NCBI GenBank assembly: GCA_030748485.1
Contig: JASMLW010000506.1
Coordinates: 1 to 64,000, forward strand
DNA length: 64,000 nucleotides
Origin: Pirellulaceae bacterium
GTDB taxonomy: Bacteria; Planctomycetota; Planctomycetia; Pirellulales; Pirellulaceae
Direction of reading: 5' to 3'
In this document: positions 1-64,000 of the stretch, piece by piece
Layout of the letters: every line of letters begins with the position of its first letter
Position numbering within the stretch: the first letter of the stretch is position 1
The notes under the pieces: model-generated
The model's database searches: none
The model's input: the letters and a program-made list of their open reading frames with translations, nothing else
What the model was told of the DNA's origin: nothing
Position numbers and translations under genes: made by a program

Positions 1-645
1 CAGCCGGTTGTCGTGCTCGTCCAAAAAGAGCAGAGCGTCGCCACACGGATCCAGGAGGCTCCTATTTACCGGCGGCCCGAAGGCGTGAAGTCGCGGATGC
101 ATTATTTCTTCGCCATCAGTTACCGCGAGTCAGGTGATGTCGCCAAGCAGTTTGAGAATCTGAAGGCCGGTGTGGCCAGCGATCCGCTCGACGCCGATTT
201 GCTGATCGCCATGCACCAGGCGAAAGGAGCCGACCAGGCGTGGCGCGACGTAACACGGCGGCATGTCACCGCCGCAACCGAACAGTTCGATTCGCAGATC
301 CGCCGATATCAGCAATTTGTCAAACGGGCTCCGCGCGAAGCCGATCGCAACGAATACCAGCAAGGTCTGGCCGGACTCTACAATCAGTACGCGTGGCTGG
401 TCTCCAATACCGATGGCGACTTCGACGAAGCCCTGCGGCGCAGTTTGGCGTCACTTGAGATTCGACCCGACAGCGCCGCTTTTCTCGATACGCTCGCCCA
501 TTGTTATGCGGCGAAAGGCGACTTCGAGAACGCCGCGCGGCGGCAAGCTCGCGCCGCCCAACTCGAACCGCACACTAGACAGATCACGCGCAAGCTAGAA
601 GAGTTCCAGGCGCTGCTGAAAAAACCGCTGCTGAAAAAACCGTAG
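1..645 (+). CDS. TPR-repeat protein, C-terminal part (cut by window start)
   Basis: The frame is open to the left edge, so the true start lies outside the window; about 214 residues are visible, ending at TAG. Helical pairs with TPR character (for example the stretch with SLEIRPDSAAFLDTLA and YAAKGDFENAA, near residues 155-185) suggest a protein-protein interaction scaffold. The partner is unknown. The C-terminus ends LLKKPLLKKP, encoded by an exact tandem duplication of a 15-base unit just before the stop. No catalytic domain is visible here; the missing N-terminus could hold one. Confidence 0.75.
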   Translation, partial: QPVVVLVQKEQSVATRIQEAPIYRRPEGVKSRMHYFFAISYRESGDVAKQFENLKAGVASDPLDADLLIAMHQAKGADQAWRDVTRRHVTAATEQFDSQIRRYQQFVKRAPREADRNEYQQGLAGLYNQYAWLVSNTDGDFDEALRRSLASLEIRPDSAAFLDTLAHCYAAKGDFENAARRQARAAQLEPHTRQITRKLEEFQALLKKPLLKKP

Positions 646-685
646 TGCGCAGTCTCTTCGAATCGTAGTCCGCTTGCCGGGCGGA

Positions 686-1474
686 CTAAGACAGCCAGGT
701 TCGAATGGTGGAGTTGACGACGGCCGGGTTTTCCAGTGGAGCCAAGTGCCCGGCGTTTTCGATGCTCACGAATTCGCCTTTGGGCAATTGTGCGGCGATG
801 GTTTCCATTTCACTGGGCGGCGTGATGACATCGTCGACGCCGCACATCAACAGCACGGGGCGCTCAATCTCTTTCAAGTGCGGTGTGAAGTCCGTCCGCT
901 CGGCCATCCCGCGCAGCGCGGACGCGACGCCGACCGGATCAGCCTCCATCATTTGCGCGCGCAGCGCTTCAACAAGATCGGGCTTGTCATTGACAGTGCG
1001 GACGGAGAGCAGTTTCGGCTCCATCATTTCGACAAGTTCTTCGACGCCGTGAATTAACACGCGTTCGGCCGCGTCGTATCGCTGGCGAACAGCGTCCTCC
1101 GAATCGTTCGCGGCGCGGGTGTCGCACATCACCATCCGCGCGACTCGGTCGCGGTGGCGGTGGTAGAACTGCCAACCGATATAGCCGCCCATCGAAAGCC
1201 CGATGTACACCACCGGTTCGTCCACCTTCAGGGCGTCGAGCAACTCGGCTAACTCGTCCGCGTACCGATCCATCGTCATCGGCTCAACCACAGCCGGCGA
1301 CTTTCCGAATCCGCGGAGATCGGGTGCGATAACGCGAAAGCGGTCGGCCAATCCGTGCATCTGCTCGCGCCACATCGTGTGGTCGAACGGAAAACCGTGG
1401 ATGAGCAACAAGGGGCGACCGTTGCCTTGGTCCATGTACGATAGCTCGCCGCCGCCGACTGTTTTCCGGTTCAT
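686..1474 (-). CDS. alpha/beta-fold hydrolase
   Basis: This 262-residue protein has a complete alpha/beta hydrolase layout: the oxyanion HGFPF near residue 26, nucleophile elbow GLSMG with Ser94, an acid in GVDDVITP (Asp215 most likely) and His243 in GHLAPLE. The length is normal for small single-domain members (esterase, epoxide hydrolase or C-C hydrolase types). There is no signal peptide, so it is likely cytoplasmic. The substrate cannot be told from sequence. It converges with the TPR gene on its left and has a 22-base gap to the DUF2752 gene upstream on the same strand. Confidence 0.88.
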   Translation of the reverse strand: MNRKTVGGGELSYMDQGNGRPLLLIHGFPFDHTMWREQMHGLADRFRVIAPDLRGFGKSPAVVEPMTMDRYADELAELLDALKVDEPVVYIGLSMGGYIGWQFYHRHRDRVARMVMCDTRAANDSEDAVRQRYDAAERVLIHGVEELVEMMEPKLLSVRTVNDKPDLVEALRAQMMEADPVGVASALRGMAERTDFTPHLKEIERPVLLMCGVDDVITPPSEMETIAAQLPKGEFVSIENAGHLAPLENPAVVNSTIRTWLS

Positions 1475-1496
1475 AACTCAACTCCCCGCGCTTAGG

Positions 1497-2024
1497 TCAG
1501 AATAGCCGCAGCACCATGCGAATGATCCACTGGCCCAGCAGGGCGAACGCGATACTGCCCACAGCCATTCCACCCCACCAGCCGGGCGAAAATTCCGGCT
1601 GCCCCTGGCGAACTCGCCATATCTGGAGCGCTCGATAGGGGATTTGGAAGGCGACGAGCAAGTAAAAGAAAATACCGACCAGGTTGAAGTGAGCAGCGGC
1701 GCGAATGTCGCCGTGGCCGAGACTGATGAAGCAACGGGTGAGTCCGCAGCCGGGGCAGCCCATCCCGGTCATCCGCTTGAATGTACAGATTCCGGGCAGC
1801 GGCCGCTCAAAGAAAGGCAGCGCCACATCCTCCTCGCCGCGCACCGACATGAACAGGGACAGGATGATGACCGTCAGGGAGGTCGCCAGCAGAGTTCCGT
1901 GGTAGACCATCGTCGAACTGACGGCTTCCCCGGCTCGCCGCGCGGTCGGCGATGCGACGATCGGAGCCTCTGATGGCTCCTCCACCGGCGTGCGAACGGG
2001 AGGGATCTCGATCGGCTCGTTCAT
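1497..2024 (-). CDS. DUF2752 family membrane protein
   Basis: The centre holds the DUF2752 signature CPGCGLTR followed by a conserved HFN, flanked by hydrophobic segments, giving about three membrane helices. The function of the family is unknown; the CPxCG pair suggests metal or redox chemistry, but that is inference. I placed the start at the ATG giving MNEPIEIPP. An upstream ATG at 2090 would add 22 residues that look non-coding. The N-terminal 40 residues are proline- and glutamate-rich and probably disordered. Confidence 0.8.
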   Translation of the reverse strand: MNEPIEIPPVRTPVEEPSEAPIVASPTARRAGEAVSSTMVYHGTLLATSLTVIILSLFMSVRGEEDVALPFFERPLPGICTFKRMTGMGCPGCGLTRCFISLGHGDIRAAAHFNLVGIFFYLLVAFQIPYRALQIWRVRQGQPEFSPGWWGGMAVGSIAFALLGQWIIRMVLRLF

Positions 2025-2154
2025 GGAATAGATATGAAGAGGTAGTGACTTGTCTCCAGCCATTGTACGTGCGGCGGGGCGACCTTCCACCTCCGCAGAT
2101 CAGTCGTTCGCCGGGGCGGGCTTACCGCGCGGCAAGAATTAGCGAGGCTGCCGG

Positions 2155-2700
2155 CTACGCGCCCGGCAGTTGGAACAGGGATTGGACCTTGACAATCGCA
2201 TAGTCGTCGGGAAACGTGTGGAACGCCTGCAGCAGAAGCGTCCGGTTGCGAGTTTCCACATGAATGTAGCTGAGCGCACCGAGTTGCATGCGGCCGCTCG
2301 AATTGAAACTATGCATCAATCCCTTGGTTTCCGCATCTTGAGCCAGTTCTTCCTGAAAAGTCCAGAAGACCTCCGCCTCCATCGGCTCAAGCTGAAAATT
2401 CATCTGGTATTTCACGCCGCCGCGACACTCAATCGAGTCCTGCCGCTCGCCTCGCAACCGGTAACTCATCAATCGACGCTTTTGCGGCAACGGGTGCTGC
2501 GCCGATGCGGCGACTTCCGTCAGTGTGATCCCCTCGTAACGCCAAGTAACCACATGTCCGGCTGAAGTGATGTCGATTTGCGCGCGATAGCCGCCGCGTT
2601 CCACCGTCCGAGTCTTGTAAACCTGGAACAGCTCAGGATGCAGTGAGCGGCCGTAAACTTGAAACGCCAATTCGGCGACTTTGGGGCGAGCGGAAAGCAC
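2155..2700 (-). CDS. DUF2617-like protein
   Basis: This 181-residue soluble protein begins at GTG; an in-frame stop lies seven codons further up, so no longer start exists. The segment FQVYGRSLHPELF near the N-terminus resembles the DUF2617 family, which has no known function. The rest is predicted beta-rich with many charged residues and no signal peptide or membrane segment. It may be co-transcribed with the DUF2752 gene 130 bases downstream. The family call rests on recalled motif similarity only. Confidence 0.65.
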   Translation of the reverse strand: MLSARPKVAELAFQVYGRSLHPELFQVYKTRTVERGGYRAQIDITSAGHVVTWRYEGITLTEVAASAQHPLPQKRRLMSYRLRGERQDSIECRGGVKYQMNFQLEPMEAEVFWTFQEELAQDAETKGLMHSFNSSGRMQLGALSYIHVETRNRTLLLQAFHTFPDDYAIVKVQSLFQLPGA

Positions 2701-3014
2701 GTTTAGATGATCCTTGATTACTCAAGGTGAAGTCTTTGTTGGGTCGACAAGGACTCATTATACGTCGACTTTGCAACGCCAACAAAGCCACTTTCAACTC
2801 TTCTGTTTGTCGTCAAGAAAGGGACTTGACAAGCAGCAATCCGCACCGACAAGTTTTGCTAGCGATGAGAATTGACGTTGACAAACACACACGCGCGCGC
2901 CGCCCTTGCCCGCGCGCCCAGGAGCCTCGTCCCGCAAACGGCGCAATCACTGCGCTGTCGCACGAGAGACGAGCAAGAGGCGAGCAAAAGACGAGCAAGA
3001 GACGAGCAATACGA
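2701..3014. other. intergenic region with short GACGAGCAA repeats
   Basis: No convincing gene is seen. Bases about 2968-3009 hold four imperfect tandem copies of a roughly 11-base unit, (GA)GACGAGCAA, reaching to within a few bases of the stop codon of the CPBP protease gene. An open frame running rightwards here has no family features and overlaps that gene antisense. Confidence 0.6.
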
Positions 3015-3791
3015 CTAGAGGGCAACGACGAGAATGTCGTACAGCGCGTGCGAGCCCGCGGTGATGCCGAAACCGCGAATCACAAAGAGCAGTGAAAAGA
3101 AGACGCCGGCCAGCGAGCGAAACGAAAAACTGAACCAGTCAAATGTGTCGCCGTAACGAGATGCGAACTGCATTCCAAACAACGTGAAGTCAAACTGGTA
3201 ATGGGCCGCTGCAAACAGCGCGCCGGTCGCGACGGCGGCGATACCGACGCTCCACTTCCGCGGCAGTCCGATCGACTTCAGTACGACGATCGCGACAGGC
3301 AACAGCATCAGTCGAAAGAGCAGCTCTTCGTAGATTCCCGCTCCTAAGTAACCGATCATCTTGCCGAGCGGTGTGAAGTTGACCCACCCGATCTTCGCCT
3401 CCGGCAGACTGGCGGTGAAGAAGGATCCTTGGACTTGGGCGATTGTCAGCAGAACGGCGCCAAAGACGGCCGACTCGGCGAGCATCCCGTAGCAGGTCGA
3501 CCAGTTGATGCGCCAGTCGTCCCGCCGCGTGTGGTGCCAGGCCAACAGCAGTCCGCACGTCAGCGCCGGCAACAGAAAATACTGTCCGAACCCCAGGTGG
3601 TCGAGCGACCGGCGCAGCCACACGTCGGCCCCGTTGCGAGTCGCCTGCGCGCCCAACAACAGAACGCCGCCTTCATACGCGGCCAGCATTGGGATCACGA
3701 AGAACAGGCTGGCCAACGGCTTGGACGACTCTTGAAAGTACCCAGTCAGTGGATTCTTGGAACTCACCAAACACTCCGCCAAAGACGACAT
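3015..3791 (-). CDS. CPBP family intramembrane glutamic endopeptidase
   Basis: A 258-residue polytopic protein with the Abi/CPBP catalytic motifs: EELLFR (Glu155, Glu156, Arg160), His197 in AAAHY and His248 in GSHALYD, each in or next to a hydrophobic helix. The family includes CAAX prenyl endopeptidases, immunity proteins and regulators of membrane proteases. The substrate is unknown. It ends with TAG beside the GACGAGCAA repeats and starts about 100 bases from a block of TGACTAA-type repeats. Confidence 0.88.
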   Translation of the reverse strand: MSSLAECLVSSKNPLTGYFQESSKPLASLFFVIPMLAAYEGGVLLLGAQATRNGADVWLRRSLDHLGFGQYFLLPALTCGLLLAWHHTRRDDWRINWSTCYGMLAESAVFGAVLLTIAQVQGSFFTASLPEAKIGWVNFTPLGKMIGYLGAGIYEELLFRLMLLPVAIVVLKSIGLPRKWSVGIAAVATGALFAAAHYQFDFTLFGMQFASRYGDTFDWFSFSFRSLAGVFFSLLFVIRGFGITAGSHALYDILVVAL

Positions 3792-3879
3792 TCGTACACA
3801 TCATCTATCTTCGGCCTCGGCGGGGTCGTCGGAGCAATTGAGGCAGTGGTTGCCGGTTTTTCCACTCGCAATGATTGAG

Positions 3880-3952
3880 AAGGATGACTAAGGAATGACT
3901 AAGGCCTAGTGACTAATGACTAAGGAATGACGAGGGCCGAATGACTAAGGGG
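3880..3952. repeat. TGACTAAGG-type short repeats
   Basis: Six to seven imperfect copies of AATGACTAAGG or TAGTGACTAATGAC lie in tandem. The same words recur at 5528-5560, 5628-5650 and 62233-62272. They border the larger repeat block on both sides. Confidence 0.8.
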
Positions 3953-3974
3953 GGAAGGACGTAAACGTTTCAGA

Positions 3975-4060
3975 GGGGCGTTTACGCCCCCATCCGCCGC
4001 AGGCGGCCATAGGCCCGTGCTTGAGCACGGGTGAACCAGGCGTTCCAGCTGCAACCAACG
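3975..4060 (-). repeat. three-hairpin element, copy A (inverted)
   Basis: On the minus strand three adjacent stem-loops can form: CCCGTGCT-CA-AGCACGGG (4014-4031), CCGCC-TGC-GGCGG (3994-4006) and GGGGCGT-AA-ACGCCCC (3975-3990). They are preceded by the conserved lead TTGCAGCTGGAACGCCTGG (4036-4054). This copy runs opposite to the other copies. Confidence 0.85.
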
Positions 4061-4443
4061 CTCCATTCTCGCGTTACCCCGCGCCATCGCGTTCCACCCT
4101 CGCGTCGCCCCGCGCAGCCGCGCTCCACCCTCGCGTCGCCCCGCGCAGCCGCGTTCCAACACTTCGTCGTGGCTGCAACCAATGATCCAATTTCACGTCG
4201 CCGAGCGCGTTGCGATCGCCAGACCGATCCGACACTCGACACTGCCGGTCATGTGGGCGCGTTCGTTGATGCAGCCGACCTCAGAATGCAGTAGCGCGAG
4301 GCCGCGGGGAATTTGGAACGTCGTTAGCAGCAGCGACGGAGTCATTGGAACGCGGACTCGCGAGGCGGCGGGGATTGGAACGCCGTTGCAGCCGCGACGG
4401 AATCATTGGAACGCGATGGCGGCGCGGCGACGCGAGAATGGAG

Positions 4444-4528
4444 CATTGGTTGCAGCCGGAACGCCTGGTTCACCCGTGCTCAAGCACGGGCCTATGCCGC
4501 CTGCGGCGGAAGGGGGCGTAAACGCCCC
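4444..4528 (+). repeat. three-hairpin element, copy B
   Basis: Same order as the other copies: lead with GGTTGCAGCCGGAACGCC, hairpin 1 at 4473-4490, hairpin 2 at 4497-4509, hairpin 3 at 4513-4528. Stems are 8, 5 and 7 pairs. Confidence 0.85.
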
Positions 4529-4797
4529 TGGTCGTGCGCGGCGGCCAAGGCGCCAAGATCATCGACAAGCGTGTCGAGGACCCATTGATAGTAGGTAATC
4601 GTGGGTAATCGTAGGTCGTAGGACGGGTCTCCAGGCCCGTCGAATGGAACGGCAAGCCAGCAATCGACGATCCCGAGCCGAGCGAGATTCCAGACCCGGC
4701 GATTGAGTTTCCTTTGGAGATAGTTCCGGAAACTCCCGGCGTCTGTCGAATCGGGTTGGACCCCGACGGAAGCGAAGACGAGGCGGCGCGGCTCGCG

Positions 4798-5225
4798 AGG
4801 GTGGGACGCGATGGCGCGGGGCGACGCGAGGGTGGAACGCGATGGCGCGGGGCGGCGCGGGAATGGGACGCGATGCGCGGGGCGACGTGAGTGGGACACG
4901 ATGGCGCGGAGCCACGCGAGAATGGAGCGCGGTGGCGCGGAGCCACGTGAGAATGGGACGCGATGCGCGGGGCGACGTGAGTGGGACACGATGGCGCGGA
5001 GCCACGTGAGAATGGAACGCGATGCGCGGAGCCACGTGAGAATGGGACGCGATGCGCGGGGCGACGTGAGTGGGACACGATGGCGCGGAGCCATGTGAGA
5101 ATGGAACGCGGTGGCGCGGGGCGACGCGAGAATGGAGCGCGGGGGCGCGGAGCCACGTGAGAATGGGACGCGATGCGCGGGGCGACGTGAGTGGGACACG
5201 ATGGCGCGGAGCGACGCGGGAATGG
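4798..5225 (+). repeat. GC-rich minisatellite, about 14 units
   Basis: Tandem units of about 30-33 bases alternate GATGGCGCGGGGCGACG with GATGCGCGGGGCGACGTGAG and GGAGCCACGTGAGAATGG variants. Higher-order blocks of about 120 bases (for example 4865-4950 against 5040-5100 and 5160-5215) are nearly identical, which implies recent duplication of multi-unit segments. Confidence 0.8.
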
Positions 5226-5227
5226 AG

Positions 5228-5313
5228 CGTTGGTTGCAGCTGGAACGCCTGGTTCACCCGTGCTCAAGCACGGGCCTATGGCCGCCTGCGGCGGAATGGG
5301 GCGTAAACGCCCC
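5228..5313 (+). repeat. three-hairpin element, copy C
   Basis: Lead GTTGGTTGCAGCTGGAACGC, hairpin 1 at 5257-5274, then the CCGCC/GGCGG hairpin, then GGGGCGT-AA-ACGCCCC at 5298-5313. Nearly identical to copy D 200 bases away. Confidence 0.85.
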
Positions 5314-5430
5314 TGGTCGTGCGCGGCGAGGGTGGAGCGCGGTGGCGCGGGGCGACGCGAGAATGGAGCGCGGTGGCGCGGGGCGACGCGAGAATGGAAC
5401 GCGATGGCGCGGGGCAACGCGAGAATGGAG

Positions 5431-5516
5431 CGTTGGTTGCAGCCGGAACGCCTGGTTCACCCGTGCTCAAGCACGGGCCTATGGCCGCCTGCGGCGGAAT
5501 GGGGCGTAAACGCCCC
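5431..5516 (+). repeat. three-hairpin element, copy D
   Basis: Same structure: hairpin 1 at 5460-5477 and hairpin 3 at 5501-5516, followed by a short unique stretch and TGACTAA-type repeats read on the opposite strand. Confidence 0.85.
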
Positions 5517-5566
5517 TCTCGTCCTGCCTCCTTAGTCATTAGTCCTTCGTCATTAGTCATTCCAGG

Positions 5567-5605
5567 GGCCGCCTGCGGCGGAAGGGGGCGTAAACGCCCC
5601 TTTTT
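5567..5605 (+). repeat. partial three-hairpin element, copy E, with T-run
   Basis: Only hairpins 2 (5569-5581) and 3 (5585-5600) are present. Hairpin 3 is directly followed by TTTTT (5601-5605), so this copy also looks like a Rho-independent terminator on the plus strand, although no plus-strand gene precedes it. Confidence 0.7.
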
Positions 5606-5641
5606 GACACGTTGACGTCCTTCCCCCTTAGTCATTCGGCC

Positions 5642-6493
5642 TTAGTCATTTTTCACGTCGCCCAAAACGCATCGCAAACCGAGCGCGTCGTCTTTGATTT
5701 CCTTGTAGATGCCGCCGCCCTTGATTTCGATCGTCACCTCGCGCTTCAATCCGCGAAACGAGCCCTGCCGGCAGGACGAGGTCAGCAGTTCGGCCTTGTC
5801 TTTCCAACTGCCGCCTCGAATAACGCGTCGTTTGGCGTCGCCGCCTTTGACCCAGGCGGATCCATCCGTCGGCCCGCCTTCCAACGACTGGTGGGCGTGG
5901 TCGGCGCACCACTCCCACAGATAGCCGTGGATGTCGTAGAGTCCCCACGCGTTCGGCTTCTTGGCTCCCACCGGCGGATCGTTTCCGGACGCATTTCCCG
6001 TGAACCATCCGTAGTCCGTCAGCTGGTCCACTTCGTCGCCAAACGAGTACTTGGTCGTTGTGCCGGCGCGAGCGAAATACTCCCACTCCGCTTCGGTCGG
6101 CAGCCGGATTTCCTGTTTGTCGCCAATCAACTTGGCGGCTCGCATGAGCCTGGTGGCCTTTTGGCAAAACTGTTCGGCTTCGTCAAACGTGAGCATTTCG
6201 ACCGAGTTGCGTTTTCCCGTCCAACGACTTGGGTTCGATCCCAAGACAGCCGTCCACAAGTTTTGCGGTACTTCGTACTTGGCGACGTGAAAATCGTAGT
6301 CGAACGTCACCGTGCGAACCGGCTGTTCAGCCGGCGAACCCGCCGCCGATCCCATCTTGAACGACTTGGGGAATTTGCCTTTCCCCGGAGTGACGTGGAC
6401 GAACTCGGAGTGAAACAGCTTGAGCAATTCGGTTTGTTCGACGTTTGGTTCGGCGGAGATCATCACGGCGGTCAGCAGAATTGCGGCGGTCAT
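5642..6493 (-). CDS. formylglycine-generating-enzyme-type (SUMF1) domain protein
   Basis: The 283-residue product starts with a short hydrophobic stretch, a possible signal peptide (MTAAILLTAVMISAEP). It continues with an FGE-sulfatase fold: MGS near residue 47, then motifs of the type VTFDYDFHVAKYEV, LPTEAEWEYFARAG, GLYDIHGYLWEWC and RVIRGGSWKD, and a late cysteine in SSCRQGSF. Family members activate sulfatases or serve as ligand-binding domains; planctomycetes encode many of both. Whether this one is catalytic is not clear. The last three codons and the stop (KND then TAA) are read from a TGACTAA-type repeat, so the 3' end has been reshaped by the repeat. Confidence 0.85.
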   Translation of the reverse strand: MTAAILLTAVMISAEPNVEQTELLKLFHSEFVHVTPGKGKFPKSFKMGSAAGSPAEQPVRTVTFDYDFHVAKYEVPQNLWTAVLGSNPSRWTGKRNSVEMLTFDEAEQFCQKATRLMRAAKLIGDKQEIRLPTEAEWEYFARAGTTTKYSFGDEVDQLTDYGWFTGNASGNDPPVGAKKPNAWGLYDIHGYLWEWCADHAHQSLEGGPTDGSAWVKGGDAKRRVIRGGSWKDKAELLTSSCRQGSFRGLKREVTIEIKGGGIYKEIKDDALGLRCVLGDVKND

Positions 6494-6564
6494 GGCTCAA
6501 TCGGCAGGCGGGTTGAGGAAGGATTGACAAGCGCGGCGGATCGACATCGTGACGGGCGATCGGC

Positions 6565-7551
6565 TCAGGTCGGCTTATTCGGATTGGCGGCATTGAGATT
6601 CCCGGCTCGCAGCGCCTCGCCCATCGCCTTGGGCACTTCGGCTTCAGCCAGGACAAGCAGCGCTCGATTCTCGGCCACGTGAGCTTTCATTTCTTGTTCC
6701 GAGGCGATCGCTTCGGCGCGGCGCTGTTCGGCTTTGGCGCGAGCTACGCGAGTATCTGCTTCGGCCTGGTCGGCCGACAGACGAGCGCCGATTTGTTCGC
6801 CCACGTCGATGTCTTCAATATCGATCGAGACGATTTCGAATGCCGTGTGCGCATCGAGACCTCGCGCGAGCACGACGCGCGAGATGCGGTCGGGATTCTC
6901 TAGAACTTGGCCGTGCCGCTCGGATGAACCGATGGCGGTAATGATTCCCTCGCCGACACGAGCGATGACCGTATCTTCGGTGGCTCCGCCAATCAGTTGC
7001 TCGAGGTTGGTGCGGACAGTCACTCGAGCGCGAATCCGCAGTTCGACACCGTCGCGGGCGATCGCGCTGAGCGTTGTCTTGCCGCTGCGGCGCGGATCCG
7101 GGCAGTCGATCACTTTCGGGTAGACGCTCGTGCGGACGGCCTCCAACACATCGCGTCCGGCGAGATCGATCGCGGATGCTCGATCAAAGTCCAACGGAAT
7201 GTCAGCCCGGCTGGCTGCGACGATCGCCTCGATGACTCGCGATACGTTACCGCCCGCCAAGACGTGAGCCTGCAAGCGGCGAGTCGTGATGCCCGCGCCG
7301 CGGCCGATATCCAGACCCGCCTTGGTTGCTCGGATCTTGACGTTGACGATCATGCTGGGATTGATATCGAGCAGACCCATTTCGACGAGATGGAAGAGCG
7401 AGATGTCCGCCTTCGACATATACGCGCGGAACCAAAGACCGCCGTATTTGATCGCCGCCCAGACCAAAAACAGAGTGAACAGGATGGCGACGATGGCCAA
7501 CCCACCCAGGACCCAATTCAATATCTCGTTGGCGAGTAATAAGGCGCGCAC
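6565..7551 (-). CDS. floA: flotillin-like protein FloA
   Basis: This 328-residue protein matches the FloA/YqfA family along its length: an N-terminal membrane helix (about residues 12-36), then a conserved domain with [28 protein letters not shown] and LEAHVLAGG-like (here LQAHVLAGG) segments. The C-terminal part is an Ala/Glu-rich coiled coil (about 255-310). FloA organises functional membrane microdomains and associated protein complexes. The length is typical for the family (about 330). It is separated by 70 bases from the FGE-type gene and divergent from the secreted protein at 7829. Confidence 0.93.
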
Positions 7552-7648
7552 GGAATCTCCTTCCTATGGGACGGCGTCATCTTATCGCATCATTTCGCGT
7601 GATAACAGCAATCCAGCCAGCCAGTCGACCAGAAAAATGGGTTTCGTC

Positions 7649-7711
7649 GGACACTCGCAAGCAGGGCCGGCCACTCTTCTCTTGCCGTTGGCGGCCAGGA
7701 GTAAGAGTGTC
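7649..7711. repeat. inverted repeat in divergent intergenic region
   Basis: GGACACTC (7649-7656) pairs with GAGTGTCC (7704-7711), and inside it CACTCTT pairs with AAGAGTG. It lies between floA and the divergent secreted-protein gene. It could be a dispersed hairpin repeat or a regulatory site. Confidence 0.5.
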
Positions 7712-7828
7712 CGCGCCGCCAAGAATAGGGCGAAAGACGGCATGGCAAGTTGACGGCCGAGAGTGGCGGTCCTACCTTTGGGGCTATTGGAAAGAGACAC
7801 GCATACCGCTGACGCGGAGGAGAACTTG

Positions 7829-8386
7829 ATGATCATTCGCAATCTGCTCGTGGGTTTTGTGTTGACGGCAATCTCATTTGGTGGAACCGTCGCGCAGGCC
7901 GACGACGACAAACCGACGACGACCGCCGCGAAGGACGACGACGCGAAGGCGACGGACGCCGCCGCTGCTCAACGCGACAAGAACCTCAAACGGTTCACCG
8001 AGAAGATGAACAAGGTCAAGCTGGTCGGCAAGTTCACCGTGCTGGGGCGCGAACAAGGCAAGCTGCCCACCGAAGAATACACGATCAACAGCGTCAAGAA
8101 ACTGCCCCGTGGCGACTACTGGCAATTCAACGCGCGGATCAAGTACGGCGGTGTCGATGCACCCATGTCCTTCCCCCTCGAAGTCAAATGGTCGGGCGAT
8201 ACTCCAGTGATCACCTTGACGAAACTGAAGATCCCCGCCTTGGGCACCTTCAGTGCGCGCGTCCTGCTCTACAACAACAAGTACGCCGGAACTTGGACGC
8301 ACGGCAACGCGGGCGGCCACATGTTTGGCGTCATCGAGCCGGTGAAGGAAGAAGAAGCAGAGAAGAAGACGGACGAGGCGAACTGA
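7829..8386 (+). CDS. secreted hypothetical protein
   Basis: The start is fixed by a GGAGG Shine-Dalgarno sequence at 7816-7820, eight bases before ATG, and by the signal peptide that follows (MIIRNLLVGFVLTAISFGG, cleavage likely after AQA). The mature part begins with an acidic and Thr/Ala-rich linker, then a compact beta-rich domain of about 130 residues, and ends with a charged EEEAEKK tail. I do not recognise a family. It is probably periplasmic and monocistronic. A longer in-frame ATG at 7763 would bury the signal peptide and lacks a ribosome site. Confidence 0.75.
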   Translation: MIIRNLLVGFVLTAISFGGTVAQADDDKPTTTAAKDDDAKATDAAAAQRDKNLKRFTEKMNKVKLVGKFTVLGREQGKLPTEEYTINSVKKLPRGDYWQFNARIKYGGVDAPMSFPLEVKWSGDTPVITLTKLKIPALGTFSARVLLYNNKYAGTWTHGNAGGHMFGVIEPVKEEEAEKKTDEAN

Positions 8387-8422
8387 CCCGCCAGTTCGCG
8401 ACACGCGCATCGTCGTCGGCTG

Positions 8423-9319
8423 CTAGAACCAAACTCTGAAACCGGCGATCACGCTGCTGATCTCCACTGGTCCCACGTCGTAGTAGTCGAAACCCGCATA
8501 GATCTCGCCGCATTCATACGTAACGCCGACGGTGGTTCGCAGGTGGAGCAGGTGGGCGTCGCCGATGCGACCCCAATCCAGTTCGCTCGAAAACACCCAG
8601 GGCTTCACAGGGAAGTAGTCGCCGCCATAGGTGAAGTTGAATCCAAAGTTGTCGTCGACGCCGTCGTCCAACCAGTTGACGCCCACACCGGAGCGCAGCT
8701 GCCAGTGTTCGGATTGAGCAAAGCGAAACACACCATTGATGTCGCCGGTCCACAAATCGTCGTTGCCGCCTGCCGCAAGTGATTCGGTCCAGTACGTGAC
8801 CTCGCCATCGATGCCGAACCGCGAACTCGTCTCGGCCAAGAACTTCCCGCGATAGCTGGTGAAGTCATTGAAGTCCGTGCCGAAATCGAAACTGGCTCGA
8901 CCAGACCAGCCGTAGGGCTCCTCGGGCACGTGCGGGAGAATCATCATGGAGCCCACGGCGTCACCTTGATAGGGATGAGCGGGGAAGTAGCCGACCGCCG
9001 AATAGTCATCGCCGATCGCCGCCACCGGGCCCCAATAGGGAGCCGCCAAGCCGATGCCGAGCAACCAGCCCAACGGCTCAGCCCAACCGGAATCGGCGTC
9101 GCATTCCAGACACTCGCAACCATGGCCATGAAAGTGCCTCGACGACTTCGGTTTCGGCCGGCTCTCCGGTTGGTCTGGGTAATCGCCGTTTCGCACGGAA
9201 TTGGTGAGCGCGCCGATGAGGCCATCGGCCAACGCGGGGGAGCAGGCGAAGACGCCCAGCAACAGCAGCGGGCCGAACAGACTCATCCTGAGTATCGCTT
9301 GCATTCGCTGGCCATCCAT
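8423..9319 (-). CDS. putative outer-membrane beta-barrel protein
   Basis: A 298-residue protein with an N-terminal signal peptide (hydrophobic core LFGPLLLLGVFA, cleavage near ALADG). A His/Cys-rich segment HFHGHGCECLEC follows near residue 65 and could bind metal. From about residue 130 alternating hydrophobic-aromatic beta strands run to a terminal Phe (IAGFRVWF), the usual end of an outer-membrane barrel. The exact family is not recognised. Several in-frame ATGs lie in the first 12 codons and the first is used here. Confidence 0.7.
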   Translation of the reverse strand: MDGQRMQAILRMSLFGPLLLLGVFACSPALADGLIGALTNSVRNGDYPDQPESRPKPKSSRHFHGHGCECLECDADSGWAEPLGWLLGIGLAAPYWGPVAAIGDDYSAVGYFPAHPYQGDAVGSMMILPHVPEEPYGWSGRASFDFGTDFNDFTSYRGKFLAETSSRFGIDGEVTYWTESLAAGGNDDLWTGDINGVFRFAQSEHWQLRSGVGVNWLDDGVDDNFGFNFTYGGDYFPVKPWVFSSELDWGRIGDAHLLHLRTTVGVTYECGEIYAGFDYYDVGPVEISSVIAGFRVWF

Positions 9320-9746
9320 GGCGCGACCTCGGCTCTTTTTTAGTGGTTCCGAACACTACGTAAATGAGTCCGGACTGTCAATTCCGCACACTGCGGGTCT
9401 GTTGGGTGCACGTGCTTTTGATGATACGCACGCGGCGGAGTTTGGTTTGCTGACATTGCGCTCTTGGAAAGCAAACAGCGAGCAAGAACAACGGAGATTG
9501 GTCGAATACGGAGATTGGTCGGATAGCGAAGAATCGCAAACCGGGCAAAAGCAGGCAAACTGGCGGTCTAACCGATCTGGTGCGGCTACTGTTTTTCCCT
9601 AGAATGGTGAGCTTTGCGGTGGTGTGCGATCCCCAGGTGGGAGTTTGGACGGCCTCGGCTTTGACGTTATGAGCCGATTGGTGATCGAGGCTTGTTCCAG
9701 ATCACCTCAACATACCGTTCGAATCGCGAGCGAAGCGGAGAGATAG
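9320..9746. other. divergent intergenic region
   Basis: No gene is supported in this 427-base stretch. It contains the candidate promoter of the beta-barrel gene and a tandem pair of CGGAGATTGGTCG at about 9492-9522. No hairpin or RNA gene is evident. Confidence 0.5.
9353..9381 (-). promoter_or_regulatory. candidate sigma-70-type promoter of the beta-barrel gene
   Basis: On the minus strand a perfect TTGACA (9381-9376) is followed after 17 bases by TAGTGT (9358-9353), about 34 bases before the start codon. The -10 box is weak. Confidence 0.3.
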
Positions 9747-10283
9747 ATGAGCAACCCGGACAGGTCGGACAGTGAGGTGATCGAAATCGATCTGCGCAAT
9801 CCGGCGGTGGCGGCGTTGTGGGCTTGGTTGATTCCTGGGGCGGGGCACTTCTATCAGCGGCGGATCGGCAAGGGTCTCGTCTTCATGATCTGCGTGTTGA
9901 GCACCTATTTCTTTGGCTTCACACTGGGCGGTGGGAAAGTCGTCTACGCATCCTTTCGCTCAAAAGACCTGCGTTGGCAATACGTGTGTCAGGTGGGTGT
10001 CGGGGCGGCTGCTTTGCCGGCGATGGTGCAGAGCTATCGCGTCAAGAACAATCGGCCGCCGCTGATGGACGGCTTCATGGCTCCGCCGATCAAGCCGGAG
10101 CCGGAGTACAAAGATGAACTCGCCGAATGGCATGAGGAGTATCACGTCTTTTTCGAGTTGGGAACGCTCTACACGATGGTCGCCGGTCTATTGAATGTGC
10201 TGGCGATCTACGATGCGTACGCGGGCCCGATGATCATCTCAGACGAAGAAGAGACGAGAGAGAAACCGCCGCCGGGCGATTGA
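9747..10283 (+). CDS. TM2-like planctomycete membrane protein (possibly DUF6677)
   Basis: A 178-residue protein with AWLIPGAGHFYQRRIGKG near residue 26, the TM2/DUF6677-type pattern in which a helix is followed by a G-A-G-H-x-Y turn. Two or three further helices follow (about 42-60, 82-95 and 138-158) with a charged C-terminus. The function is unknown. The next gene, a 64-residue membrane protein, follows after 22 bases and both are probably one unit. Confidence 0.75.
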   Translation: MSNPDRSDSEVIEIDLRNPAVAALWAWLIPGAGHFYQRRIGKGLVFMICVLSTYFFGFTLGGGKVVYASFRSKDLRWQYVCQVGVGAAALPAMVQSYRVKNNRPPLMDGFMAPPIKPEPEYKDELAEWHEEYHVFFELGTLYTMVAGLLNVLAIYDAYAGPMIISDEEETREKPPPGD

Positions 10284-10305
10284 AGGGCGGAACAGGAGAA
10301 ATGAC

Positions 10306-10500
10306 ATGTTGCTGGCGGTGATCCCTGGACAACTTTGGTACTCGTTGCCGTTAATCGTATCGATCAGTTTGGTCTACGGCGCGACTCGTCATGAATTGAT
10401 GAAGCCGATCCTGCAACACAGTCTGCGCGCCGCTGTTTGGATCGCCGCCTTCATGTTGGTGATATTTGCGATCCTCGCCATCGTGTCGTGGACATTGTAG
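10306..10500 (+). CDS. small two-helix membrane protein
   Basis: A 64-residue protein preceded by AGGAG seven bases before ATG. It has two hydrophobic helices (about residues 9-24 and 42-62) joined by a polar loop, YGATRHELMKPILQHSLR. The good ribosome site and tight spacing to the TM2-like gene support it as real. I do not recognise the family. Confidence 0.7.
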   Translation: MLLAVIPGQLWYSLPLIVSISLVYGATRHELMKPILQHSLRAAVWIAAFMLVIFAILAIVSWTL

Positions 10501-10620
10501 CGCGTCAATTCGAGTAGCCGAGCGAACGGGCGAAGTGTTTCCAATGAATCGCTCAATACCAAAGGGAGGTCGTCCGCCGGTCAATCTAGCCGACCGCGCT
10601 GAGAACGACGCGCAGGCTCG

Positions 10621-11964
10621 ATGAGAATTGTCATCCTTGGCGCCGGAACAGTGGGTTCATGGATCGCCGATCTGTTGTGTCGCAATCGCCACAGCGTGAC
10701 CGTCGTCGATATCAATCCCGAAAACACCTCGCGGGTCAACGAAGAGTACGACGTGATGGCGATCACCGGATCGGCCTCGCAGTCGAGTGTTTTGTTCCAG
10801 GCCGGTGTGATCGGCGCCGATGTCTGCCTGGCGGTGACGGGCGATGACGAGGTGAACATCGTGGCGGCGAGCATGGCCAAGGCGATGGGAGCCCGCCGCG
10901 CTGTGGCGCGGGTTTACGCTCCTGTCTTTCGCGATCTCAGCACGTTTGATTACCAGCGTCATTTTCAGATTGACCGGATGTTGAGTCTGGAGCATCTGTC
11001 AGCCAGCGAACTGGCGCGAAACATCCGCAACCCCGGCTCTGTCGTGCTCGAGAACTTCGCCCGCGGCGAACTGGAGGTGCAGGAGGTCATCGTCAGCGAG
11101 CCGTCGGTCAACGGCGTGGCCGTCAAGGATCTCGGCCTGCCGCCCAACGTTCGCATCGGCTCGATCTATCGAGACGGCAAGATGTGGACGGCCCGCGCCG
11201 ACGATAACATTCTGTCTGACGATCGCATCGTGCTGATTGGGAAGCGGTCGGACGTCGATGCCATCAAAGACAGTTTCCAAAAAGAAGTCGGACCCAAACT
11301 GGGAGTCGTCATCGCGGGGGGCGGCGAGACGGGATACCATCTGGCCCGCGCATTGGAGAACGAACGATTCAGCGTGCTGCTGATGGACGAGTCGGCTGAG
11401 CGATGTGAATTCCTCGCCAACCACCTCAAAAGGACGACGGTCGTCCAGGCCGACGCCACCAGAAAGGTCATCTTGGAGGAGGAGCGGGTCGGCAGCGCCG
11501 ACGTATTTGTCGCCTGCATTGGCGGTGATGAAAACAATATCATGGCCGGCGTCGAAGCTCGCGAGATCGGCGCGAAAAAGGTCATGGCCGTTGTCGGACG
11601 CCCCGACTACGCGCATATCGTCAACAAACTGGGTATCGACGTCGCCGTCAGCGAACGCGATGTGATGGCCCGCCAGGTGCTGGGCTTTCTCAACACGGGC
11701 CATGTCATTTCTCGCACGGCTCTGCCCGGCGGTCGGATCAGCGTGTTTGAAATCGAGGTGGTCGAAGGCGCGCTGGCGACCGAGCACGTGCTCGCCAACC
11801 TGCCTTTGCCGCAGTCCTGTCTGATCGCCGCGGTCATGCGCGAAGAATTCGTGCGCGTGCCCGGAGCCGATGATCGGCTGCAGCCCGGAGACACCGTCGT
11901 GGCTCTGTTGGATGAGGCGGAAGTGGACGACGTGCTCGAGCAATTCTCACCCGACGGACGCTGA
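10621..11964 (+). CDS. trkA: Trk potassium uptake system regulatory protein TrkA
   Basis: A 447-residue protein with two tandem RCK modules. The first NAD-binding Rossmann fold begins MRIVILGAGTVGSWIA, with Asp of VVDINPE at the end of strand 2. The second begins VVIAGGGETGYHLA near residue 228. TrkA_C-type domains follow each (about 150-220 and 375-440). TrkA is the cytoplasmic NAD(H)-binding gate of the TrkH channel-like potassium transporter. The trkH gene follows after 34 bases, the expected operon. Confidence 0.95.
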   Translation: MRIVILGAGTVGSWIADLLCRNRHSVTVVDINPENTSRVNEEYDVMAITGSASQSSVLFQAGVIGADVCLAVTGDDEVNIVAASMAKAMGARRAVARVYAPVFRDLSTFDYQRHFQIDRMLSLEHLSASELARNIRNPGSVVLENFARGELEVQEVIVSEPSVNGVAVKDLGLPPNVRIGSIYRDGKMWTARADDNILSDDRIVLIGKRSDVDAIKDSFQKEVGPKLGVVIAGGGETGYHLARALENERFSVLLMDESAERCEFLANHLKRTTVVQADATRKVILEEERVGSADVFVACIGGDENNIMAGVEAREIGAKKVMAVVGRPDYAHIVNKLGIDVAVSERDVMARQVLGFLNTGHVISRTALPGGRISVFEIEVVEGALATEHVLANLPLPQSCLIAAVMREEFVRVPGADDRLQPGDTVVALLDEAEVDDVLEQFSPDGR

Positions 11965-11998
11965 CTCGACCGCGCCGAGCGGAGTATGCGAAAGCGAC

Positions 11999-13558
11999 AT
12001 GAACGTTCACCTGGTGACAAAACTGCTCGGCGTCGTCGCGCTGCTCGTCGGCTTGTCCATGGCTTTCAGCCTCCCTTGGGCCTATCCCAAACTCGGCGCC
12101 AGAACGCACGCTGCCGAGCCGCCGACGGAATTCGAAAGCGCCGGCTTCCTGGCGATGGCGGGAAGCATGGCGATCAGCTTTGCGGTCGGCGGAGCGCTGA
12201 TGTGGCACGGCCGCGGCAGCGATGGTCAGCTCTACCGCAAGGAGGCGATGGCCGTCGTCGGGCTCAGTTGGGTCCTGGCGACTCTATTGGGAGCCCTGCC
12301 ATTCCTGTTTAGCGGATGCCAAATCCGCGGCCCTACCGATACTCAACCCGGCGTGTCGATGAGTATCGCCGATGCGCTGTTCGAATCGCAGTCCGGTTTC
12401 AGCACCACCGGCGCAACTGTCATCACGAACCTTGAACAGCCCGGCGTGCCCCACTGCATCCTCTTCTGGCGAAGCACGACTCACTTCCTCGGCGGACTCG
12501 GCATCATCGTGTTGTTCGTCGCGATTCTCGGTCAAGGATCGGCCGGCAAGGCTCTGATGCGAGCCGAAATGCCCGGGCCGACAAAGGAGGGATCCCACAC
12601 GCGGATGCAACACACGGCGTGGCTGTTCGCAGCCGTCTACGTCGGCCTGAATGTGCTCCTGGCGGTGATCTACATGCTGCACGGCGTCACCGCTTTTGAC
12701 GCGATCTGCCACGCCTTCGGCACGATGGCCACCGGCGGTTTTAGCACGTACGACACCAGCGTCGGGCGCTTCAACAGCCCATCCATCGAGTACATCACTA
12801 CGTTCTTCATGGCCCTGGCGGGAACCAACTTCACCCTGCTCTACTTCCTGCTTATCGGCAAGGCCGCCAAGTTGTGGGTCGATGTCGAGTGGCGCGTTTA
12901 CATTGGAGTCATTCTGCTCGCCACCGCACTGGTTGTCGCGGCTGGTCTAGCCAGTGGCGACTTTGTGCGAGGTGACGCGATCCGCTACTCGCTGTTTCAA
13001 GTTGTCGCCATCATCACGACAACCGGTTACGGCACAGCCGACTTCGACGCCTGGAATGACTTTAGCCGTGGGCTGCTGTTTATGCTCATGTTCGTCGGTG
13101 GGTGCGCCGGCAGCACGGGTGGCGGACTGAAGGTCATTCGCCACATCCTGTTCTTCAAGATCCTCAAACTGGAGATTGAGCAGGCGTATCATCCCTCCGT
13201 CGTCCGGCCGCTGAGGCTCGGCGGGGAACCACTCACCGATCAAAACCTGCGCCGCAACATCCTCGTCTACTTCGCCTTCATCGGAGCCTTGTTCGTGCTC
13301 AGCTGGCTGTTTGTGATCGGCTGCGAACCAAATGCGATGTGGGCGTCCAGCGACAACAAGCTGATCGACTCGGCCAGCGCGGTGGCGGCGACGCTCAACA
13401 ACATCGGACCCGGGTTGGGCGTGGTCGGCTCGACACAGAACTACGCCGAGTTCACCAGCTATTCGAAAATTCTGTTCGTTTGGTTGATGATGCTCGGTCG
13501 GCTGGAGATCTTCTCGATCCTCGTACTCTTCTCACCCGGCTTTTGGCGAAGCCGATAG
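11999..13558 (+). CDS. trkH: Trk potassium transporter membrane subunit TrkH
   Basis: A polytopic protein of 519 residues with four selectivity-filter P-loop segments: GFSTTGATV, ATGGFSTYD, TTTGYGTADF and NNIGPGLG. The cytoplasmic-facing GGCAGSTGGG typical of TrkH is also present. It moves potassium across the inner membrane together with TrkA encoded just upstream. The ATG giving MNVHLVTKLLG was chosen; a longer frame starting inside trkA gives an unrelated hydrophilic leader. Confidence 0.95.
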   Translation: MNVHLVTKLLGVVALLVGLSMAFSLPWAYPKLGARTHAAEPPTEFESAGFLAMAGSMAISFAVGGALMWHGRGSDGQLYRKEAMAVVGLSWVLATLLGALPFLFSGCQIRGPTDTQPGVSMSIADALFESQSGFSTTGATVITNLEQPGVPHCILFWRSTTHFLGGLGIIVLFVAILGQGSAGKALMRAEMPGPTKEGSHTRMQHTAWLFAAVYVGLNVLLAVIYMLHGVTAFDAICHAFGTMATGGFSTYDTSVGRFNSPSIEYITTFFMALAGTNFTLLYFLLIGKAAKLWVDVEWRVYIGVILLATALVVAAGLASGDFVRGDAIRYSLFQVVAIITTTGYGTADFDAWNDFSRGLLFMLMFVGGCAGSTGGGLKVIRHILFFKILKLEIEQAYHPSVVRPLRLGGEPLTDQNLRRNILVYFAFIGALFVLSWLFVIGCEPNAMWASSDNKLIDSASAVAATLNNIGPGLGVVGSTQNYAEFTSYSKILFVWLMMLGRLEIFSILVLFSPGFWRSR

Positions 13559-13685
13559 CGGAATCGGGGCTCGTGGATTCGCCTTGTGGATTCGCCTTGC
13601 CTTAACCGCTGGCGATCGCTATCTAACGACCCCTCTTCGCAGCTCAATTCCTGCGCTGCTAGCACTCAACGTTTCGCGCATCGCC

Positions 13686-14609
13686 ATGTCACCATCCACT
13701 GTGGCCGCCATTTTGACTCGTCGCTCGTCGCGCGTCCGCGCGGACGACGTGGCTCGGCCGGCGATCCGTCATTGGCTTTCGACCGCCGGCTGCCTGATGC
13801 TCGTCGCGTTGCTGGTCGGGTGCCGAGCAACTCAGCCGGTCGCGGATGCGGGGCTCGGCTCACTCGGCGCATCGCACGACCGAGACTGGACGGCCAATCA
13901 CGCCCTGTTGCCGCGCGCCGTTATCAACGGCGACCAAGTCATGCTCTACAACGTCCGCGACACGCGTTATTTATCCAATGATGACTACGTGGTGCAACAC
14001 TTCGACGCCGACTTGCGGCTCGACCAGTTGCAGACGGTCGACTTTGTGGTAGTGCCGTTCAAAGAGGCGCCGAGCCTGGCGCACACGATGTTGAGTTTCG
14101 GTTTCGCCAATGATCGGCACATCGTTGTCTCGGCCGAGGCGCGGATGGAGGACGGCGAATCGTATTCGGCCATTCGCGGCGCGTTCGGGCAGTACGAGTT
14201 GATGTATGTGGTGGCGACGGAGCGCGACGTCATTCCTTTGCGGACGAAACACCGCGACGTCGACGTCTACGTTTATGAGAGCACGGCGACGCCCGCCCAG
14301 GCGCGCGCGTTGTTCGTCGATATGCTCGACCGCGTCAACGAGCTGTACGAGCAGCCCGAGTTCTACGACACGTTGACGAACAACTGCACGAGCAACATCG
14401 TTCAGCACATCAATCGGATTCGTCCGGGATCGCTGTCGCTGCTGGATCCACGGATCCTGTTGCCCGGTTACTCGGACCAAGTAGCCTTTGAAGCCGGACT
14501 CATTCGCTCGCGCGGCGGGTACTACGCGACTCGAAGACGAGCCAACGTCAAAGAGGCCAGCAACCAGAACTTGGCCGCGGCCGATTTCTCGAAGAAGATC
14601 CGCCGTTAG
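13686..14609 (+). CDS. DUF4105 (Lnb N-terminal periplasmic-like) lipoprotein
   Basis: The N-terminus has a positively charged stretch, a hydrophobic segment and a lipobox LVGC with the cysteine at residue 46. The mature part carries DUF4105 features: DFVVVPFKEAPSLAHTMLSFGF, a YELMYVV segment and the NNCTSNIVQHIN motif, which holds the putative papain-like cysteine of this domain. The domain is related to the periplasmic part of lysophospholipid-acting Lnb proteins. Catalytic activity is inferred, not shown. It follows trkH but with an independent gap of about 130 bases. Confidence 0.75.
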   Translation: MSPSTVAAILTRRSSRVRADDVARPAIRHWLSTAGCLMLVALLVGCRATQPVADAGLGSLGASHDRDWTANHALLPRAVINGDQVMLYNVRDTRYLSNDDYVVQHFDADLRLDQLQTVDFVVVPFKEAPSLAHTMLSFGFANDRHIVVSAEARMEDGESYSAIRGAFGQYELMYVVATERDVIPLRTKHRDVDVYVYESTATPAQARALFVDMLDRVNELYEQPEFYDTLTNNCTSNIVQHINRIRPGSLSLLDPRILLPGYSDQVAFEAGLIRSRGGYYATRRRANVKEASNQNLAAADFSKKIRR

Positions 14610-14783
14610 TGGTCTGTCGACGGCCCATTGCTAGCATCGATGACGGTTGGGGGAAAAGAGGAGTTCAATTGCCGTAGTCGGCGAAAATGGGTTTTGTTAT
14701 CTTCCCGCCCTCATGTCACAGCCGCGCGACGAATTCCCTTCTGCTCGCGTGGAAAACCGCCCCCAGTCTGAGGAGGCATTTGA

Positions 14784-15884
14784 ATGGCTCGTCGAATCGG
14801 TTGGATCTTGCTCTTCCTCTCGCTCATCTGTGGTTGGATGGCGGCTGCAGCTGTGGCCGCGCCCAACTGGCGCTCGTTCATTCCGTTCGAGCGGCGTGTT
14901 GAGTGGGACGCTCGCAAGGACTACATCGTGCACGAGGGCAACGGCCCGTGGATGATTCTGGCGTGCACATTCGCCGGCGCCGAGTCGGAATCGCAAGCGC
15001 GAGCTCTGATCAAAGAGCTGCGGACTCGCTACAACATGCAAGCCTACCTGCATCCTCGGATGTTCGACTATTCGGGCTCCGTCAAGGGAAAGGGATTTGA
15101 CAACGCCGGCACGCCGCTGCGGATGCGCTACGCCCAGGGCAATAGGGTCCCCCAATTCGCCGTCCTGGTGGGCAATTTCGCCTCGTACGAGGACCCCGAG
15201 GCGCAGGAAGTCTTGAAGAAGATCAAGCACATCCACCCCGCCGCGCTGCAGTTTCGAGACGACGTGCCTTCGTATCAACGAATGGCCGCTGTACGGGAGT
15301 TTTACCGCCGCATTCATCCGGACCTTGACCGTCGTAAACGGGGCGCGATGACGGCGGCGTTCGTCTCGCGCAATCCGCTGCTGCCGGCTGAGTACTTCAC
15401 GGCCCGCGGGGTCGATTCGTTCGTCTACAACATGAACAAAGGCGAGAAATTCGGTCTCTTGCAGAACCGCGGCAGGTACACCGTGCGAGTCGCGACGTTT
15501 CGCGGGGCGGCCGCCATCGGCAAAGACGACGAGTTTGAAATCACCGACAAGCTAGATCGCGCCAAGATCAACGCCGACCAGGTCGTCGAACATCTACGGA
15601 ATAAGGGATTCGACGCCTACGTCTTTCATGATCGCCACGAAAGTGTCGTCACGATCGGATCCTACAATTCGGTCGGCCACAAACTGCCATCGGGGCGGAC
15701 TGAGTTGCTGCCGCAGATCCACCAGATCATGCAACAGTTCGGCGCCGACCGCGTGCCGTTGCGAAACGGCGAAGTTGGCCTGCGGCCCAAGCCATCGGGG
15801 ATTCGAGGAATCAACTACGACGTGCAACCGCTGCCTGTCGAAGTGCCGCGCTATTCGATCAGCGCCGACTACGCTCGCCGCTAG
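14784..15884 (+). CDS. secreted protein with SPOR-like regions
   Basis: A strong AGGAGG lies seven bases before ATG. The signal peptide is MARRIGWILLFLSLICGWMA with cleavage near AVAAP. Two regions have SPOR-like beta-alpha-beta character: one near residues 55-95 (ILACTFAG, ARALIKELR, YNMQAYLHP) and one near 230-300 (YTVRVATFRG, ADQVVEHLRNKGFDAYVFHD). SPOR domains bind denuded peptidoglycan glycan, so a cell-wall role is possible. Planctomycete homologues are uncharacterised as far as I know. Domain assignment is tentative. Confidence 0.65.
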   Translation: MARRIGWILLFLSLICGWMAAAAVAAPNWRSFIPFERRVEWDARKDYIVHEGNGPWMILACTFAGAESESQARALIKELRTRYNMQAYLHPRMFDYSGSVKGKGFDNAGTPLRMRYAQGNRVPQFAVLVGNFASYEDPEAQEVLKKIKHIHPAALQFRDDVPSYQRMAAVREFYRRIHPDLDRRKRGAMTAAFVSRNPLLPAEYFTARGVDSFVYNMNKGEKFGLLQNRGRYTVRVATFRGAAAIGKDDEFEITDKLDRAKINADQVVEHLRNKGFDAYVFHDRHESVVTIGSYNSVGHKLPSGRTELLPQIHQIMQQFGADRVPLRNGEVGLRPKPSGIRGINYDVQPLPVEVPRYSISADYARR

Positions 15885-15904
15885 CCGCGATCGACCGCCG
15901 GGCG

Positions 15905-16588
15905 ATGGATTCGGCTACACTACTACCGGTCCGCCCGATTCCTCGCCTCTCTCACCGTCCCTTGTCCAAACTACTCGTCCTGGGAACCAACAACCGCAAG
16001 AAGGGGATTGAGCTGCGCGAGTTGCTCACACCCTGCGGCTTCCAACTCCAAACACTTGCCGACATCGGCGGCGCGATCGATGTCGACGAAACCGGTTCAT
16101 CGTTCCGGGAGAACGCCGAACTGAAGGCGTCACAGCAGGCGCGACATCTGATCTGTTGGGTGTTGGGAGAAGACAGCGGGATTTGTGTCGACGCGCTCGG
16201 TGGCCGACCTGGAATCTACTCAGCCCGCTATAGCGGCGATCAAGCGACAGACGAATCGAACAACCGGCTGCTGCTGGAAGAGCTCAACGATACTCCCAAG
16301 TCACGACGGACGGCGCATTACGTTTGTCACGCGGCGCTGGCCGACCCGCGGGGTGTCGTGCGGGCCAATGCGGAGGCTAGCTGCCGCGGGCGAATCCGTC
16401 GGGCCCCAGTCGGAGACGCCGGGTTTGGATACGACCCGTTGTTCGAGGTCGTCGAGTACCACCGCACTTTTGGACAACTTGGCGACACAGTCAAATCGAT
16501 GCTCAGCCATCGTTCGCGAACGATTCGGCTGATGGCGCCCCAAATAATTCGGTTAGCTGAAACGGGCGCGTGGGATGAACAGATGTGA
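15905..16588 (+). CDS. rdgB: RdgB/HAM1 non-canonical purine NTP pyrophosphatase
   Basis: The protein shows the family signature blocks: LGTNNRKK at the N-terminal substrate loop, GEDSGICVDALGGRPGIYSARYSG in the centre and GFGYDPLFE near the C-terminus. It hydrolyses XTP, dITP and ITP to monophosphates, keeping damaged purines out of DNA and RNA. The annotated ATG adds about 20 residues before the conserved core, so a start nearer LLVLGTNN is possible. It follows the SPOR-like gene after 20 bases. Confidence 0.92.
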   Translation: MDSATLLPVRPIPRLSHRPLSKLLVLGTNNRKKGIELRELLTPCGFQLQTLADIGGAIDVDETGSSFRENAELKASQQARHLICWVLGEDSGICVDALGGRPGIYSARYSGDQATDESNNRLLLEELNDTPKSRRTAHYVCHAALADPRGVVRANAEASCRGRIRRAPVGDAGFGYDPLFEVVEYHRTFGQLGDTVKSMLSHRSRTIRLMAPQIIRLAETGAWDEQM

Positions 16589-16590
16589 GG

Positions 16591-16634
16591 GCGCAAAAAA
16601 ATGCAGGTTTGGGGGATGATCTCCCCAAACCTGC
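16591..16634 (-). terminator. Rho-independent-type terminator (minus strand)
   Basis: A perfect 12-pair stem GCAGGTTTGGGG (16603-16614) and CCCCAAACCTGC (16623-16634) with an eight-base loop. On the minus strand it is followed by A and a run of seven T. On the plus strand there is no T-run, but the hairpin lies just after rdgB and could also stop or protect that transcript. The nearest minus-strand gene, the kinase, ends about 520 bases upstream of it. Confidence 0.6.
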
Positions 16635-16771
16635 GGACCAAAACGAGGTCTCGAATATGATAGGCGAAGTTTAGTAAACCAGGGCGGAGTTGAAAAGAGT
16701 AGCGATCCTAATACTCGCCACTTGCACCAACGGGTCCAACGTCGAACTCCCCAAAAGAGCGGTGGCGTCAA

Positions 16772-17155
16772 ATGGCAACTGAAAGGCCGACTGGATGGAT
16801 CGTCTTGGCGTTGGTCTACGTGGCCATCGCCGGCGGTGTTGTGGCGGCCATGCACGTGGCCCGGGGCCGAGTCGTGTCGACTTTCGCAGACGGCGAGACG
16901 CAGTCGAGTTGGGAGCGTTTTCGCGAGGACACGGCTCAGTCGCAAGGAGCCGGCGGCGTCGATCGCCGCGTTCCCATTTCGGCCGAGCCGCCCGCGTTGG
17001 TGCTCATGCGCGACCACTACGCCACCTGTTTGGGCGGCGTGTTGATGATGTACACGGGCATTTACGTTTCGCTCGCAGCCATGATTCGCGGAGTGCTCAA
17101 CAACCCTGGACAGATCGATCTGCTGGACGATGAGCGATCTCGCGACAAACCTTAG
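16772..17155 (+). CDS. small two-helix membrane protein, unknown function
   Basis: A 127-residue protein with hydrophobic helices at about 9-28 and 84-106 and a charged stretch of 55 residues between them. The helix pattern and codon use look genuine. No family is recognised. Its stop codon overlaps the convergent kinase stop by four bases. It may be transcribed alone or from rdgB read-through past the hairpin at 16603-16634. Confidence 0.55.
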   Translation: MATERPTGWIVLALVYVAIAGGVVAAMHVARGRVVSTFADGETQSSWERFREDTAQSQGAGGVDRRVPISAEPPALVLMRDHYATCLGGVLMMYTGIYVSLAAMIRGVLNNPGQIDLLDDERSRDKP

Positions 17156-18798
17156 GTGGCCGCCTTGGCCGCCTTGGCCGCCATCGCGTTGCGTTGCCGG
17201 TAATACTTCAGCCCCGGCAAGAAGAAGCAGAGCGCCGACACCGTGCCGAAAATGAAGTGCGCCCAGTCCGGCAGCAAAGCCATCGCGATGCTCGTTCCCA
17301 GCAGGGCCGCCGCTTGCAGATAGAACTGGCCGGAGAGAATGCCGGCCTTGACAATGAAGACCATCATGCTGATCAGTCCCAGAACGGGCGAGAGCATCAG
17401 AACGGGCAGTTTCAACCAGGCCTCTAGCGGGAAGAGCATTCCGATGCAGACCATGCTTCCGGCCCACACGTGAGCGATCTGTCTCTCGACGAACATGACC
17501 GGCCCCACGCGCCGCCGCAAGAACCAAAAGACGGCCGCCCACGTCCACAACGCCAACACCCACAAGGCGACGTATTGCCAGCGCGTGGTGACGCCCGCCA
17601 GGTGCATCAGGTTGGTCGCTCCGCTAACACCGAACAGCACCAAGCTATGCCACATCCAGAGCAGCCCCCAATTCTCTAAGACGGTGGCGTGATGAGTCTC
17701 GCGAAACAGTCGCGCCACCACTTGACCAAAGCGCGCGCTGCGCGCGCTGATCACTTCGTCTCTGAGAAACGCTTCCAAGTCGTCAGCTAGATTCGCGGCG
17801 CTGGCGTATCTCAGATCGGGTGGCTTCTGCAGGCAGTGGAGGGCGATGAGTTCCAGGTCGCGATTCGCTTCGGGAGCGACAACGCGGGGAGGCGCGGGGT
17901 CCTGCTCAATAACCTGCAGCACGACATCGACGGGCGATGGCGCTTGGAAGGGGGGCCTGCCGGTGAGCATGTGGTACAGGATGGAACCGAGGCTGTACGT
18001 ATCGCTAGCGTGGCCAACGTCGCCGCGGCCGCCCGCTTGTTCGGGCGACATGTACGCGGGGGTGCCGAGAACGGCTCCCGTCTTGGTCAAACTCGCTCCA
18101 TCGGTTTCGCGCTTCGCCAAGCCGAAATCCGTGACGTGAGGTTCGTTGGCGGCGTCGATCAGCACGTTGGAGGGTTTGAGATCGCGGTGCAAAACGCCGC
18201 GGCGGTGAGCGAAGTGAATGGCTCGCGCCACCTTGGCCAACAAGTCGGCCGCCTCGCGAGCCGGAAGCGGACCGGACCGCAACCGATCGGCCAACGTCTC
18301 GCCCTCGATGTGCTTCATGCTGAAAAAAGGGCGGCCTTCGAACTCACCCACTTCGTAAACGGGAACGATATGAGGGTGATCCAGTCGAGCAGCTGATTCA
18401 GCTTCAGCGCGAAATCGCTGATGGTCATCTTCGGCCGCCAAGCCGCCCCGGAGCAACATCTTGATGGCGACTTCGCGGCTCAAACTAAACTGATACGCTC
18501 GATAGACGACGCCCATGCCGCCCCGCCCGAGCTCTTCGCGCAACTCGTAATCGCCGATCCGATAGGGCAACTCGAGTGCGGCCGAGAGCGAGTCGTTTTT
18601 TGACGCGGGGGACGTGTGATCAGCGCTGCTGGCCGCTACATCCGCCAACATGACCGCTCCCCACAACTCGCGCAACTCAGCGGCGAACTCCGCATGTTCA
18701 GCACATACCGTCTCCAGGTCGACTGCCTCCCCGCGCTGCATCGAATCCATCAGGTCGGAGACCAGTCGGGCCAAGCGAGAGTCGGGGTCTGCAGTCAT
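17152..18798 (-). CDS. membrane Ser/Thr protein kinase
   Basis: The kinase domain (about residues 80-345) is complete: glycine loop GRGGMGVVY at 91-99, VAIK with Lys113, HRDLKPSN at 204-211, DFG at 224-226 and a SPE activation-segment end. An acidic N-terminal helical region of about 70 residues precedes it. After the kinase come about five or six hydrophobic helices (roughly 375-535) in place of the extracellular sensor seen in PASTA-type kinases, then an Ala/Lys-rich tail from a short tandem repeat. It is a Hanks-type signalling kinase whose membrane part may sense or anchor. The start at MTADPDSRL is preferred; 24 more in-frame residues lie upstream. Confidence 0.88.
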   Translation of the reverse strand: MTADPDSRLARLVSDLMDSMQRGEAVDLETVCAEHAEFAAELRELWGAVMLADVAASSADHTSPASKNDSLSAALELPYRIGDYELREELGRGGMGVVYRAYQFSLSREVAIKMLLRGGLAAEDDHQRFRAEAESAARLDHPHIVPVYEVGEFEGRPFFSMKHIEGETLADRLRSGPLPAREAADLLAKVARAIHFAHRRGVLHRDLKPSNVLIDAANEPHVTDFGLAKRETDGASLTKTGAVLGTPAYMSPEQAGGRGDVGHASDTYSLGSILYHMLTGRPPFQAPSPVDVVLQVIEQDPAPPRVVAPEANRDLELIALHCLQKPPDLRYASAANLADDLEAFLRDEVISARSARFGQVVARLFRETHHATVLENWGLLWMWHSLVLFGVSGATNLMHLAGVTTRWQYVALWVLALWTWAAVFWFLRRRVGPVMFVERQIAHVWAGSMVCIGMLFPLEAWLKLPVLMLSPVLGLISMMVFIVKAGILSGQFYLQAAALLGTSIAMALLPDWAHFIFGTVSALCFFLPGLKYYRQRNAMAAKAAKAAT

Positions 18799-18894
18799 AC
18801 CAGTTCGCCGCGAAGTTGATGCGTTGCTTCCATTGAAACCTGCGTCGACTCCACTGACCAGTCTTCCCAATCATTCAGATAACGGGTAGCGGCA

Positions 18895-19125
18895 ACTTGT
18901 GCCTTCGCGTGTCCGTGTGCGATTTTTTTCTCACACAAAGACACGAAGCCACGAAGAAGGAGGGCTGCGGAGCAGTCGTTTTCGCGGCGCGCGTCTTAGT
19001 GCCTTCGTGCCTCCGTGTGCGATTCCTTTCTTTCTCACACCAGGACACGAATCCACGAAGAAGGAGGCTGCGGAGGAGTCGTTTTGGCGGCTCGCGTCTT
19101 TGTGCCTCCGTGCCTCCGTGTGCGA
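18895..19125. repeat. dispersed CACGAAG/CTTCGTG hairpin repeat, two tandem copies
   Basis: Two copies of a unit of about 105-110 bases, one from about 18925 and one from about 19033. Each begins near CTCACAC..GACACGAA.CCACGAAG, continues AAGGAGG.CTGCGGAG.AGTCGTTTT and ends GTGCCTCCGTGTGCGA. The first and last parts of each unit are reverse complements, so each can fold into a long hairpin. The copies are about 85-90 percent alike. Bases 18799-19263 otherwise hold no gene. Confidence 0.75.
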
Positions 19126-19263
19126 GATCAGCGCGAAGCGATCTTGTCGCGATTCGAACGGGCGAGAACGGGGCGCGAACAGAATCCCTGTTGACTGCGA
19201 AGAATGGGTCGCTGTACTTTACACGGCAAAGTGACCCCAGACCTCGTGGCGTGAGATCGATAA

Positions 19264-19872
19264 ATGGAGCTTAGAGAAGCACTTACGCAGATTTCCCACA
19301 TTCGCGAACAGATCGACCGGACGGCCATTTTTCGAGGATATCGTTCAACCGCTGTGGGGTTCTCCGGTCTGGTCGCGTTTGTCGCGGCGGCTTTACAGCC
19401 ACTCGTTGTGGTGAAGCCGGCTGAGAATATCGGCGGATATTTGGCGCTTTGGATAGGCGTTGCGGGCCTCAGCGCCGGCGTCTCGGCGGCGGAGATGTTC
19501 TTGAGAACTCGTCATTCGGATCTGGAGCGACAGAAGACGTGGACGGCGATCGAACACTTCTTGCCTAGTTTGGCGGCCGGAGCGCTGTTGACTGCCGCGC
19601 TGGCTTGCGGTTCGGAGTCGAGTTGCTGGTCGTTGCCGGGGCTGTGGGCGATCGTCTTCAGCTTGGGCGTGTTCGCCTCGCTGCGACTATTGCCGCGGGC
19701 GGTGACAGTTGTCGCTGGCTGGTACCTGTTGGGCGGGACGCTTTACCTGTTGCTGGGTGAGAGCCATGGTTGGGCCTACTCACCTTGGTCAATGGCGGTG
19801 CTGTTTGGCTGTGGGCAGTTGATCACGGCCGTCATTTTGTATCAAACGCTGGAGCGCGGTCATGGGAAATGA
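19264..19872 (+). CDS. hypothetical integral membrane protein
   Basis: A 202-residue protein with a soluble N-terminal helix (MELREALTQISHIREQIDRT) followed by about six hydrophobic helices. No family is recognised beyond a general resemblance to membrane proteins paired with winged-helix regulators. Its last 11 bases overlap the regulator gene, so the two are translationally coupled and probably work together. Confidence 0.7.
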   Translation: MELREALTQISHIREQIDRTAIFRGYRSTAVGFSGLVAFVAAALQPLVVVKPAENIGGYLALWIGVAGLSAGVSAAEMFLRTRHSDLERQKTWTAIEHFLPSLAAGALLTAALACGSESSCWSLPGLWAIVFSLGVFASLRLLPRAVTVVAGWYLLGGTLYLLLGESHGWAYSPWSMAVLFGCGQLITAVILYQTLERGHGK

Positions 19873-20269
19873 CGCACCACCGCCACAGGCGGATGACACT
19901 CAGGAGCCGACCGCCGGCCGCTTCGCGTACGACGGAATCGATCGCTTGCTTCACGAACGAGCGCGGCTGAGCATTCTCGCCTCGCTTGTTTCACACGTTG
20001 ACGGGTTAGCTTTCAACGATTTGAAGCACCTCTGTTCATTGACGGACGGCAACCTCAGTCGGCACGCGGCCATGCTGGATGAAGCCGGCTTGATCGAGAT
20101 CACGAAAGGCGTCCGCGGCAATCGCCCGCTGACTCGATGTCGCCTTACGGAGGACGGCAGACAACGATTTTTGAATTACATACAAGTCCTGCAGCACGTT
20201 GTCGAAGACGCCAAAGCAGCGTCGCCAAGCGAGCCGCCAAGCGCAGCCCAGCGCTGGTCGCCGGCCTAG
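19862..20269 (+). CDS. winged-helix transcriptional regulator (ArsR/MarR-like)
   Basis: A 135-residue protein with a winged-helix domain at about residues 32-105. The recognition-helix region is FNDLKHLCSLTDGNLSRHAAMLDEAGLIEI and the wing is KGVRGNRPLTRCRLT. This matches the single-domain HTH_27-type regulators. The first 25 residues are Pro/Gln-rich. It overlaps the preceding membrane-protein gene by 11 bases, so it likely controls or is controlled with that protein. No effector-binding residues can be named. Confidence 0.82.
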   Translation: MGNDAPPPQADDTQEPTAGRFAYDGIDRLLHERARLSILASLVSHVDGLAFNDLKHLCSLTDGNLSRHAAMLDEAGLIEITKGVRGNRPLTRCRLTEDGRQRFLNYIQVLQHVVEDAKAASPSEPPSAAQRWSPA

Positions 20270-20283
20270 ATTCGAGAGAGGCT

Positions 20284-21143
20284 ATGAAGATCGTTCGAGC
20301 TGAGTCGATGGGAATGTGTTTCGGCGTTCGAGACGCTTTGGCGGAAGCTACGTCTCAGCCGAATCCAAGTCGGGTGGCGATACACGGTGAGCTGGTGCAC
20401 AACTCGCACGTGTTGCAGCAACTCGACTCGCTCGGGTTGGCTCAATGCCCGGAGGAGTCACGAGCGATTGCGGCTGATCGACCGCTGGTAATGATCACCG
20501 CTCACGGCGTCAGCAATGCTGAACGCGAGCGCCTGGAGCGCGCCGGCAAGACGTTGATCGACACGACTTGCCCTCTGGTGCAGCGGGTGCATGATGCGGC
20601 GCAGCGGCTGTCCGCCGAAGGGCGATTAGTGCTGGTTGTCGGAAAGCGCAACCACGTCGAAGTACGCGGTATCATCGAGGATCTGGAGCACTACGCGGTG
20701 GTCGAGAGCGCCGACGACGTTCGCGACTTTAACGAATCGCAACTGGGCGTGATCTGTCAATCGACGACCCCGCCGGATCTCGCCTGCGATATCTGGTCGC
20801 ACATCCAATTGCACAATCCGCTTGCCGACATCGCTTTCATCGACACAATCTGTGATCCGACGTGGCAGCGGCAACACGCCCTGGAAGCGCTGCTGCCGGA
20901 AGTGGAGGCGGTCGTTGTCGTGGGTGGAAAAAATTCGAACAACACGCGACGATTAGTGCAGTTCTGCCACCGACACGGCAGACCGGCGCTGCACGTAGAG
21001 GGACCGGACGACGTCGATCCGGATTGGCTGTGCGGAGTCGCAACCGTCGGATTGACAGCCGTACGAGCACGCTCGACGAGACGATTGAGGCTGTGTACGA
21101 AGAACTTCAAACACTCGGGGGCGCAAAGCGTCATTCGGCATGA
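20284..21143 (+). CDS. ispH: 4-hydroxy-3-methylbut-2-enyl diphosphate reductase IspH, with apparent one-base deletion
   Basis: IspH makes IPP and DMAPP, the last MEP-pathway step. The three iron-sulfur cysteines are present (Cys12 in GMCFGVRDA, Cys96 in TTCPLV, Cys190 in CDPTWQRQ). So are IHGELVHNSHV, TAHGVS, and Glu126 in RNHVEVRG, the proton-relay position. After VGLTA (codon ending 21060) the frame runs on as VRARSTRRL, unlike the family, and stops at 21156. One base later the expected end TSTLDETIEAVYEEL continues and stops with TGA at 21141-21143, overlapping the next ATG. One missing G at 21060-21062 explains this. It is a sequencing error, a recoding site or a real mutation. Confidence 0.88.
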
Positions 21144-22375
21144 AGCTGACTTTTGACATCGTGATCGTCGGCGCGGGACTTGCCGGATTGCAATGCGCCC
21201 GCCAATTGGCGCGGCTCGGGTTCGCCGTGGCGCTGGTCGATCGCAAACAACGACTCGACCAGTCAGTGCACACGACGGGGATCTTTGTCCGGCGAACGTT
21301 GGAGGATTTTTCATTCCCGGCCGATTGCCTCGGGCAACCCATTAACACGGTGAGACTCTATTCGCCGTCGGGCCGCATGTTGGAGGTCAACAGCCCGCAC
21401 GACGAGTTCCGCATTGGCCGGATGGCCCGGCTCTACCAAAGGTGGCTCGACGAGGCCGTCGAGGCGGGCGCCGTGTGGTTTCCCGGTAGGAGTTATCACG
21501 AGATGGCGGCGCCATCCGCGCCCGGCGCGCGATTCGACGTCGCGCTCGAGCGAGTGGGTGGAGCCGAACGCGAAGTGCTCTCGACGCGGTTTGTGGTGGG
21601 AGCCGACGGAGTGCAATCGAGCATCGCCGCGGACTTAAAGTTGAGTTTGAATCGCCGTTGGATTGTCGGATTTGAGGAGGTCTACCGACGCGCCGAGCCG
21701 GTCGGTCGCTCTGGGTCGGCTAGATTGCATTGCGTGCTGGACCCGCGGCTGGCGCCAGGATACATCGCCTGGGCGGTCGACGACGGCGAGGAGATTCACC
21801 TGGGAGTCGGTGGACATCCGCGGCGCTTCGCGCCGCGCGATGCGCTCAGCGAGTTTCTGCCCCGGGCGGTTGAGTTGGTATCGCTGGAGGGCGCGGAATT
21901 GGTCGAGTCGCGTGGTGGACGGATCCCGGTCGGCGGCGTCTTGCCGCGCATCGCGCGCTCGCAAGGGCTGCTGGTGGGCGATGCGGCCGGCGCGGTCTCC
22001 CCGCTCACCGCCGGCGGGCTGGACCCCTGCTTGCGCTTGTCCTCCTTCGCGGCCGAAGTCATTGAGCGCACTTTGTCTGGCGACGGACGGGCGATCGGTG
22101 AATACAACGGGTCCGAGTTTCGGCGGAGATTCCGGCTGCGACGTTGGATGAGGTCGTGTTTGTCGCGATTGCGCTGGCGGTGGACGGCCGAAGCGGCGGT
22201 CGCTTGTCTGGCGCGGTGTCCCAATCAATCGCTCGCCCGCCGGATCTTCTTTGGACGTGGGTCGTTCCCACTAGAACATCGCGAAGCGATCGGCGCGGTC
22301 AAAGGAGAGGTTGAAGACGCCCAAGCCGCTCACGCCCCGCCGGCTCATCAAACGGCTGCAGAAGTGCTGGACTAG
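21140..22375 (+). CDS. geranylgeranyl-reductase-family FAD-dependent oxidoreductase
   Basis: A 411-residue flavoprotein: the ADP-binding GAGLAGLQCARQLA motif at residues 11-24, Arg/Asp after strand 2 (LVDRKQR), the GADGVQSS loop near residue 152 and the second FAD motif GDAAGAVSPLTAGG near residue 272. The family includes geranylgeranyl reductases that saturate isoprenoid chains and related halogenases and hydroxylases. The start ATG overlaps the corrected ispH stop (ATGA), consistent with isoprenoid metabolism. The substrate is not determined. The last 30 residues are low in conservation. Confidence 0.85.
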   Translation: MKLTFDIVIVGAGLAGLQCARQLARLGFAVALVDRKQRLDQSVHTTGIFVRRTLEDFSFPADCLGQPINTVRLYSPSGRMLEVNSPHDEFRIGRMARLYQRWLDEAVEAGAVWFPGRSYHEMAAPSAPGARFDVALERVGGAEREVLSTRFVVGADGVQSSIAADLKLSLNRRWIVGFEEVYRRAEPVGRSGSARLHCVLDPRLAPGYIAWAVDDGEEIHLGVGGHPRRFAPRDALSEFLPRAVELVSLEGAELVESRGGRIPVGGVLPRIARSQGLLVGDAAGAVSPLTAGGLDPCLRLSSFAAEVIERTLSGDGRAIGEYNGSEFRRRFRLRRWMRSCLSRLRWRWTAEAAVACLARCPNQSLARRIFFGRGSFPLEHREAIGAVKGEVEDAQAAHAPPAHQTAAEVLD

Positions 22376-22407
22376 ACCCGATTAGGACCCCGTCAGGCGG
22401 CAGCCAC

Positions 22408-22988
22408 TAGTCATCAGAGCGCATTTCAAAACCGATGTCTTGCCGTACGATGGCCTTCCAAGGCCGTCGAGAACGGACGTTCCACTTGCTTCATCGCGGC
22501 GATTTCTTGGGCCGCTGAGGGCGAATCGGGAGCCATCTCGAGGAATTAACCCGCATTCGACGGCCTCGGAAGGCCATCGTACAAGGTTTTGAACAGCCTC
22601 TAGCTAGCTAGTCGTCAGAGCGCATTTCAAAACCGATGTCTTGCCGTACGATGGCCTTCCAAGGCCGTCGAGAACGGACGTTCCACTTGCGTCATCGCGG
22701 CGATTTCTTCGGCCGCTGAGGGCGAATCGGGAGCCATCTCGAGGGATTAACCCGCATTCGACGGCCTCGGAAGGCCATCGTACAAGGTTTTGAACAGCCT
22801 CTAGCTAGCTAGTCATTAGAGCGCATTTCAAAACCGATGTCTGCCTTCCAAGGCGGACGTTCCACTTGCTTCATCGCGGCGATTTCTTGGGCCGCTGAGG
22901 GCGAATCGGGAGCCATCTCGAGGGATTAACCCGCATTCGACGGCCTCGGAAGGCCATCGTACAAGGTTTTGAACAGCCTCTAGTCATT
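22408..22988. repeat. three tandem 201-base units with long inverted-repeat arms
   Basis: Units start at 22408, 22609 and 22810. Each holds a left arm GTACGATGGCCTTCCAAGG plus CCGTCGA (22445-22470 in unit 1) and a right arm (22557-22582) that is its reverse complement at 25 of 26 positions, with about 86 bases between. Outer flanks TTCAAAACC and GGTTTTGAA extend the pairing. Units 1 and 2 differ at only a few bases. Unit 3 has lost about 25 bases of its left arm. The whole 22376-22988 interval has no gene. Confidence 0.88.
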
Positions 22989-23504
22989 CTAGCGCTCACT
23001 CCCCCCCATCACCCACGGCGCGCCGTCGCCCGTCTCTTGCCGCAGGCGCACGCTTAGCTGTCCGATGTGGTGTTCGAGGTGCCGCAGGCTGTAGATGTGC
23101 AGTTCGGCGCGATGGAAATCGCGGCCGGGGAAGCCGGATGGGCCCAACAGGGTAGCTTCCGTTTCGCCGCCGATCGACGCGGCCGCCTTAGCGCGGCAGT
23201 GACCGACGTAGAGCAGCGTCGTGGGGCGATCGTAGAGATACTGTTGAGCTCGGTCTTGCAGCTCTTCGTAGTCGCGAAAGTAGTCGGCGTGTTCGCGGTG
23301 AAACGGATCGTCGGCGAGCGGATCAGCGTCGCGGCCAAGATAGTAATCAGTGAAAAAGATCGCGTGGAAGGCGACCTGGCAATACTTCAGGTTAGCGACG
23401 GGCGCGTTCCAAATCGAATCGGGGCAGCGCTCGACACAGGAGTGCATCATGCGCAGCGCCGCCTCAAACTGATTCAACGTCGATGACTTGTACTCGCCCA
23501 ACAT
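22989..23504 (-). CDS. DinB family protein
   Basis: A 171-residue four-helix-bundle protein with the spaced DinB/YfiT metal ligand pattern: a His in VAFHAIFFTDYYLG (near residue 47) and the late HLEHHIGQLSVRL (His near 143 and 146). Members bind a divalent metal; some are mycothiol- or bacillithiol-dependent transferases. The start MLGEYKSS is typical. It is the last gene of the long minus-strand run and lies directly beside the 201-base repeats. Confidence 0.8.
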   Translation of the reverse strand: MLGEYKSSTLNQFEAALRMMHSCVERCPDSIWNAPVANLKYCQVAFHAIFFTDYYLGRDADPLADDPFHREHADYFRDYEELQDRAQQYLYDRPTTLLYVGHCRAKAAASIGGETEATLLGPSGFPGRDFHRAELHIYSLRHLEHHIGQLSVRLRQETGDGAPWVMGGSER

Positions 23505-23626
23505 GGCTGATTGACTCGCCTTCTTCAGGTGAAAGTTCGCAACAGTTCAATTCGACTGGCCGCCAAGGCAACCTATTGGATAGACAGCGCCGTGGCAATA
23601 ATCAATCGCCACGACCGCTGGTTCCG

Positions 23627-24181
23627 TCACTGATTGGCTCGTCGCGGCCCCGCTGTGGCGAATGTTCCACGCAGGAATCGCCGCGCTTGCCCCGGCGTCT
23701 TGAACTCGAGCACTTGCAGGTCGGCGAACTTTGGTTCGGCGAGTAGTGCGGGAATCTCGAGCCGTCGAGTGGAGTAGCTTTTGATGACCCACAGCAGGAT
23801 CGAGTCACGGCTCATAAACGACAAGCGGAACGACTCCCGGTTTCCCGAGTAGATACGGGTCCGCCAGACGACTCGACTCACCGTCCTCCAGAGTGCGCGG
23901 CCGAACACGGTGAAGAACGAGTAGTTGAGCCAGATCAGCGTATCGGCTCGCCGCCACGTCAGGTCTCGCAGGTGGACATAGTTCCCGTCGACAACCCAAC
24001 GTTGCTCAGCCGTCGCCTCGTCGACGTTTCGCCGCAAGTCACCTTCGTCGGCGGGCGTCCAATCCGGTCCCCAGTGGAGCTCGTCGAGTTGCACGAACGG
24101 CGAGCTGAGACGATCGGCGAGTTGGGCGGCGAACGTCGTCTTGCCGGCGCAACTCGATCCGACGACCACGATCCGTCGCAT
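23627..24181 (-). CDS. P-loop kinase-like (DNA topology modulation protein-like) ATPase
   Basis: The start MRRIVVVGSSCAGKTT places the Walker A motif GSSCAGKT at residues 8-15. Downstream DELHWGPDW and WVVDGNYVHLRD match the FlaR/adenylate-kinase-like family, in which the first conserved segment is the substrate site. About 184 residues, cytoplasmic. The true substrate is unknown. Twelve extra in-frame residues upstream are poorly conserved and not used. Confidence 0.78.
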   Translation of the reverse strand: MRRIVVVGSSCAGKTTFAAQLADRLSSPFVQLDELHWGPDWTPADEGDLRRNVDEATAEQRWVVDGNYVHLRDLTWRRADTLIWLNYSFFTVFGRALWRTVSRVVWRTRIYSGNRESFRLSFMSRDSILLWVIKSYSTRRLEIPALLAEPKFADLQVLEFKTPGQARRFLRGTFATAGPRRANQ

Positions 24182-24247
24182 AGTGTCGGAGGGACGGCTC
24201 AATTCGAAACTCGCCATGCAGATTGCCGGGCCGCGAAAGCCGGGCGA

Positions 24248-24919
24248 CTACTTCGCTTTCGGCGACGTTGCGGACGCGCCGATGCGTTGTAGTTTATCGT
24301 CTGGCCGGACGAATTCTCCCCCGATCCGGAAGTCGCCGCCGCGCTCTTCGCTGCGGGCGATCTTGATGACGACCTGAGACGACTCACCTGTCGGCGACAA
24401 ATGTTCAATCACCAGCCAATCTGATTCCACCGGCTTGTGATGAACGATTGCCAGGCCGGTCGCCGAGAAGTCGGTGGTCCGCGCGAGGAACGGCTCACCA
24501 ATCGGCATGTAGTACTCGTTGACGGGCGTGGCGAGCACATTGGTCTCGAGCGGTTGCCGGTTCGCCGTCCGCCGCTCGCGGTCGTCGCGCATGCTCTGTA
24601 CAAACTCGGGAACGCTGCGACCTGGGTTCCGCAGTTGCTCGGTGCTCAGGTGGACCTGCGTAACGCGCACGTTGGCCAGCGAGTCAGCACGGCAGTCTTC
24701 GGCGAGCACGGCGAAGTAGCGGTAACCGCATTTGGCGCACTGCCAATGGGAGCCGGATTCACCGGCGCGGGGCACTCTGAGGGGCAGATTCGAACCGCAT
24801 GTTCCGCATTGATCCATGCTCAGCGAGCGCGTATGAAGACTCTCCCCGGCGCTCGGCGGAGCGTCAGGCTTGCTCTTAAAGAGCGTTTGAATCTTCTTGA
24901 TCAGCGAAATTCGGGGCAT
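24248..24919 (-). CDS. zinc-ribbon and PilZ domain protein
   Basis: About 223 residues. The first part (from MPRISLIKKIQTLF) is a basic leader. A rubredoxin-like zinc ribbon follows, CGTCG and CAKCG (about residues 37-70). A PilZ domain occupies the C-terminal half with RTANR (the RxxxR arginines) and DFSATG (the D/NxSxxG motif), the two elements that bind cyclic di-GMP. It sits at the downstream end of the polysaccharide run, 25 bases after the nucleotidyltransferase gene, so c-di-GMP control of polymer production is likely but inferred. Confidence 0.82.
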   Translation of the reverse strand: MPRISLIKKIQTLFKSKPDAPPSAGESLHTRSLSMDQCGTCGSNLPLRVPRAGESGSHWQCAKCGYRYFAVLAEDCRADSLANVRVTQVHLSTEQLRNPGRSVPEFVQSMRDDRERRTANRQPLETNVLATPVNEYYMPIGEPFLARTTDFSATGLAIVHHKPVESDWLVIEHLSPTGESSQVVIKIARSEERGGDFRIGGEFVRPDDKLQRIGASATSPKAK

Positions 24920-24944
24920 GGAACGCGTCGCTACTCGAAGCCTG

Positions 24945-25874
24945 TTACACGGCACTGAGCACGAAATGGTCGTCCACGGGCACGTAGGCGCCCAGTCGAG
25001 CATTCACGAATTCTCCTTGTCGAGCTACGCAATTCGACAACTCCAACCACTCACCTACGTACGTGTTGGGCAAGACGAGCGACTGTTGGATGACCGTTTG
25101 GCGATCGATCACCGAGTTGTCGCCGACCACCGTGTTGGGTCCGAGCCGGACGTTCTTTCCAACCCGCACGTTGTCGCCAAGAAACACCGGACCCTCGATC
25201 TGCGCGGTGGGATCGATGTGCACGTTACGACAGATTCGGATCCCCGGTCCGCGCGGGTTTCGTCCATTCATGAACAGGTCGGGGGCGCCGCCGCCGACCA
25301 CAATCGCTTGAGATTCCAACAACAGCTCAAATGATTGAGCGCTCAAGGTGCGATCGCTGGTCAGCGAATCATGCGGCAGAGCGCGCAGCAGGTCGGCGAC
25401 TTCGGATTCCATTGCGCCGGCGGGCAGCGCCGCCGCCGAATCGGCTCCGATTCGTCCCCAGCCGGACCATTCATTCACGCCGGCTCCGGAAGTGAAGACC
25501 AGCGCGTCGCCGCCGTCCGTCGTGAGGAACGACAAGTCGACCTGCGGAAGCCGATCGGCATGGACAAGCAAATGCTGATCACCATCCTGCCACAGCTCGG
25601 CCGACTCGAAAACGTCGTAAGGACGATCCGGGTGTTCCGCGTGGTGGAAATGGAATTCGGCTCCCCATCGCTCGCCGCCGGCCAGCAGCTGTTGAAAGTC
25701 TTGCTGGGCGTGCCCGAGTACGAAGTGGTACTCGACGACACCCGCCCTGACAAGCTGTTCGACAACGTGCTGCACAACGGGGCGATCGACAAGCGGCAAC
25801 AGCGACCGCCTACCGTACTCTCCCAGTCGATCAACTCCCGCTACTGCTCCAGTGCAAATGACAATAGCTTTCAT
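24945..25874 (-). CDS. sugar-1-phosphate nucleotidyltransferase with left-handed beta-helix
   Basis: A 309-residue protein with an N-terminal nucleotidyltransferase-like domain (about 1-180). The usual GGxGTRL loop is degenerate (CTGAVAGVDRLG), although SLLPLVDRPVVQHVVEQL is typical. The C-terminal left-handed beta-helix has hexapeptide turns (PGIRICRNVHIDPTAQIEG and VFLGDNVRVGKNVRLGPNT). The layout matches GDP-mannose pyrophosphorylase-like proteins. The altered loop raises doubt about catalysis. It likely supplies or regulates an activated sugar for the polysaccharide cluster. Confidence 0.78.
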   Translation of the reverse strand: MKAIVICTGAVAGVDRLGEYGRRSLLPLVDRPVVQHVVEQLVRAGVVEYHFVLGHAQQDFQQLLAGGERWGAEFHFHHAEHPDRPYDVFESAELWQDGDQHLLVHADRLPQVDLSFLTTDGGDALVFTSGAGVNEWSGWGRIGADSAAALPAGAMESEVADLLRALPHDSLTSDRTLSAQSFELLLESQAIVVGGGAPDLFMNGRNPRGPGIRICRNVHIDPTAQIEGPVFLGDNVRVGKNVRLGPNTVVGDNSVIDRQTVIQQSLVLPNTYVGEWLELSNCVARQGEFVNARLGAYVPVDDHFVLSAV

Positions 25875-25949
25875 CTCGGCCTCGCCTGTTCGTCAAGTTG
25901 TCCGTCATGATGCAAAACTCAGAGAGGGCCGCCGCTGGCGGCGAACCAA

Positions 25950-27347
25950 CTAACGCGAGCGGTGACCTGACCGCACGACTCTCTCGCGCAAAACTCGCAA
26001 TAGGAAAACGCCGTTGCCCAGGAAGTAGCGTTTCCACATGCGTCCCGGTTCCTGCATGAACCGATAGAACCATTCCATGCCGATCTCACGCATCCACTGC
26101 GGAGCGCGAGCAACATTTCCAGAAAAGAAGTCAAACAGCCCGCCGACGCCGATCGCGACGCGGGAGCCGGTGTTCCGCAGATTCTCGCGAATCCACAAGT
26201 CTTGTCGGGGAGCTCCAAACGCAACGAGCAACACATCCGGCCGCGCGTCGCGAATGTCGGCGAGTACTCGCTGCTCCTCGTCCGACGAAAAGTAACCGTG
26301 TTGGTGGCCGCACAAGTTGACGTCCGGGTGGTGTTCTCCCACCCATTCAGCCACTCTTTCCGTGACGCCCGGCTTTGCGCCGAGCAAATACAACCGTTGA
26401 CCCGACTCGGCCATCCGGGCGCAGAGCCGGGGAAACAGATCCGTTCCGTTGACGTTCTGGCGAATTCCCGTGCGCAGCCAGCGGCCGGCCATCTTCATGC
26501 CGATGCCATCCGCAAACACGGCGTCCGCGTTCTGCAGCACTTCGCGGTAAGCGGCGTCGCCCGCCGCGACATTCGCGCAATCCGCATTCACAAAGCAGAC
26601 CTGTTTCGCAGAATCCGTCGCGCGGATTTGGTCGTCGATCCAATCCAGGCCGCCGTCCATGTCGACATTGTCGATCGGGATCCCCAAGATGCGGACGCGG
26701 TGTTCCGTCGAAGCCTGTTCGTCGCCGTACACGAGTGCCGGAATCGCTCGCAGCAAGATGCCGATGTCGCTCTTCAAGCTGAAGCTCTCGACGTATTCAG
26801 CATCGCTGTCGAGTTCACCGCCGAAATCGATGTTGGCTCGCCGCCGAATCCACCACAGGCAGATCAAACCGGGTCGATCTGAATGCCGTCGCACGGCCGA
26901 GTTGCCTTTGAGTTCTGCCTCTTCCGGCGTGAGCGCCCGCGGTCCCACAAATGACAGATCGCCCTTGAGCACGTTGAACAGCACGGGCAGGTGGTCCAGT
27001 CGAGTCAAACGAATGAACGCCCCGCAGCGACCGTCCGTCGGCAGTCGGTACATGGCGAACGGTCGGCGATAGAGACCGAGTTTGGTTGTTCGCAACACGC
27101 GACCGCCGCTGGCGTAAAGGACGAAGAGAACGGGGACGAGTAGTGGCGAGACGAGCGCCAGACAGATGGTCGACAGCGCGAGGTCGATCGCCCGTTTGAA
27201 GCGATAGGGAAACTGGCTGGAGATGATCCACGCCTGACGCTGAGCACAGAGGCGCAGCGAAGACCGCAACCGCGCGAGGGCGGCTCCGCGACTGAGCGCG
27301 GCTTTGCGGAATCCTGGCGAAGAAGCTCGTCCAACCACCGTGCTCAT
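25950..27347 (-). CDS. fused phosphoglycosyl transferase-like and WecG/TagA/CpsF glycosyltransferase
   Basis: A 465-residue fusion. Residues about 48-210 are a bacterial sugar transferase domain (hydrophobic re-entrant helix 52-78, FNVLKGDLSFVGPR at 124-137). Residues about 218-455 are a WecG/TagA family transferase (FVNADCANV, DAVFADGIGM with Asp280, GAPRQDLWI, GVGGLFDFFSG). The sugar transferase part would load the first sugar phosphate onto a lipid carrier and the second domain would add the next sugar. The catalytic Asp-Glu dyad is Asp118-His119 here, so the first domain may be inactive or altered. The ATG overlaps the stop of the preceding gene (TAATG). Confidence 0.88.
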   Translation of the reverse strand: MSTVVGRASSPGFRKAALSRGAALARLRSSLRLCAQRQAWIISSQFPYRFKRAIDLALSTICLALVSPLLVPVLFVLYASGGRVLRTTKLGLYRRPFAMYRLPTDGRCGAFIRLTRLDHLPVLFNVLKGDLSFVGPRALTPEEAELKGNSAVRRHSDRPGLICLWWIRRRANIDFGGELDSDAEYVESFSLKSDIGILLRAIPALVYGDEQASTEHRVRILGIPIDNVDMDGGLDWIDDQIRATDSAKQVCFVNADCANVAAGDAAYREVLQNADAVFADGIGMKMAGRWLRTGIRQNVNGTDLFPRLCARMAESGQRLYLLGAKPGVTERVAEWVGEHHPDVNLCGHQHGYFSSDEEQRVLADIRDARPDVLLVAFGAPRQDLWIRENLRNTGSRVAIGVGGLFDFFSGNVARAPQWMREIGMEWFYRFMQEPGRMWKRYFLGNGVFLLRVLRERVVRSGHRSR

Positions 27348-28078
27348 TAGTAGGCTCCCTTGCCGCTGACGACCGCGGGAACGGTCTGCGCGAGCAGTTT
27401 GATGTCCATCGCCAAGCTCTGACTGTCGATGTACTCGCGATCCAACTCGACTTGCTCGGGAAATGGAATGTCACCGCGGCCGCTCACTTGCCAGATGCAC
27501 GTGAGACCGGGCGTCGCGTCCAACCGTCGGCGATCCGAGACGGTGTACTGGAAAACTTCGCTGGGCACGGGCGGCCGGGGACCGACAAGTGACATATCGC
27601 CACGGAGCACGCACCACAGCTGCGGCAGTTCATCGATGCTGAACTTTCGCATGAGGCGGCCAATCCAGGTAACGCGAGGGTCGCGTTTCATCTTGAAGGT
27701 TACACATTCGCCGTGGTCGTTCTCGGCGGCCAGACGAGCCTTGAGTTTTTCGGCGTTTGCGACCATGGAGCGGAACTTCGGAAACGGGAACTCGCGTCCC
27801 CATTTGCCGACGCGCGTCTGCCAGAACAGAATCGGACCGCCGTCCGTCAGTTTGATGAACGTCGCTACGCTTGCGAAAAGCGGAGTGAGCCCAATCAGCA
27901 ACAACGCGGACACGAAGATGTCCAATGCGCGTTTGACCACTGGAGGCAGCCAACGCCACACGTGTGCAATTGACTTCACCGTGAAGGTCCGCAACGAAAA
28001 GAGTGCGCGGCGGCATCCGGTGGAGCCTAGATGACCAGCCAAAGTTCGCGCGTCGTTCTCAGTCGTGGGGCGAGTCAT
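27347..28078 (-). CDS. phosphoglycosyl transferase (bacterial sugar transferase family)
   Basis: About 243 residues. It has KRALDIFVSALLLIGLTPLF as the re-entrant membrane helix, KFRSM, a canonical SIDELPQLW with the Asp-Glu catalytic dyad, and LRGDMSLVGPRPP. The family transfers a sugar phosphate from UDP-sugar to undecaprenyl phosphate, starting repeat-unit assembly. The start MTRPTTEND was chosen because its ATG overlaps the uridine kinase stop (ATGA). The downstream fused gene overlaps its stop, so the three are translationally coupled. Its intact dyad contrasts with the fused paralogue. Confidence 0.9.
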   Translation of the reverse strand: MTRPTTENDARTLAGHLGSTGCRRALFSLRTFTVKSIAHVWRWLPPVVKRALDIFVSALLLIGLTPLFASVATFIKLTDGGPILFWQTRVGKWGREFPFPKFRSMVANAEKLKARLAAENDHGECVTFKMKRDPRVTWIGRLMRKFSIDELPQLWCVLRGDMSLVGPRPPVPSEVFQYTVSDRRRLDATPGLTCIWQVSGRGDIPFPEQVELDREYIDSQSLAMDIKLLAQTVPAVVSGKGAY

Positions 28079-28698
28079 AGTTGTGCGGCCTCCTTCACTT
28101 GATCGACGATCTGACATGCCGTCTCACTCACAGGTTTACCGCCGTTGACGACGATGTCGGCGAAGTGTTTTGTCGGTTCAATAAACTTGATTCGCATCGG
28201 CCTGACGGTCGCCGTGTATTGGTTGAGCACGGAATCGGGCGTGCGGCCGCGATGCGTCACATCGCGGGCGATTCGGCGAGCCAGGCAGAAGCCGTCGCGC
28301 GACTCGACGTAAACTCGCAGGTCGACTCGCTGCCGGATGTCTTCCCAATGGAGAGCGAACAGACCTTCGACAATGACGAAGCGGTGCGGTGCGATGTGCG
28401 TTGTCTCCGCCAAACGCGAGTGGGTCGAGAAATCGTACTTGGGACACTCAATCGCCTCGCCGCGCGACAGTCGCAGCAAGTGCGTCGCCAGCAACTCATC
28501 TTCTATCGCGTCGGGGCAATCGAAGTTGGTCGCCGCTCGGTCTTCAGCCGAGAGCTCAGACAGGTCGCGGTAATAGTTGTCCATCGACAGAATGACCGTC
28601 TCCCGACCACCCAACGTGCGGCGGACGTTTTCGGCAAGAGTCGTCTTTCCCGAACACGATGGTCCAGCGATCGCGATCAGTAGCGCTTGATGAGGCAT
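28075..28698 (-). CDS. udk: uridine kinase
   Basis: About 207 residues. It has P-loop GPSCSGKTT at 12-20, SMDNYYRDLSEL (catalytic Asp region), NFDCPDAIEDELL, CPKYDFSTHSR, and the lid IARDVTHRGRTPDSVLNQY. All match uridine kinase along its length. It makes UMP and CMP from the nucleosides. Its place inside a polysaccharide cluster suggests supply or recycling of UDP-sugar precursors; a changed substrate cannot be excluded. The ATG giving MPHQALLIAIAG lies five bases after the preceding stop. Confidence 0.88.
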   Translation of the reverse strand: MPHQALLIAIAGPSCSGKTTLAENVRRTLGGRETVILSMDNYYRDLSELSAEDRAATNFDCPDAIEDELLATHLLRLSRGEAIECPKYDFSTHSRLAETTHIAPHRFVIVEGLFALHWEDIRQRVDLRVYVESRDGFCLARRIARDVTHRGRTPDSVLNQYTATVRPMRIKFIEPTKHFADIVVNGGKPVSETACQIVDQVKEAAQL

Positions 28699-28703
28699 CG
28701 CGG

Positions 28704-29846
28704 TCACCCTTCGTTGGCGGCTGATTGAATGACTTCGAGTGTCTGCTTGGCGGTCGCCTCCCACGTGAACCGGCCGGCTTGCTCGACGCCCCGTCGACTA
28801 AAGTCGTGATGCACGGCGGCGTCTGTCAAGATTGGCTCCATCGCCGCCGCGATCTCTTCCGCGTCGTGCGGATTGAATTGTGGAGCCGCGTCGCCGGCCA
28901 CTTCGGGCAGCGACGAGACGTTTGAGCAAGCAGTCGGGATTCCACACGCCATCGCTTCCAGCACGGGCAGCCCGAACCCTTCGTACAGCGACGGGAACAC
29001 AAACAGATCGCTCGCACAGTACAGGTCCGGGACATCGGACGCGGGTGCGAATCCGGTGAAGACGATGTCTTTCGCACAGCTTGTCCGCTCCGCGGCCAGA
29101 TGCACGTGTTCGGCCCCGTTCCAGTCGCTGCCGGCCAGCACTAACTGGTGCGGCAAGCCGCTCCGCTTCTTGAGAATCTCGAACGCCTCAATCAGCTTGA
29201 TATGATTCTTGCCCGGGTGTTCGATGCGAGACACGTAGAGAATGTACGGGCGGTCGATCTTGTACCTCTTGCCGATGCGCCCGATGGACTCTTCGGGATC
29301 GCGGGGGTGAAACGTGCTGTGATCGACACCGAGCGGCGTCACGGTCACGCGTTCCTCAGGTACGCCCGCGTACTGGACGATGTCGCGTTTGCTGCTCTCA
29401 CTGACGGTCAGCACGCGCGTCAGACGACGGACCAAGCGAGGCAAGACCTGTTTGATGTAAAACAACCGCGCCCAATCGTACTTACCGCTCACGTGCAAGC
29501 TGGAGAAATCGTGGACCGTGCCGACTGTGGGACAGGGGCACGTAGCGGGCAACCGGCGATTCCCGGCGGGCAGAAACATCACGTCGTAATCGCGGCGGCG
29601 GCACCACGACTGCAACGAGAGCTGATGCCAGGCGATGTTCATCAACGGGCTGCGCCAGCGGTCGCTAAACGGCAGAGCGGCGATCGCACTTCCCTCCTGA
29701 GCGAATATCTGTCGTTCACTATCGTATAGGAAGAGGTCCATTTCATTGCTGCTCAACCCGTTGAATTGGTTGAGCAGATTGATGATGTATTGGCTGATGC
29801 CCGACTTGCCGCCGTCGCCGCCGAACGTTGTCATTCCGATTCTCAT
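28704..29846 (-). CDS. GT4 family glycosyltransferase
   Basis: A 380-residue GT-B protein. The N-terminal start [17 protein letters not shown] is the acceptor-side glycine loop. [27 protein letters not shown] is the interdomain region, and [14 protein letters not shown] carries the EX7E motif that contacts the donor sugar. It is a retaining transferase, probably extending the polysaccharide repeat unit at the inner membrane. The specificity cannot be read from sequence. Confidence 0.9.
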
Positions 29847-29933
29847 GGTCTATCCCGCAGAGGTTTCTTTGTCGAGTCGCTCGTTGTCTTCGTCTGTCTC
29901 TCAGATCGCTCGTCGATTCGCGTTTGCACGCAG

Positions 29934-30845
29934 CTATTGATCGTGGCGAGCCAGAATGAACTCCTGTCCGCGGCTGGAGTCACCGTCGCCTTCACGTTGG
30001 CGAGTGTGCCCCAGGCGGTGCCCTTGAAAATAAGCCCAGTGGTAGACCAACCGTCGCAGCGGCGTGATCGGCAACTCGCCCCAATTGCCGGTACGCGCTT
30101 CGTAAATCCAGTCGCGGAGCGTGGCCGAACAGGCTCGCTTAGCCACATCCAACACTGTTTCTTTGCGGCCGTAAATGAACGCGTCGGCCTCACCTTCCAC
30201 GAATCGCCGACCGTGGAGTTGGCGGAGTGTGTAATTGTGGGAGTGCATGACGAGCGCGTCGTGCACGTATTTGATCTCGTGTCCGCGGCTGGTCGCCCAA
30301 GCTCCCCACTCGGTGTCCTCGGACGCCCACGCGTCGTCGTAGAATCCGCGCTCGCGCCAGATCGACTTGCGCATCGCCGCGAAGGGCAGCGACAAGGTGA
30401 TCCACGGCGGACGCTCGGCGTCGTCGGGAAAGCTTGACTCGTAGTCTCGCCGGACCCAGGCGTGAGCTTCCGGCCGCGTCGCCTGTCGACCGTACGCCGC
30501 TTGCACGTGGGAATCGTCGAACGCGCCCACCAGTCGCTCTAAGGAGTACGGGGTCAGCGGCACGACGTCGGAGTTTTGAAAGACGATAATCTCGCCGGAA
30601 GCTTGTTCAATCGCCGAATTCAGCACTCGGCCGGGGAAGTACGACTTCGCCTCAATCTCGATCAGTCGGCGCGGGTACTCGTTGACGATGTCGAGCGTTC
30701 GATCGGTCGAGCCCGAATCGACGACGATCAATTCAAAGTCGGTGTACGACTGTGAAAACAGGCCCGCCAGCGCCTGCGCGACGACCCAGTCGGAGTTCTT
30801 CGTTCGCATCACGACGGACACGCGAGGGATTGTGGGAATTGCCAT
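29934..30845 (-). CDS. GT2 family glycosyltransferase
   Basis: About 303 residues with a GT-A fold: VSVVMRTKNSDWVVAQAL at the start, VVDSGSTDRT, and SDVVPLTPYSLERLV (a degenerate DxD region near residue 94). Further on come GFYDDAWASEDTEWGAWA (the ED catalytic base) and HSHNYTLRQLHGR. It is an inverting transferase. The ATG lies two bases after the deacetylase stop. The C-terminus is basic and low in conservation. There are no membrane helices. Confidence 0.87.
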   Translation of the reverse strand: MAIPTIPRVSVVMRTKNSDWVVAQALAGLFSQSYTDFELIVVDSGSTDRTLDIVNEYPRRLIEIEAKSYFPGRVLNSAIEQASGEIIVFQNSDVVPLTPYSLERLVGAFDDSHVQAAYGRQATRPEAHAWVRRDYESSFPDDAERPPWITLSLPFAAMRKSIWRERGFYDDAWASEDTEWGAWATSRGHEIKYVHDALVMHSHNYTLRQLHGRRFVEGEADAFIYGRKETVLDVAKRACSATLRDWIYEARTGNWGELPITPLRRLVYHWAYFQGHRLGHTRQREGDGDSSRGQEFILARHDQ

Positions 30846-30847
30846 GT

Positions 30848-31798
30848 TCAAACGGCTCCTTCAACGACTGGTTGATCTTCTTGCGACGAGACCTCGGCCG
30901 CAGTTCGGTCCACTGCGTGTCCCACTGAGTGATCCACCGAGTGATCCACTGAGTGATCCGTCGCGGTTGCGGACAGCTCGCGATTCCGCCTGGCGGCGGC
31001 GATCGCTTCGCTGACATGGATCGTTTCGCGCGTCGCCAGGAAGTCGACAATTCGTTCGAACGACTTCAGTTTGTCGCACAGGTACAAAGTGATCGGGTGG
31101 ATGATCATATTGGAGAGCACGCCGGCTTCCTCGTGGCGTTGCAACTCGTCCAGAACTCGATCAGTCCACTCCTCGATATAGAACGACTCCGGCCCGTAGT
31201 CGTCCGACCAGTTGTAGCGTTTGACCCACCAGTCGACCCACTCGGGCGTTCGCTCGGCATGGTACAGGTGTTCGTGGTCGGGCATGATATTGAGCGGAAA
31301 GTTGAAGACGCCGTCGGGGCGCCACTCGGGGCCGTCCGACTGCCGCGCGACGCCATCGGAGCAGATCTTGACGCCGCACTCGGCCAACACTCGCTCCGTT
31401 TGCGGTCCGTGCATGTACATATGGTTCCGCCAGCAACCGATCGTCTTGCCCGTGCGATTGCGAATGGCGTCGATCGTTTTCCGCGTCTCCCAACGCTGGT
31501 ACCAGTACGGGCCGTTGTAGTTGCCGGCCAGCTTATTCCAGAGTCGGTGCCACAGTTCGGGTTTGAAGCAGTAGTAGTTGTGGCCGCCGAGTTCGACCAA
31601 CTCGTGTCGACAGATCTCCTCGAGGTCGGTCCACTCTTCGGCGAAGCTCTTGCCGCTTACGAAGAACGTGACCTTCACACCCGCCTCGTCGAGCATTCTC
31701 ATGTAGCGCTGCGCCACCTGAATTTCGGTGATGTCGCAGTGAGCCTGGTTGCCCGTGCGGAGCGTCATGTGGTGCAGGTCGCCGGTCAAGCAGATCAT
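30848..31798 (-). CDS. NodB-like polysaccharide deacetylase family protein
   Basis: About 316 residues. It has TGDLHHMT at the start (the Asp of motif 1), VTFFVSGKSF, ELGGHNYYCF (the His of motif 2) and CWRNHMYMHG (the Arg/His of motif 3). The order fits the CE4/NodB fold, with unusual spacing. It may remove acetyl or other groups from amino sugars of the polymer. The C-terminus has a tandem peptide DHSVDHSVDHSVGH encoded by 12-base repeats (30913-30960). The ATG overlaps the previous stop (ATGA), so it is coupled to the nucleotidyltransferase-like gene. Confidence 0.8.
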   Translation of the reverse strand: MICLTGDLHHMTLRTGNQAHCDITEIQVAQRYMRMLDEAGVKVTFFVSGKSFAEEWTDLEEICRHELVELGGHNYYCFKPELWHRLWNKLAGNYNGPYWYQRWETRKTIDAIRNRTGKTIGCWRNHMYMHGPQTERVLAECGVKICSDGVARQSDGPEWRPDGVFNFPLNIMPDHEHLYHAERTPEWVDWWVKRYNWSDDYGPESFYIEEWTDRVLDELQRHEEAGVLSNMIIHPITLYLCDKLKSFERIVDFLATRETIHVSEAIAAARRNRELSATATDHSVDHSVDHSVGHAVDRTAAEVSSQEDQPVVEGAV

Positions 31799-33024
31799 AT
31801 GCACACCTCCGGCTGATCGAGCGAGACGCCGTTGGCGTTCAGGAACGACACGAAGTTGTCATCACCGTAACGGCCCCACTGTCTTAGATAGCACCGCCGC
31901 AGTTCGGACGTCGAATCGTCTTCTGCTCCAAGGATGAGGGCGGCGGTGGATCGCAGTTCGGTCGATTGCAGCTTGTAAGCGACGATCGGGAACAAGATCG
32001 GCAGCACGCCGCGCATCCCGGTCACGCGGCCTCCCAGCGTCGCTTGCCACGATCCGGAAACTCGACAACGAGGCCCGCGGACCAGGTTGACCGCTTTCTT
32101 GGCGACGCCGCGCGGTGACCGCGCATCGGTCCACAACGCTTCCCGCAGGGCGGCGCGGAGGTACGACTCCCACGTCATGCCGTGTCTTTTCAGCCGGTTC
32201 TCTTCGCAGTGCAGGTGCACGGGTGACAACACGTCTCGCAAGTCGTCCATCCAGGTGGCGAAGTCGCGTTCCAGGTAGCTCTCGTAATTTGGTTGGAAAC
32301 GAAACGAGATCGCCTCTTCGTACAACTCGCGAAAAGCGTCGCTCGTCTCCCAACTCGTCTGCATGCGGCGCTGTTTTTCACCGTAGCTCCAGTGATAGCG
32401 GCCGAGGTGGTAGAGCAGTGCGTCGCCGTACCCGATGATAGCCTTCATGACATGCTTGACGACGGGACGCCCCACCTGCTCGGGCGGCAACTGAGCCGCC
32501 ATCAACATGTCGTTGATGACGAACAGCGTGCCGCGATTGACCAGCAGGTCGCGGACGTTCCAAGCGGGAATCTTGTCGACCGAGAACTGCTTGAGCGACG
32601 GGACAAACTCGGCGTCGCCCAACACGGTGCGGTGGCCGTACCGCATGTCGTACCACATCACGAGACTGGGGGAGCGTCGCAATTTGCTGACGCCGATCGT
32701 GCTGAAATCGATGCCGATTCCGTACTTCTCGCGGACGGGAGCCATCGCGCTGTCGATCTCCGCCCGGCAGGCCGCCTGGCGGCGACTGTTCATCTTGCGA
32801 GTGATCAGCAGGAAGTCCAAATTGTTGTGCGGAAACGCCTCATCTCCGCGGACTTCGACACCGCCCTCGCCGCGCCCGTAGCCGCCGAGCAGAACGAGAG
32901 ATCGGTAGTCCTTTGGCTTCATCAAGCGATCGACGATCGCCGCGACGTCGCATACCAGCGACCTCACTTGTTGCTCTAGTTCGGCCGTCCCAAAGACGGT
33001 GTAACGCGCCCACGAACCGTGCAT
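31795..33024 (-). CDS. GlnD-type nucleotidyltransferase-like protein
   Basis: A 409-residue protein. Near residue 44 it has LLGGYGRGEGG, the G-G-x-G-R-G loop of pol-beta-type nucleotidyltransferases (compare GlnD), then NNLDFLLIT where the family usually has the metal-binding D-x-D. The first Asp is Asn here; a later IDFSTIG could give the third ligand. The rest (150-400) is helical and unlike any family I know. It is coupled to the deacetylase by a four-base overlap. A role in decorating sugars or lipid carriers is inferred from context only. Confidence 0.65.
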   Translation of the reverse strand: MHGSWARYTVFGTAELEQQVRSLVCDVAAIVDRLMKPKDYRSLVLLGGYGRGEGGVEVRGDEAFPHNNLDFLLITRKMNSRRQAACRAEIDSAMAPVREKYGIGIDFSTIGVSKLRRSPSLVMWYDMRYGHRTVLGDAEFVPSLKQFSVDKIPAWNVRDLLVNRGTLFVINDMLMAAQLPPEQVGRPVVKHVMKAIIGYGDALLYHLGRYHWSYGEKQRRMQTSWETSDAFRELYEEAISFRFQPNYESYLERDFATWMDDLRDVLSPVHLHCEENRLKRHGMTWESYLRAALREALWTDARSPRGVAKKAVNLVRGPRCRVSGSWQATLGGRVTGMRGVLPILFPIVAYKLQSTELRSTAALILGAEDDSTSELRRCYLRQWGRYGDDNFVSFLNANGVSLDQPEVCI

Positions 33025-33037
33025 CGATTACCTCTCC

Positions 33038-34285
33038 CTACCCCTGGATTGACGAAACGATGGATTCGAACACATCGATCAAACGCTCGACGTGTTGTTC
33101 CGGTGTGAATCGTTCAAAGTACAGCTCGCGTCCTCGACCCCCCAGCCGCTCGACCAACTCGTCGTCGGACAACAACCGCTCGATCGCCGCGGCCAATGCG
33201 CCGTCGTCGCCGGCTGGTGTCGCCAGACCCGTCTCTTCGTTTCGCAACCACTCACCCATGCCGCCCACGTCGGTGGCGATGACGGGGACGCCCCAGCTAA
33301 GTGCCTCGAGTCCGCTGAGACCGAACGTCTCGGGAGATCGACTCGGCACCACCAGCGCGGTCGAGCCGCGGACCAGATGAGTCAGCTCGTCACTGGGCAA
33401 CCGGCCGACAAACTCCACGCGGTCGGCGAGATTCAGTTGGTCGACCATCGCGCGGTACGTTTCACCTTGGCGTCCATCGCCGGCGACGATCAACCGAACT
33501 GGTTGGGCGACTCGCGCCAGCGCCAGCAGCAGAGTGTCAAGACCCTTGCCTCGCACGAGCGAGCCGGCGAACACCAATTGGTTGGCGTGCTTGGCTGGCT
33601 CCGGAGTGTCGTCGGGACGGCGTGCGTACAAGGGCAACGCGTGGACTCGCTCCGCGTCGAAGCCGTGCGACGCGACGTGTTCCGCCATGTACGACGAACC
33701 AACAGCGAAACCAGCGAATCGTTTGTTCGCCTCCTGCTCCGCGCGCAATCCGCCGAGCCCGTGGAGTTTCACGCCGGGCCAATCGCCCGAACGCTCCACG
33801 AACCCCAGACAAGCGTAACAACCTAGCCCTGTCTGCTTGGTGCAGGTCTGGTGACCGAGCGTCGTGTACTTGTGTTCGCGCAGACAAAACAACTTGTGGT
33901 CGTGAAAGAAACGCAGCACGGGAATCGACGATTCCAGGAGCTGCTCGACCGCCGCCACGCCTTCCACGCGATGAGCGTAGATCAAGTCCGGCGCGATTTC
34001 GTCGAGTTGACGGCGCGCGTCGACAAGCGGGTGCGCTCCGGCAAATGCTTGCGTGAATCGAGGTGAAATCTCACCGGCCACATCGTACAGCAACGTGCTG
34101 CGCACGCCGTACTCGCGCAGCAGGTTCACCGTGTTGTAGATGTAGTGCTCGGCCCCGCCCGAAAAGTCCGCGTGCTGGTTTACCCACACGACGTGCTTGG
34201 CGACTCGGCCGTCGTCCGAATTCGCAGCGACCGGTGGCGTCGCCAACCGTGTCAGATCATTCGTTCGTGTCGCGATGCTAGTCAA
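33038..34285 (-). CDS. GT4 family glycosyltransferase
   Basis: About 415 residues. GGAEHYIYNTVNLLREYG is the N-terminal donor/acceptor loop, followed by a cysteine cluster (CTKQTGLGCYACLGFV). The C-terminal Rossmann half has GSLVRGKGLDTLL, GDGRQGETY and SPETFGLSGLEALSWG with the EX7E pattern. I chose a TTG start at 34285: GGAGGTG stands five bases upstream and the codon overlaps the preceding stop (TTGA). The in-frame ATG at 34336 would lie inside the neighbour. Confidence 0.87.
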   Translation of the reverse strand: MTSIATRTNDLTRLATPPVAANSDDGRVAKHVVWVNQHADFSGGAEHYIYNTVNLLREYGVRSTLLYDVAGEISPRFTQAFAGAHPLVDARRQLDEIAPDLIYAHRVEGVAAVEQLLESSIPVLRFFHDHKLFCLREHKYTTLGHQTCTKQTGLGCYACLGFVERSGDWPGVKLHGLGGLRAEQEANKRFAGFAVGSSYMAEHVASHGFDAERVHALPLYARRPDDTPEPAKHANQLVFAGSLVRGKGLDTLLLALARVAQPVRLIVAGDGRQGETYRAMVDQLNLADRVEFVGRLPSDELTHLVRGSTALVVPSRSPETFGLSGLEALSWGVPVIATDVGGMGEWLRNEETGLATPAGDDGALAAAIERLLSDDELVERLGGRGRELYFERFTPEQHVERLIDVFESIVSSIQG

Positions 34286-35508
34286 TTCTTCACCTCCGAG
34301 TAGATGTCGAGCAACCGGTCGGTGACTCGACGCCAACTGTATTCCCCTACCGCCTTCGCGTGCCCCGCGGCCGCCAACTCGGCGGCCCGCTGCGGATTCC
34401 GCAGCAACCCGGTCAACGCATCGACCAAGCCGACGTCGTCGTCGCTCTCGAACAGCAAGCCGTCCGATTCGTGATCCACCAGGTTTCTCACACCGCCCAC
34501 TGCCGCCGCCACTACGGGCAATTGAGACGCCCAGGCCTCGAGCACCACGATTCCAAACGGCTCGTGTGTCGAAGGCAGCAGGAAAATGTCCGAGCCGTGA
34601 TAAGCGTCAACCAGCGTCCCCGTCGCCGGGTCGAGTCCGGGGATGATCGTCACGCGGCGCTGCAAGTGGAGCGACTGAATCATCTCCTTGAGTTCGTTCA
34701 AGTACGGCTGGTTCGTTACATGTCCAATCAAGACGAGATGCACGTTGGGATCGCGCTCCAGCAACGCGGGCATGGCGCGAACCGCCAGCTTCTGGTTTTT
34801 CTGTACGTCGATCCGGCCGACGACCGTGATCACCTTCGCGGCGGGCGGGATTTCAAAGTGCTCGCGAAATCGTCGCGCGTCTCCGCGCTCGAACTTGTCG
34901 TTGTCGACGCCATTGGGTAAGTAGATAACTCGCTTGTTGGGATATTCCCGTTTCGTCAACTCTTGCTCTCGCTTGCCGACGCAGATGATGGCCGCCGCGT
35001 CGTCGAGAACTCGCCGTGAGCCGACCCACCATCCCAACGCCTTGCCCCATTCGACCGATCCCTTGGTCGGTGCAATCCAAGTCGCCGCTTCTTCCCGAGG
35101 CACATCGTGGATCCCACCGTGCAATGACACGACGTAGGGAACGTTTCGCTTCTGTGCGATGTAGCGAACAATGCCCCCCAGTCGTTTTTGTGTGTGGGCG
35201 TGAAGGACGTCCAGTTTCGGATAACGGGCCAACTGCCACATCATCGAGAACGAAAACAGATTGCCGCCCTTCTTGTCCATGGCGTGCTTCGAGTCGCCGG
35301 ACAAGCCGATGTAGGGATAGAAGAAAGGCGTCCGCGTAACATTGATCCCTTGGATCTCTTCACGATTGCGCACGGCCAGCGCGTTCGGACAGAAGACTTC
35401 TGTCCGATGTCCTTTGTTCAAAAGACATTTGCTTGTCTCGAGGATGCAGGTTTCCGTCCCGCCCCATTCCTCGCGGACAAAGCGTCGCGCAATTCGGACG
35501 ATGTTCAT
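34282..35508 (-). CDS. GT4 family glycosyltransferase
   Basis: About 408 residues from MNIVRIARRFVREEWGGTE. The N-terminal WGGTETCILETSKCLLNKGH loop, HAHTQKRLGG, VISLHGG-type VVSLHGGIHD, NGVDNDKF, GRIDVQKNQ and EPFGIVVLEAWAS (EX7E) are all classical for GT4. A hundred or so upstream in-frame residues have no GT similarity, so the start was placed at this Met. It overlaps the next glycosyltransferase gene by four bases. Confidence 0.9.
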   Translation of the reverse strand: MNIVRIARRFVREEWGGTETCILETSKCLLNKGHRTEVFCPNALAVRNREEIQGINVTRTPFFYPYIGLSGDSKHAMDKKGGNLFSFSMMWQLARYPKLDVLHAHTQKRLGGIVRYIAQKRNVPYVVSLHGGIHDVPREEAATWIAPTKGSVEWGKALGWWVGSRRVLDDAAAIICVGKREQELTKREYPNKRVIYLPNGVDNDKFERGDARRFREHFEIPPAAKVITVVGRIDVQKNQKLAVRAMPALLERDPNVHLVLIGHVTNQPYLNELKEMIQSLHLQRRVTIIPGLDPATGTLVDAYHGSDIFLLPSTHEPFGIVVLEAWASQLPVVAAAVGGVRNLVDHESDGLLFESDDDVGLVDALTGLLRNPQRAAELAAAGHAKAVGEYSWRRVTDRLLDIYSEVKN

Positions 35509-35797
35509 CAGGTGTCTTATCTGCTTGGGCCGTCTCGAGGAATTCACCGAGTGGTGCGGCCGCTGTTTCGTGTGCCGGTCGAATTGGATGTGAAACCGGC
35601 GTCCCGCTCGCGATGATCGGGCACGCACATACAACGCAAGCGGCGTGCCGTATTGGCTCGGTTCCGCCAGTTTTTCCATAAGTCGTGGCGAGTCAACCAC
35701 TTCTAGAAGCGGCTCGAAACCGAGTTGCGTTCGAGCCGCACAACTCGCCCCAACGACCACGCATTTTTTTCGCGGCGAGGCCGAAAAAGTTGCAAGG
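35509..35797. other. intergenic gap within the polysaccharide run
   Basis: 289 bases without a supported gene, between VanZ and the next glycosyltransferase, both on the minus strand. An imperfect inverted repeat with an A/T run lies near 35764-35795 (TTTTTTTCGCGG and CCGAAAAAG) and could be a weak terminator. The downstream glycosyltransferase set may therefore have its own promoter here. Confidence 0.4.
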
Positions 35798-36268
35798 TCA
35801 GACGCCCAGTCGTTCGATCGGCCGCAAGCGGTAAGCGAACGCAATCAAGCGGCAGGCGCCAATCGAGAGCAGTACGAACGCACCGCCACTCGCGTCGGCG
35901 GCCAGGTCGATGTAGGAAAACGACCGGCCCACCAGCGGCTGTGTCAGTTCATCCAACAGTCCAAATGTGACAATCGCTCCCCAGATCGCCAGCCCCAGCA
36001 CTTGCCGTTCCCGCAACCAGACACTCCACTTGCTCCGCCCACCCTTTCCGTAGCGCAGAGCGACAAGCAGCAAGGTCGTGAGTATCGCGTAGGACGTGAA
36101 GTGATACAGCTTGTCCGCGAAATCGATGCCGGGAATTCTGCCCAGATGGGGGTTCGGCCAGTGCGTTCCCACGAACCAGGCGATCGCGAAACCCAACGGC
36201 GCGGTCCAACACAGGACGCGTTTGCGCCGACAGCGTTGTGCGAATTGAAGGACGTCGCGAAAACTCAT
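35798..36268 (-). CDS. VanZ family membrane protein
   Basis: A 156-residue protein with four hydrophobic helices. It has FADKLYHFTSYAIL, the D-K-x-x-H-F-x-x-Y VanZ motif, and LLDELTQPLVGRSFSYIDLAADASGG, the conserved D-E-x-x-Q...R...D...D...G motif. VanZ proteins are linked to teicoplanin resistance and often occur in polysaccharide and exosortase loci, where their biochemical role is unclear. It is separated from the Wzz-kinase gene by a hairpin-containing gap. Confidence 0.85.
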   Translation of the reverse strand: MSFRDVLQFAQRCRRKRVLCWTAPLGFAIAWFVGTHWPNPHLGRIPGIDFADKLYHFTSYAILTTLLLVALRYGKGGRSKWSVWLRERQVLGLAIWGAIVTFGLLDELTQPLVGRSFSYIDLAADASGGAFVLLSIGACRLIAFAYRLRPIERLGV

Positions 36269-36352
36269 GAACGGCTAGTGCGGCAATTGACTGAAGGAGT
36301 AGGCGTGTTTCAGCGGTTGTGTGTCATTCTCGAGTTGTCCGCGGAGAGAAAG

Positions 36353-36418
36353 TGGAAAGGGGCCTCGCATTCGATAGGTGGGAATACATCGGATGTGGTG
36401 TCGCAAGGCCCCTTTCCA
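36353..36418 (-). terminator. strong hairpin after the Wzz/kinase gene
   Basis: The arms TGGAAAGGGGCCTCGC (36353-36368) and GCAAGGCCCCTTTCCA (36403-36418) pair over 16 positions with a 34-base loop. On the minus strand the single mismatch becomes a G-U pair. It starts 11 bases after the Wzz/kinase stop and is followed by CTTTCTCTCC. It may attenuate transcription into VanZ or protect the 3' end of the upstream mRNA. Confidence 0.5.
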
Positions 36419-36429
36419 GGCGTGAATCG

Positions 36430-38634
36430 TTATGTCCATTCAGAATCGAGGAACAGCGGTTCAACGCGATTGAGCACGACGCCGAGCACGGGGACGCCGG
36501 TCGCGGTCAACCGCTCAACAACCTTCTTGACTTCGCTCGACCGGAAGCGGCGGCTCTGCACAACGAAGATAATCGCGTCGGCCTGCGCGGCCAGGATCTC
36601 CGCGTCGGCGTTGCTGGCCGCGGGTGGTCCGTCCACCAACACTACGTCGTATTGCTGAGAAAGCGAGTCGAGCAGGTCGAACATTCGCCGCGAGCTGAGC
36701 AATTCCGGAACGACTCCGTGCTGTGCTCGGGGCACGCAGGTAACGCCGTACAACGTCGTCGGCCATTTGACATCGGTGAGGCTGGCGGCCGACCCGGAAA
36801 GGTAGTCGCCGAGCCCTTTCATCTCCTGTTGTTGAGCGACGACGATCTCGCGGACGTCACCGGTCGGCTTCGACTGCCTCACGTCGCCGTCAACCAACAC
36901 AACTTCCTCGCCCTGTTGTCCAAACGACTTTGCCAGGTGAGCGGTGACGGTCGTGCAACCTTCGTCGATCCCGGCGCTGACGATGAAAAAGCGAGCGCCA
37001 CGTTGCGGCACGCTGGCTCGAATTCGTCGCACGACGGCGCGAATCGGCTCGATCAAGCAGCTCTCCCATCCTTCCGGAAGGACATTGCTGTCCTTTTGAA
37101 CGTCGGGAAGCAGGCCGAGCACTTGTTGGTCGAGTTTGAGACTGACTTCGGCCCGCGACTTGACGGTCGTGTCCATCAATTCCCAGCCCACCAGAGCAGC
37201 GAATCCCACGACCGCTCCCATGCCGGCGATCAGCACGCAGAATATCTTGCGGTAGCTTTTGGCCGGCACGGTCGTCGGCACCGCATTGGAGACGAACGTA
37301 AAGTCGGGCGAATTGGAACTGACGATCGCCTCGAGTCCGGCCAAGGTATCGCGGAGTCCGTCGGCTTCCTTATGCCATTCGGACAGCAGCCGCGGGTCGA
37401 TCGAGTTGGGCGGCGGTTGGAAGTCCATCAACCGGTACAGCTCCTTCTCCAACTCGCGCCGGCGAACCTGTTGAGCACTAAGTTTCTCGAGCAGTCCGGT
37501 GAGGTTCAGTTTGATGCGTCCGAGGTTCGACTCCAATTCGCGCAGCTTGACGCTCGTCTGAATCGAGTTGGAGCCGTTTGCGGCGAGTCGATTCATGGCG
37601 GCGTCGCGATCGTCACGCAACTTGCGCGCTCGTTCCGAGTCCTCCGTGGCGGCGAGAAATTTCTTGTATTGCGCCTCGTGCGCCGCCAGTTGGGCGTCGC
37701 TCATGAAACCGCGGCCGTGAAGTCGCCGGGAGTTCTTCAGCCGCGTTTCCCACTCGGCTTTGTCAATCTCGTTGATTCGCTGTTGCTTGTCTTCATTAAT
37801 GGCGTTGGAGAGCCGTTCGATGCGCATGTTGGTCACCGACGGCGGCTCGCTCTTGGCCGCTTCGGCGCGGTCGTGAGCCAGTTTCTCTTTCTCTTCTTCA
37901 ATCTGTGAATTCAGTTCGGCGATCTGTCGCTCGAGACCGCGCTTCTCAGCCAGAGTCGCGTCGTTCTCCTGTCCCACCGACTCGATTCGATTGCGGAACT
38001 GAACGATGTTCTGCTGGCGAGTCTGAGATTCTCGCTGCATCTGCTCACTGGCCCCCGAGTTGCGGATCTTCAGTTCAACATTGTCGAGTCTTTTTTCCAC
38101 GTCGCTGATGATGTTGGACAGTTCGAGGCGGCGCATCTTGTGTTGTTCGGCGATGAAGACCTGAGCGAGCGTATTGGCGATGGGAGCCGCGTCCTCAGGC
38201 GAATTCCATTTGACTTGGAACACCAACAACTGGCTGTCCTTGGGAATCTCGATACGGCAGGCGGCTCCGATCTGCTCCAGTGACGCCGCCAGTTTCAGTC
38301 GCAGTCGAGTCTCGGCCAAGTTCTTCTTGATCTTGACCATGTTCAACAGAGTCTTGATCGACGGCGGTTCGTACATCCCGCCGAGCAGTTCCTCCGATGG
38401 CGGGCGATAACTCAGAACCGCTTCTGTCTGCCAGATCCGCGGTGCGAAGACGACACTCATGGCGGCTCCGGCTCCGCCGCAGAGCACGAACCAACTCAAA
38501 ATCCACACTCGCCACTTCCACACGCCCTTGGCGACGGTCAGGATGTCGAACGGCAATTGCTGCATGCCGCCCTCAGGTGGACTGAGGCCGTTGTTGGGTG
38601 TGTCGGTGTTGGATTCGAGAAGTGGTAAGTTCAC
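36430..38634 (-). CDS. Wzz-type chain-length protein fused to degenerate BY-kinase
   Basis: A 734-residue protein. Wzz N-terminal region with membrane helix near 40-65, a long coiled-coil periplasmic part (about 165-400), second membrane helix near 462-485, then a BY-kinase-type ATPase domain (about 525-725). Walker A' (VVLVDGDVRQSKP, Asp582/584) and Walker B (DVVLVDGPP, Asp668) are present. Walker A reads SAGIDEGCTTV with Cys560 where catalytic Lys is invariant, and there is no C-terminal tyrosine cluster. It probably controls polymer length and export, but autophosphorylation is doubtful. Confidence 0.9.
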   Translation of the reverse strand: MNLPLLESNTDTPNNGLSPPEGGMQQLPFDILTVAKGVWKWRVWILSWFVLCGGAGAAMSVVFAPRIWQTEAVLSYRPPSEELLGGMYEPPSIKTLLNMVKIKKNLAETRLRLKLAASLEQIGAACRIEIPKDSQLLVFQVKWNSPEDAAPIANTLAQVFIAEQHKMRRLELSNIISDVEKRLDNVELKIRNSGASEQMQRESQTRQQNIVQFRNRIESVGQENDATLAEKRGLERQIAELNSQIEEEKEKLAHDRAEAAKSEPPSVTNMRIERLSNAINEDKQQRINEIDKAEWETRLKNSRRLHGRGFMSDAQLAAHEAQYKKFLAATEDSERARKLRDDRDAAMNRLAANGSNSIQTSVKLRELESNLGRIKLNLTGLLEKLSAQQVRRRELEKELYRLMDFQPPPNSIDPRLLSEWHKEADGLRDTLAGLEAIVSSNSPDFTFVSNAVPTTVPAKSYRKIFCVLIAGMGAVVGFAALVGWELMDTTVKSRAEVSLKLDQQVLGLLPDVQKDSNVLPEGWESCLIEPIRAVVRRIRASVPQRGARFFIVSAGIDEGCTTVTAHLAKSFGQQGEEVVLVDGDVRQSKPTGDVREIVVAQQQEMKGLGDYLSGSAASLTDVKWPTTLYGVTCVPRAQHGVVPELLSSRRMFDLLDSLSQQYDVVLVDGPPAASNADAEILAAQADAIIFVVQSRRFRSSEVKKVVERLTATGVPVLGVVLNRVEPLFLDSEWT

Positions 38635-38673
38635 GGTGCTCTTCAGTGTGTTGCGGTGATCTCGTTTTCGCGA

Positions 38674-40254
38674 CTACGAAGCCTCCGCCGGGGTGGTCGA
38701 CTTGCCTGCCCTCCAGCGCCGAATCCATGGCAGTTTTCTTTCCAAGATCGTCCACTCGGACGATGTAATCGCCATCGCCACGAAGGCGGCTCCAAAGACC
38801 GCGGTGGCGCCGCCCATCAACAGCGCGAGTTCGATCAACGAGCTCGGCTCGCACCAGTGCCTCAGCAATAGGCAAGCTGTCAGAGACAACAGTGCGGGGC
38901 GAGTCACCGGACCGACCGTCGTCGACCAATACTCGACCGCCCCCACCTCGTAATCACGGCACACTTTGCGGACGACGAACAGCATTCCGATGACGCCAGT
39001 CGCGGCAATCGTGGCGAAGGCGACTCCGGGCAGACCGAACGGTATGATCAGCATCAGACTCAATCCCAAGTTCACGACGGCGTTCAGAATAGACGTCGCT
39101 GCGACATAGCGATGCCCACCTGTCATTCCCAACACGTTCGAGGCGCCCTCGTGCAGAACTTTGAAGTGCATCGCGCCGATCAGCATCGCCATGATCGGTC
39201 CGGCTAAGCGAAACTCTGGGCCGACCCACAGCGTCATCGCCTCGCCCGCCCAGTACATCGCCGGGATCGAGATCGCCGCCAAAGTCGCCAGCCCAAACTT
39301 GCTGGAGGTGAGAAACGCAGCGCGGACTCCCGCCCGGTCACCGGCTCCATGCATCTCGGCGATCAAGGGAGTGAAGACATTGATGAATTGTTTGGTGAGT
39401 TGCAGAACCTGTTCGGCGATCTTGAGCGCCAGGGCGTAGACGGCCACGGCGGCCAAAGGCAGAAACATTTTGACTACGATCGGATCGGTGCGCAGCAGCA
39501 CGACCGTCGCGATGTTTGTGATCAGAGCGAACGAACTGAACGCTGCCACTTGCCGAAACACACGCCGGTCGAACTTTCCCCATCTCACTCGTAGATCGGG
39601 CGTGCTCCATCGGCAGACGACGAAGAACATCAAGTGTTCAAGAAAGAAGATCACCGCGTTCAAGGCGGCCAGGACGATCAAGCCCCCACCGGCGTGCAGT
39701 GCGAACGCCGCCAAAACCGCGTAAGTCAGATAGGCTGCGATCCGCACAAGGTTGACGGCAAAGATCCGTTGCTGTCCGAACAGCACGCCCAGAAACAGAC
39801 TCAGAGGAAGATTGAGCGCGACTTTCGCCGCGAGCATCAGCAGGATGGCGATCGCCTTTTGCTGCTGCGCGGGGGCGATCTGAAAGATTTCGCTGAAGAA
39901 GAAAGCCAGTCCGATCCCCATCAGGCCGATCGTCGCGGCCATCAACACGTAGACCAGCAGCAGCGTGCTGACGAGCCGGTCGCGCTGGACGGTGTCGCCC
40001 GCGCCGCGAAATTGTCCGACGAACTTCACGGTCGCGGTGGCCATGCCGCAATCGAGCAACTCAAAGTAGCCGACCACGCACATCACCAGCATCCACAGCC
40101 CGAACTCCTCCTGGCCGATGTGCTTGATGATGAACGGCGTGAGCAAGAACATCCCCGCCATCATGACGAAAAACCGCAAGTAGTTGCTGGCGGCGTTCAA
40201 CATGACCGTACCCGTCCGGGCGGCGGCTCTGTCTGCTAGTTTTGTTTCAACCAT
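38674..40254 (-). CDS. polysaccharide flippase (Wzx/MOP family)
   Basis: About 526 residues with some 12-14 hydrophobic helices. It starts MVETKLADRAAARTGTVMLNAASNYL and has a typical early MVMFL-type helix (LLTPFIIKHIGQEEFGLWML). The Wzx-like polysaccharide transporter pattern recurs in both halves. It would flip lipid-linked repeat units across the inner membrane. The chosen start leaves 17 bases after the preceding stop. A 28-residue upstream extension would overlap the phosphatase-type gene. Confidence 0.88.
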   Translation of the reverse strand: MVETKLADRAAARTGTVMLNAASNYLRFFVMMAGMFLLTPFIIKHIGQEEFGLWMLVMCVVGYFELLDCGMATATVKFVGQFRGAGDTVQRDRLVSTLLLVYVLMAATIGLMGIGLAFFFSEIFQIAPAQQQKAIAILLMLAAKVALNLPLSLFLGVLFGQQRIFAVNLVRIAAYLTYAVLAAFALHAGGGLIVLAALNAVIFFLEHLMFFVVCRWSTPDLRVRWGKFDRRVFRQVAAFSSFALITNIATVVLLRTDPIVVKMFLPLAAVAVYALALKIAEQVLQLTKQFINVFTPLIAEMHGAGDRAGVRAAFLTSSKFGLATLAAISIPAMYWAGEAMTLWVGPEFRLAGPIMAMLIGAMHFKVLHEGASNVLGMTGGHRYVAATSILNAVVNLGLSLMLIIPFGLPGVAFATIAATGVIGMLFVVRKVCRDYEVGAVEYWSTTVGPVTRPALLSLTACLLLRHWCEPSSLIELALLMGGATAVFGAAFVAMAITSSEWTILERKLPWIRRWRAGKSTTPAEAS

Positions 40255-40271
40255 CGTTTCGTCCAACACCT

Positions 40272-41483
40272 TCAGGCCGTGGCGTACGACAACGCCGCGG
40301 TCGTTTCGTCCAACGGCTCCGGCCGCGGGCCGCCACACCGATCGACTTCCGCTTTCATCAGATCGTAAAGATCGTCGAGCCGTTGGGGCGGTTTGTCGAC
40401 GGCCGCTGTACTGGCGAACAAGGCGACCGAATCTTCGTGACTCGGGTCGTAGCCGTGCATGCCCGGAACGTGCGTATGATTCATGAAACTCGGTGTGATC
40501 AGCGCTCCCGGATTGAGTAGGAACATGGCGTCGCCATAGCGCCGGTCAGCAAAGTCGGCTCCCCATTGCGAAAGCTCGTCGTCGGTCAAGATGCGGCCGT
40601 AGTCGAGTTCGCGGAGCCGCGCCCTAATCCGCCCCTCGGCGGAATCGTTGAGGAACCAGAAGCGGCCCATCGTCGAGTCGTACATGGCGGCGTAGTCGCG
40701 GCCGAAGACGAGTCCCAGTTCGTCGATCTCGCTGACCAGATCACAATTGCGAGTGACATCCGCCATGCCGTGATCCGAGAAAACGTACAGCCGCACTTCG
40801 TCGTAGTGCTCCTCGGCCTCGTCCAGCAACTGGCGGAACTGGTTGTCGTACCAGGCGATCTTCTCACCCACTCGCGGAGACTGAGTGCCGTCGGCGTGCA
40901 TCACTCCATCGAGCTCGGCAAGATACAGATAGCCGTACCTGATGTCGCCCTGCCTGATTTGCGCCCGCATGTCAGCTATGTTGTGCTGCTCATTCCGGCG
41001 CCAATCGGAAAGATGAAAGGGAACGTTGTTCCGCCGCAGGTAGTCGAAAATCGTCGGCGTGCCATTGTTCAATCCGCCCGGTTGATAGATGTCCCGTTTC
41101 TCGGAATAGTCGAATTCCGGTAACCGATTGAACGGCACGTTGTAGATCTGAAAATACCCCGTGTAGCCGTTCATTCGCTGAACCAGTTTGCTGATCTGCC
41201 GGCGAACGCGACCACGCTTCGTGATTGTTTGCGGCAACAGACTCAGCCAGCGGCACGTCCCGAAGGGCGAGTTGTCGGGGTCGTAGCAGAAGAACGAGAA
41301 GTGCCCGTGCACGTTTGGCAACTGCCCAGTGATGATCGTCGGGTCGCAGGCGCACGAGTAGCCGAGAATCGTCTCGAGTGGCTGAGCTGTCCGCAGTCGG
41401 TCCGCCAAGAACGAATGCTCTTGGAAGATTCGCCAGCCAAAGGCGTCGACAAAGGTGAAGAGAGCGAGTTGTTTGGAGGACAT
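40272..41483 (-). CDS. alkaline-phosphatase-superfamily phosphodiesterase/pyrophosphatase
   Basis: A 403-residue soluble protein. FTFVDAFGW gives the first metal Asp, CDPTIITGQLPNVHG the nucleophile-loop Thr region, ELDGVMHADG a further Asp/His, FSDHGMAD the conserved S-D-H-G and PGMHGYDPSHEDS the final His/Asp. This is the metal-ligand order of the nucleotide pyrophosphatase/phosphodiesterase branch. There is no signal peptide. Within a polysaccharide cluster it may cleave nucleotide-sugars or lipid-linked phosphodiesters; the substrate is unknown. Confidence 0.82.
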   Translation of the reverse strand: MSSKQLALFTFVDAFGWRIFQEHSFLADRLRTAQPLETILGYSCACDPTIITGQLPNVHGHFSFFCYDPDNSPFGTCRWLSLLPQTITKRGRVRRQISKLVQRMNGYTGYFQIYNVPFNRLPEFDYSEKRDIYQPGGLNNGTPTIFDYLRRNNVPFHLSDWRRNEQHNIADMRAQIRQGDIRYGYLYLAELDGVMHADGTQSPRVGEKIAWYDNQFRQLLDEAEEHYDEVRLYVFSDHGMADVTRNCDLVSEIDELGLVFGRDYAAMYDSTMGRFWFLNDSAEGRIRARLRELDYGRILTDDELSQWGADFADRRYGDAMFLLNPGALITPSFMNHTHVPGMHGYDPSHEDSVALFASTAAVDKPPQRLDDLYDLMKAEVDRCGGPRPEPLDETTAALSYATA

Positions 41484-41666
41484 GTTGGTCTCCGCTGGAC
41501 AGGTCCGAGCGCAACGCGGGCGCAGTCGATCAAACTCAACGTGTTCGCAAAGCTCATTCCAAACGAGCGGGGATTCCCTAAAGCCGTTTCCGACTAACAG
41601 GTTGCGCTGAGAGAGCCACTTGGCGGCCGCTACGGGAAGACAGAAAAATCTGCAGGACTCCGTGCG

Positions 41667-42125
41667 CTAACCCTGAGTCTTCTGCACGATCGGCGTCGAG
41701 TCGGATTGCGAATCGACCAGCTGTCGAACGTCGCCGAACTCGACCAAGTGGTGCACGCCGATCAATTCCAACATCGAACGGACGTCGCCGCGAAGCCGAA
41801 CCATCGTCACCCCACAACGCATCCGGTCGGCCGTTTTGAGAAACCGGATCAAGGCCGCGATCGCGCCCCGTTCCAGCGAGCGAACATCCGCCATGTCGAG
41901 CAGAATCGGCGTCTTCGCTTGGAGTTGAGCCGCCAGCGAGCGCCAAACGCGATGGGCGTCGTGGCCCGAGCGGATCGCCGGCACGGCTACCGCACCCGGA
42001 ATCTCGACGCGGCCCAACCCTCCCGAGTCGGCGCGGGATGTATCTTCGCGCGAGGCTTGCCGGCGCGAGTCTTCCGCCGTGTTCGAAACGCTAGTCGCTG
42101 TACGATCAACCGTCGCTTCCGCCAC
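41667..42125 (-). CDS. STAS domain (anti-sigma factor antagonist-like) protein
   Basis: About 152 residues. A variable N-terminus of about 45 residues is followed by a STAS fold (VEIPGAVAVPAIRSG... TPILLDMADVRSLERGAIAALIRFL... HHLVEFGDV). The usual D-S-S-G phosphorylation turn is replaced by a sequence around LERGA, so control by a serine kinase is doubtful. The GTG start has AGGAG seven bases upstream. It is the first gene of the minus-strand run. Confidence 0.78.
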   Translation of the reverse strand: MAEATVDRTATSVSNTAEDSRRQASREDTSRADSGGLGRVEIPGAVAVPAIRSGHDAHRVWRSLAAQLQAKTPILLDMADVRSLERGAIAALIRFLKTADRMRCGVTMVRLRGDVRSMLELIGVHHLVEFGDVRQLVDSQSDSTPIVQKTQG

Positions 42126-42538
42126 GATCCCACTCCTCTGTTGATTCGTTCGCCGAGAGCGCAGACGCGCACGCAATTGCTTCCTACATATAGCTCACAA
42201 ATCGCGGCCGCACTCCCTTCGCCGTCCGCGCTGAAGATCTCACCCCGCCGCTCGGCAGTCGTTCGTCCGCTTTCGCTGGTTGCTGGCGTCGACAGAGACG
42301 TCAAACAAAGTGACGGCTCCTCGAGCCTGGCCGGCAAACTGTCACGGTCTGACAAAATGCACCGCCTGCGGTCACCTCAACATCTGGCGGGATCGCATGA
42401 CACTGATTTGACACTCTATGAAATTAAGGACTGTTGGAGCGGGGATTTCATTGACAGTGTTTTGCCACTGGTTAGGATGGCCAACCAATAGCGAGGGCAG
42501 CGCATTCGCCACACGTTCTGATATTGCTGGAGCGGACG
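42126..42538. other. divergent promoter region between polysaccharide run and WD40 gene
   Basis: 413 bases with no supported gene. It separates the leftward STAS/polysaccharide run from the rightward WD40 gene and should hold promoters for both. A candidate for the right-hand gene is listed separately. I saw no convincing sigma-54 site here on either strand. Confidence 0.55.
42451..42478 (+). promoter_or_regulatory. candidate sigma-70-type promoter of the WD40 gene
   Basis: TTGACA (42451-42456), 16-base spacer, TAGGAT (42473-42478), about 60 bases before the ATG at 42539. A second TTGACA at 42408-42413 has no matching -10 box. Confidence 0.4.
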
Positions 42539-44455
42539 ATGCACCGAGCTCTTCGAGTGGTTCTGTTGGCGGCGTTGCTTGTCGGATGTGCGGTGGCCCT
42601 GTTTGCAGAAGATCCGCCGCGAGAGCCTGAGCCCGACGCCGACGCCGTCGCCGCTGCGATCAAAGATCTCCGGCAAAGAAAGCGGTCGTCTTTTCAGCGC
42701 GCCCAAACTCGCCGGGGGAAGCGAGAACTGGCCCAGTCTCTGGTGGCGACGGCGGGGAGTTTCGATCCGGAGCCGCGGTACGCGATGCTGAGTGAGGCGC
42801 GTCGGCTGGCTGTCGAAGCGGGCCATGTCGAGTTGGCGATGAAAGCCATGGCGAACACGGTCGCAGCCTTTGATGTCGACGCTTTGCGGCTGCGGGGACG
42901 AACAGTTGCCGAGTTGGCCGACGAGATCGAGACGCCCGACGAAAGGCGGCAACTGGCCGGCGTTCTTTTTCCGATGGTTGTGGAGGCCGTTCACCAGGAG
43001 CGCATTGAGGGAGCGCGAGCGATCGCGCGGATCGCCGGGCGATTGGTCATTCCGCTGCGCGACGAGGCGCTCACCAAGCAAGCCAAGGCAAGCGCCGATC
43101 TGGTCGAACGCGCGGCAGCGGAGATCGCGTCGATTGAAAAAGCGCGGCGACATCTGACGGGCGAGCCCAAGGACCCCGACGCGTCGTTCGTCGTCGCAAT
43201 GGACAACTTGAAGCGAAACAAGTTGGGACAAGCGGTCACACTGTTCGCCAACTGCAGCCAATTCCCGCAGTTGCAGGCGTTGGCTAAACGCGATCTCGCC
43301 GGAGCCACGGAAGTGGATCAATTCATCGAACTGGCGACCGCCTGGAAAAAGCTGGCCGACTCGAACGACAAGTTGCAACGAGTCGACAAGCGCGCCCACT
43401 ACTGGTGTCATCGAGCCATTCCCAAGTTGTCTGGCGAGCGACGGGCTAGCCTCGAGAAGATGGCGCGGGGCATTCAAGAGCGCATGCAATCGACGTCGAT
43501 CGTCCTCCAGGCTGTCGCCACTGCGCCCGCCAACAAAACTCCCGGCGACGCCGCGCAAACATCGGCCGTCGTGGCGGCTCCCACATTGCGAAAACGCTGG
43601 AAAGCTCACGAGGGAGCCGTCAACGCCATTGTCTACTCGGCGTCCAAGCCTTGGCTGGCGACGGGATCGGCGGACAACACGGCGGTGGTCTGGGACGCCT
43701 CGACGGCCAAGCGAATGAAGACGCTAAAAGGTCATACGGGCGCGGTGCACTCGGTGAGATTCATCGACAAACCAGCGACCGTGGTGTCGGCCAGCGCCGA
43801 CAAGACGTTGCGACTCTGGTCGCTCGACGGCGACGGCTCGGTTGCGATGAACGGGCATGAATCGCAAGTGCGAGATGTCGTGGTCGGGGATCGCGGACGG
43901 TCGTTGATATCGTGCGGCGACGATCGCAGAGTATTTGTCTGGGACTTGTCGACTCGACGCTCTCGGCCGGCTCAAGGGAATCAAGGAATCGTCTACGGGT
44001 TGGCGTTGTCGCCGAAGAGAGACCGCCTGGCGACGGTTGGAGAGGACGGCGTGGCTCGCGTTGTCGACTTGAAGACGGGAGCCAGCGTCGCTCTGACCGG
44101 TCACCTCAAGCCCTTGCTCGGCGTGGCGTTTTCACGAGACGGTCAACACCTGGCGGCGGGCGGGGAGGACTCCCAAGTGTCGCTGTGGCGCCTGCGGACC
44201 GGCCAGCGAACTGTGCTCAAGGGACATTCGCGGCGCGTCCAGGCCATCGCCTTCGCGCCGAAACAAGATCTCATGGCCAGCGTGGGCGCGGGCCGGCAAG
44301 TCATCCTCTGGGACGTGCGCACGGGAAAACAACTCGCTTCCCTCGAAGCTCACCGCGATGAAGTCATGTGCGTGACGTTCTCACCAGACGGCGGCACGCT
44401 CGCCACTGGATGCAAAGACGGCGAAGTGATTCTGTGGTCATTGCCCACCAGGTGA
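42539..44455 (+). CDS. secreted WD40-repeat protein
   Basis: About 638 residues. The ATG giving MHRALRVVLLAALLVGCAVALFAEDPP starts a signal peptide (with a Cys that could be a lipobox, LVGC). A helical region (about 40-320) follows, then seven WD40 blades from about residue 350 (AHEGAVNAIV... GHTGAVHSV... GHESQVRDVV... NQGIVYGLAL... GHLKPLLGVAF... GHSRRVQAIAF... AHRDEVMCVTF), enough for one closed propeller. Likely an extracytoplasmic interaction platform. The helical part has no recognised family. An ATG five codons upstream is possible. Confidence 0.87.
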   Translation: MHRALRVVLLAALLVGCAVALFAEDPPREPEPDADAVAAAIKDLRQRKRSSFQRAQTRRGKRELAQSLVATAGSFDPEPRYAMLSEARRLAVEAGHVELAMKAMANTVAAFDVDALRLRGRTVAELADEIETPDERRQLAGVLFPMVVEAVHQERIEGARAIARIAGRLVIPLRDEALTKQAKASADLVERAAAEIASIEKARRHLTGEPKDPDASFVVAMDNLKRNKLGQAVTLFANCSQFPQLQALAKRDLAGATEVDQFIELATAWKKLADSNDKLQRVDKRAHYWCHRAIPKLSGERRASLEKMARGIQERMQSTSIVLQAVATAPANKTPGDAAQTSAVVAAPTLRKRWKAHEGAVNAIVYSASKPWLATGSADNTAVVWDASTAKRMKTLKGHTGAVHSVRFIDKPATVVSASADKTLRLWSLDGDGSVAMNGHESQVRDVVVGDRGRSLISCGDDRRVFVWDLSTRRSRPAQGNQGIVYGLALSPKRDRLATVGEDGVARVVDLKTGASVALTGHLKPLLGVAFSRDGQHLAAGGEDSQVSLWRLRTGQRTVLKGHSRRVQAIAFAPKQDLMASVGAGRQVILWDVRTGKQLASLEAHRDEVMCVTFSPDGGTLATGCKDGEVILWSLPTR

Positions 44456-44470
44456 TGACGTGCAGAATCT

Positions 44471-45547
44471 TTAGTACGACAGCTGGTAGCGTTTCAACTT
44501 GTTGTAGATGCTGCGTTCACTGATTCCCAATTGGCGTGAGGCCATTGCCTTGTTGCCGCGACATGCTTCGAGTGTGTCGACGAGCGCTTGGCGTTCGATG
44601 TCCGCCATCGTTCGCCCGGCGAGCGATCGGGAGGCCGAGTTGTCCTGTTCGTCGGCCGGCGGCGGGAAGACATCAAAGGCGAGGTCGGCGGCGGAGATGA
44701 CGTTCCCACGACGAAACACGCAGGCTCGCTCCAAGACGTTTTCCAGTTCGCGGACGTTGCCGGGCCACGGATGTCTCATCAGGGCGAACATCGCCTCCTC
44801 TTCGATGCGGGGCGGCGGCTCCTCGGCTCGCGCCGATATGCCCAAGATGATCTGGTGAGCCAATTCCGCCAACAAATCGCGCCGCTCTCGCAGCGGCGGC
44901 ACGCGCAACGCCAGGACGTTTAGCCGAAAGTAGAGATCCTCGCGAAACGACTTCGCTTGGCAGTGTTCGGCCAGATTCTGATTTGTCGCCGCGATGACGC
45001 GTACGTTCACCCGGTGCCGCCGATCGCTGCCGATTCGCTGAAACGACTGATCTTGCAGGAACGTCAGCAGTTTGGGCTGTAATTCGATCGGCATGTCGCC
45101 GATTTCATCCAACAGCAATGTACCGCCATCCGCCGCTTCGACCCGTCCAGGGCGATCGGCGACGGCGCCGGTGAATGCTCCTTGAGCGTGCCCGAACAAC
45201 TCGGCTTCAATCAGATCGCGAGGAAGCGACGCGCAGTTCACTGTCACGAACGGATGAGCCGCTCGGGGTCCGAGGCAATGGATCCATTTGGCGATCGTGG
45301 TCTTTCCGGTGCCACTCTCTCCCGTGATCAACGTCGTCAACTCGTTTTGGGAGACGCGACGCGCTTGATCCATCAACCGCCCCATGGAGGCTCCGTGGGC
45401 GGCGAGCAGAGGCGGCGAATCAACTCGCCAATCCTCAACGATTTCTTCACTGGCGGTCACGGAACGTTGTACATGTCCAACCGTCGCGGCCGGACGCCGG
45501 CGGCGCGACGATTCTATCGGTGCGTCGATAGATTTGCGGAAAGTCAT
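44471..45547 (-). CDS. sigma-54-dependent transcriptional activator (no receiver domain)
   Basis: About 358 residues. After a short N-terminus of some 45 residues comes a complete AAA+ activator domain: Walker A GESGTGKT at 76-83, the sigma-54-contacting GAFTGA at 123-128, Walker [13 protein letters not shown], sensor VRVIAATNQ, and R-fingers [14 protein letters not shown]-terminal Fis-type helix-turn-helix follows ([34 protein letters not shown]). No sensory module is fused. It diverges from the PEP-CTERM operon across a 416-base gap with a -24/-12 site, so it is the likely activator of that operon. Confidence 0.92.
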
Positions 45548-45963
45548 GGGCGGTCGATCAAGTGTGAGGAAGCGGCGGTTTCCGCTGGCAGGCGGTCGCG
45601 AAAACGTAAGCCACGCGCAATGGACCGGCAAATCGTCCCCGAAAAATTGACATGGTGGCTGTGCACAATCTGCAGTCTCCGTCGTCTTCGTTCGCGGATT
45701 TCCGCCATCCGATGCGATCGCGACAATCGTCGCTTCCGAACATCGCAGCGCGCGTCAGCCTGCAAAAGCGAGTACCACCGCCGCCTCGTTCTGCAACATC
45801 TGCAGATCTCACGTCGAGGCGGCGAGCGACAACCGACAAAGACGTCTCCGTTTCCCCCCAGAGGAACTGAACTTCTTCACGGGTCCGCTTTGGCGCGCCG
45901 GTTGCGGGTTGTTGGGCCGAACGAAAAAGAATGAACGGGGCGTGAAAGCAAGAGAGAGTCAAC
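45548..45963. other. divergent intergenic region with sigma-54 site
   Basis: 416 bases between the activator gene and the PEP-CTERM gene. It holds the -24/-12 promoter listed separately and two copies of ATCTGCAG (45668-45675 and 45798-45805), about 110 and 240 bases before the predicted start of transcription. That is a usual distance for activator binding, but the assignment is speculative. Open frames within it lack coding character. Confidence 0.55.
45891..45905 (+). promoter_or_regulatory. sigma-54 (-24/-12) promoter of the PEP-CTERM operon
   Basis: TGGCGCGCCGGTTGC matches the consensus TGGCACGN4TTGC at all fixed positions but one (A to G) and has the required GG-to-GC spacing. It lies 58 bases before the GTG start and next to a divergent gene for a sigma-54 activator, which makes a chance match less likely. 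Confidence 0.68.
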
Positions 45964-46815
45964 GTGAATCGATTGCAACGATCTTTACTGGCGGTGGTGG
46001 CGGCGTTCGTCGTATCAGTGGGATTCGCGCCGTTGCCGGCGTTGGCTCGCGACGCCAGAATCCAATCGGCCGCGCGACCCTTTGACTTGGACATCGTCGC
46101 TCCCGTACAGCGGCGCCGTAGCGACACCGCATCGACCTCCTTCTACAGAAATGAACTGCCCATATTCAGCTCGCTGATGGGCACTGATTTGAATCAGCAA
46201 GTGTCGACCGACTCGATCGCCACCACGCTGCTCGATCCAGCCAACCTGGTCATGCAGTCCGACTACAACGCGCGGGCTTACTTCGTTGGCGAAGATGCGG
46301 GATATCACAATACGCTCGGCTTCAATACGCAGGGCACGGGAATCTCGTCGGGCAACCCGCAATTGATTTTCCCCGATGTTTCGGAAGGCCGTCGCCGCTC
46401 GTACACCAATCCCGTCAAGTCGGGCGACTTCGTCGAGCTGGGCAACCTGTCGGCGGGCACGAAGCTGGACTTCTTTCTGATCGCCGACGGCGCTCGAGGC
46501 GGGCGATCGGTGTTCTCCACCAACGCGTCAACAAACCCAGACAGCATGCGACACATCTTTGCTCATGCGTTCACTCAACCCAACTCGCCCTACCTGATGC
46601 TCGCTTTCGAGGACATGCTGGGCGGTGGGGATCAAGACTACAACGACTTGTTGATCGCCGTTGACGTCGGCGCGGACAACCTCAACAAGATGATCAAGAC
46701 GGTCGGCGCGCCCGAGCCGTCGATGCTGATCACGATGGGAACGCTTGTCAGCATCGGCGTCGCCTACACGCGGCGGAAACGGAAACAACGAAATGAGATC
46801 GACGACATTGAATAG
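45964..46815 (+). CDS. PEP-CTERM sorted surface protein with DUF4114-like domain
   Basis: A 283-residue exported protein. A signal peptide (hydrophobic core LLAVVAAFVVSVGFAPL, cleavage near ALARD) is followed by a beta-rich domain with FVGEDAGYHNTLGF and FEDMLGGGDQDYNDLLIAV, the DUF4114 signature whose acidic residues may bind calcium. The C-terminus is a PEP-CTERM signal: Pro-Glu-Pro at 250-252, hydrophobic helix 253-268 and a basic RRKRKQR cluster, but with seven extra acidic residues after it. The exosortase in the same operon should cleave it there. The start is GTG. Confidence 0.88.
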   Translation: MNRLQRSLLAVVAAFVVSVGFAPLPALARDARIQSAARPFDLDIVAPVQRRRSDTASTSFYRNELPIFSSLMGTDLNQQVSTDSIATTLLDPANLVMQSDYNARAYFVGEDAGYHNTLGFNTQGTGISSGNPQLIFPDVSEGRRRSYTNPVKSGDFVELGNLSAGTKLDFFLIADGARGGRSVFSTNASTNPDSMRHIFAHAFTQPNSPYLMLAFEDMLGGGDQDYNDLLIAVDVGADNLNKMIKTVGAPEPSMLITMGTLVSIGVAYTRRKRKQRNEIDDIE

Positions 46816-46861
46816 CTAGGGGGCATCGCCGGGGGCACTTCCACATAACGTTGACACGGTA

Positions 46862-48802
46862 ATGAGAAAGCAACTAATTGGAGCCGCGGTCGGCGCCATC
46901 GTCTTATTTGGCGGTGGCGGTTTTTGGCTAATGGGCAGATGGCGATCGGCTGCTGAGCAGCAGCGGCGCTTGACGTACGCGCGGCAACTGATCGAAGTTG
47001 ATCGCGCTGACGAAGCCCTGCAGATTCTGTACTCCAAGCAACTCGCGAACGATGACGAGATTGTGCAGGAGCGGTCCTCGCTGCAAGTCGACGCGTTGGC
47101 CAAAACGGGCGAGATCGGCGAGCTGCGGCAAAAGTTCTACACGTCGCCGGAGGCGTTCGCCGAGAACGAGTCGGCTGCCTTGCTGGCGGCTCGCGCATTG
47201 GCCGTCAGCGACGACGCGGCGGCCTTTGAGCGATTGCGCGAAACTTGGCGCGGTCGCGAAACAAAACAGGCGGAGTGGTTCGCAATCGAAGCCGACGCCC
47301 TCCTGCGAACCGGCAACGTCGCCAAGGCGGACTCACTGCTCCGTGGCGAGAAGTTTGAGGGAGCCAACGACGTCGGTCGACTTATCCGCCTCGCGCTGCT
47401 GAGCAGCAAGCAGCCGGAAGTCGCCTGGCAGTTCCTGCAACGGGCCTACGAGCTCGATCCCCGCGACGCCAACGTCCGCTCTTTCCGCGGGCAGATTCTG
47501 GAAACGCTTGGCCGCCGCGAACAGGCCCGAGTCGAGTATGTGGCGGCCTACGTCGCCGACCGAGACAACGCGGCTATGTGTGATCAACTGGGTGAGTTCT
47601 ATCGCCGCTGCGGCAACTTCACTGGCGCTCAACAAACATGGGCCGGCATCGACGCCAAGCACAATACTGACTTCGTCGAATTGAAGAGGTGGTTTTGGAG
47701 CCGAGCAGCGCTGCCGTACGGCGAGAAACGTTCGTTTCCTCCGGGAGCCTGGCAACCGCTCGTCGATTTCCTCCACGGATTGCCGGACGACAGGTTTTGG
47801 GATGCGGACGCGTATCTCCACGTATCCAATCACGCTCGCGTCGCCGCCCAACGACAAGAGGTCTACTGGCTGCGGCTCCTCCAGATGCTCAAGGACGGCG
47901 ATGAGAAAGGAGCCGCCCAGCTGCTGCAAGAGAATACGTTCGCCAACACTTCCTACTCGGCGGATCTCGAACGCGCTCTCCGCTTGGTGCTGCAATATCG
48001 TGAGAGCGGAGATTTCCGCGCGGTGGGAGTCGTGCGAGAAGAACCTTCGCTCATTGCCCGACACCAGTTCTTCAATGATCTCGATCGGCTCCACTACGAG
48101 CAGGGGGGCCGTGGGCGGGAATCGCAGGTTCCGGCCGAGTGGGACGAATTGTTGCGCAGCGGTCATGCTCTCGGCGTCGTTTTTATGGCGGCCGGTTGGA
48201 CGGAGGCCGCCGTGCGGCTGATGGACGCCGAGCCGCTACCCGACTCGGCTCCCGCCTGGGCCGCCTACGGATTGACTCAAGCCATCCGCTTGAATCGCGA
48301 CGGTAAAATGGCGCTGCAGTTCGCCGATCGTCAACCCAAGTCAGACGTTCTCGAGTTGTTGCGGGGCGAACTGCTTCTCAGTCTGCAGCAAGCAGCCGAA
48401 GCGGAGCGAGTTCTCCAACCGCTCGCCGAACACGCATCGGCCGCCGGCAGCCGCGCTGGATGGCTGCTCGCGATCGCCGCCCTGGAACGAGGCGATGCGG
48501 CTGCGGCAAAGAAATGGGTGACCGGCAACCAGCTATTCCAGACCAGCCAGCTGGGACAAGAGACGCTGGCCAAGGTCGCCATCCTTGAAGGCGATGATGC
48601 GCAAGCGGCGGCGATCTACACAGCCATCGAGGAAGAGTCGGTCGAAGCGAAAGCTTTCTCAGCTCGCCGCGCGTTCGCGGCTGGCGACTGGGACCAGGCG
48701 GAGCAAGTAACGCGGGACCTAATCCAACTGTTGCCCAGCAACATGCAGCTACGCCAGAACCTACAAGCTATCGAACAGGCGCGATCCGAGAATGTTCAAT
48801 AA
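46862..48802 (+). CDS. membrane-anchored TPR protein of the exosortase operon
   Basis: A 646-residue protein with an N-terminal anchor (QLIGAAVGAIVLFGGGGFWLMG) and tetratricopeptide-like helical pairs through most of its length, for example AWQFLQRAYELDPRDANVRSF and RREQARVEYVAAYV. TPR proteins accompany exosortase and polysaccharide systems and may act as assembly scaffolds. Its last 11 bases overlap the exosortase gene. The specific role is inferred from position only. Confidence 0.8.
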   Translation: MRKQLIGAAVGAIVLFGGGGFWLMGRWRSAAEQQRRLTYARQLIEVDRADEALQILYSKQLANDDEIVQERSSLQVDALAKTGEIGELRQKFYTSPEAFAENESAALLAARALAVSDDAAAFERLRETWRGRETKQAEWFAIEADALLRTGNVAKADSLLRGEKFEGANDVGRLIRLALLSSKQPEVAWQFLQRAYELDPRDANVRSFRGQILETLGRREQARVEYVAAYVADRDNAAMCDQLGEFYRRCGNFTGAQQTWAGIDAKHNTDFVELKRWFWSRAALPYGEKRSFPPGAWQPLVDFLHGLPDDRFWDADAYLHVSNHARVAAQRQEVYWLRLLQMLKDGDEKGAAQLLQENTFANTSYSADLERALRLVLQYRESGDFRAVGVVREEPSLIARHQFFNDLDRLHYEQGGRGRESQVPAEWDELLRSGHALGVVFMAAGWTEAAVRLMDAEPLPDSAPAWAAYGLTQAIRLNRDGKMALQFADRQPKSDVLELLRGELLLSLQQAAEAERVLQPLAEHASAAGSRAGWLLAIAALERGDAAAAKKWVTGNQLFQTSQLGQETLAKVAILEGDDAQAAAIYTAIEEESVEAKAFSARRAFAAGDWDQAEQVTRDLIQLLPSNMQLRQNLQAIEQARSENVQ

Positions 48803-49607
48803 GGCCTACATCTACTTCGCGTTAATGCTCTGCCTGCCCGTTGTCGTTTGGACGCGAGACGACATCTGGATTTCCGGCGCCGCCACCGACACGCTTCCGG
48901 TCTTACTGGGCTTGCCGCTGTTCTTCTGGATCGGCGGTCCCTGGGAATGGCGCGAGCACCCCCCCAGGATAAGAGGCCGCTACATCGCCCTCTGCGCGTT
49001 GGGCATGGTGGCCGCGACGATGATGGACTTGACGTTTATCTTCGCGGCCTCGTGGACTCTCCTGTTGTGGTTCATGATTCGCAGCTACATCAAGGAGGAT
49101 CCGCTGCGACCACTCAATCGACTCATCGTGATTCCACTGCTCTCGTTTCCCTGGATCATTCTCGACGGCCAGGTGATTGGGTGGTTTTTTCGCCTGTCGG
49201 GTGCGTGTGTGGCCGAGGTCATCTTGTCCGCATTTGAACACGATTTCGCGCGACAGGGAACGCAGATCTTCGTTCGCGATGTCTGTGTTTCTGTCGGCGA
49301 AGCGTGCTCGGGTTTGAATTCACTGCAGGCCATGTTGATCGGCGGGTGCGTCATGGCGTACGCCGTGCTGGGTCAGCTGAGACGATTCTGGGTTGCGCTT
49401 CCCATGTTGGTCTTGGCCGCCTGGGTCGCCAACACACTACGGGTTGTGCTGACGGCGTTAGTCGCCGTTCGCGGTGATGCGGCCTACGTCAGCGGGTCGC
49501 TGCATGAATGGGAAGGCTGGTTGATGCTGGTCATCATGTTCGGACTGTGCGCGGCGATCTTTGCGACGATGCGGCCGCAGGACGATGTCGCGAGGGCAGC
49601 CGCATGA
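48792..49607 (+). CDS. exosortase
   Basis: A 271-residue protein with about eight membrane helices and the three exosortase active-site residues in order: Cys172 in EACSGLNS, Arg217 in ANTLRV and His238 in LHEWEGW. Exosortases are membrane transpeptidases thought to cleave PEP-CTERM tails and attach the protein to a surface partner. The PEP-CTERM substrate lies two genes upstream and an EpsI-like protein directly downstream. It may belong to a planctomycete exosortase subtype (possibly XrtU), but the subtype needs a profile search. Confidence 0.9.
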   Translation: MFNKAYIYFALMLCLPVVVWTRDDIWISGAATDTLPVLLGLPLFFWIGGPWEWREHPPRIRGRYIALCALGMVAATMMDLTFIFAASWTLLLWFMIRSYIKEDPLRPLNRLIVIPLLSFPWIILDGQVIGWFFRLSGACVAEVILSAFEHDFARQGTQIFVRDVCVSVGEACSGLNSLQAMLIGGCVMAYAVLGQLRRFWVALPMLVLAAWVANTLRVVLTALVAVRGDAAYVSGSLHEWEGWLMLVIMFGLCAAIFATMRPQDDVARAAA

Positions 49608-50686
49608 CGGACACCCCGGTCGCCAACATCGCCTGGCCCTCCAAGACCGGCGTGGTCACCCTGTTGTTTTGCGCCGGGCACTCTTTTGATTTGCTCGACA
49701 CCTGGCACACCAGCCCGTTGGATCGTTTCGCCTGGGTGGCGCTTGTCGTCTGGCTCTCCCCTTTGCCGTTCTTTCGCCTGTTTGATCGGAAGCGCGAGTT
49801 GCTGGGCTGCGAGAGCATGGTGCTGTACGCAGCCGCCGTGACGGCCTCCCTCATCGGGCAGTTGGGATGCGTCAACGCATTTGAGCACTTTGGCCTGATT
49901 CTGGCGGTCACAGGATTGCTGCGGTGGACGTGGCGCAGCTTGATTTGGATTTCCGCCGGCGTCAGTTGGATGCCCGCATTCGGCTGGCTCGCCAGTTCAG
50001 TAGCGCCCGACCAGGTGCTGACAATGCGCGTCGCGCTCGCCTCTGTGGGCGTCGCCATGGTCATCTCGCCGTTCACGCGGACGAGTTCCAATGCGATACA
50101 CACGAGCGAACTGAAGAGCTTCGTGTTGACCGGGGGAATCGTCGCCGCTGTGCTGATTGGTTGCCTGTGGCAGTTCGCTCCGATGGGCTCCGGCGAGTCA
50201 CGATTGTTGAGATTGCCGACCGACGGCCCGTCGTTTCGCAGCTGGACCGTGCCGTTGAAAGAGGAAGAGGAGCAGCTGCTCGGGGGAAGTCTGGCCAGCC
50301 GGCGGATGTACGACTTCAGCGGACGCCGCGCCATCGTCAGCGTGGTCGACGGCGGGATGAACCGGCACGCGGTGCACGATCCGCTCTACTGCTTCCGCGG
50401 AGCCGGTTACGAGATTCGCTCCGTGCGCCAATTCCCAGTGGACGGCGGCTACGCGAAACACGTCACGATCGCGCGCGATCGGAAGTCGACGGACATCGTC
50501 TACTGGTTCTCCAACGGACAGCGACGCCACGCCTCTGTAATCAACTATTGGTGGCAATCGACGCTGCGTCGGCTGTCCCTTGGTCGATCCGGTGCGGAGC
50601 CGCTGCTGGTGATTCTGCAGTTTGAATCGCCCGTCCACGATGTGGACTCAGTCCAACAGCAGTGCGAACCGCTGTTCTCTCTGTGA
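49604..50686 (+). CDS. exosortase-associated EpsI-like membrane protein
   Basis: About 360 residues from an ATG overlapping the exosortase stop (ATGA). The N-terminal half has about six membrane helices. The C-terminal half carries an EpsI-like domain with AVHDPLYCFRGAGYE (His258, Cys263), the H-x-P...C...G-x-G pattern of EpsI proteins. EpsI is usually a separate or exosortase-fused domain needed with the exosortase; here it has its own helical membrane anchor. The end of the gene is the end of the operon. Confidence 0.82.
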   Translation: MTDTPVANIAWPSKTGVVTLLFCAGHSFDLLDTWHTSPLDRFAWVALVVWLSPLPFFRLFDRKRELLGCESMVLYAAAVTASLIGQLGCVNAFEHFGLILAVTGLLRWTWRSLIWISAGVSWMPAFGWLASSVAPDQVLTMRVALASVGVAMVISPFTRTSSNAIHTSELKSFVLTGGIVAAVLIGCLWQFAPMGSGESRLLRLPTDGPSFRSWTVPLKEEEEQLLGGSLASRRMYDFSGRRAIVSVVDGGMNRHAVHDPLYCFRGAGYEIRSVRQFPVDGGYAKHVTIARDRKSTDIVYWFSNGQRRHASVINYWWQSTLRRLSLGRSGAEPLLVILQFESPVHDVDSVQQQCEPLFSL

Positions 50687-50982
50687 CTCATGAAACTGAC
50701 ATGAACGCGTCATGACGGTCGTGAAGAGCCGCCCGGTCGGGGAAAATGATCGGCGCATAAAAATGCCCTCCCAAAGTCGGGGCAGCAACCTTGGAAGGGC
50801 TGAACGGCTTTGACACCGTTCGATCAGGTAAGGTACTTTATCGCGGAACAGGCGGCTAGACGCCACCTTAACTATCGGTTTTGAGAATAAAACTCACCCA
50901 AAAAAGACAACAGCCTGTCAGCTCCCCCTGTTCGTCCCCCAAAGGGGGTGGACTAGTCGTATCCACTTTGCCACACGTGAGC
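50687..50982. other. convergent intergenic region
   Basis: About 296 bases between the EpsI-like gene and the convergent gene at 50983. It contains the minus-strand terminator and no supported gene. Confidence 0.5.
50758..50800 (-). terminator. Rho-independent-type terminator after the 50983-51549 gene
   Basis: On the minus strand GCCCTTCCAAGG and CTTTGGGAGGGC pair fully with two G-U wobbles, followed by ATTTTTAT. On the plus strand the same stem has two mismatches, so the minus direction fits better. It lies about 180 bases after the stop of the minus-strand gene. Confidence 0.6.
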
Positions 50983-51549
50983 CTACTTCACCGTGAACTC
51001 GTAACCCCAGCGAACGGTCTGCGGGTCGGGGCGATAAGCAGCGTTGACGTCGATCCGGCAATTCTCCCGAGAAGATCTCTGCGCGGTGATGTTCCCAGTT
51101 CGGCCGCTCAAGTGTCCGCTTACTCCGAGCAACTCGGAAGTGAAGACAATGCCCTCGCCGGAGGTTTCTTGCGCATGATTGGCGGGCGCGACGTACTCGC
51201 TGCCGATTCTCGGTTTCACGCCGACAACTCGACAAGCGACGTCAAAGACGAGAGCTCGACGGGCGGACTCTACTTCGACGCTTCCGGACCAATGACTCTT
51301 ACCGGCCATCCCGACGAGCAACAGTGCCGGTTCGGCCAGATGGTCGACCATGTCGGCTTCTTGGAACGGAGGACTCGACGGCCAGCCGTCGTCGTCTTCA
51401 CCTTCCACTGATTGAAACAGCAGTTCGCGATCGTCTCCGCGTTGGGCGAACACGGCGTGGGCGACGCGATCGGCCGTGCGCGAGAATTCGACGACGAGGC
51501 CAACTCCTTTCGCATCGACCGCGGACAAGGCAAAGATGTCCTGAGTCAC
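50983..51549 (-). CDS. hypothetical protein next to prfB
   Basis: A 188-residue soluble protein starting at GTG, three bases after the prfB stop, so it is probably co-transcribed with prfB. It has mixed alpha/beta character, acidic patches (EGEDDDGWPS) and no signal peptide or membrane helix. I do not recognise a family. Confidence 0.6.
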   Translation of the reverse strand: MTQDIFALSAVDAKGVGLVVEFSRTADRVAHAVFAQRGDDRELLFQSVEGEDDDGWPSSPPFQEADMVDHLAEPALLLVGMAGKSHWSGSVEVESARRALVFDVACRVVGVKPRIGSEYVAPANHAQETSGEGIVFTSELLGVSGHLSGRTGNITAQRSSRENCRIDVNAAYRPDPQTVRWGYEFTVK

Positions 51550-51552
51550 TAG

Positions 51553-52657
51553 TTAGTCTTCCCCCCGGCCGACTCGCCAACGCAGAAACGAATCGAGAAA
51601 TCCTTGGATATCGCCGTCCAGCACGTGATGAAAGTTAGTGGCGTTGAAACCGGTCCGCGCGTCCTTGACGCGTTGATCGGGATGCAGAAAGTAATTCCGA
51701 ATCTGCGATCCGAATCCGACCCGCGCCTGGTTCTTGTATTTCTCAGCTTGTTCGCGCTCGCGATTCTCCTCTTCCAAACGAGCCAAGCGGGAACGCAGCA
51801 ACTTATAGGCTTGCGCTTTGTTCTTGTGCTGGCTCCGTTCATTTTGACATTGCACGACGATTCCCGTCGGCTTGTGAGTCAAGCGAATGGCGCTGTCCGT
51901 TTTGTTGACGTGTTGACCGCCGGCTCCACTCGCGCGATAGGTGTCGGTGCGAACGTCCTTCTCGTCAATCTCGACCTCGATCGACTCGGAGATCTCGGGC
52001 GACACGTCGACGGCGGCGAAACTGGTTTGCCGTTTGCCCTCCGAATTGAAGGGACTGATCCGCACCAGCCGGTGGATCCCTTGTTCTCCCTTGAGGTATC
52101 CGTAGGCCATCGGTCCGCGAATCGTAATGGTGGCGCTGTTGATACCGGCCTCAGCGTTGTCGTTCCGATCGACCAATGCCGACGTGTAATCCGATTTCTG
52201 CGCCCATTGCAGGTACATACGCATCAGCATCTCGGCCCAATCGTTGGCGTCGGTGCCGCCGTCGCGGGCGTTGATCGTAATGATCGCGCCGGCGGCGTCG
52301 TAGGGTCCGTCCAGCAACGCTTTCGTTTCGAGTTCTTCGAGCTGCGGCTCGAGCCGGTCGATTTCGGCGACCACTTCGCTCGTCATCGACTCGTCCTCCT
52401 CGGCCATTTCGATGAGCACGCCGAGATCGTCGACAGCTGCAATCGTCTCTTCGAGAGGAGTGACGACCGACTTGAGCGACTTCAGGTCTCCGACGACACC
52501 CTGAGCTCGCTCTTGGTTGTCCCAAAAGCCGGGGGCGCCCATTTCCCCTTCGATAGCCGTGATCCGCTGCCGCTTGGCGGCGTAGTCAAAGACTGTCCCG
52601 CAGCTGCACGAGGCGCTGACTGATCACCTCGGCGCGATCCTTGATTTCAGAATCCAT
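51553..52657 (-). CDS. prfB: peptide chain release factor 2, with programmed +1 frameshift
   Basis: Translation begins at ATG 52657, reads 23 codons (MDSEIKDRAEVISQRLVQL...) and meets in-frame TGA at 52588-52586 in CTTTGAC (52591-52585). A +1 shift continues as DYAAKRQRITAIEG and onward to TAA at 51553. The shifted product is 367 residues, the usual RF2 length. RF2-specific SPF is at 201-203 and the peptidyl-release GGQ at 246-248. RF2 reads UGA and UAA; low RF2 favours the frameshift, an autoregulatory loop known from E. coli. The upstream Shine-Dalgarno-like element is weak here (GCGGGAC). Confidence 0.95.
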
Positions 52658-52787
52658 GGCGGGCCTCACGAAGAAAAGGGACGAGCAACAGACGAGTGAC
52701 AGGAGAATATAGCGACAAGTTCGCTCGCCGAAAATGGAGCGCACCGAGTTATCGCGCCGGGAGCGGTTCGGGGCCGTGGATCGCCGG

Positions 52788-54188
52788 TCAGAATTCGACG
52801 GCTCCGGGGCGGTCGTCGCCGGTCAGCAGGGGGCCGGCGATCTCCGCCGCCGATTGGCGGCCGGCGTCCAAGGGACTCGGCACCGGTGATGCGGGCGGCA
52901 GGTCAGGCGCTTGGTGCATCAACAGGGTCTGCGTCGGGAAGGCGAAGTCAATGGACAAGGTTTCGGCCAACTTTAAAATGTCCGCGTACAAGCGATGCTT
53001 CTCTCGCAACTCAATGGACCAGTCCGGGCATTCCACGAAACAGTACAGCATCACCTGCAAGGCGCTGTCTCCAAACGCGTTGAAATAGACGTGAAAGTAG
53101 TCTTTCCGCGTGTAGGGGTGCCGGCGAATTAGCTCCCGCACGCCCTCGCAAAACGCGTCCATCTGCTCCATTGTCGTGTTGTAACTGACGCCCAACGTCG
53201 CCGTGATGCGGCGATACCGCCGACGTCCCATGTTGTCCACGGCGGCGGTCGTCAAGCGGCTGTTGGGTAACGTGATGAGCGAATCGTAGAACGTCCGCAC
53301 TCGGGTGCTGCGGAATCCAACTGCTTCCACCGTGCCCTCCACATCCTCTGAGACGATCCAATCGCCAATCTCAAAGGGACGGTCGACCAGCACCGTGACC
53401 GAACCAAAGATGTTGCTGATCGCGTCCTTGGATGCAAAGGCGATCGCGGCGCCGCCGATCCCCAACCCGCCGAGCAGTCCGGTGAGTGGCAGGTTCAAAG
53501 CCTCGGCGCAGGAGAGGACTCCCACGCAGATGGCGAACAGTTTCAGAGTCTTGGAGACGAGCGGAACGAGCAGATCGTCGAATTTCGTCGCCGTCCCCTC
53601 CGCCTTCTGCCGGAGAAAGCCGACGAGCACATCGATCAGATGAAAGCCGGTCCAAACGGCCGCCACGACTGTGAAGAACTTCAACCCGATCAGGAGAATC
53701 AGAGACGCCTGGTCCGGGAGGCCGATCGCCTCCGTTCCCACGTACCAGACGATCGCTTGGGCCAACAGGCCAGCCGGCCGCCATCTTGCTTTCTCGACCG
53801 TGCGGTCTCGCTTCAGTAGACGAAACGACGCCGCTGTCACTTGGTGCAGTATCAAGCGGGCGATCAGGTCGGCGATCAGACCCAGGAGAATCACGACCGC
53901 GATGCAAATCCACTTGTAGTCCGGCAGCAGAAAGCGAGTTTGGTGCAAATGCTCGGGAAACAACTTGCCAACATCGAACTGAACGAGCGGAGCGGCCGCT
54001 TCGTTGTCGCCCTCGCCGCTCGTCTCACTCGCGTTATCGCTCTCGGTGGGAGACTGCGACGTCTGCGCGTGCGCGGCTGCCGGAGCCGCCGCCATCAGCA
54101 ACAAGATCGCCAAGACGGCGCCTTCCGCTAACCGACTCAGCCACCGGGCCCGAGCGTTCCAACGACTGATTCTGATGCTGACTTCCAT
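52788..54188 (-). CDS. MscS family mechanosensitive ion channel
   Basis: About 466 residues. It starts MEVSIRISRW, with a signal-like hydrophobic segment (AILLLMAAAPAAAHA) and a Ser/Glu/Asn-rich periplasmic linker, then several membrane helices. The MscS core follows: pore helix GLLGGLGIGGAAIAFASKDAISN, the beta domain VDRPFEIGDWI, and the cytoplasmic vestibule. It should release solutes on hypo-osmotic shock. The longer upstream in-frame extension is not used. Confidence 0.88.
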   Translation of the reverse strand: MEVSIRISRWNARARWLSRLAEGAVLAILLLMAAAPAAAHAQTSQSPTESDNASETSGEGDNEAAAPLVQFDVGKLFPEHLHQTRFLLPDYKWICIAVVILLGLIADLIARLILHQVTAASFRLLKRDRTVEKARWRPAGLLAQAIVWYVGTEAIGLPDQASLILLIGLKFFTVVAAVWTGFHLIDVLVGFLRQKAEGTATKFDDLLVPLVSKTLKLFAICVGVLSCAEALNLPLTGLLGGLGIGGAAIAFASKDAISNIFGSVTVLVDRPFEIGDWIVSEDVEGTVEAVGFRSTRVRTFYDSLITLPNSRLTTAAVDNMGRRRYRRITATLGVSYNTTMEQMDAFCEGVRELIRRHPYTRKDYFHVYFNAFGDSALQVMLYCFVECPDWSIELREKHRLYADILKLAETLSIDFAFPTQTLLMHQAPDLPPASPVPSPLDAGRQSAAEIAGPLLTGDDRPGAVEF

Positions 54189-54337
54189 GATTCTTTCGCG
54201 CCACAGGTAGAGAAGGTCCGTCGTCCGAGGCAGCAGTGTGGCGTATTTCGCCGGATTCTCAAATATCGATCGGAGCCCGCCGCCGCGACGAATTCCCCGA
54301 TTGTCAGCTCTCGATTCCCATTGGTAGACTCGATTCC

Positions 54338-55468
54338 ATGTCACGAGTTGTGTTAGCGATGTCAGGTGGAGTTGATAGCAGCGTCGCCGCCGGTCTCTTG
54401 CTCGAGCAGGGGCACGAGGTGATCGGTGTGTTTATGCGCCACGGCGAGGAAGCGGTGGAGGCGTGCGCCGTCGACGACACGTCACCCTTGTTGCCGCTGC
54501 TCGAAGACCGTTCGGATCATAAGCAAGGTTGCTGCAGCGCGACGGATGCGGCGGACGCGCGACGGGTCGCCGAGCGATTGGACATTCCTTTCTACGCGCT
54601 CGATTTGCAGTCCGAGTTTCGCCGCATCGTCGACTATTTTGTCGAGGAGTACTCGACTGGCCGCACTCCCAATCCGTGCGTCATGTGCAACAACTGGATC
54701 AAGTTCGGCAAACTGTTTGACTATGCCGACGGAGTCGACGCCGAGTTCGTCGCCACCGGGCACTACGCCCGGCTGACCGGTTTCGGCGAAGACGTTCGGC
54801 TGCTGCGCGGCCGCGATCGATCGAAGGATCAAGCGTACGTCCTGTTCGGCGTCCAACGCTCATTGCTAACACGGATGCTGTTGCCGATCGGCGATTTCGA
54901 AAAGCGCGACATCCGTCGCCGCGCGGCCGAGTTGGGATTGCGTGTTGCGGAAAAGAAAGACAGTCAAGAGATCTGCTTCGTCACCTCGGGCAAGCACGAT
55001 GAGTTCGTCAGGGCCCGCCGCGAAGCCGACTTGTCGGGCGAGATCGTCACGACGGAGGGCCAAGTGGTCGGACATCATCCGGGCATCGAGCGATTCACCA
55101 TCGGACAACGAAAGGGACTGGGAGTCGCGATGGGAGAACCCTACTTTGTCGTTCGTATCGAACCCGAAACTCGACGAGTTGTGATTGGCGAGCGCGATGA
55201 ACTGGCGGCTCCGGGGCTGTTCGCTGTCGATACAAACTGGTTGGTCGACATCCCCATCGACGAACCGTTCTCGTGCCACGCGCAGATTCGGTACAACAGC
55301 GAACCGGTCAGCGCCCAAGCTCTGCGGGTGGACGAAAGCCGACTGCGAATCGACTTTGACAGCCCGTGTGACGGCGTCGCGCCCGGGCAGGCGGTCGTCT
55401 GTTTCCACAACGACCAAGTGCTCGGCGGCGGTTGGATCCACTCAAGCAACGCGCGCGTCTGTTCGTAG
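54338..55468 (+). CDS. mnmA: tRNA-specific 2-thiouridylase MnmA
   Basis: About 376 residues. It has the PP-loop SGGVDSSVAA at 8-17, TPNPCVMCNNWIKF with the first catalytic Cys, ATGHYA, GRDRSKDQAYVLF and KKDSQEICFV with the second catalytic Cys. It inserts sulfur at C2 of the wobble uridine in tRNA for Lys, Glu and Gln. The start ATG giving MSRVVLAMSGG was chosen; 34 more in-frame upstream residues are not family-like. It diverges from the MscS gene. Confidence 0.95.
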   Translation: MSRVVLAMSGGVDSSVAAGLLLEQGHEVIGVFMRHGEEAVEACAVDDTSPLLPLLEDRSDHKQGCCSATDAADARRVAERLDIPFYALDLQSEFRRIVDYFVEEYSTGRTPNPCVMCNNWIKFGKLFDYADGVDAEFVATGHYARLTGFGEDVRLLRGRDRSKDQAYVLFGVQRSLLTRMLLPIGDFEKRDIRRRAAELGLRVAEKKDSQEICFVTSGKHDEFVRARREADLSGEIVTTEGQVVGHHPGIERFTIGQRKGLGVAMGEPYFVVRIEPETRRVVIGERDELAAPGLFAVDTNWLVDIPIDEPFSCHAQIRYNSEPVSAQALRVDESRLRIDFDSPCDGVAPGQAVVCFHNDQVLGGGWIHSSNARVCS

Positions 55469-55676
55469 GGGATTTTGGCGTCGCGCATTTTTCGGCGCGC
55501 TCGTTGGCGACAATCCCCGCGCCCTCTCTTCCTACACGCAAGCGAGCCACCACGTAGCTACCGTCGCCAGACGGTGGGGCGTCGTGGATGACCTTGCGAA
55601 CTGGCGAACTTGCCGCCGCCGAGAGCGATCAGATGTCCGCCCCCCTTCTCTTTGCCATTCTCTCCTTCAAACTCAC

Positions 55677-56381
55677 CTACTCCCATTGCTCCCATTGCGC
55701 TGCGGCGGCGAGGGCGGCCGTCTCCACGCGGAGCGTGTGCCGGCCGAGCGACAACAGGCGGCAGCCGGCCTCGGTCGCCATGGTCACTTCGCCGTCGCTG
55801 AATCCGCCCTCCGGACCGACGCCGATCGTCGCCGCACCAGGCACGCGCTGCCCCCGCTCGAGTGGACGGCCGCCGGTCGGATGGGCCAGCCAACGCTGAT
55901 CGTAGCCAGTCGGGTTGAGCCAGACGGAGAACTCCGCGGGCGGCAGGATTTCCATCAGCCAGTTGCGGCCACATTGCTTCGACGCCTCCACCGCCGCGCG
56001 ACGTAATCGATCGATGACGGCCGAGTTTGTTTTGGCGACCGAACGCTCCGTGTGCAATGGCTGCAGCCGCGCCACGCCTAACTCGACCGCCTTCTCGACG
56101 AGCCACTTTTGGCGGTCGCCTTTCGGCAGCGCGACGGCTAGCGTCAACGGACGCTCGGACGGCGATTCGAGCTCGCTGCACTCCGTAATCGTCAGCTCCA
56201 CGTCACGTCGGCCGAGCTGTTCAATCTTCGCTCGGTATTCGCGGCCGCACCCGTCGAACAACACCACCTCATCGCCCACTTGCCCGCGCATGACGCGCGC
56301 CAGGTGGTGAGCCTCCGGGCCACTCAACGTCACGAGAGTCTGGTCGGCGATCGGCTGATCGACGAAGAATCGCTGAGACAT
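55677..56381 (-). CDS. rsmE: 16S rRNA m3U1498 methyltransferase RsmE
   Basis: About 234 residues from MSQRFFVDQP. An N-terminal PUA-like domain (HHLARVMRGQVGDEVVLFDG) is followed by a SPOUT fold with the knot motifs IGVGPEGGFSDGEV and LGRHTLRVETAALAA. The internal KGDRQKWLVEKAVELGV is typical of RsmE. It methylates U1498 of 16S rRNA. An upstream in-frame extension of 19 residues (to 56438) is unlikely. Confidence 0.92.
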   Translation of the reverse strand: MSQRFFVDQPIADQTLVTLSGPEAHHLARVMRGQVGDEVVLFDGCGREYRAKIEQLGRRDVELTITECSELESPSERPLTLAVALPKGDRQKWLVEKAVELGVARLQPLHTERSVAKTNSAVIDRLRRAAVEASKQCGRNWLMEILPPAEFSVWLNPTGYDQRWLAHPTGGRPLERGQRVPGAATIGVGPEGGFSDGEVTMATEAGCRLLSLGRHTLRVETAALAAAAQWEQWE

Positions 56382-56513
56382 TGGCGTTGTGCATCCGCTA
56401 GTGGACGTTGAGCAGACCAAATCAAATGATCCAATCAAGATTGATGAACGATTCTACCGATCAGGGAAACAAGGGGAAGTCTTTGGTCGCGGTTTGAATC
56501 GGGTGAGTCAATC

Positions 56514-57299
56514 ATGTTAGTAGTTCAGGAACACTGGGGACTTACCGAACTTCCATTCTCCGACCGGCCCGGAGAAGACAACTTCTATCCGGCCCCCGTT
56601 CACCTCGAAGCGCTCGCGCGATTGCAGTACGTCGTCGAGAACGAACGTCCGGTTGGGCTGTTGTGTGGAGACGGCGGTTCGGGCAAGACGTCCGTGTTCG
56701 CGGCGCTTGCCAGTCGTCTGGCTCCGAGCGTCAAATATGTCTTCGCGAGCGGTTGCAATCCTCACTGGTTGTCCGCGTTGGCGCAACAAGTCGGCCGACC
56801 GACACTGTCGCCCGATCCGTCGCTGGCGTGGCGTGAGTTGAGCGGGGGACTATACGAGCAGCAATGTTTGGCTCGCCAACTGGTCGTTGCAATCGACGAT
56901 GCTCATCAACTCACTACCCCCGACGACCGGTGGCTCAACACGCTCGCCGCGACCGCCCGCGCACAGCGCATTCGACTGACGATCTTGCTGAGCGCTCAAC
57001 CGAACATTGCGGAACACTTGAGGCCTTGGAGCGAACGGAGCGAGTTGCGCGTGGTGCTCGACCCTTGGACGCCCGAGGACGTCGGTCAGTTCATCGAGCA
57101 CGCCATGACGCGGGCCGGCGGAGCGCCCCATTTTGTGGCGGATGAAGTCGCCTACCGAATTTGGAATTGGAGCGGCGGACAGCCCCGCGGTGTCGTTCAA
57201 CTAGTCCGCCGCGCTCTGCTGGCGGGGGCCGGTTCGGGGACCGACCGACTGACCAGCGACTTGCTCGACGCCGCTCAACAGGGTCTGGCGTTCGATTGA
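56514..57299 (+). CDS. ExeA-like AAA ATPase
   Basis: A 261-residue protein beginning MLVVQEHWGLTELPFSDRP, the typical N-terminus of ExeA/GspA-like ATPases. Walker A GDGGSGKTS is at 52-60, Walker B VVAIDDAHQL near 123, and sensor ILLSAQPNI follows. Such proteins energise secretion or act as orphan AAA ATPases. No pilus or secretion partner lies nearby, so the role is open. It diverges from rsmE. Confidence 0.85.
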   Translation: MLVVQEHWGLTELPFSDRPGEDNFYPAPVHLEALARLQYVVENERPVGLLCGDGGSGKTSVFAALASRLAPSVKYVFASGCNPHWLSALAQQVGRPTLSPDPSLAWRELSGGLYEQQCLARQLVVAIDDAHQLTTPDDRWLNTLAATARAQRIRLTILLSAQPNIAEHLRPWSERSELRVVLDPWTPEDVGQFIEHAMTRAGGAPHFVADEVAYRIWNWSGGQPRGVVQLVRRALLAGAGSGTDRLTSDLLDAAQQGLAFD

Positions 57300-57377
57300 C
57301 AGCCCGCACACCTGTTGCGGCGACAGCGACTCAACAGGGCGGAGACTCGGCCGGATTCTAGACTCGGTCGAATTCAG

Positions 57378-58160
57378 CTACAGGTTTCTCAGATACTGCA
57401 CGGCGGCGCCGATGTCGCCGACTGGATCGTTAGCTCGCTCGCGTTTGATAGTGAAAACGCCGCGGTAGGTATGCTCCTCCAACGCGCCCACGATCTCGGG
57501 AAAATCGACGGAACCCCGTCCCAACGGCGTCTCCAATCCGCGGCCTTGGGCCAAGTCGCGGACCGCGTCGGTGGCGTGCACATGCATCACATGCATTCCC
57601 AGTTCGGCCACCGCCTCGCGCGGCGAGAAGTTATTGATCATCAAGTTGCCCGGGTTGAGATCGACGGCCAGCGCGCCTTGCGGGAGCGCTTCGATCAACG
57701 CGGACAACTGAGCGCTGTCTTCCGAGCCCGTCTCCGCAGCCAGCACGGCCCCCGCTCGCTGACCGAAGACACCGATGTCACTGAGCACTTCGATCAGCAG
57801 ATCCCATTCGCGTTCGGCGGGATCGGCGGGGATTCGTCCGACGTGATTGACGACGACGTTGGCTCCCAACTGGTACGCGGTCGTCATGGCCTGCTTCGTC
57901 GCCTCGACGCGGCGGTCCAGATCCTCCGCGACGTTGTATCCGCGACGGGTGGGATAGCCAACCGCGCAAACCGCCAGATTCAGATCAGCCAGCATTTTGC
58001 GAATGTGCCGAATGCCCGTCTGTGACAGTTCTTCCGGCCGCAAACCGTGGCGGAGGTCGATTTCAACCGCCTCGGCGCCCAACTGCGCAGCTGTAAGCAA
58101 GGCTTTCTTAAAGGGTTGCCGCAGGCTGGCCAGCTGAATCCCAACGCGCAATTGGGGCAT
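57378..58160 (-). CDS. sugar phosphate isomerase/epimerase-like TIM barrel
   Basis: A 260-residue protein of the xylose-isomerase-like TIM barrel family. It has EAVEIDLRHG early, LGANVVVNHVGRIP, VLAAETGSED (metal Glu), LAVDLNPGNL (metal Asp), HVMHVHATDA (metal His) and GRGSVDFPEIV. Members isomerise or epimerise sugars, inositols or hydroxypyruvate. The substrate is not known. It diverges from the large secreted protein with 11 bases between. Confidence 0.85.
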   Translation of the reverse strand: MPQLRVGIQLASLRQPFKKALLTAAQLGAEAVEIDLRHGLRPEELSQTGIRHIRKMLADLNLAVCAVGYPTRRGYNVAEDLDRRVEATKQAMTTAYQLGANVVVNHVGRIPADPAEREWDLLIEVLSDIGVFGQRAGAVLAAETGSEDSAQLSALIEALPQGALAVDLNPGNLMINNFSPREAVAELGMHVMHVHATDAVRDLAQGRGLETPLGRGSVDFPEIVGALEEHTYRGVFTIKRERANDPVGDIGAAVQYLRNL

Positions 58161-58171
58161 CCAGAATCTCT

Positions 58172-60847
58172 TTGCCGGAGTGGACGTTCGTGTCGCTGAT
58201 TTGGACCATTGTAGCTGTTGCCGCTCTGGGAGCTACGGAGGGTTTGCCCTCCGAAGCGGTGGAAGTCTACTCGTGCAACTTCGAGCACCACGACGACCTC
58301 AAACTGGACACCGACGTCGACTACGACGGTTGGCCCGACGGTTGGACGCGGCTCGCGGCTCCCGGATTCCCGAAGTACTTGCCGATCGCCATTCGACCTG
58401 ACGGCGACCAACCGGCGAACAGCGCGCTGACAATCGACCTCGACGGCGGAGCAGCGGCGGTCTACTCCCCACTGCGCCCCGTGACAGCCATGTTCAGCTA
58501 CAAACTGACGGCCCGTCTCCGGACGAGTTCGCTGGTGCACGACGGAGCTCATCTGACACTCACTTTCTTAAGCAAAGACAAGCAGACAGTTGAGACCCAC
58601 ACGTCCCGAGTGGTTCGCGACAACAACGGCTGGGTCGAGATCGAGATTGGGCCGATCACGCCGCAGTCGAAAGAGACCGCCTGGGCGCGAGTCGGCGTGC
58701 ATCTGCAGCCTCTGGCGGCGGACAGTTTCGACCTCCGCGGCCAATTGCAGGCGGACGACATCGCCCTGTCGCGACTGCCGCGGATGTCTTTGTCGACGCG
58801 AGCGCCGTTCAACATCTTTCATGACTCGTCGGTCGTGGAAATCGATTGCACTGTTTCGGGAATCACCAATCCCCGTCCGCGCGTCCTCTTCGAACTGCTC
58901 GATGTCCACGGTCAGGTGTTGGCGAGCGAATCCCGCGCGATAGAAACCAAGCCGATAACGATCGCCAAGGGAACGGCCCAGTCGGACGAGGAGTCGAGCT
59001 TTGTTGGCTCGCAACTGTGGCGGGCTCCCACGCCGGCCGGCGAGTTTGGTTTCTTTCGCATTCGGGCGTCGATTGAAAACGACGGCGGTCACGTACTCGC
59101 TCGTTCGCTGAATCTGGTCGTGGCCCGCGAGTTTCCATCTCGACGATCGGGCGAATTCGGCTGGTCGTTGCCCAAACGCGAAGATCCGTCGCCGCTAAAG
59201 CCACTCGCTCACCTCGTCGAGGAGTCGGCGATTCACTGGATCAAACTGCCGATTTGGTTCGACGGCGACGACACGGAGTTAGCTGACCGGATCGCCTGGT
59301 TCGCCGAGCGGATGAGCAGCCAGAACGTGACGCTCGTCGGCGTGCTTGACCAACCACCGCCCGCCAAGGACAAGGCGGGCGACGCGGCCGGCGAGCGAAT
59401 TCCCATCGCCCTTGTCTTCGGAGACGAGGGTGTCTGGAAACCACTCGTTAATCCCGTGATGACGCGACTGTCGCTGAAGTTGAAATGGTGGCAATTGGGC
59501 GGCGACGAAGATTTCAGCTACATGGGATTCCCGGGAGTGGAGCAGAAGATCAGCGACATCCGCGCCCATCTCAAACGCTTCGGGCAGCAAGTGCAAATCG
59601 GCGTCAATTGGAAATGGCTCCACGAATCTCTGCAAGCCAACAACTCACCTTGGCAGTTCGTTACTTTTTCGGTCGATCCAGCCTTCACGCACGCCGAGCT
59701 GCAGGCGGCCTTGGATCGCAAAAAAAACGGATCTCAACACTGGGTTACGCTGAAGGCGATTCCGCGGGATCGCTACGACGTCGACACTCGCGCGACCGAC
59801 CTCGTGCTGAGGATGCTGGCCGCCAAGATCTACGGAGCTGACGCGATCTTCCTTTCCGACCCGTTCAACTCGCGCACCGGCGTCATGACAGAGTCGGGGG
59901 AGCCGAGTGAATTGTTGTTGCCGTGGCGGACCACCGCATCGCTCGTCAACGGTGCAAAGTACGAGGGTGAGATCCAACTGCCGGGCAAAAGCCACAACCA
60001 TGTCTTCTCGCTGGCCGACCAAGGCCTAATGGTGATTTGGAGCGATCGACCGATTGAAGAGAAACTGTACGTGGGCGAGGAGTCCAATGTGCGTCTGTAC
60101 GACATTTGGGGCCACGAGTCGAAGCCGCAAACGATCACTGAAGACGGCATCACTCGACAGATCATTCCGGTCCGCAGGTCGCCGACTTTCGTCACGGGGC
60201 TCAACTTGGCCGTGGCGAAGTGGCGAATGTCATTTCAGTTTGATCGCCACCAGTTACTCAGCATTTTCGGTCAGCCGCAAACCGCCGCCTACTCTTTCAC
60301 GAACCCCTTCGAACGCGGTGTCAATGGCCGCATTCGACTCAATACACCCGACGTCTGGGAGGTCTCACCTTCGTCGATGAGGTTCGACGTCGCCGGACAA
60401 GAGAAGCGCTCACAATCGTTCCAAGTGAAGTTGGGAGCGCACGCCAGCAGCGGCGAGCAGCCAGTGCGAGTTGACTTCGATCTATCCGCCGACGGCCGCT
60501 ATCGGTTTAGCGTCTATCGGTCGATTGGCGTCGGCATGGGAGATATCGTGATCGATGTCGAATCATCGCTCGATGCGGCGACAGGCAACCTCGTGATCAA
60601 CGTACACATGACCAACCGGACCGCCGCTCCCGCTCGTTTCAACATCCTGCTGCTCCACTCCAAGAGCACGACAGGGGAGAAGCTCCGCCGCCGCCGGATC
60701 AGGATCTTCAGCACCGGCCGGGGTCGGACGACGCAGAGTTTCTACATCAGTGATGGCGCGCAGTTCATCAACGACACGTTCTTCATCAAGGCGACGGAGA
60801 TCGGCGGGGCGCGCGAGCTGAACCACGAACTGCGGCCAAGCGAGTGA
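58172..60847 (+). CDS. large secreted protein with possible glycosidase-like barrel
   Basis: About 891 residues. A signal peptide (LIWTIVAVAALGA) is followed by a beta-sandwich region (30-200), a middle region (about 330-600) with TIM-barrel-like segments (WWQLGGDEDFSY, IGVNWKWLHES, IFLSDPFNSRTGV) and C-terminal beta-sandwich domains (600-890). The middle part recalls glycoside-hydrolase-like folds but no catalytic pair can be named. The start is TTG at 58172; GTG at 58190 with GGAG nine bases upstream is an equally good choice. Confidence 0.75.
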   Translation: MPEWTFVSLIWTIVAVAALGATEGLPSEAVEVYSCNFEHHDDLKLDTDVDYDGWPDGWTRLAAPGFPKYLPIAIRPDGDQPANSALTIDLDGGAAAVYSPLRPVTAMFSYKLTARLRTSSLVHDGAHLTLTFLSKDKQTVETHTSRVVRDNNGWVEIEIGPITPQSKETAWARVGVHLQPLAADSFDLRGQLQADDIALSRLPRMSLSTRAPFNIFHDSSVVEIDCTVSGITNPRPRVLFELLDVHGQVLASESRAIETKPITIAKGTAQSDEESSFVGSQLWRAPTPAGEFGFFRIRASIENDGGHVLARSLNLVVAREFPSRRSGEFGWSLPKREDPSPLKPLAHLVEESAIHWIKLPIWFDGDDTELADRIAWFAERMSSQNVTLVGVLDQPPPAKDKAGDAAGERIPIALVFGDEGVWKPLVNPVMTRLSLKLKWWQLGGDEDFSYMGFPGVEQKISDIRAHLKRFGQQVQIGVNWKWLHESLQANNSPWQFVTFSVDPAFTHAELQAALDRKKNGSQHWVTLKAIPRDRYDVDTRATDLVLRMLAAKIYGADAIFLSDPFNSRTGVMTESGEPSELLLPWRTTASLVNGAKYEGEIQLPGKSHNHVFSLADQGLMVIWSDRPIEEKLYVGEESNVRLYDIWGHESKPQTITEDGITRQIIPVRRSPTFVTGLNLAVAKWRMSFQFDRHQLLSIFGQPQTAAYSFTNPFERGVNGRIRLNTPDVWEVSPSSMRFDVAGQEKRSQSFQVKLGAHASSGEQPVRVDFDLSADGRYRFSVYRSIGVGMGDIVIDVESSLDAATGNLVINVHMTNRTAAPARFNILLLHSKSTTGEKLRRRRIRIFSTGRGRTTQSFYISDGAQFINDTFFIKATEIGGARELNHELRPSE

Positions 60848-60882
60848 CTTGCCGCTCAATGACGTTTCCTTCGCGGCGACCG

Positions 60883-62154
60883 TCAGTCTTTCGCGAAAGC
60901 GTAAACGGCCTCAGTTGTGCGGACGATCAAGATGTCGCCGCTGATCGCCGGCGACGCCTGGCATCCGGCCGGCAACTCGTTTGTCGCCAGCGACTGAAAT
61001 TCCTTCGCATTGGCCGCGAAGACGTGGAGCATCCCATCGGTGCTCGCCGTGTAGATGCGGCCGGCGGCCAGTACGGGCGATGAACGGAATTCAACGCCTT
61101 TGAGTCGTTTCTGCCAGATGGTCTCGCCGTCCTTGGCGGTCAAGCAAGAGGCGACACCCCCGTCGTTGACCATGAAGAGATGATCATCCACCAGTAGCTG
61201 CGATGGTCGCTTGGGCACGCCGCGACCCAGGCTCCACTGGATGTGGGTGGATGTCACGTCGCCTTTTCCGTCGGGCCTGACGGCGATCATCGAGAGCGGA
61301 CCGGACCCGGCTGTGATGTAAACCAACCCGTGGCCAAACAGGGGGCGGGCGGCGGCGTTCATGCCGCCGTGCCGGACCCGCCAGATTACATTTCCCGTGC
61401 GCGGCTCGTACGAGATCGTTTCGACCGCGCTGGGACTGATCAATTGTCTCACACCTTTGTGCTCGATGAGCGTCGCTGTGCCGTACGCTTTCTTGCGGTC
61501 GCCGTTATCGGTGCCGTAGTCGATGTTGCGATCCTTCGTCCAAATCGTGTCGCCCGTCTTCTTGTCGAGCGCGACGACGAATTGCCGATCGTAGCCATCG
61601 AAGGCGACGTAGAGCGCCTTGTCGTCGACGACCGGCGACGCGCCCGGGCCGCGCCAATGGTTGCAGACGAAGTCGCGGCGCTTCCAAATCACCTCGCCCG
61701 TATCGGTCGACAGGCAGGCCGTGCCGTAGCTGCCAAAGTGCAGGTAGATGCGGCCTTCCTCGATGACCGGCGTGCACGACGCGAAACTGTTGGTGGGGTG
61801 ACAGAAGCGGACCTTCTCGTTTTCGAACACCAGCGAGTCGTGGACGACGTCTCCCGTCTTGCGGTCGAGACAGATGGCGTACATCTTCAGGCCGTCGGCG
61901 GGAGCCGTGGTGATCCACACTTGCTCGCCCCAAACGACCGGCGACGACCAGCCCTTGCCCCCGACAGGCCGTTTCCACAGCATGTTCTTCCCCTCGCCAA
62001 ACTCGCTGGGCGGATTGCCGGTGGCGGATCCGTTGCCGCGCGGGCCGCGAAACTGAGGCCAATTGTGACCGTTGTCGTCGGCTCGCGCCGCCGCCGCCGA
62101 ACAGGTCGCCAACAGGAAACAGAGTTGCCGCAAAAGTCGTTGGAATCGCATCAT
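60883..62154 (-). CDS. secreted PQQ-type beta-propeller protein
   Basis: A 423-residue protein with a signal peptide (LLRQLCFLLATCSAAAARA) and repeated propeller motifs of the PQQ type: NWPQFRGPRGNGSA, LWKRPVGGKGWSSPVVWGEQVWI, CLDRKTGDVV, ALDKKTGDTIW, PRTGNVIWRV and TAKDGETIWQKR. Planctomycetes encode many such proteins. PQQ-binding catalytic residues are not evident, so it is more likely structural or binding. It converges with the large secreted protein gene. Confidence 0.9.
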   Translation of the reverse strand: MMRFQRLLRQLCFLLATCSAAAARADDNGHNWPQFRGPRGNGSATGNPPSEFGEGKNMLWKRPVGGKGWSSPVVWGEQVWITTAPADGLKMYAICLDRKTGDVVHDSLVFENEKVRFCHPTNSFASCTPVIEEGRIYLHFGSYGTACLSTDTGEVIWKRRDFVCNHWRGPGASPVVDDKALYVAFDGYDRQFVVALDKKTGDTIWTKDRNIDYGTDNGDRKKAYGTATLIEHKGVRQLISPSAVETISYEPRTGNVIWRVRHGGMNAAARPLFGHGLVYITAGSGPLSMIAVRPDGKGDVTSTHIQWSLGRGVPKRPSQLLVDDHLFMVNDGGVASCLTAKDGETIWQKRLKGVEFRSSPVLAAGRIYTASTDGMLHVFAANAKEFQSLATNELPAGCQASPAISGDILIVRTTEAVYAFAKD

Positions 62155-62232
62155 GTAGCTCGCTGTGAACCGTTCTTGACTCAGAGACGCTCGTAAGATG
62201 ATACCCTGGCCGACTCGGAGAAGGGAATCAGA

Positions 62233-62275
62233 ATGACTATGACTAAGGAAGGTCTAGTGACTAATGACTAAGGAA
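62233..62275. repeat. TGACTAAGG-type short repeats
   Basis: The same AATGACTAAGG and TAGTGACTAATGAC words as at 3880-3952 and 5528-5650, here in the gap between the propeller gene and the toxin gene. Confidence 0.75.
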
Positions 62276-62322
62276 GGGGAGTGCGCACGTGATAGACGGC
62301 CTGGTGACAAACGATTTTTGGA

Positions 62323-62679
62323 TCACGATACAGCGAGTGACGATTTCAATGCGTCGTCAACCAACGCCATCAGGTTGTTTGGCAGTTTGCCGATCATCTT
62401 GGCCACAGCGTGTTGCGGAAGCGTGTACAGATTCTCGCACTTCACGGTGGAATTCTGTGCAAGACCGCTTTGCTGACCATCCGGCGTAGAGATATCGATC
62501 AAGACCTGGGCGGGCTCAACCGTCGCCAGCCGGGTATTCGATGTGATCATTGCAAAGATCGAGTTGCTGAGGCGGGCATTGTTGTGGTCGGACTGCACCA
62601 CAAGCGCTGGACGCCGCTTTGGGCTACTACCCTGTTGCGGAAAGCTGATTATGACGACGTCGCCCCGTGCAACGCTCAT
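62323..62679 (-). CDS. MazF/PemK family toxin
   Basis: A 118-residue protein. It has GDVVIISFPQQGSSPKRRPALVVQSD, the MazF N-terminal strand and loop with the conserved R-R-P, then NARLSNSIFAMITSNT (the conserved S/T region) and LAQNSTVKCENLYTLP. MazF toxins are sequence-specific mRNA interferases. The start ATG overlaps the stop of the small upstream gene (ATGA), the usual antitoxin-toxin order. Confidence 0.88.
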   Translation of the reverse strand: MSVARGDVVIISFPQQGSSPKRRPALVVQSDHNNARLSNSIFAMITSNTRLATVEPAQVLIDISTPDGQQSGLAQNSTVKCENLYTLPQHAVAKMIGKLPNNLMALVDDALKSSLAVS

Positions 62680-62945
62680 GAGGTTGGTGGGTCAGCTTCG
62701 ATGTCGTCGTAGACTTCCATGCCAGGGGCTCCCCACCCCTCTGGATCGTCGAGAGCAGTCGCCGCAGAGGCGAGCATTTCGTTCGAAGACAACTCATCAT
62801 CGTCATACACGATCTGCTTCATCTGCTCGCGAGTCATCATCACCCAGATGGTGTTGCTCGCGTCGCCCTCGAATTCAAATTCCGCAACACGGCCGGGCTG
62901 CGGCTGGATGAGTTTGCCGATTTCTGCTGGAAGTTTCTTTGCCAT
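62676..62945 (-). CDS. putative antitoxin of the MazF-type module
   Basis: An 89-residue acidic protein (MAKKLPAEIGKLI... ending IEADPPTS) directly upstream of and coupled to the toxin. The C-terminal part is rich in Asp/Glu (YDDDELSSNEM, ALDDPEGW), suited to wrapping a basic toxin surface. No MazE or RHH motif is evident, so the family is unknown. A longer in-frame leader up to 63221 reads into repeat DNA and is not used. The toxin-partner role is inferred from arrangement. Confidence 0.65.
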   Translation of the reverse strand: MAKKLPAEIGKLIQPQPGRVAEFEFEGDASNTIWVMMTREQMKQIVYDDDELSSNEMLASAATALDDPEGWGAPGMEVYDDIEADPPTS

Positions 62946-63343
62946 GTAGTTCAGTATATGGCAGAAAGCGAATCCTGTCACGGTAAATGAACCATGTCCG
63001 GCGCGCCCGATTGCAAATGCCGGTTCGATCTCTCGTTGGACACTCTCCAAAGGGCGTCCAGCATGGGACGTCGCGCATGGCGTCGGGATGAAGTTGCGGT
63101 GATCACCGAGTGGCGACGCGGGAATGGAACGTCGTCGCAACCGCGACGGAATCAGTGGAACGCGGACGCGCGAGGCAGCGCGAGAATGGAACGTTGGATG
63201 CCGCCGGCGCCCTTGGTTCACCCGTGCTCAAGCACGGGCCTAGTGCCGCCTGCGGCGGATGAGGGCGTGAACGCCCTCTGGCTCTTTGCATCCGTCGGAG
63301 CACCGGTCGTGCGAACTCTCGGCAAACTGTCGCCGCCAACTGA
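62946..63343. other. intergenic region with minisatellite-type repeats
   Basis: About 400 bases without a supported gene. Bases 63105-63190 hold units related to the 3.9-5.4 kb minisatellite (GGAATGGAACG, GCGACGGAATCA, GGACGCGCGAGG). The three-hairpin element copy F is listed separately. The stretch from 62946 to 63100 is non-repetitive and looks non-coding. Confidence 0.55.
63191..63278 (+). repeat. three-hairpin element, copy F (58 kb away from the others)
   Basis: Hairpin 1 is at 63221-63238 (CCCGTGCT-CA-AGCACGGG), hairpin 2 at 63246-63258 and hairpin 3 GAGGGCGT-GA-ACGCCCTC at 63261-63278. Relative to the other copies the third stem has a G-C pair changed to A-T on both sides, so pairing is kept. 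Confidence 0.85.
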
Positions 63344-64000
63344 CTAGTGCCAAACGACCGGATCGCATTCACGTTCACTGGGCCAGACATCCAGTCCGCC
63401 GAACTCGTCGCCCAACAGTTGGGCCAGTTGTTCGACGCCGAATCGCTCGGTGGCGTAGTGTCCGGGCAGAGCCAGCACGATGTCGCGCGCCTCGGCTTCC
63501 AGACATGTGTGGAAGTTTGTTTCGCCGGTGATCAGCGCGTCGCATCCCAGTTGTCGCGCCGGCTCGAGGAACTCGCCCGCGCTGCCGCAGGCGACGGCGA
63601 CGGCGGCGACCTTTCCCCGGCGGCGGCCGGCGACGTGCATTCCAGCGACCTCGACCGCGCTCTTGACACGCTCGGCGAACTGGTCGAAGTCCAGCGGCTC
63701 CGAAAACCTACCCCAGCGGCCCGAGCCGATCGCGGGGTCTTCCGTCAGCGGACGCAGGGGGCGGATTTCGGTCAAACCGACACGTTTGGCCAGCAGCTGA
63801 TTGATGCCGGAGGCCGCCGAATCAAATGCCGTATGCGGGCTGAAGATCGCCACCGACGACTCGACCAGGTCGAGCAACAATCGGCCGACCGTCGTCTCGT
63901 CCGTCAGTCGCTTGATACTGCGGAAGGGGAGGGGATGGTGAGCGACGATCAGGTCGGCCTTCCGTTCGATCGCTTCGGCCGCGCTCGCCGGCGTGATGGT
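63344..64000 (-). CDS. Nif3-like dinuclear metal centre protein (start cut by window end)
   Basis: The frame is open to the right edge, so the gene starts outside; about 218 residues are visible. The first part reads TITPASAAEAIERKADLIVAHHPLPF, with the Nif3 metal ligands HHP. The end has ITGETNFH and LPGHYATERFGVEQLA, with the second His and Glu. The protein is annotated in many genomes as GTP cyclohydrolase 1 type 2, though its cellular role is unclear. The central region (about residue 100) matches the regulatory insert seen in longer members. Confidence 0.88.
   Translation of the reverse strand, partial: TITPASAAEAIERKADLIVAHHPLPFRSIKRLTDETTVGRLLLDLVESSVAIFSPHTAFDSAASGINQLLAKRVGLTEIRPLRPLTEDPAIGSGRWGRFSEPLDFDQFAERVKSAVEVAGMHVAGRRRGKVAAVAVACGSAGEFLEPARQLGCDALITGETNFHTCLEAEARDIVLALPGHYATERFGVEQLAQLLGDEFGGLDVWPSERECDPVVWH

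Follow-up and report, generated by a model that had tools for sequence, protein, structure and literature searches.

A tandem array of REP dimers enclosed by IS5-type miniature transposon ends in a Pirellulaceae genome

The window analysed here, a 64,000-nucleotide stretch of a Pirellulaceae draft assembly (GCA_030748485.1, contig JASMLW010000506.1, positions 1 to 64,000), contains at 22407–22987 a tandem array whose repeating unit is a composite: its ends are those of an IS5-type MITE, its arms form a dimer of REP sequences, and the core between these arms comes from a second population of dimers in the same genome. We consider it probable that a non-autonomous IS5-type miniature transposon, carrying a RAYT-type REP dimer, had its core swapped by way of the arms and was then duplicated in tandem. 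MITEs, REP dimers and tandem REP clusters are each known kinds of repeat. An earlier note on this DNA had called the array MITE-like, a description that holds but that missed the composite nature of the unit (IS5-type MITE ends, REP dimer, and a core common to another dimer population).

Results

Architecture of the array

Two 201-bp units and a third, shorter one lie head-to-tail on the forward strand (unit 1, 22407–22607; unit 2, 22608–22808; unit 3, 22809 to approximately 22987). Units 1 and 2 are 98% identical, with 4 substitutions over 201 positions, and unit 3 lacks 22 nt around its left arm. Each unit holds an element proper (22417–22600, 22618–22801 and 22819–22980) that begins with a left terminal repeat, GAGCGCATTTCAAAACC, on the forward strand (22417–22433, 22618–22634 and 22819–22835) and finishes with a right terminal repeat on the reverse strand (22585–22600, 22786–22801 and 22965–22980), the latter being one base short relative to other copies. 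The left border is CA, a changed TA, in units 1 and 2; the right border of unit 1 is TA, and unit 3 has TA at both borders. Internal to the terminal repeats are a left REP hairpin (forward strand; 22445–22470 and 22646–22671, mostly gone in unit 3) and a right REP hairpin (reverse strand; 22557–22582, 22758–22783 and 22937–22962), which flank a long core (forward strand; 22471–22556, 22672–22757 and about 22854–22936). The arms are 26 nt long, 96% complementary and 86 nt apart, and the outer flanks of the unit pair as well. The earlier note had read the general layout correctly: it had described three tandem units with paired arms and outer flanks, two of them near-identical at 201 bases and the third with part of an arm lost, and near-perfect 26-base arms around about 86 bases; its start and end were right to within one base.

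The folding energy of a single unit is −99 kcal/mol for RNA (z −7.3) and −51 kcal/mol for DNA (z −6.2), with none of 200 shuffles doing as well, and the arm pattern (≤3 mismatches) occurs five times in the window versus zero times in 100 shuffles. The array lies between two convergent genes: one, for a FAD-dependent geranylgeranyl-reductase-like protein (21140–22375, forward strand), has its 3′ end facing the array, and the stop codon of the other, for a DinB-like protein whose score is under the curated cut-off (22989–23504, reverse strand), adjoins it. So stable a fold at such a site could be taken for a functional RNA, or a bidirectional terminator array, that is under selection and has spread only incidentally. 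We regard this as highly improbable: the sequence exists in many copies with transposon-like borders, the array has no family match in Rfam at E up to 1, and a search of 241 genomes of the family, this one included, found the long core in none of the other 240. The array may have a secondary terminator role, and it could affect the transcription of its two neighbours. Elsewhere in the window, at 4794–5517 and 18897–19125, are two more tandem arrays; one is a hierarchical repeat of 30/90/210 bp, the other a repeat of 103 bp.

Genome-wide copies, transposon ends and target sites

A BLAST search with the unit against the 649 contigs of its genome gave 176 matches, which divide into two sets, S and L. 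The S copies are elements of 122 bp: TAGAGCGCATTTCAAAACC forms the ends, and between them two arms in opposite orientation enclose a spacer of 20 nt. In the L copies the oppositely oriented arms enclose a core of some 86 nt; these copies are without transposon ends, are often tandem, and are interspersed with a second palindrome family. The arm itself gives 251 genome matches (≤2 mismatches) versus 0 for the control, and the 19-nt terminal inverted repeat TAGAGCGCATTTCAAAACC gives 124 (≤3 mismatches) versus 0 for its reversed control; the search for other copies that the earlier note had proposed was thus productive. Its candidate for the transposon end, GTACGATGG, proved to be the tag plus the foot of the internal REP hairpin; the true end is TAGAGCGCATTTCAAAACC, bordered by TA.

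From the fetched stretches, which cover a part of the 124 ends, we collected 66 different complete copies, of which 30 measure 122 bp and 18 measure 134 bp, with the remainder at 66–152 bp; the window's own units are absent from this set because their right end is one base short. Both arms are present in 62 of the 66, and TA occupies both borders in 65, with YTA on the left in 63 and TAR on the right in 63. The common 134-bp form, longer by 12, has one GCCTTCCAAGGC palindrome added to an arm.

We also removed the element and one TA and matched the joined flanks to the fetched sequence of the same genome. Spanning matches were obtained at E 1e-6 for 15 copies, a count without a denominator. The cleanest of these empty sites are gap-free with a single TA (78 nt at 96%, 84 nt at 90% and 59 nt at 93%); several other alignments have gaps at or near the junction, and the alignment is loose because the sites are TAGTCATT-rich repeats. 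The earlier note had suggested a comparison with relatives for empty sites: related ones exist inside the genome itself, and in relatives the neighbour gene is just 39–50% identical. The element is therefore short, non-coding and multi-copy, has terminal inverted repeats, and duplicates its target, as judged from the TA borders and the single-TA empty sites; these are the properties of a MITE.

Several other features of these repeats deserve mention. Runs of the octamer TAGTCATT are intergenic, occurring in the window at 3894–3972, 5520–5643 and 62232–62263 and in the flanks of many element copies; there are 11 octamers in the window versus 0.7 in shuffles, and the runs double as insertion targets of the element. 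The arms lengthen in 12-nt steps by extra GCCTTCCAAGGC copies, giving elements of 134 and 146 bp (L079, L085, L086, L223, L235), which suggests growth by slippage on the hairpin. The REP hairpin is itself interrupted at several loci, immediately behind GGCCTTCCRAGGCC, by another insertion sequence, whose ends are GCTGCTGTGAACATGTT (L090–L101, L038, L093, L099); 11 matches have one of its ends and 6 have the other, and its interior is absent from the contigs. ISPpu9 of Pseudomonas putida is likewise said to insert into REPs.

The ends belong to IS5-family elements

An exact scan for the end across a collection of species genomes returned 29 loci, compared with about 2 expected by chance at even composition: 13 are in one Pirellulales MAG, 7 in one Rubrobacter MAG, 2 in one Acidobacteria MAG, and 7 are singles. 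The Pirellulales MAG has elements of 81 bp and longer with the same ends, and no REP in the stretches inspected. At 4 of the 29 loci, all in other genomes (Acidisoma, Salinisphaera, a Daviesbacteria MAG and a Lloydbacteria MAG), the exact end has an IS5-type transposase immediately inside it; at L178 such a transposase is just outside the end, and L161 has a transposase fragment inside a variant end. Both transposases that we tested, those of Acidisoma and Salinisphaera, match PF13340 and DDE_Tnp_1; with the NF033580 model for the IS5 family, the Acidisoma protein scores over the cut-off and the N-terminal part of the Salinisphaera protein slightly under it. The element thus has its ends in common with autonomous IS5-family elements of other genomes, as a MITE should. 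The Rubrobacter MAG has its own miniature elements of 118–137 bp, which share the IS5-type ends and have borders resembling TTA (L170, L176, L183, L184, L188).

The IS427-group elements listed for Paracoccus have 2-bp duplications and typical lengths of 832–865 bp (PMC3281130); we apply the IS427 label on the strength of the 2-bp duplication and element size, rather than of a group-level model. No match to PF13340 was found in the genome's own assembly, and the earlier proposal that any mobility would be in trans is supported. We place little weight on absent transposases, because draft contigs often end at these repeats. An IS630/Tc1-type MITE, which was first considered for its TA, was rejected: the assembly has no PF13358, and the ends are those of IS5-family elements.

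The arms are REP sequences associated with one RAYT clade

Each arm is a GTAC-tagged hairpin, that is, a 4-nt tag and an 8-bp stem with a conserved foot. When the arm was sought in 59 other genomes, 8 were positive, mostly with pairs, and the transposon ends were never present there. In these relatives the tag is GTAC, GTAG or GGAG, variation in the stem is compensated, and the arms form head-to-head dimers. A tag with a compensated stem-loop and head-to-head dimers are the attributes of GTAG-type REPs and REPINs; the latter are reportedly dimers dispersed by RAYT.

Compensation in the stem was assessed twice. Three stem positions have double changes (17 cells versus 4.9 in shuffles), a count drawn from 19 hand-picked arms of which 10 to 13 had been found by a rule already requiring pairing. 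In a retest with the pairing rule removed, the three variable positions pair in 36 of 37 occurrences and in 12 of 13 distinct middles.

The first 30 Y1 transposase loci examined in the 8 arm-carrying relatives have no arm at the gene, although one (L147) has an arm about 1.1 kb off. Among the remaining 17 stretches, L245 (genome G024) encodes a RAYT with head-to-head arm dimers on both sides, and at L255 (genome G013) a variant flanks the gene on either side. The L245 protein has matches in 116 of 241 family genomes (own genome included); of 30 loci fetched from this search, 11 have a tagged hairpin close to the gene, 7 of them on both sides. The hairpin is present at 10 of 15 loci with at least 60% identity, versus 1 of 15 below that value (p 0.0017). 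Since the same tag and foot, on covarying stems, stand beside one RAYT clade in relatives, the arms are REP sequences arranged in head-to-head dimers.

By the rule used for the relatives' loci, none of 9 Y1 loci in the window's own genome has an arm. The cognate RAYT was not found in this assembly; the nearest RAYT is 28% identical and is flanked by another palindrome family. At L036 (1345–2376), a RAYT of this genome has a different palindrome pair, GTCCTCCCTGCCGGGGAGGAC and TTCGCGACAAAGTCGCGA, on both sides, and relatives of these palindromes are interspersed in long-core arrays.

The window unit is a hybrid of two repeat populations

In the fetched sequence we distinguished 126 arm contexts, leaving out arms close to the edge of a contig or stretch and repeated instances of one context: 49 have the S spacer, 54 the L core and 23 another interior. 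Transposon ends accompany all 49 short-spacer arms and are absent from 49 of the 54 long-core arms. The five hybrid arms, which combine the L core with ends, comprise four in the window and one in L025; L059 is a further case, with L cores between ends or end remnants. The 86-nt core of the window units is related to that of REP dimers without transposon ends, and the window's right arms have G as a loop base, as do many L-set arms. Given the linkage of spacer to ends, and the exceptions to it in the window, the unit is a recombinant of two repeat populations that share REP arms.

It might be argued that the unit is a plain REP dimer (REPIN or BIME) moved by RAYT, and that its outer paired flanks are extended hairpin arms; the arms are, after all, RAYT-type REPs in head-to-head pairs, and the relatives' dimers have no outer flanks. 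Yet the outer ends are on every short-spacer arm context of this genome, copies end at TA borders that lie outside the terminal repeats, another Pirellulales MAG has the ends without REPs, as do IS5-family elements, and the assembly yielded no cognate RAYT. We consider the plain-dimer explanation unlikely.

Another possibility is that the array arose from three separate insertions into neighbouring CTAG sites, with no tandem duplication; the targets are YTAR, and CTAG is found at the unit edges. However, units 1 and 2 differ so little (4 of 201 positions), and they have in common the uncommon hybrid interior, a left border of CA, a right end that is one base short, and the linker; moreover, the hybrid form is encountered elsewhere only at L025 and L059, where the interiors are different. 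Separate insertions are very improbable, and the recent tandem duplication proposed in the earlier note is borne out.

Discussion

We propose the following history for the array. A DDE transposase, probably of the IS5 type, would have moved the unit in trans, duplicating a TA target. The common 122-bp form, in which a head-to-head REP dimer encloses a 20-nt spacer, may be the starting point; recombination through the common REP arms, by a putative crossover, would have replaced this spacer with the 86-nt core from end-less dimers. One hybrid would have sat between the two convergent genes, where slippage or unequal exchange at the CTAG(TCATT) repeats flanking the element could then have generated three tandem copies; a 22-nt loss around an arm would have shortened one of them.

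REP dimers are considered to need their RAYT for spread. We judge it an evenly balanced proposition that this REP population has switched vehicle: residing in IS5-type miniature transposons, it would be spreadable by a DDE transposase without RAYT, the arms would serve as cargo exchange points between transposon-borne and free dimers, and the window array would be one such swap caught in the act of duplicating. The present dimer, lying within the ends of a DDE transposon in an assembly that yielded neither enzyme, is a specific instance of REPs that could persist beyond their RAYT or spread without it, and of interiors exchanged between two repeat populations via common hairpin arms. Furthermore, the link between a REP sequence and one RAYT clade, seen across a bacterial family, makes recognition testable with matched pairs.

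Within the literature searched, three points are new: that the enclosing ends are those of IS5, that the REP is linked to one RAYT clade, and that interiors were exchanged. Searches for the REP and end sequence words listed matches that look unrelated by title, and the combination of REP, IS5 family and miniature elements returned only a Neisseria review.

The array can be set against three known systems. With the IS5-family (IS427 group) insertion sequences and MITEs, it shares the 19-nt end of the Acidisoma and Salinisphaera elements, and its TA borders resemble the 2-bp duplications listed for the IS427 group (PMC3281130); it departs from them in that the family transposase was not found in the assembly and that the interior is a REP dimer, rather than a deleted transposase gene. 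Like GTAG-type REP dimers, REPINs and BIMEs, it has a tag and an 8-bp stem with a conserved foot, head-to-head dimers, tandem clusters and, in relatives, a RAYT flanked by the same hairpins. Unlike them, this genome has GTAC as its tag and short-spacer dimers inside transposon ends, and its assembly gave no cognate RAYT. R. baltica is listed among the species with several GTAG families (PMC3733652). The closest parallel in form is that described for Anabaena variabilis, in which GTAG-15 REP dimers are regularly inside a longer palindrome with TA at its start and end (PMC3733652). In the portion of that account dealing with GTAG-15, the palindrome is not tied to a transposon family, whereas in the present genome the enclosing ends are those of IS5 and the interior has been exchanged with a second dimer population.

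Follow-up and report, generated by a model that had tools for sequence, protein, structure and literature searches.

A predicted sigma-54 promoter before a PEP-CTERM/exosortase operon of a Pirellulaceae bacterium, adjacent to the gene of a receiver-less activator

The -24/-12 word TGGCGCGCCGGTTGC at 45891-45905 of the window, the whole 64,000-nucleotide stretch of Pirellulaceae DNA analysed here, probably functions as the sigma-54 promoter of a four-gene operon encoding a PEP-CTERM protein and its exosortase, switched on by the activator encoded divergently at 44471-45547. The site and the genes on either side of it are listed below.

45891-45905, plus strand: predicted -24/-12 (sigma-54) promoter TGGCGCGCCGGTTGC of the PEP-CTERM/exosortase operon, predicted transcription start near 45917
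45964-46815, plus strand: PEP-CTERM protein with DUF4114 and a signal peptide, C-terminus APEPSMLITMGTLVSIGVAYTRRKRK, GTG start
46862-48802, plus strand: TPR protein of the operon
48792-49607, plus strand: exosortase (EpsH family, no named class), overlapping the TPR gene, from profile matches
49604-50686, plus strand: DUF3485/EpsI-like membrane protein, ATGA overlap with the exosortase gene, in an open frame that starts at 49508
44471-45547, minus strand: receiver-less sigma-54 activator of 358 aa, comprising AAA+ with GAFTGA, lid and Fis-type HTH, from domain matches

The promoter word and the operon behind it

The word TGGCGCGCCGGTTGC has the correct GG-N10-GC spacing and differs from TGGCACG-N4-TTGC at one base only (A to G at position 5). 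It lies within the 416-bp gap between the divergent PEP-CTERM and activator genes (45548-45963), with 58 bases between it and the GTG start at 45964. These properties, on which an initial annotation had based its reading of a sigma-54 promoter, were all confirmed from the sequence. That reading had been made dependent on the presence of rpoN, and a complete gene was found in the genome as one full-length copy (TIGR02395, 378.9 bits; RpoN box ARRTITKYRKK). Together with the adjacent activator, the PEP-CTERM/exosortase operon and the sites in related loci, rpoN supports the sigma-54 reading.

The short gaps or overlaps among the PEP-CTERM, TPR, exosortase and DUF3485 genes make a single operon likely. 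The first product carries the C-terminal PEP, membrane helix and basic tail of PEP-CTERM proteins in APEPSMLITMGTLVSIGVAYTRRKRK, and an exosortase is encoded in the same operon. It falls below the Pfam PF07589 cut-off (15.5 bits versus 20.7) and is still the best and only match to this model in the genome, which suggests a one-target exosortase; according to Haft et al. 2006 (PMC1569441), the model recovers just 22% of PEP-CTERM proteins. The exosortase itself is matched by PF09721 (79.9 bits versus 25.7) and TIGR04178 (51.6 versus 23), with no named exosortase class reached.

As a word, the site is unremarkable. Consensus sites with at most one mismatch number two in the 64-kb window against 2.15 expected, and across the genome TGGCNCGN4TTGC is no commoner than the reversed pattern (41 occurrences versus 45). 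Counting the consensus as proof was dropped, the count in the organism's own genome being no higher than chance, and the case therefore rests on position and on relatives. For position, a PWM was scanned over 22-52 kb, equal to 60,000 strand positions, at nine spacer lengths; the PWM only approximates published compilations, and since the spacer and strand controls share it, the comparison is fair. At the true spacing the top three matches were 45891 (13.5 bits), 35635 on the minus strand (12.7) and 41546 on the minus strand (11.4), the first two being also the two window matches with at most one mismatch. The second and third sites in the window lie before polysaccharide genes and a glycosyltransferase gene, respectively:

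41546-41561, minus strand: second -24/-12-like site TGGAATGAGCTTTGCG, 62 bp before a phosphodiesterase-like gene heading flippase and Wzc-like genes
36430-41483, minus strand: polysaccharide genes behind the 41546 site
40272-41483, minus strand: phosphodiesterase-like gene behind the 41546 site
38674-40338, minus strand: Wzx-like flippase gene behind the 41546 site
36430-38634, minus strand: Wzc-like gene behind the 41546 site
41648-41655, no strand: ATCTGCAG word upstream of the 41546 site, with a further TCTGCA at 41681-41686
35635-35650, minus strand: third -24/-12-like site CGGCACGCCGCTTGCG, in front of a GT4 glycosyltransferase gene whose likely start (35508) is about 126 bp away

All three top sites are located 57-131 bp before operon heads, zones that make up approximately 2.7% of positions, and none of the top three sites at each of the eight other spacings is so placed in the same 22-52 kb. 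Because two of the sites had already been noticed when the operon heads were picked manually, this result is strong but not independent support. The position of the site is beyond chance; the word alone is not.

Elsewhere in the window, positions 3970-5660 hold a tandem array of 31-bp period with a consensus near TGGGACGCGATGGCGCGGAGCGACGTGAGAA, parts of which are inverted and at whose bounds copies of GCCGCCTGCGGCGGAAGGGGGCGTAAACGCCCCT are found. The -24/-12-like words TGGAGCGTTGGTTGCA within this array were discarded as repeats rather than promoters. A shorter 11-bp tandem repeat, AGAGACGAGCA, is present in four copies at 2965-3009.

The divergent activator and its putative binding sites

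The product of the minus-strand gene running from 45547 to 44471 bears the Walker A motif, GAFTGA, AAA+ lid and Fis-type HTH of sigma-54 activators (bacterial enhancer-binding proteins). The GAFTGA-containing activator proposed earlier for this side of the gap is thereby borne out, with a Pfam Sigma54_activat match of 2.3e-65. Its start at 45547 is backed by alignment with a 352-residue ortholog in genome G008. No receiver domain was found in the protein by phmmer against the receiver of the L070 activator, and its assignment as PrsR (TIGR02915) was rejected on the lack of a receiver and a score of 295.1 bits against a cut-off of 502.6.

In a tree of 43 activators, the window protein groups with the G008 ortholog inside a supported clade (98/98) that also includes receiver-bearing activators located beside exosortase genes in G007 and G103; a wider supported clade (100/98) takes in activators from Verrucomicrobiota that are linked to the same cassette. 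The window protein's nearest relatives by sequence, at 59-61% identity, are likewise receiver-bearing, from the same family and encoded beside exosortase genes. Because these nearest relatives carry receivers, the receiver-less architecture probably arose by receiver loss within that group, which is the simplest reading. Close relatives of the activator in other Pirellulaceae (L059, L061, L062, L063 and L064) have GAFTDA, GAFTNA, GAFADA or GAFQGA in place of GAFTGA, and may no longer work through sigma-54.

Two putative activator sites were identified in the gap upstream of the promoter:

45790-45806, no strand: putative activator site TCTGCAACATCTGCAGA, a perfect 6-5-6 dyad of TCTGCA and TGCAGA around ACATC, about 93 bp upstream of the -24 element
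45660-45676, no strand: second putative activator site TGTGCACAATCTGCAGT, 13/17 identical to the first, its centre 130 bp upstream of the first

The initial annotation had suggested paired ATCTGCAG words as activator sites. These words, at 45668 and 45798 with a reverse copy at 45800 and a further copy at 41648, prove to belong to the two 17-bp dyads, and their half-site is common to the second promoter; comparative proof was not found and the sites stay putative. The combined dyad pattern, which was derived from these two dyads, matches only them in 8.73 Mb, both in this gap. Of the 29 copies of TCTGCA/TGCAGA in the window, 6 fall in the 543 bp that precede the 45891 and 41546 sites; no other 6-mer occurs two or more times upstream of both. 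No convincing activator word common to G007, G008 and the window was found, and TTTACA/TGTAAA, the ending of PrsR activator motif 1, is absent from 45548-45963.

Sites and activators in related loci

A search with the PEP-CTERM protein returned 80 GTDB loci (L082-L161), 76 of them with upstream DNA, mostly from Verrucomicrobiota with some from Chlorobi, Desulfobacterota, Lentisphaerota and Planctomycetota; some genomes contribute several loci, leaving approximately 15 independent genomes. The order PEP-CTERM, TPR, exosortase, DUF3485 is kept in most of the 80. This cassette with its DUF4114 PEP-CTERM protein is conserved over several phyla, and the exosortases tested from it reach no named class.

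Sense -24/-12 sites above 12 bits were present within 300 bp upstream in 18/76 loci at the N4 spacing, whereas nine other spacings gave 0-3 and the antisense strand no more than 3; above 14 bits the count was 14 at N4 versus 0-1 in the controls. Shuffled upstream sequences gave 1.1 sites against the 18 real ones, and random 300-mers from the same 76 loci contained a site in 1.4% of cases, compared with 23.7% upstream. The spacer and strand comparison is the main control, being independent of knowing the species. About three quarters of the 76 loci are without a strong site; judged by these scores, the promoter appears common but not universal among relatives. A nearby activator was not significantly associated with sites (7/14 versus 20/62, p = 0.23), and the test of sites against PEP-CTERM within the 80 loci (p = 0.67) is uninformative because nearly all have PEP-CTERM. 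In three Opitutaceae loci (L095, L124 and L135) a common TGGCA...TCGTGTT element is found shortly before the PEP-CTERM gene, possibly a lineage variant of the -12 element with GT replacing GC.

Closer to the window, DUF4114 genes of Pirellulales have sites in 4/7 cases with PEP-CTERM versus 2/27 without (Fisher p = 0.0096), the four positives being the window once and G007 three times. In G103, of the same family, all 10 sites above 14.5 bits on a 260-kb contig fall within 27 kb (C4:134126-160972). This cluster is an exosortase/polysaccharide locus (L208-L210, L070) that also encodes a receiver-bearing, PrsR-like activator, and several of its sites are shortly before glycosyltransferase, Wzc-like and epimerase genes. 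In G103 the PEP-CTERM gene comes after the exosortase gene, and the operon has TGGCATGTGGTTTGCT in front, upstream of its TPR gene. Only one close ortholog of the module is full-length, that of G008 (L068); it has a divergent receiver-less activator gene and no good -24/-12 site before its PEP-CTERM gene, the best being TGGCGTCGCACACGCA with 5.4 bits, 97 bp before the start. The G008 word TGGCATGACGGTGCA, with N9 spacing and thus a spacer one base short, was rejected as a promoter, spacer-3 words not being enriched in related loci.

These comparisons bear on which activator serves the promoter. It is unlikely, though the better of two competing explanations, that the site is a true sigma-54 promoter for which the neighbouring activator is not the one, or not the only one, with another activator of the genome or the paralog on contig C197 (52% identical) acting in trans. 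The genome offers 15 activator genes matching at E<1e-60, the dyads are not conserved in the G008 ortholog, which has a different 6-5-6 dyad, and for most perfect-site PEP-CTERM loci of Verrucomicrobiota the flank examined contains no activator. Set against this, the divergent adjacency recurs in G008 and, with a different activator lineage bearing an RWRKAGK-type HTH, at nine verrucomicrobial loci where the activator is divergent from the same gene, such that two unrelated activator lineages adjoin the same cassette in different phyla; the combined dyad pattern, moreover, is confined to this gap. A chance match in GC-rich DNA, with a sigma-70 or ECF promoter missed by consensus scans and an activator that regulates something else, is less likely still: chance alone predicts about two such words in the window, the consensus fits planctomycete sigma-70 promoters poorly and the site is not conserved in G008, but the enrichment before homologous genes is specific for spacing and strand, each of the three best window sites is placed at an operon head, sites cluster in G103, and no sigma-70-like promoter was found in a scan of 45400-46100.

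Proposed control and its relation to known systems

Under the preferred reading, control by the divergently encoded activator, RpoN-RNA polymerase would rest at 45891-45905 as a closed complex. The activator would bind the TCTGCA-N5-TGCAGA-type dyads at 45790-45806 and 45660-45676, loop to the polymerase and melt the promoter by ATP hydrolysis via its GAFTGA loop. Lacking a receiver domain, the activator is probably controlled not through phosphorylation but, like PspF, through its own abundance or a partner protein. It probably acts at the 41546 site before the polysaccharide genes as well, and surface protein, sorting enzyme and polysaccharide would thereby be made together. PspF-type activators consist of AAA+ plus a Fis-type HTH with no N-terminal regulatory domain, and their gene is divergent from the target operon. 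The window activator is alike in its domains, its lack of a receiver and its divergent orientation; unlike PspF, its closest relatives are receiver-bearing, and a PspA-like partner was not identified.

The -24/-12 motif, PrsR and PrsK were described by Haft et al. 2006 (PMC1569441), where the motif was common only to Proteobacteria and lay 71 +/- 38 bases from the start of PEP-CTERM genes, accompanied by an upstream activator motif. As in the PrsK/PrsR system (PMC1569441), the window has a -24/-12 site before a PEP-CTERM gene and a sigma-54 activator linked to exosortase and polysaccharide genes. It differs in that the activator is receiver-less and below the PrsR cut-off (295 versus 502.6), the upstream motif is without TTTACA, and the predicted promoter heads an operon that includes the exosortase itself. 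The pepA gene of Aquincola tertiaricarbonis likewise has a -24/-12 word, there a mapped, rpoN-dependent promoter (TGGCAC, CTGCTT) involved in floc formation (Xia et al. 2023, PMC9850573). That organism is a betaproteobacterium in which the activator is presumed to be PrsK/PrsR, and its downstream prsT is not rpoN-dependent (PMC9850573), whereas no long gap precedes the TPR and exosortase genes of the window. Planctomycetota are covered by a 2025 comparison of sigma-54 regulons (PMC12316311), which names neither exosortase nor PEP-CTERM. Judged against the open-access journal literature, the predicted site would extend a known promoter class beyond Proteobacteria, to Planctomycetota.

Little is understood of PEP-CTERM/exosortase sorting outside Proteobacteria, and the 2006 study (PMC1569441) did not settle how it is regulated there. 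On balance, we lean slightly towards sigma-54 control of exosortase/PEP-CTERM and linked polysaccharide genes as a general feature of the cassette across Planctomycetota and Verrucomicrobiota, exerted through at least two unrelated activator lineages, one having lost its receiver and one with a different DNA-binding domain; the logic known from Proteobacteria would then have been kept or re-created outside them. The proposed switch is directly testable, since it comes with an activator of its own, a delimited promoter and a candidate binding word. It would place the making of surface protein, sorting enzyme and polysaccharide under a single programme in a member of the Planctomycetota, a phylum known for life on surfaces.
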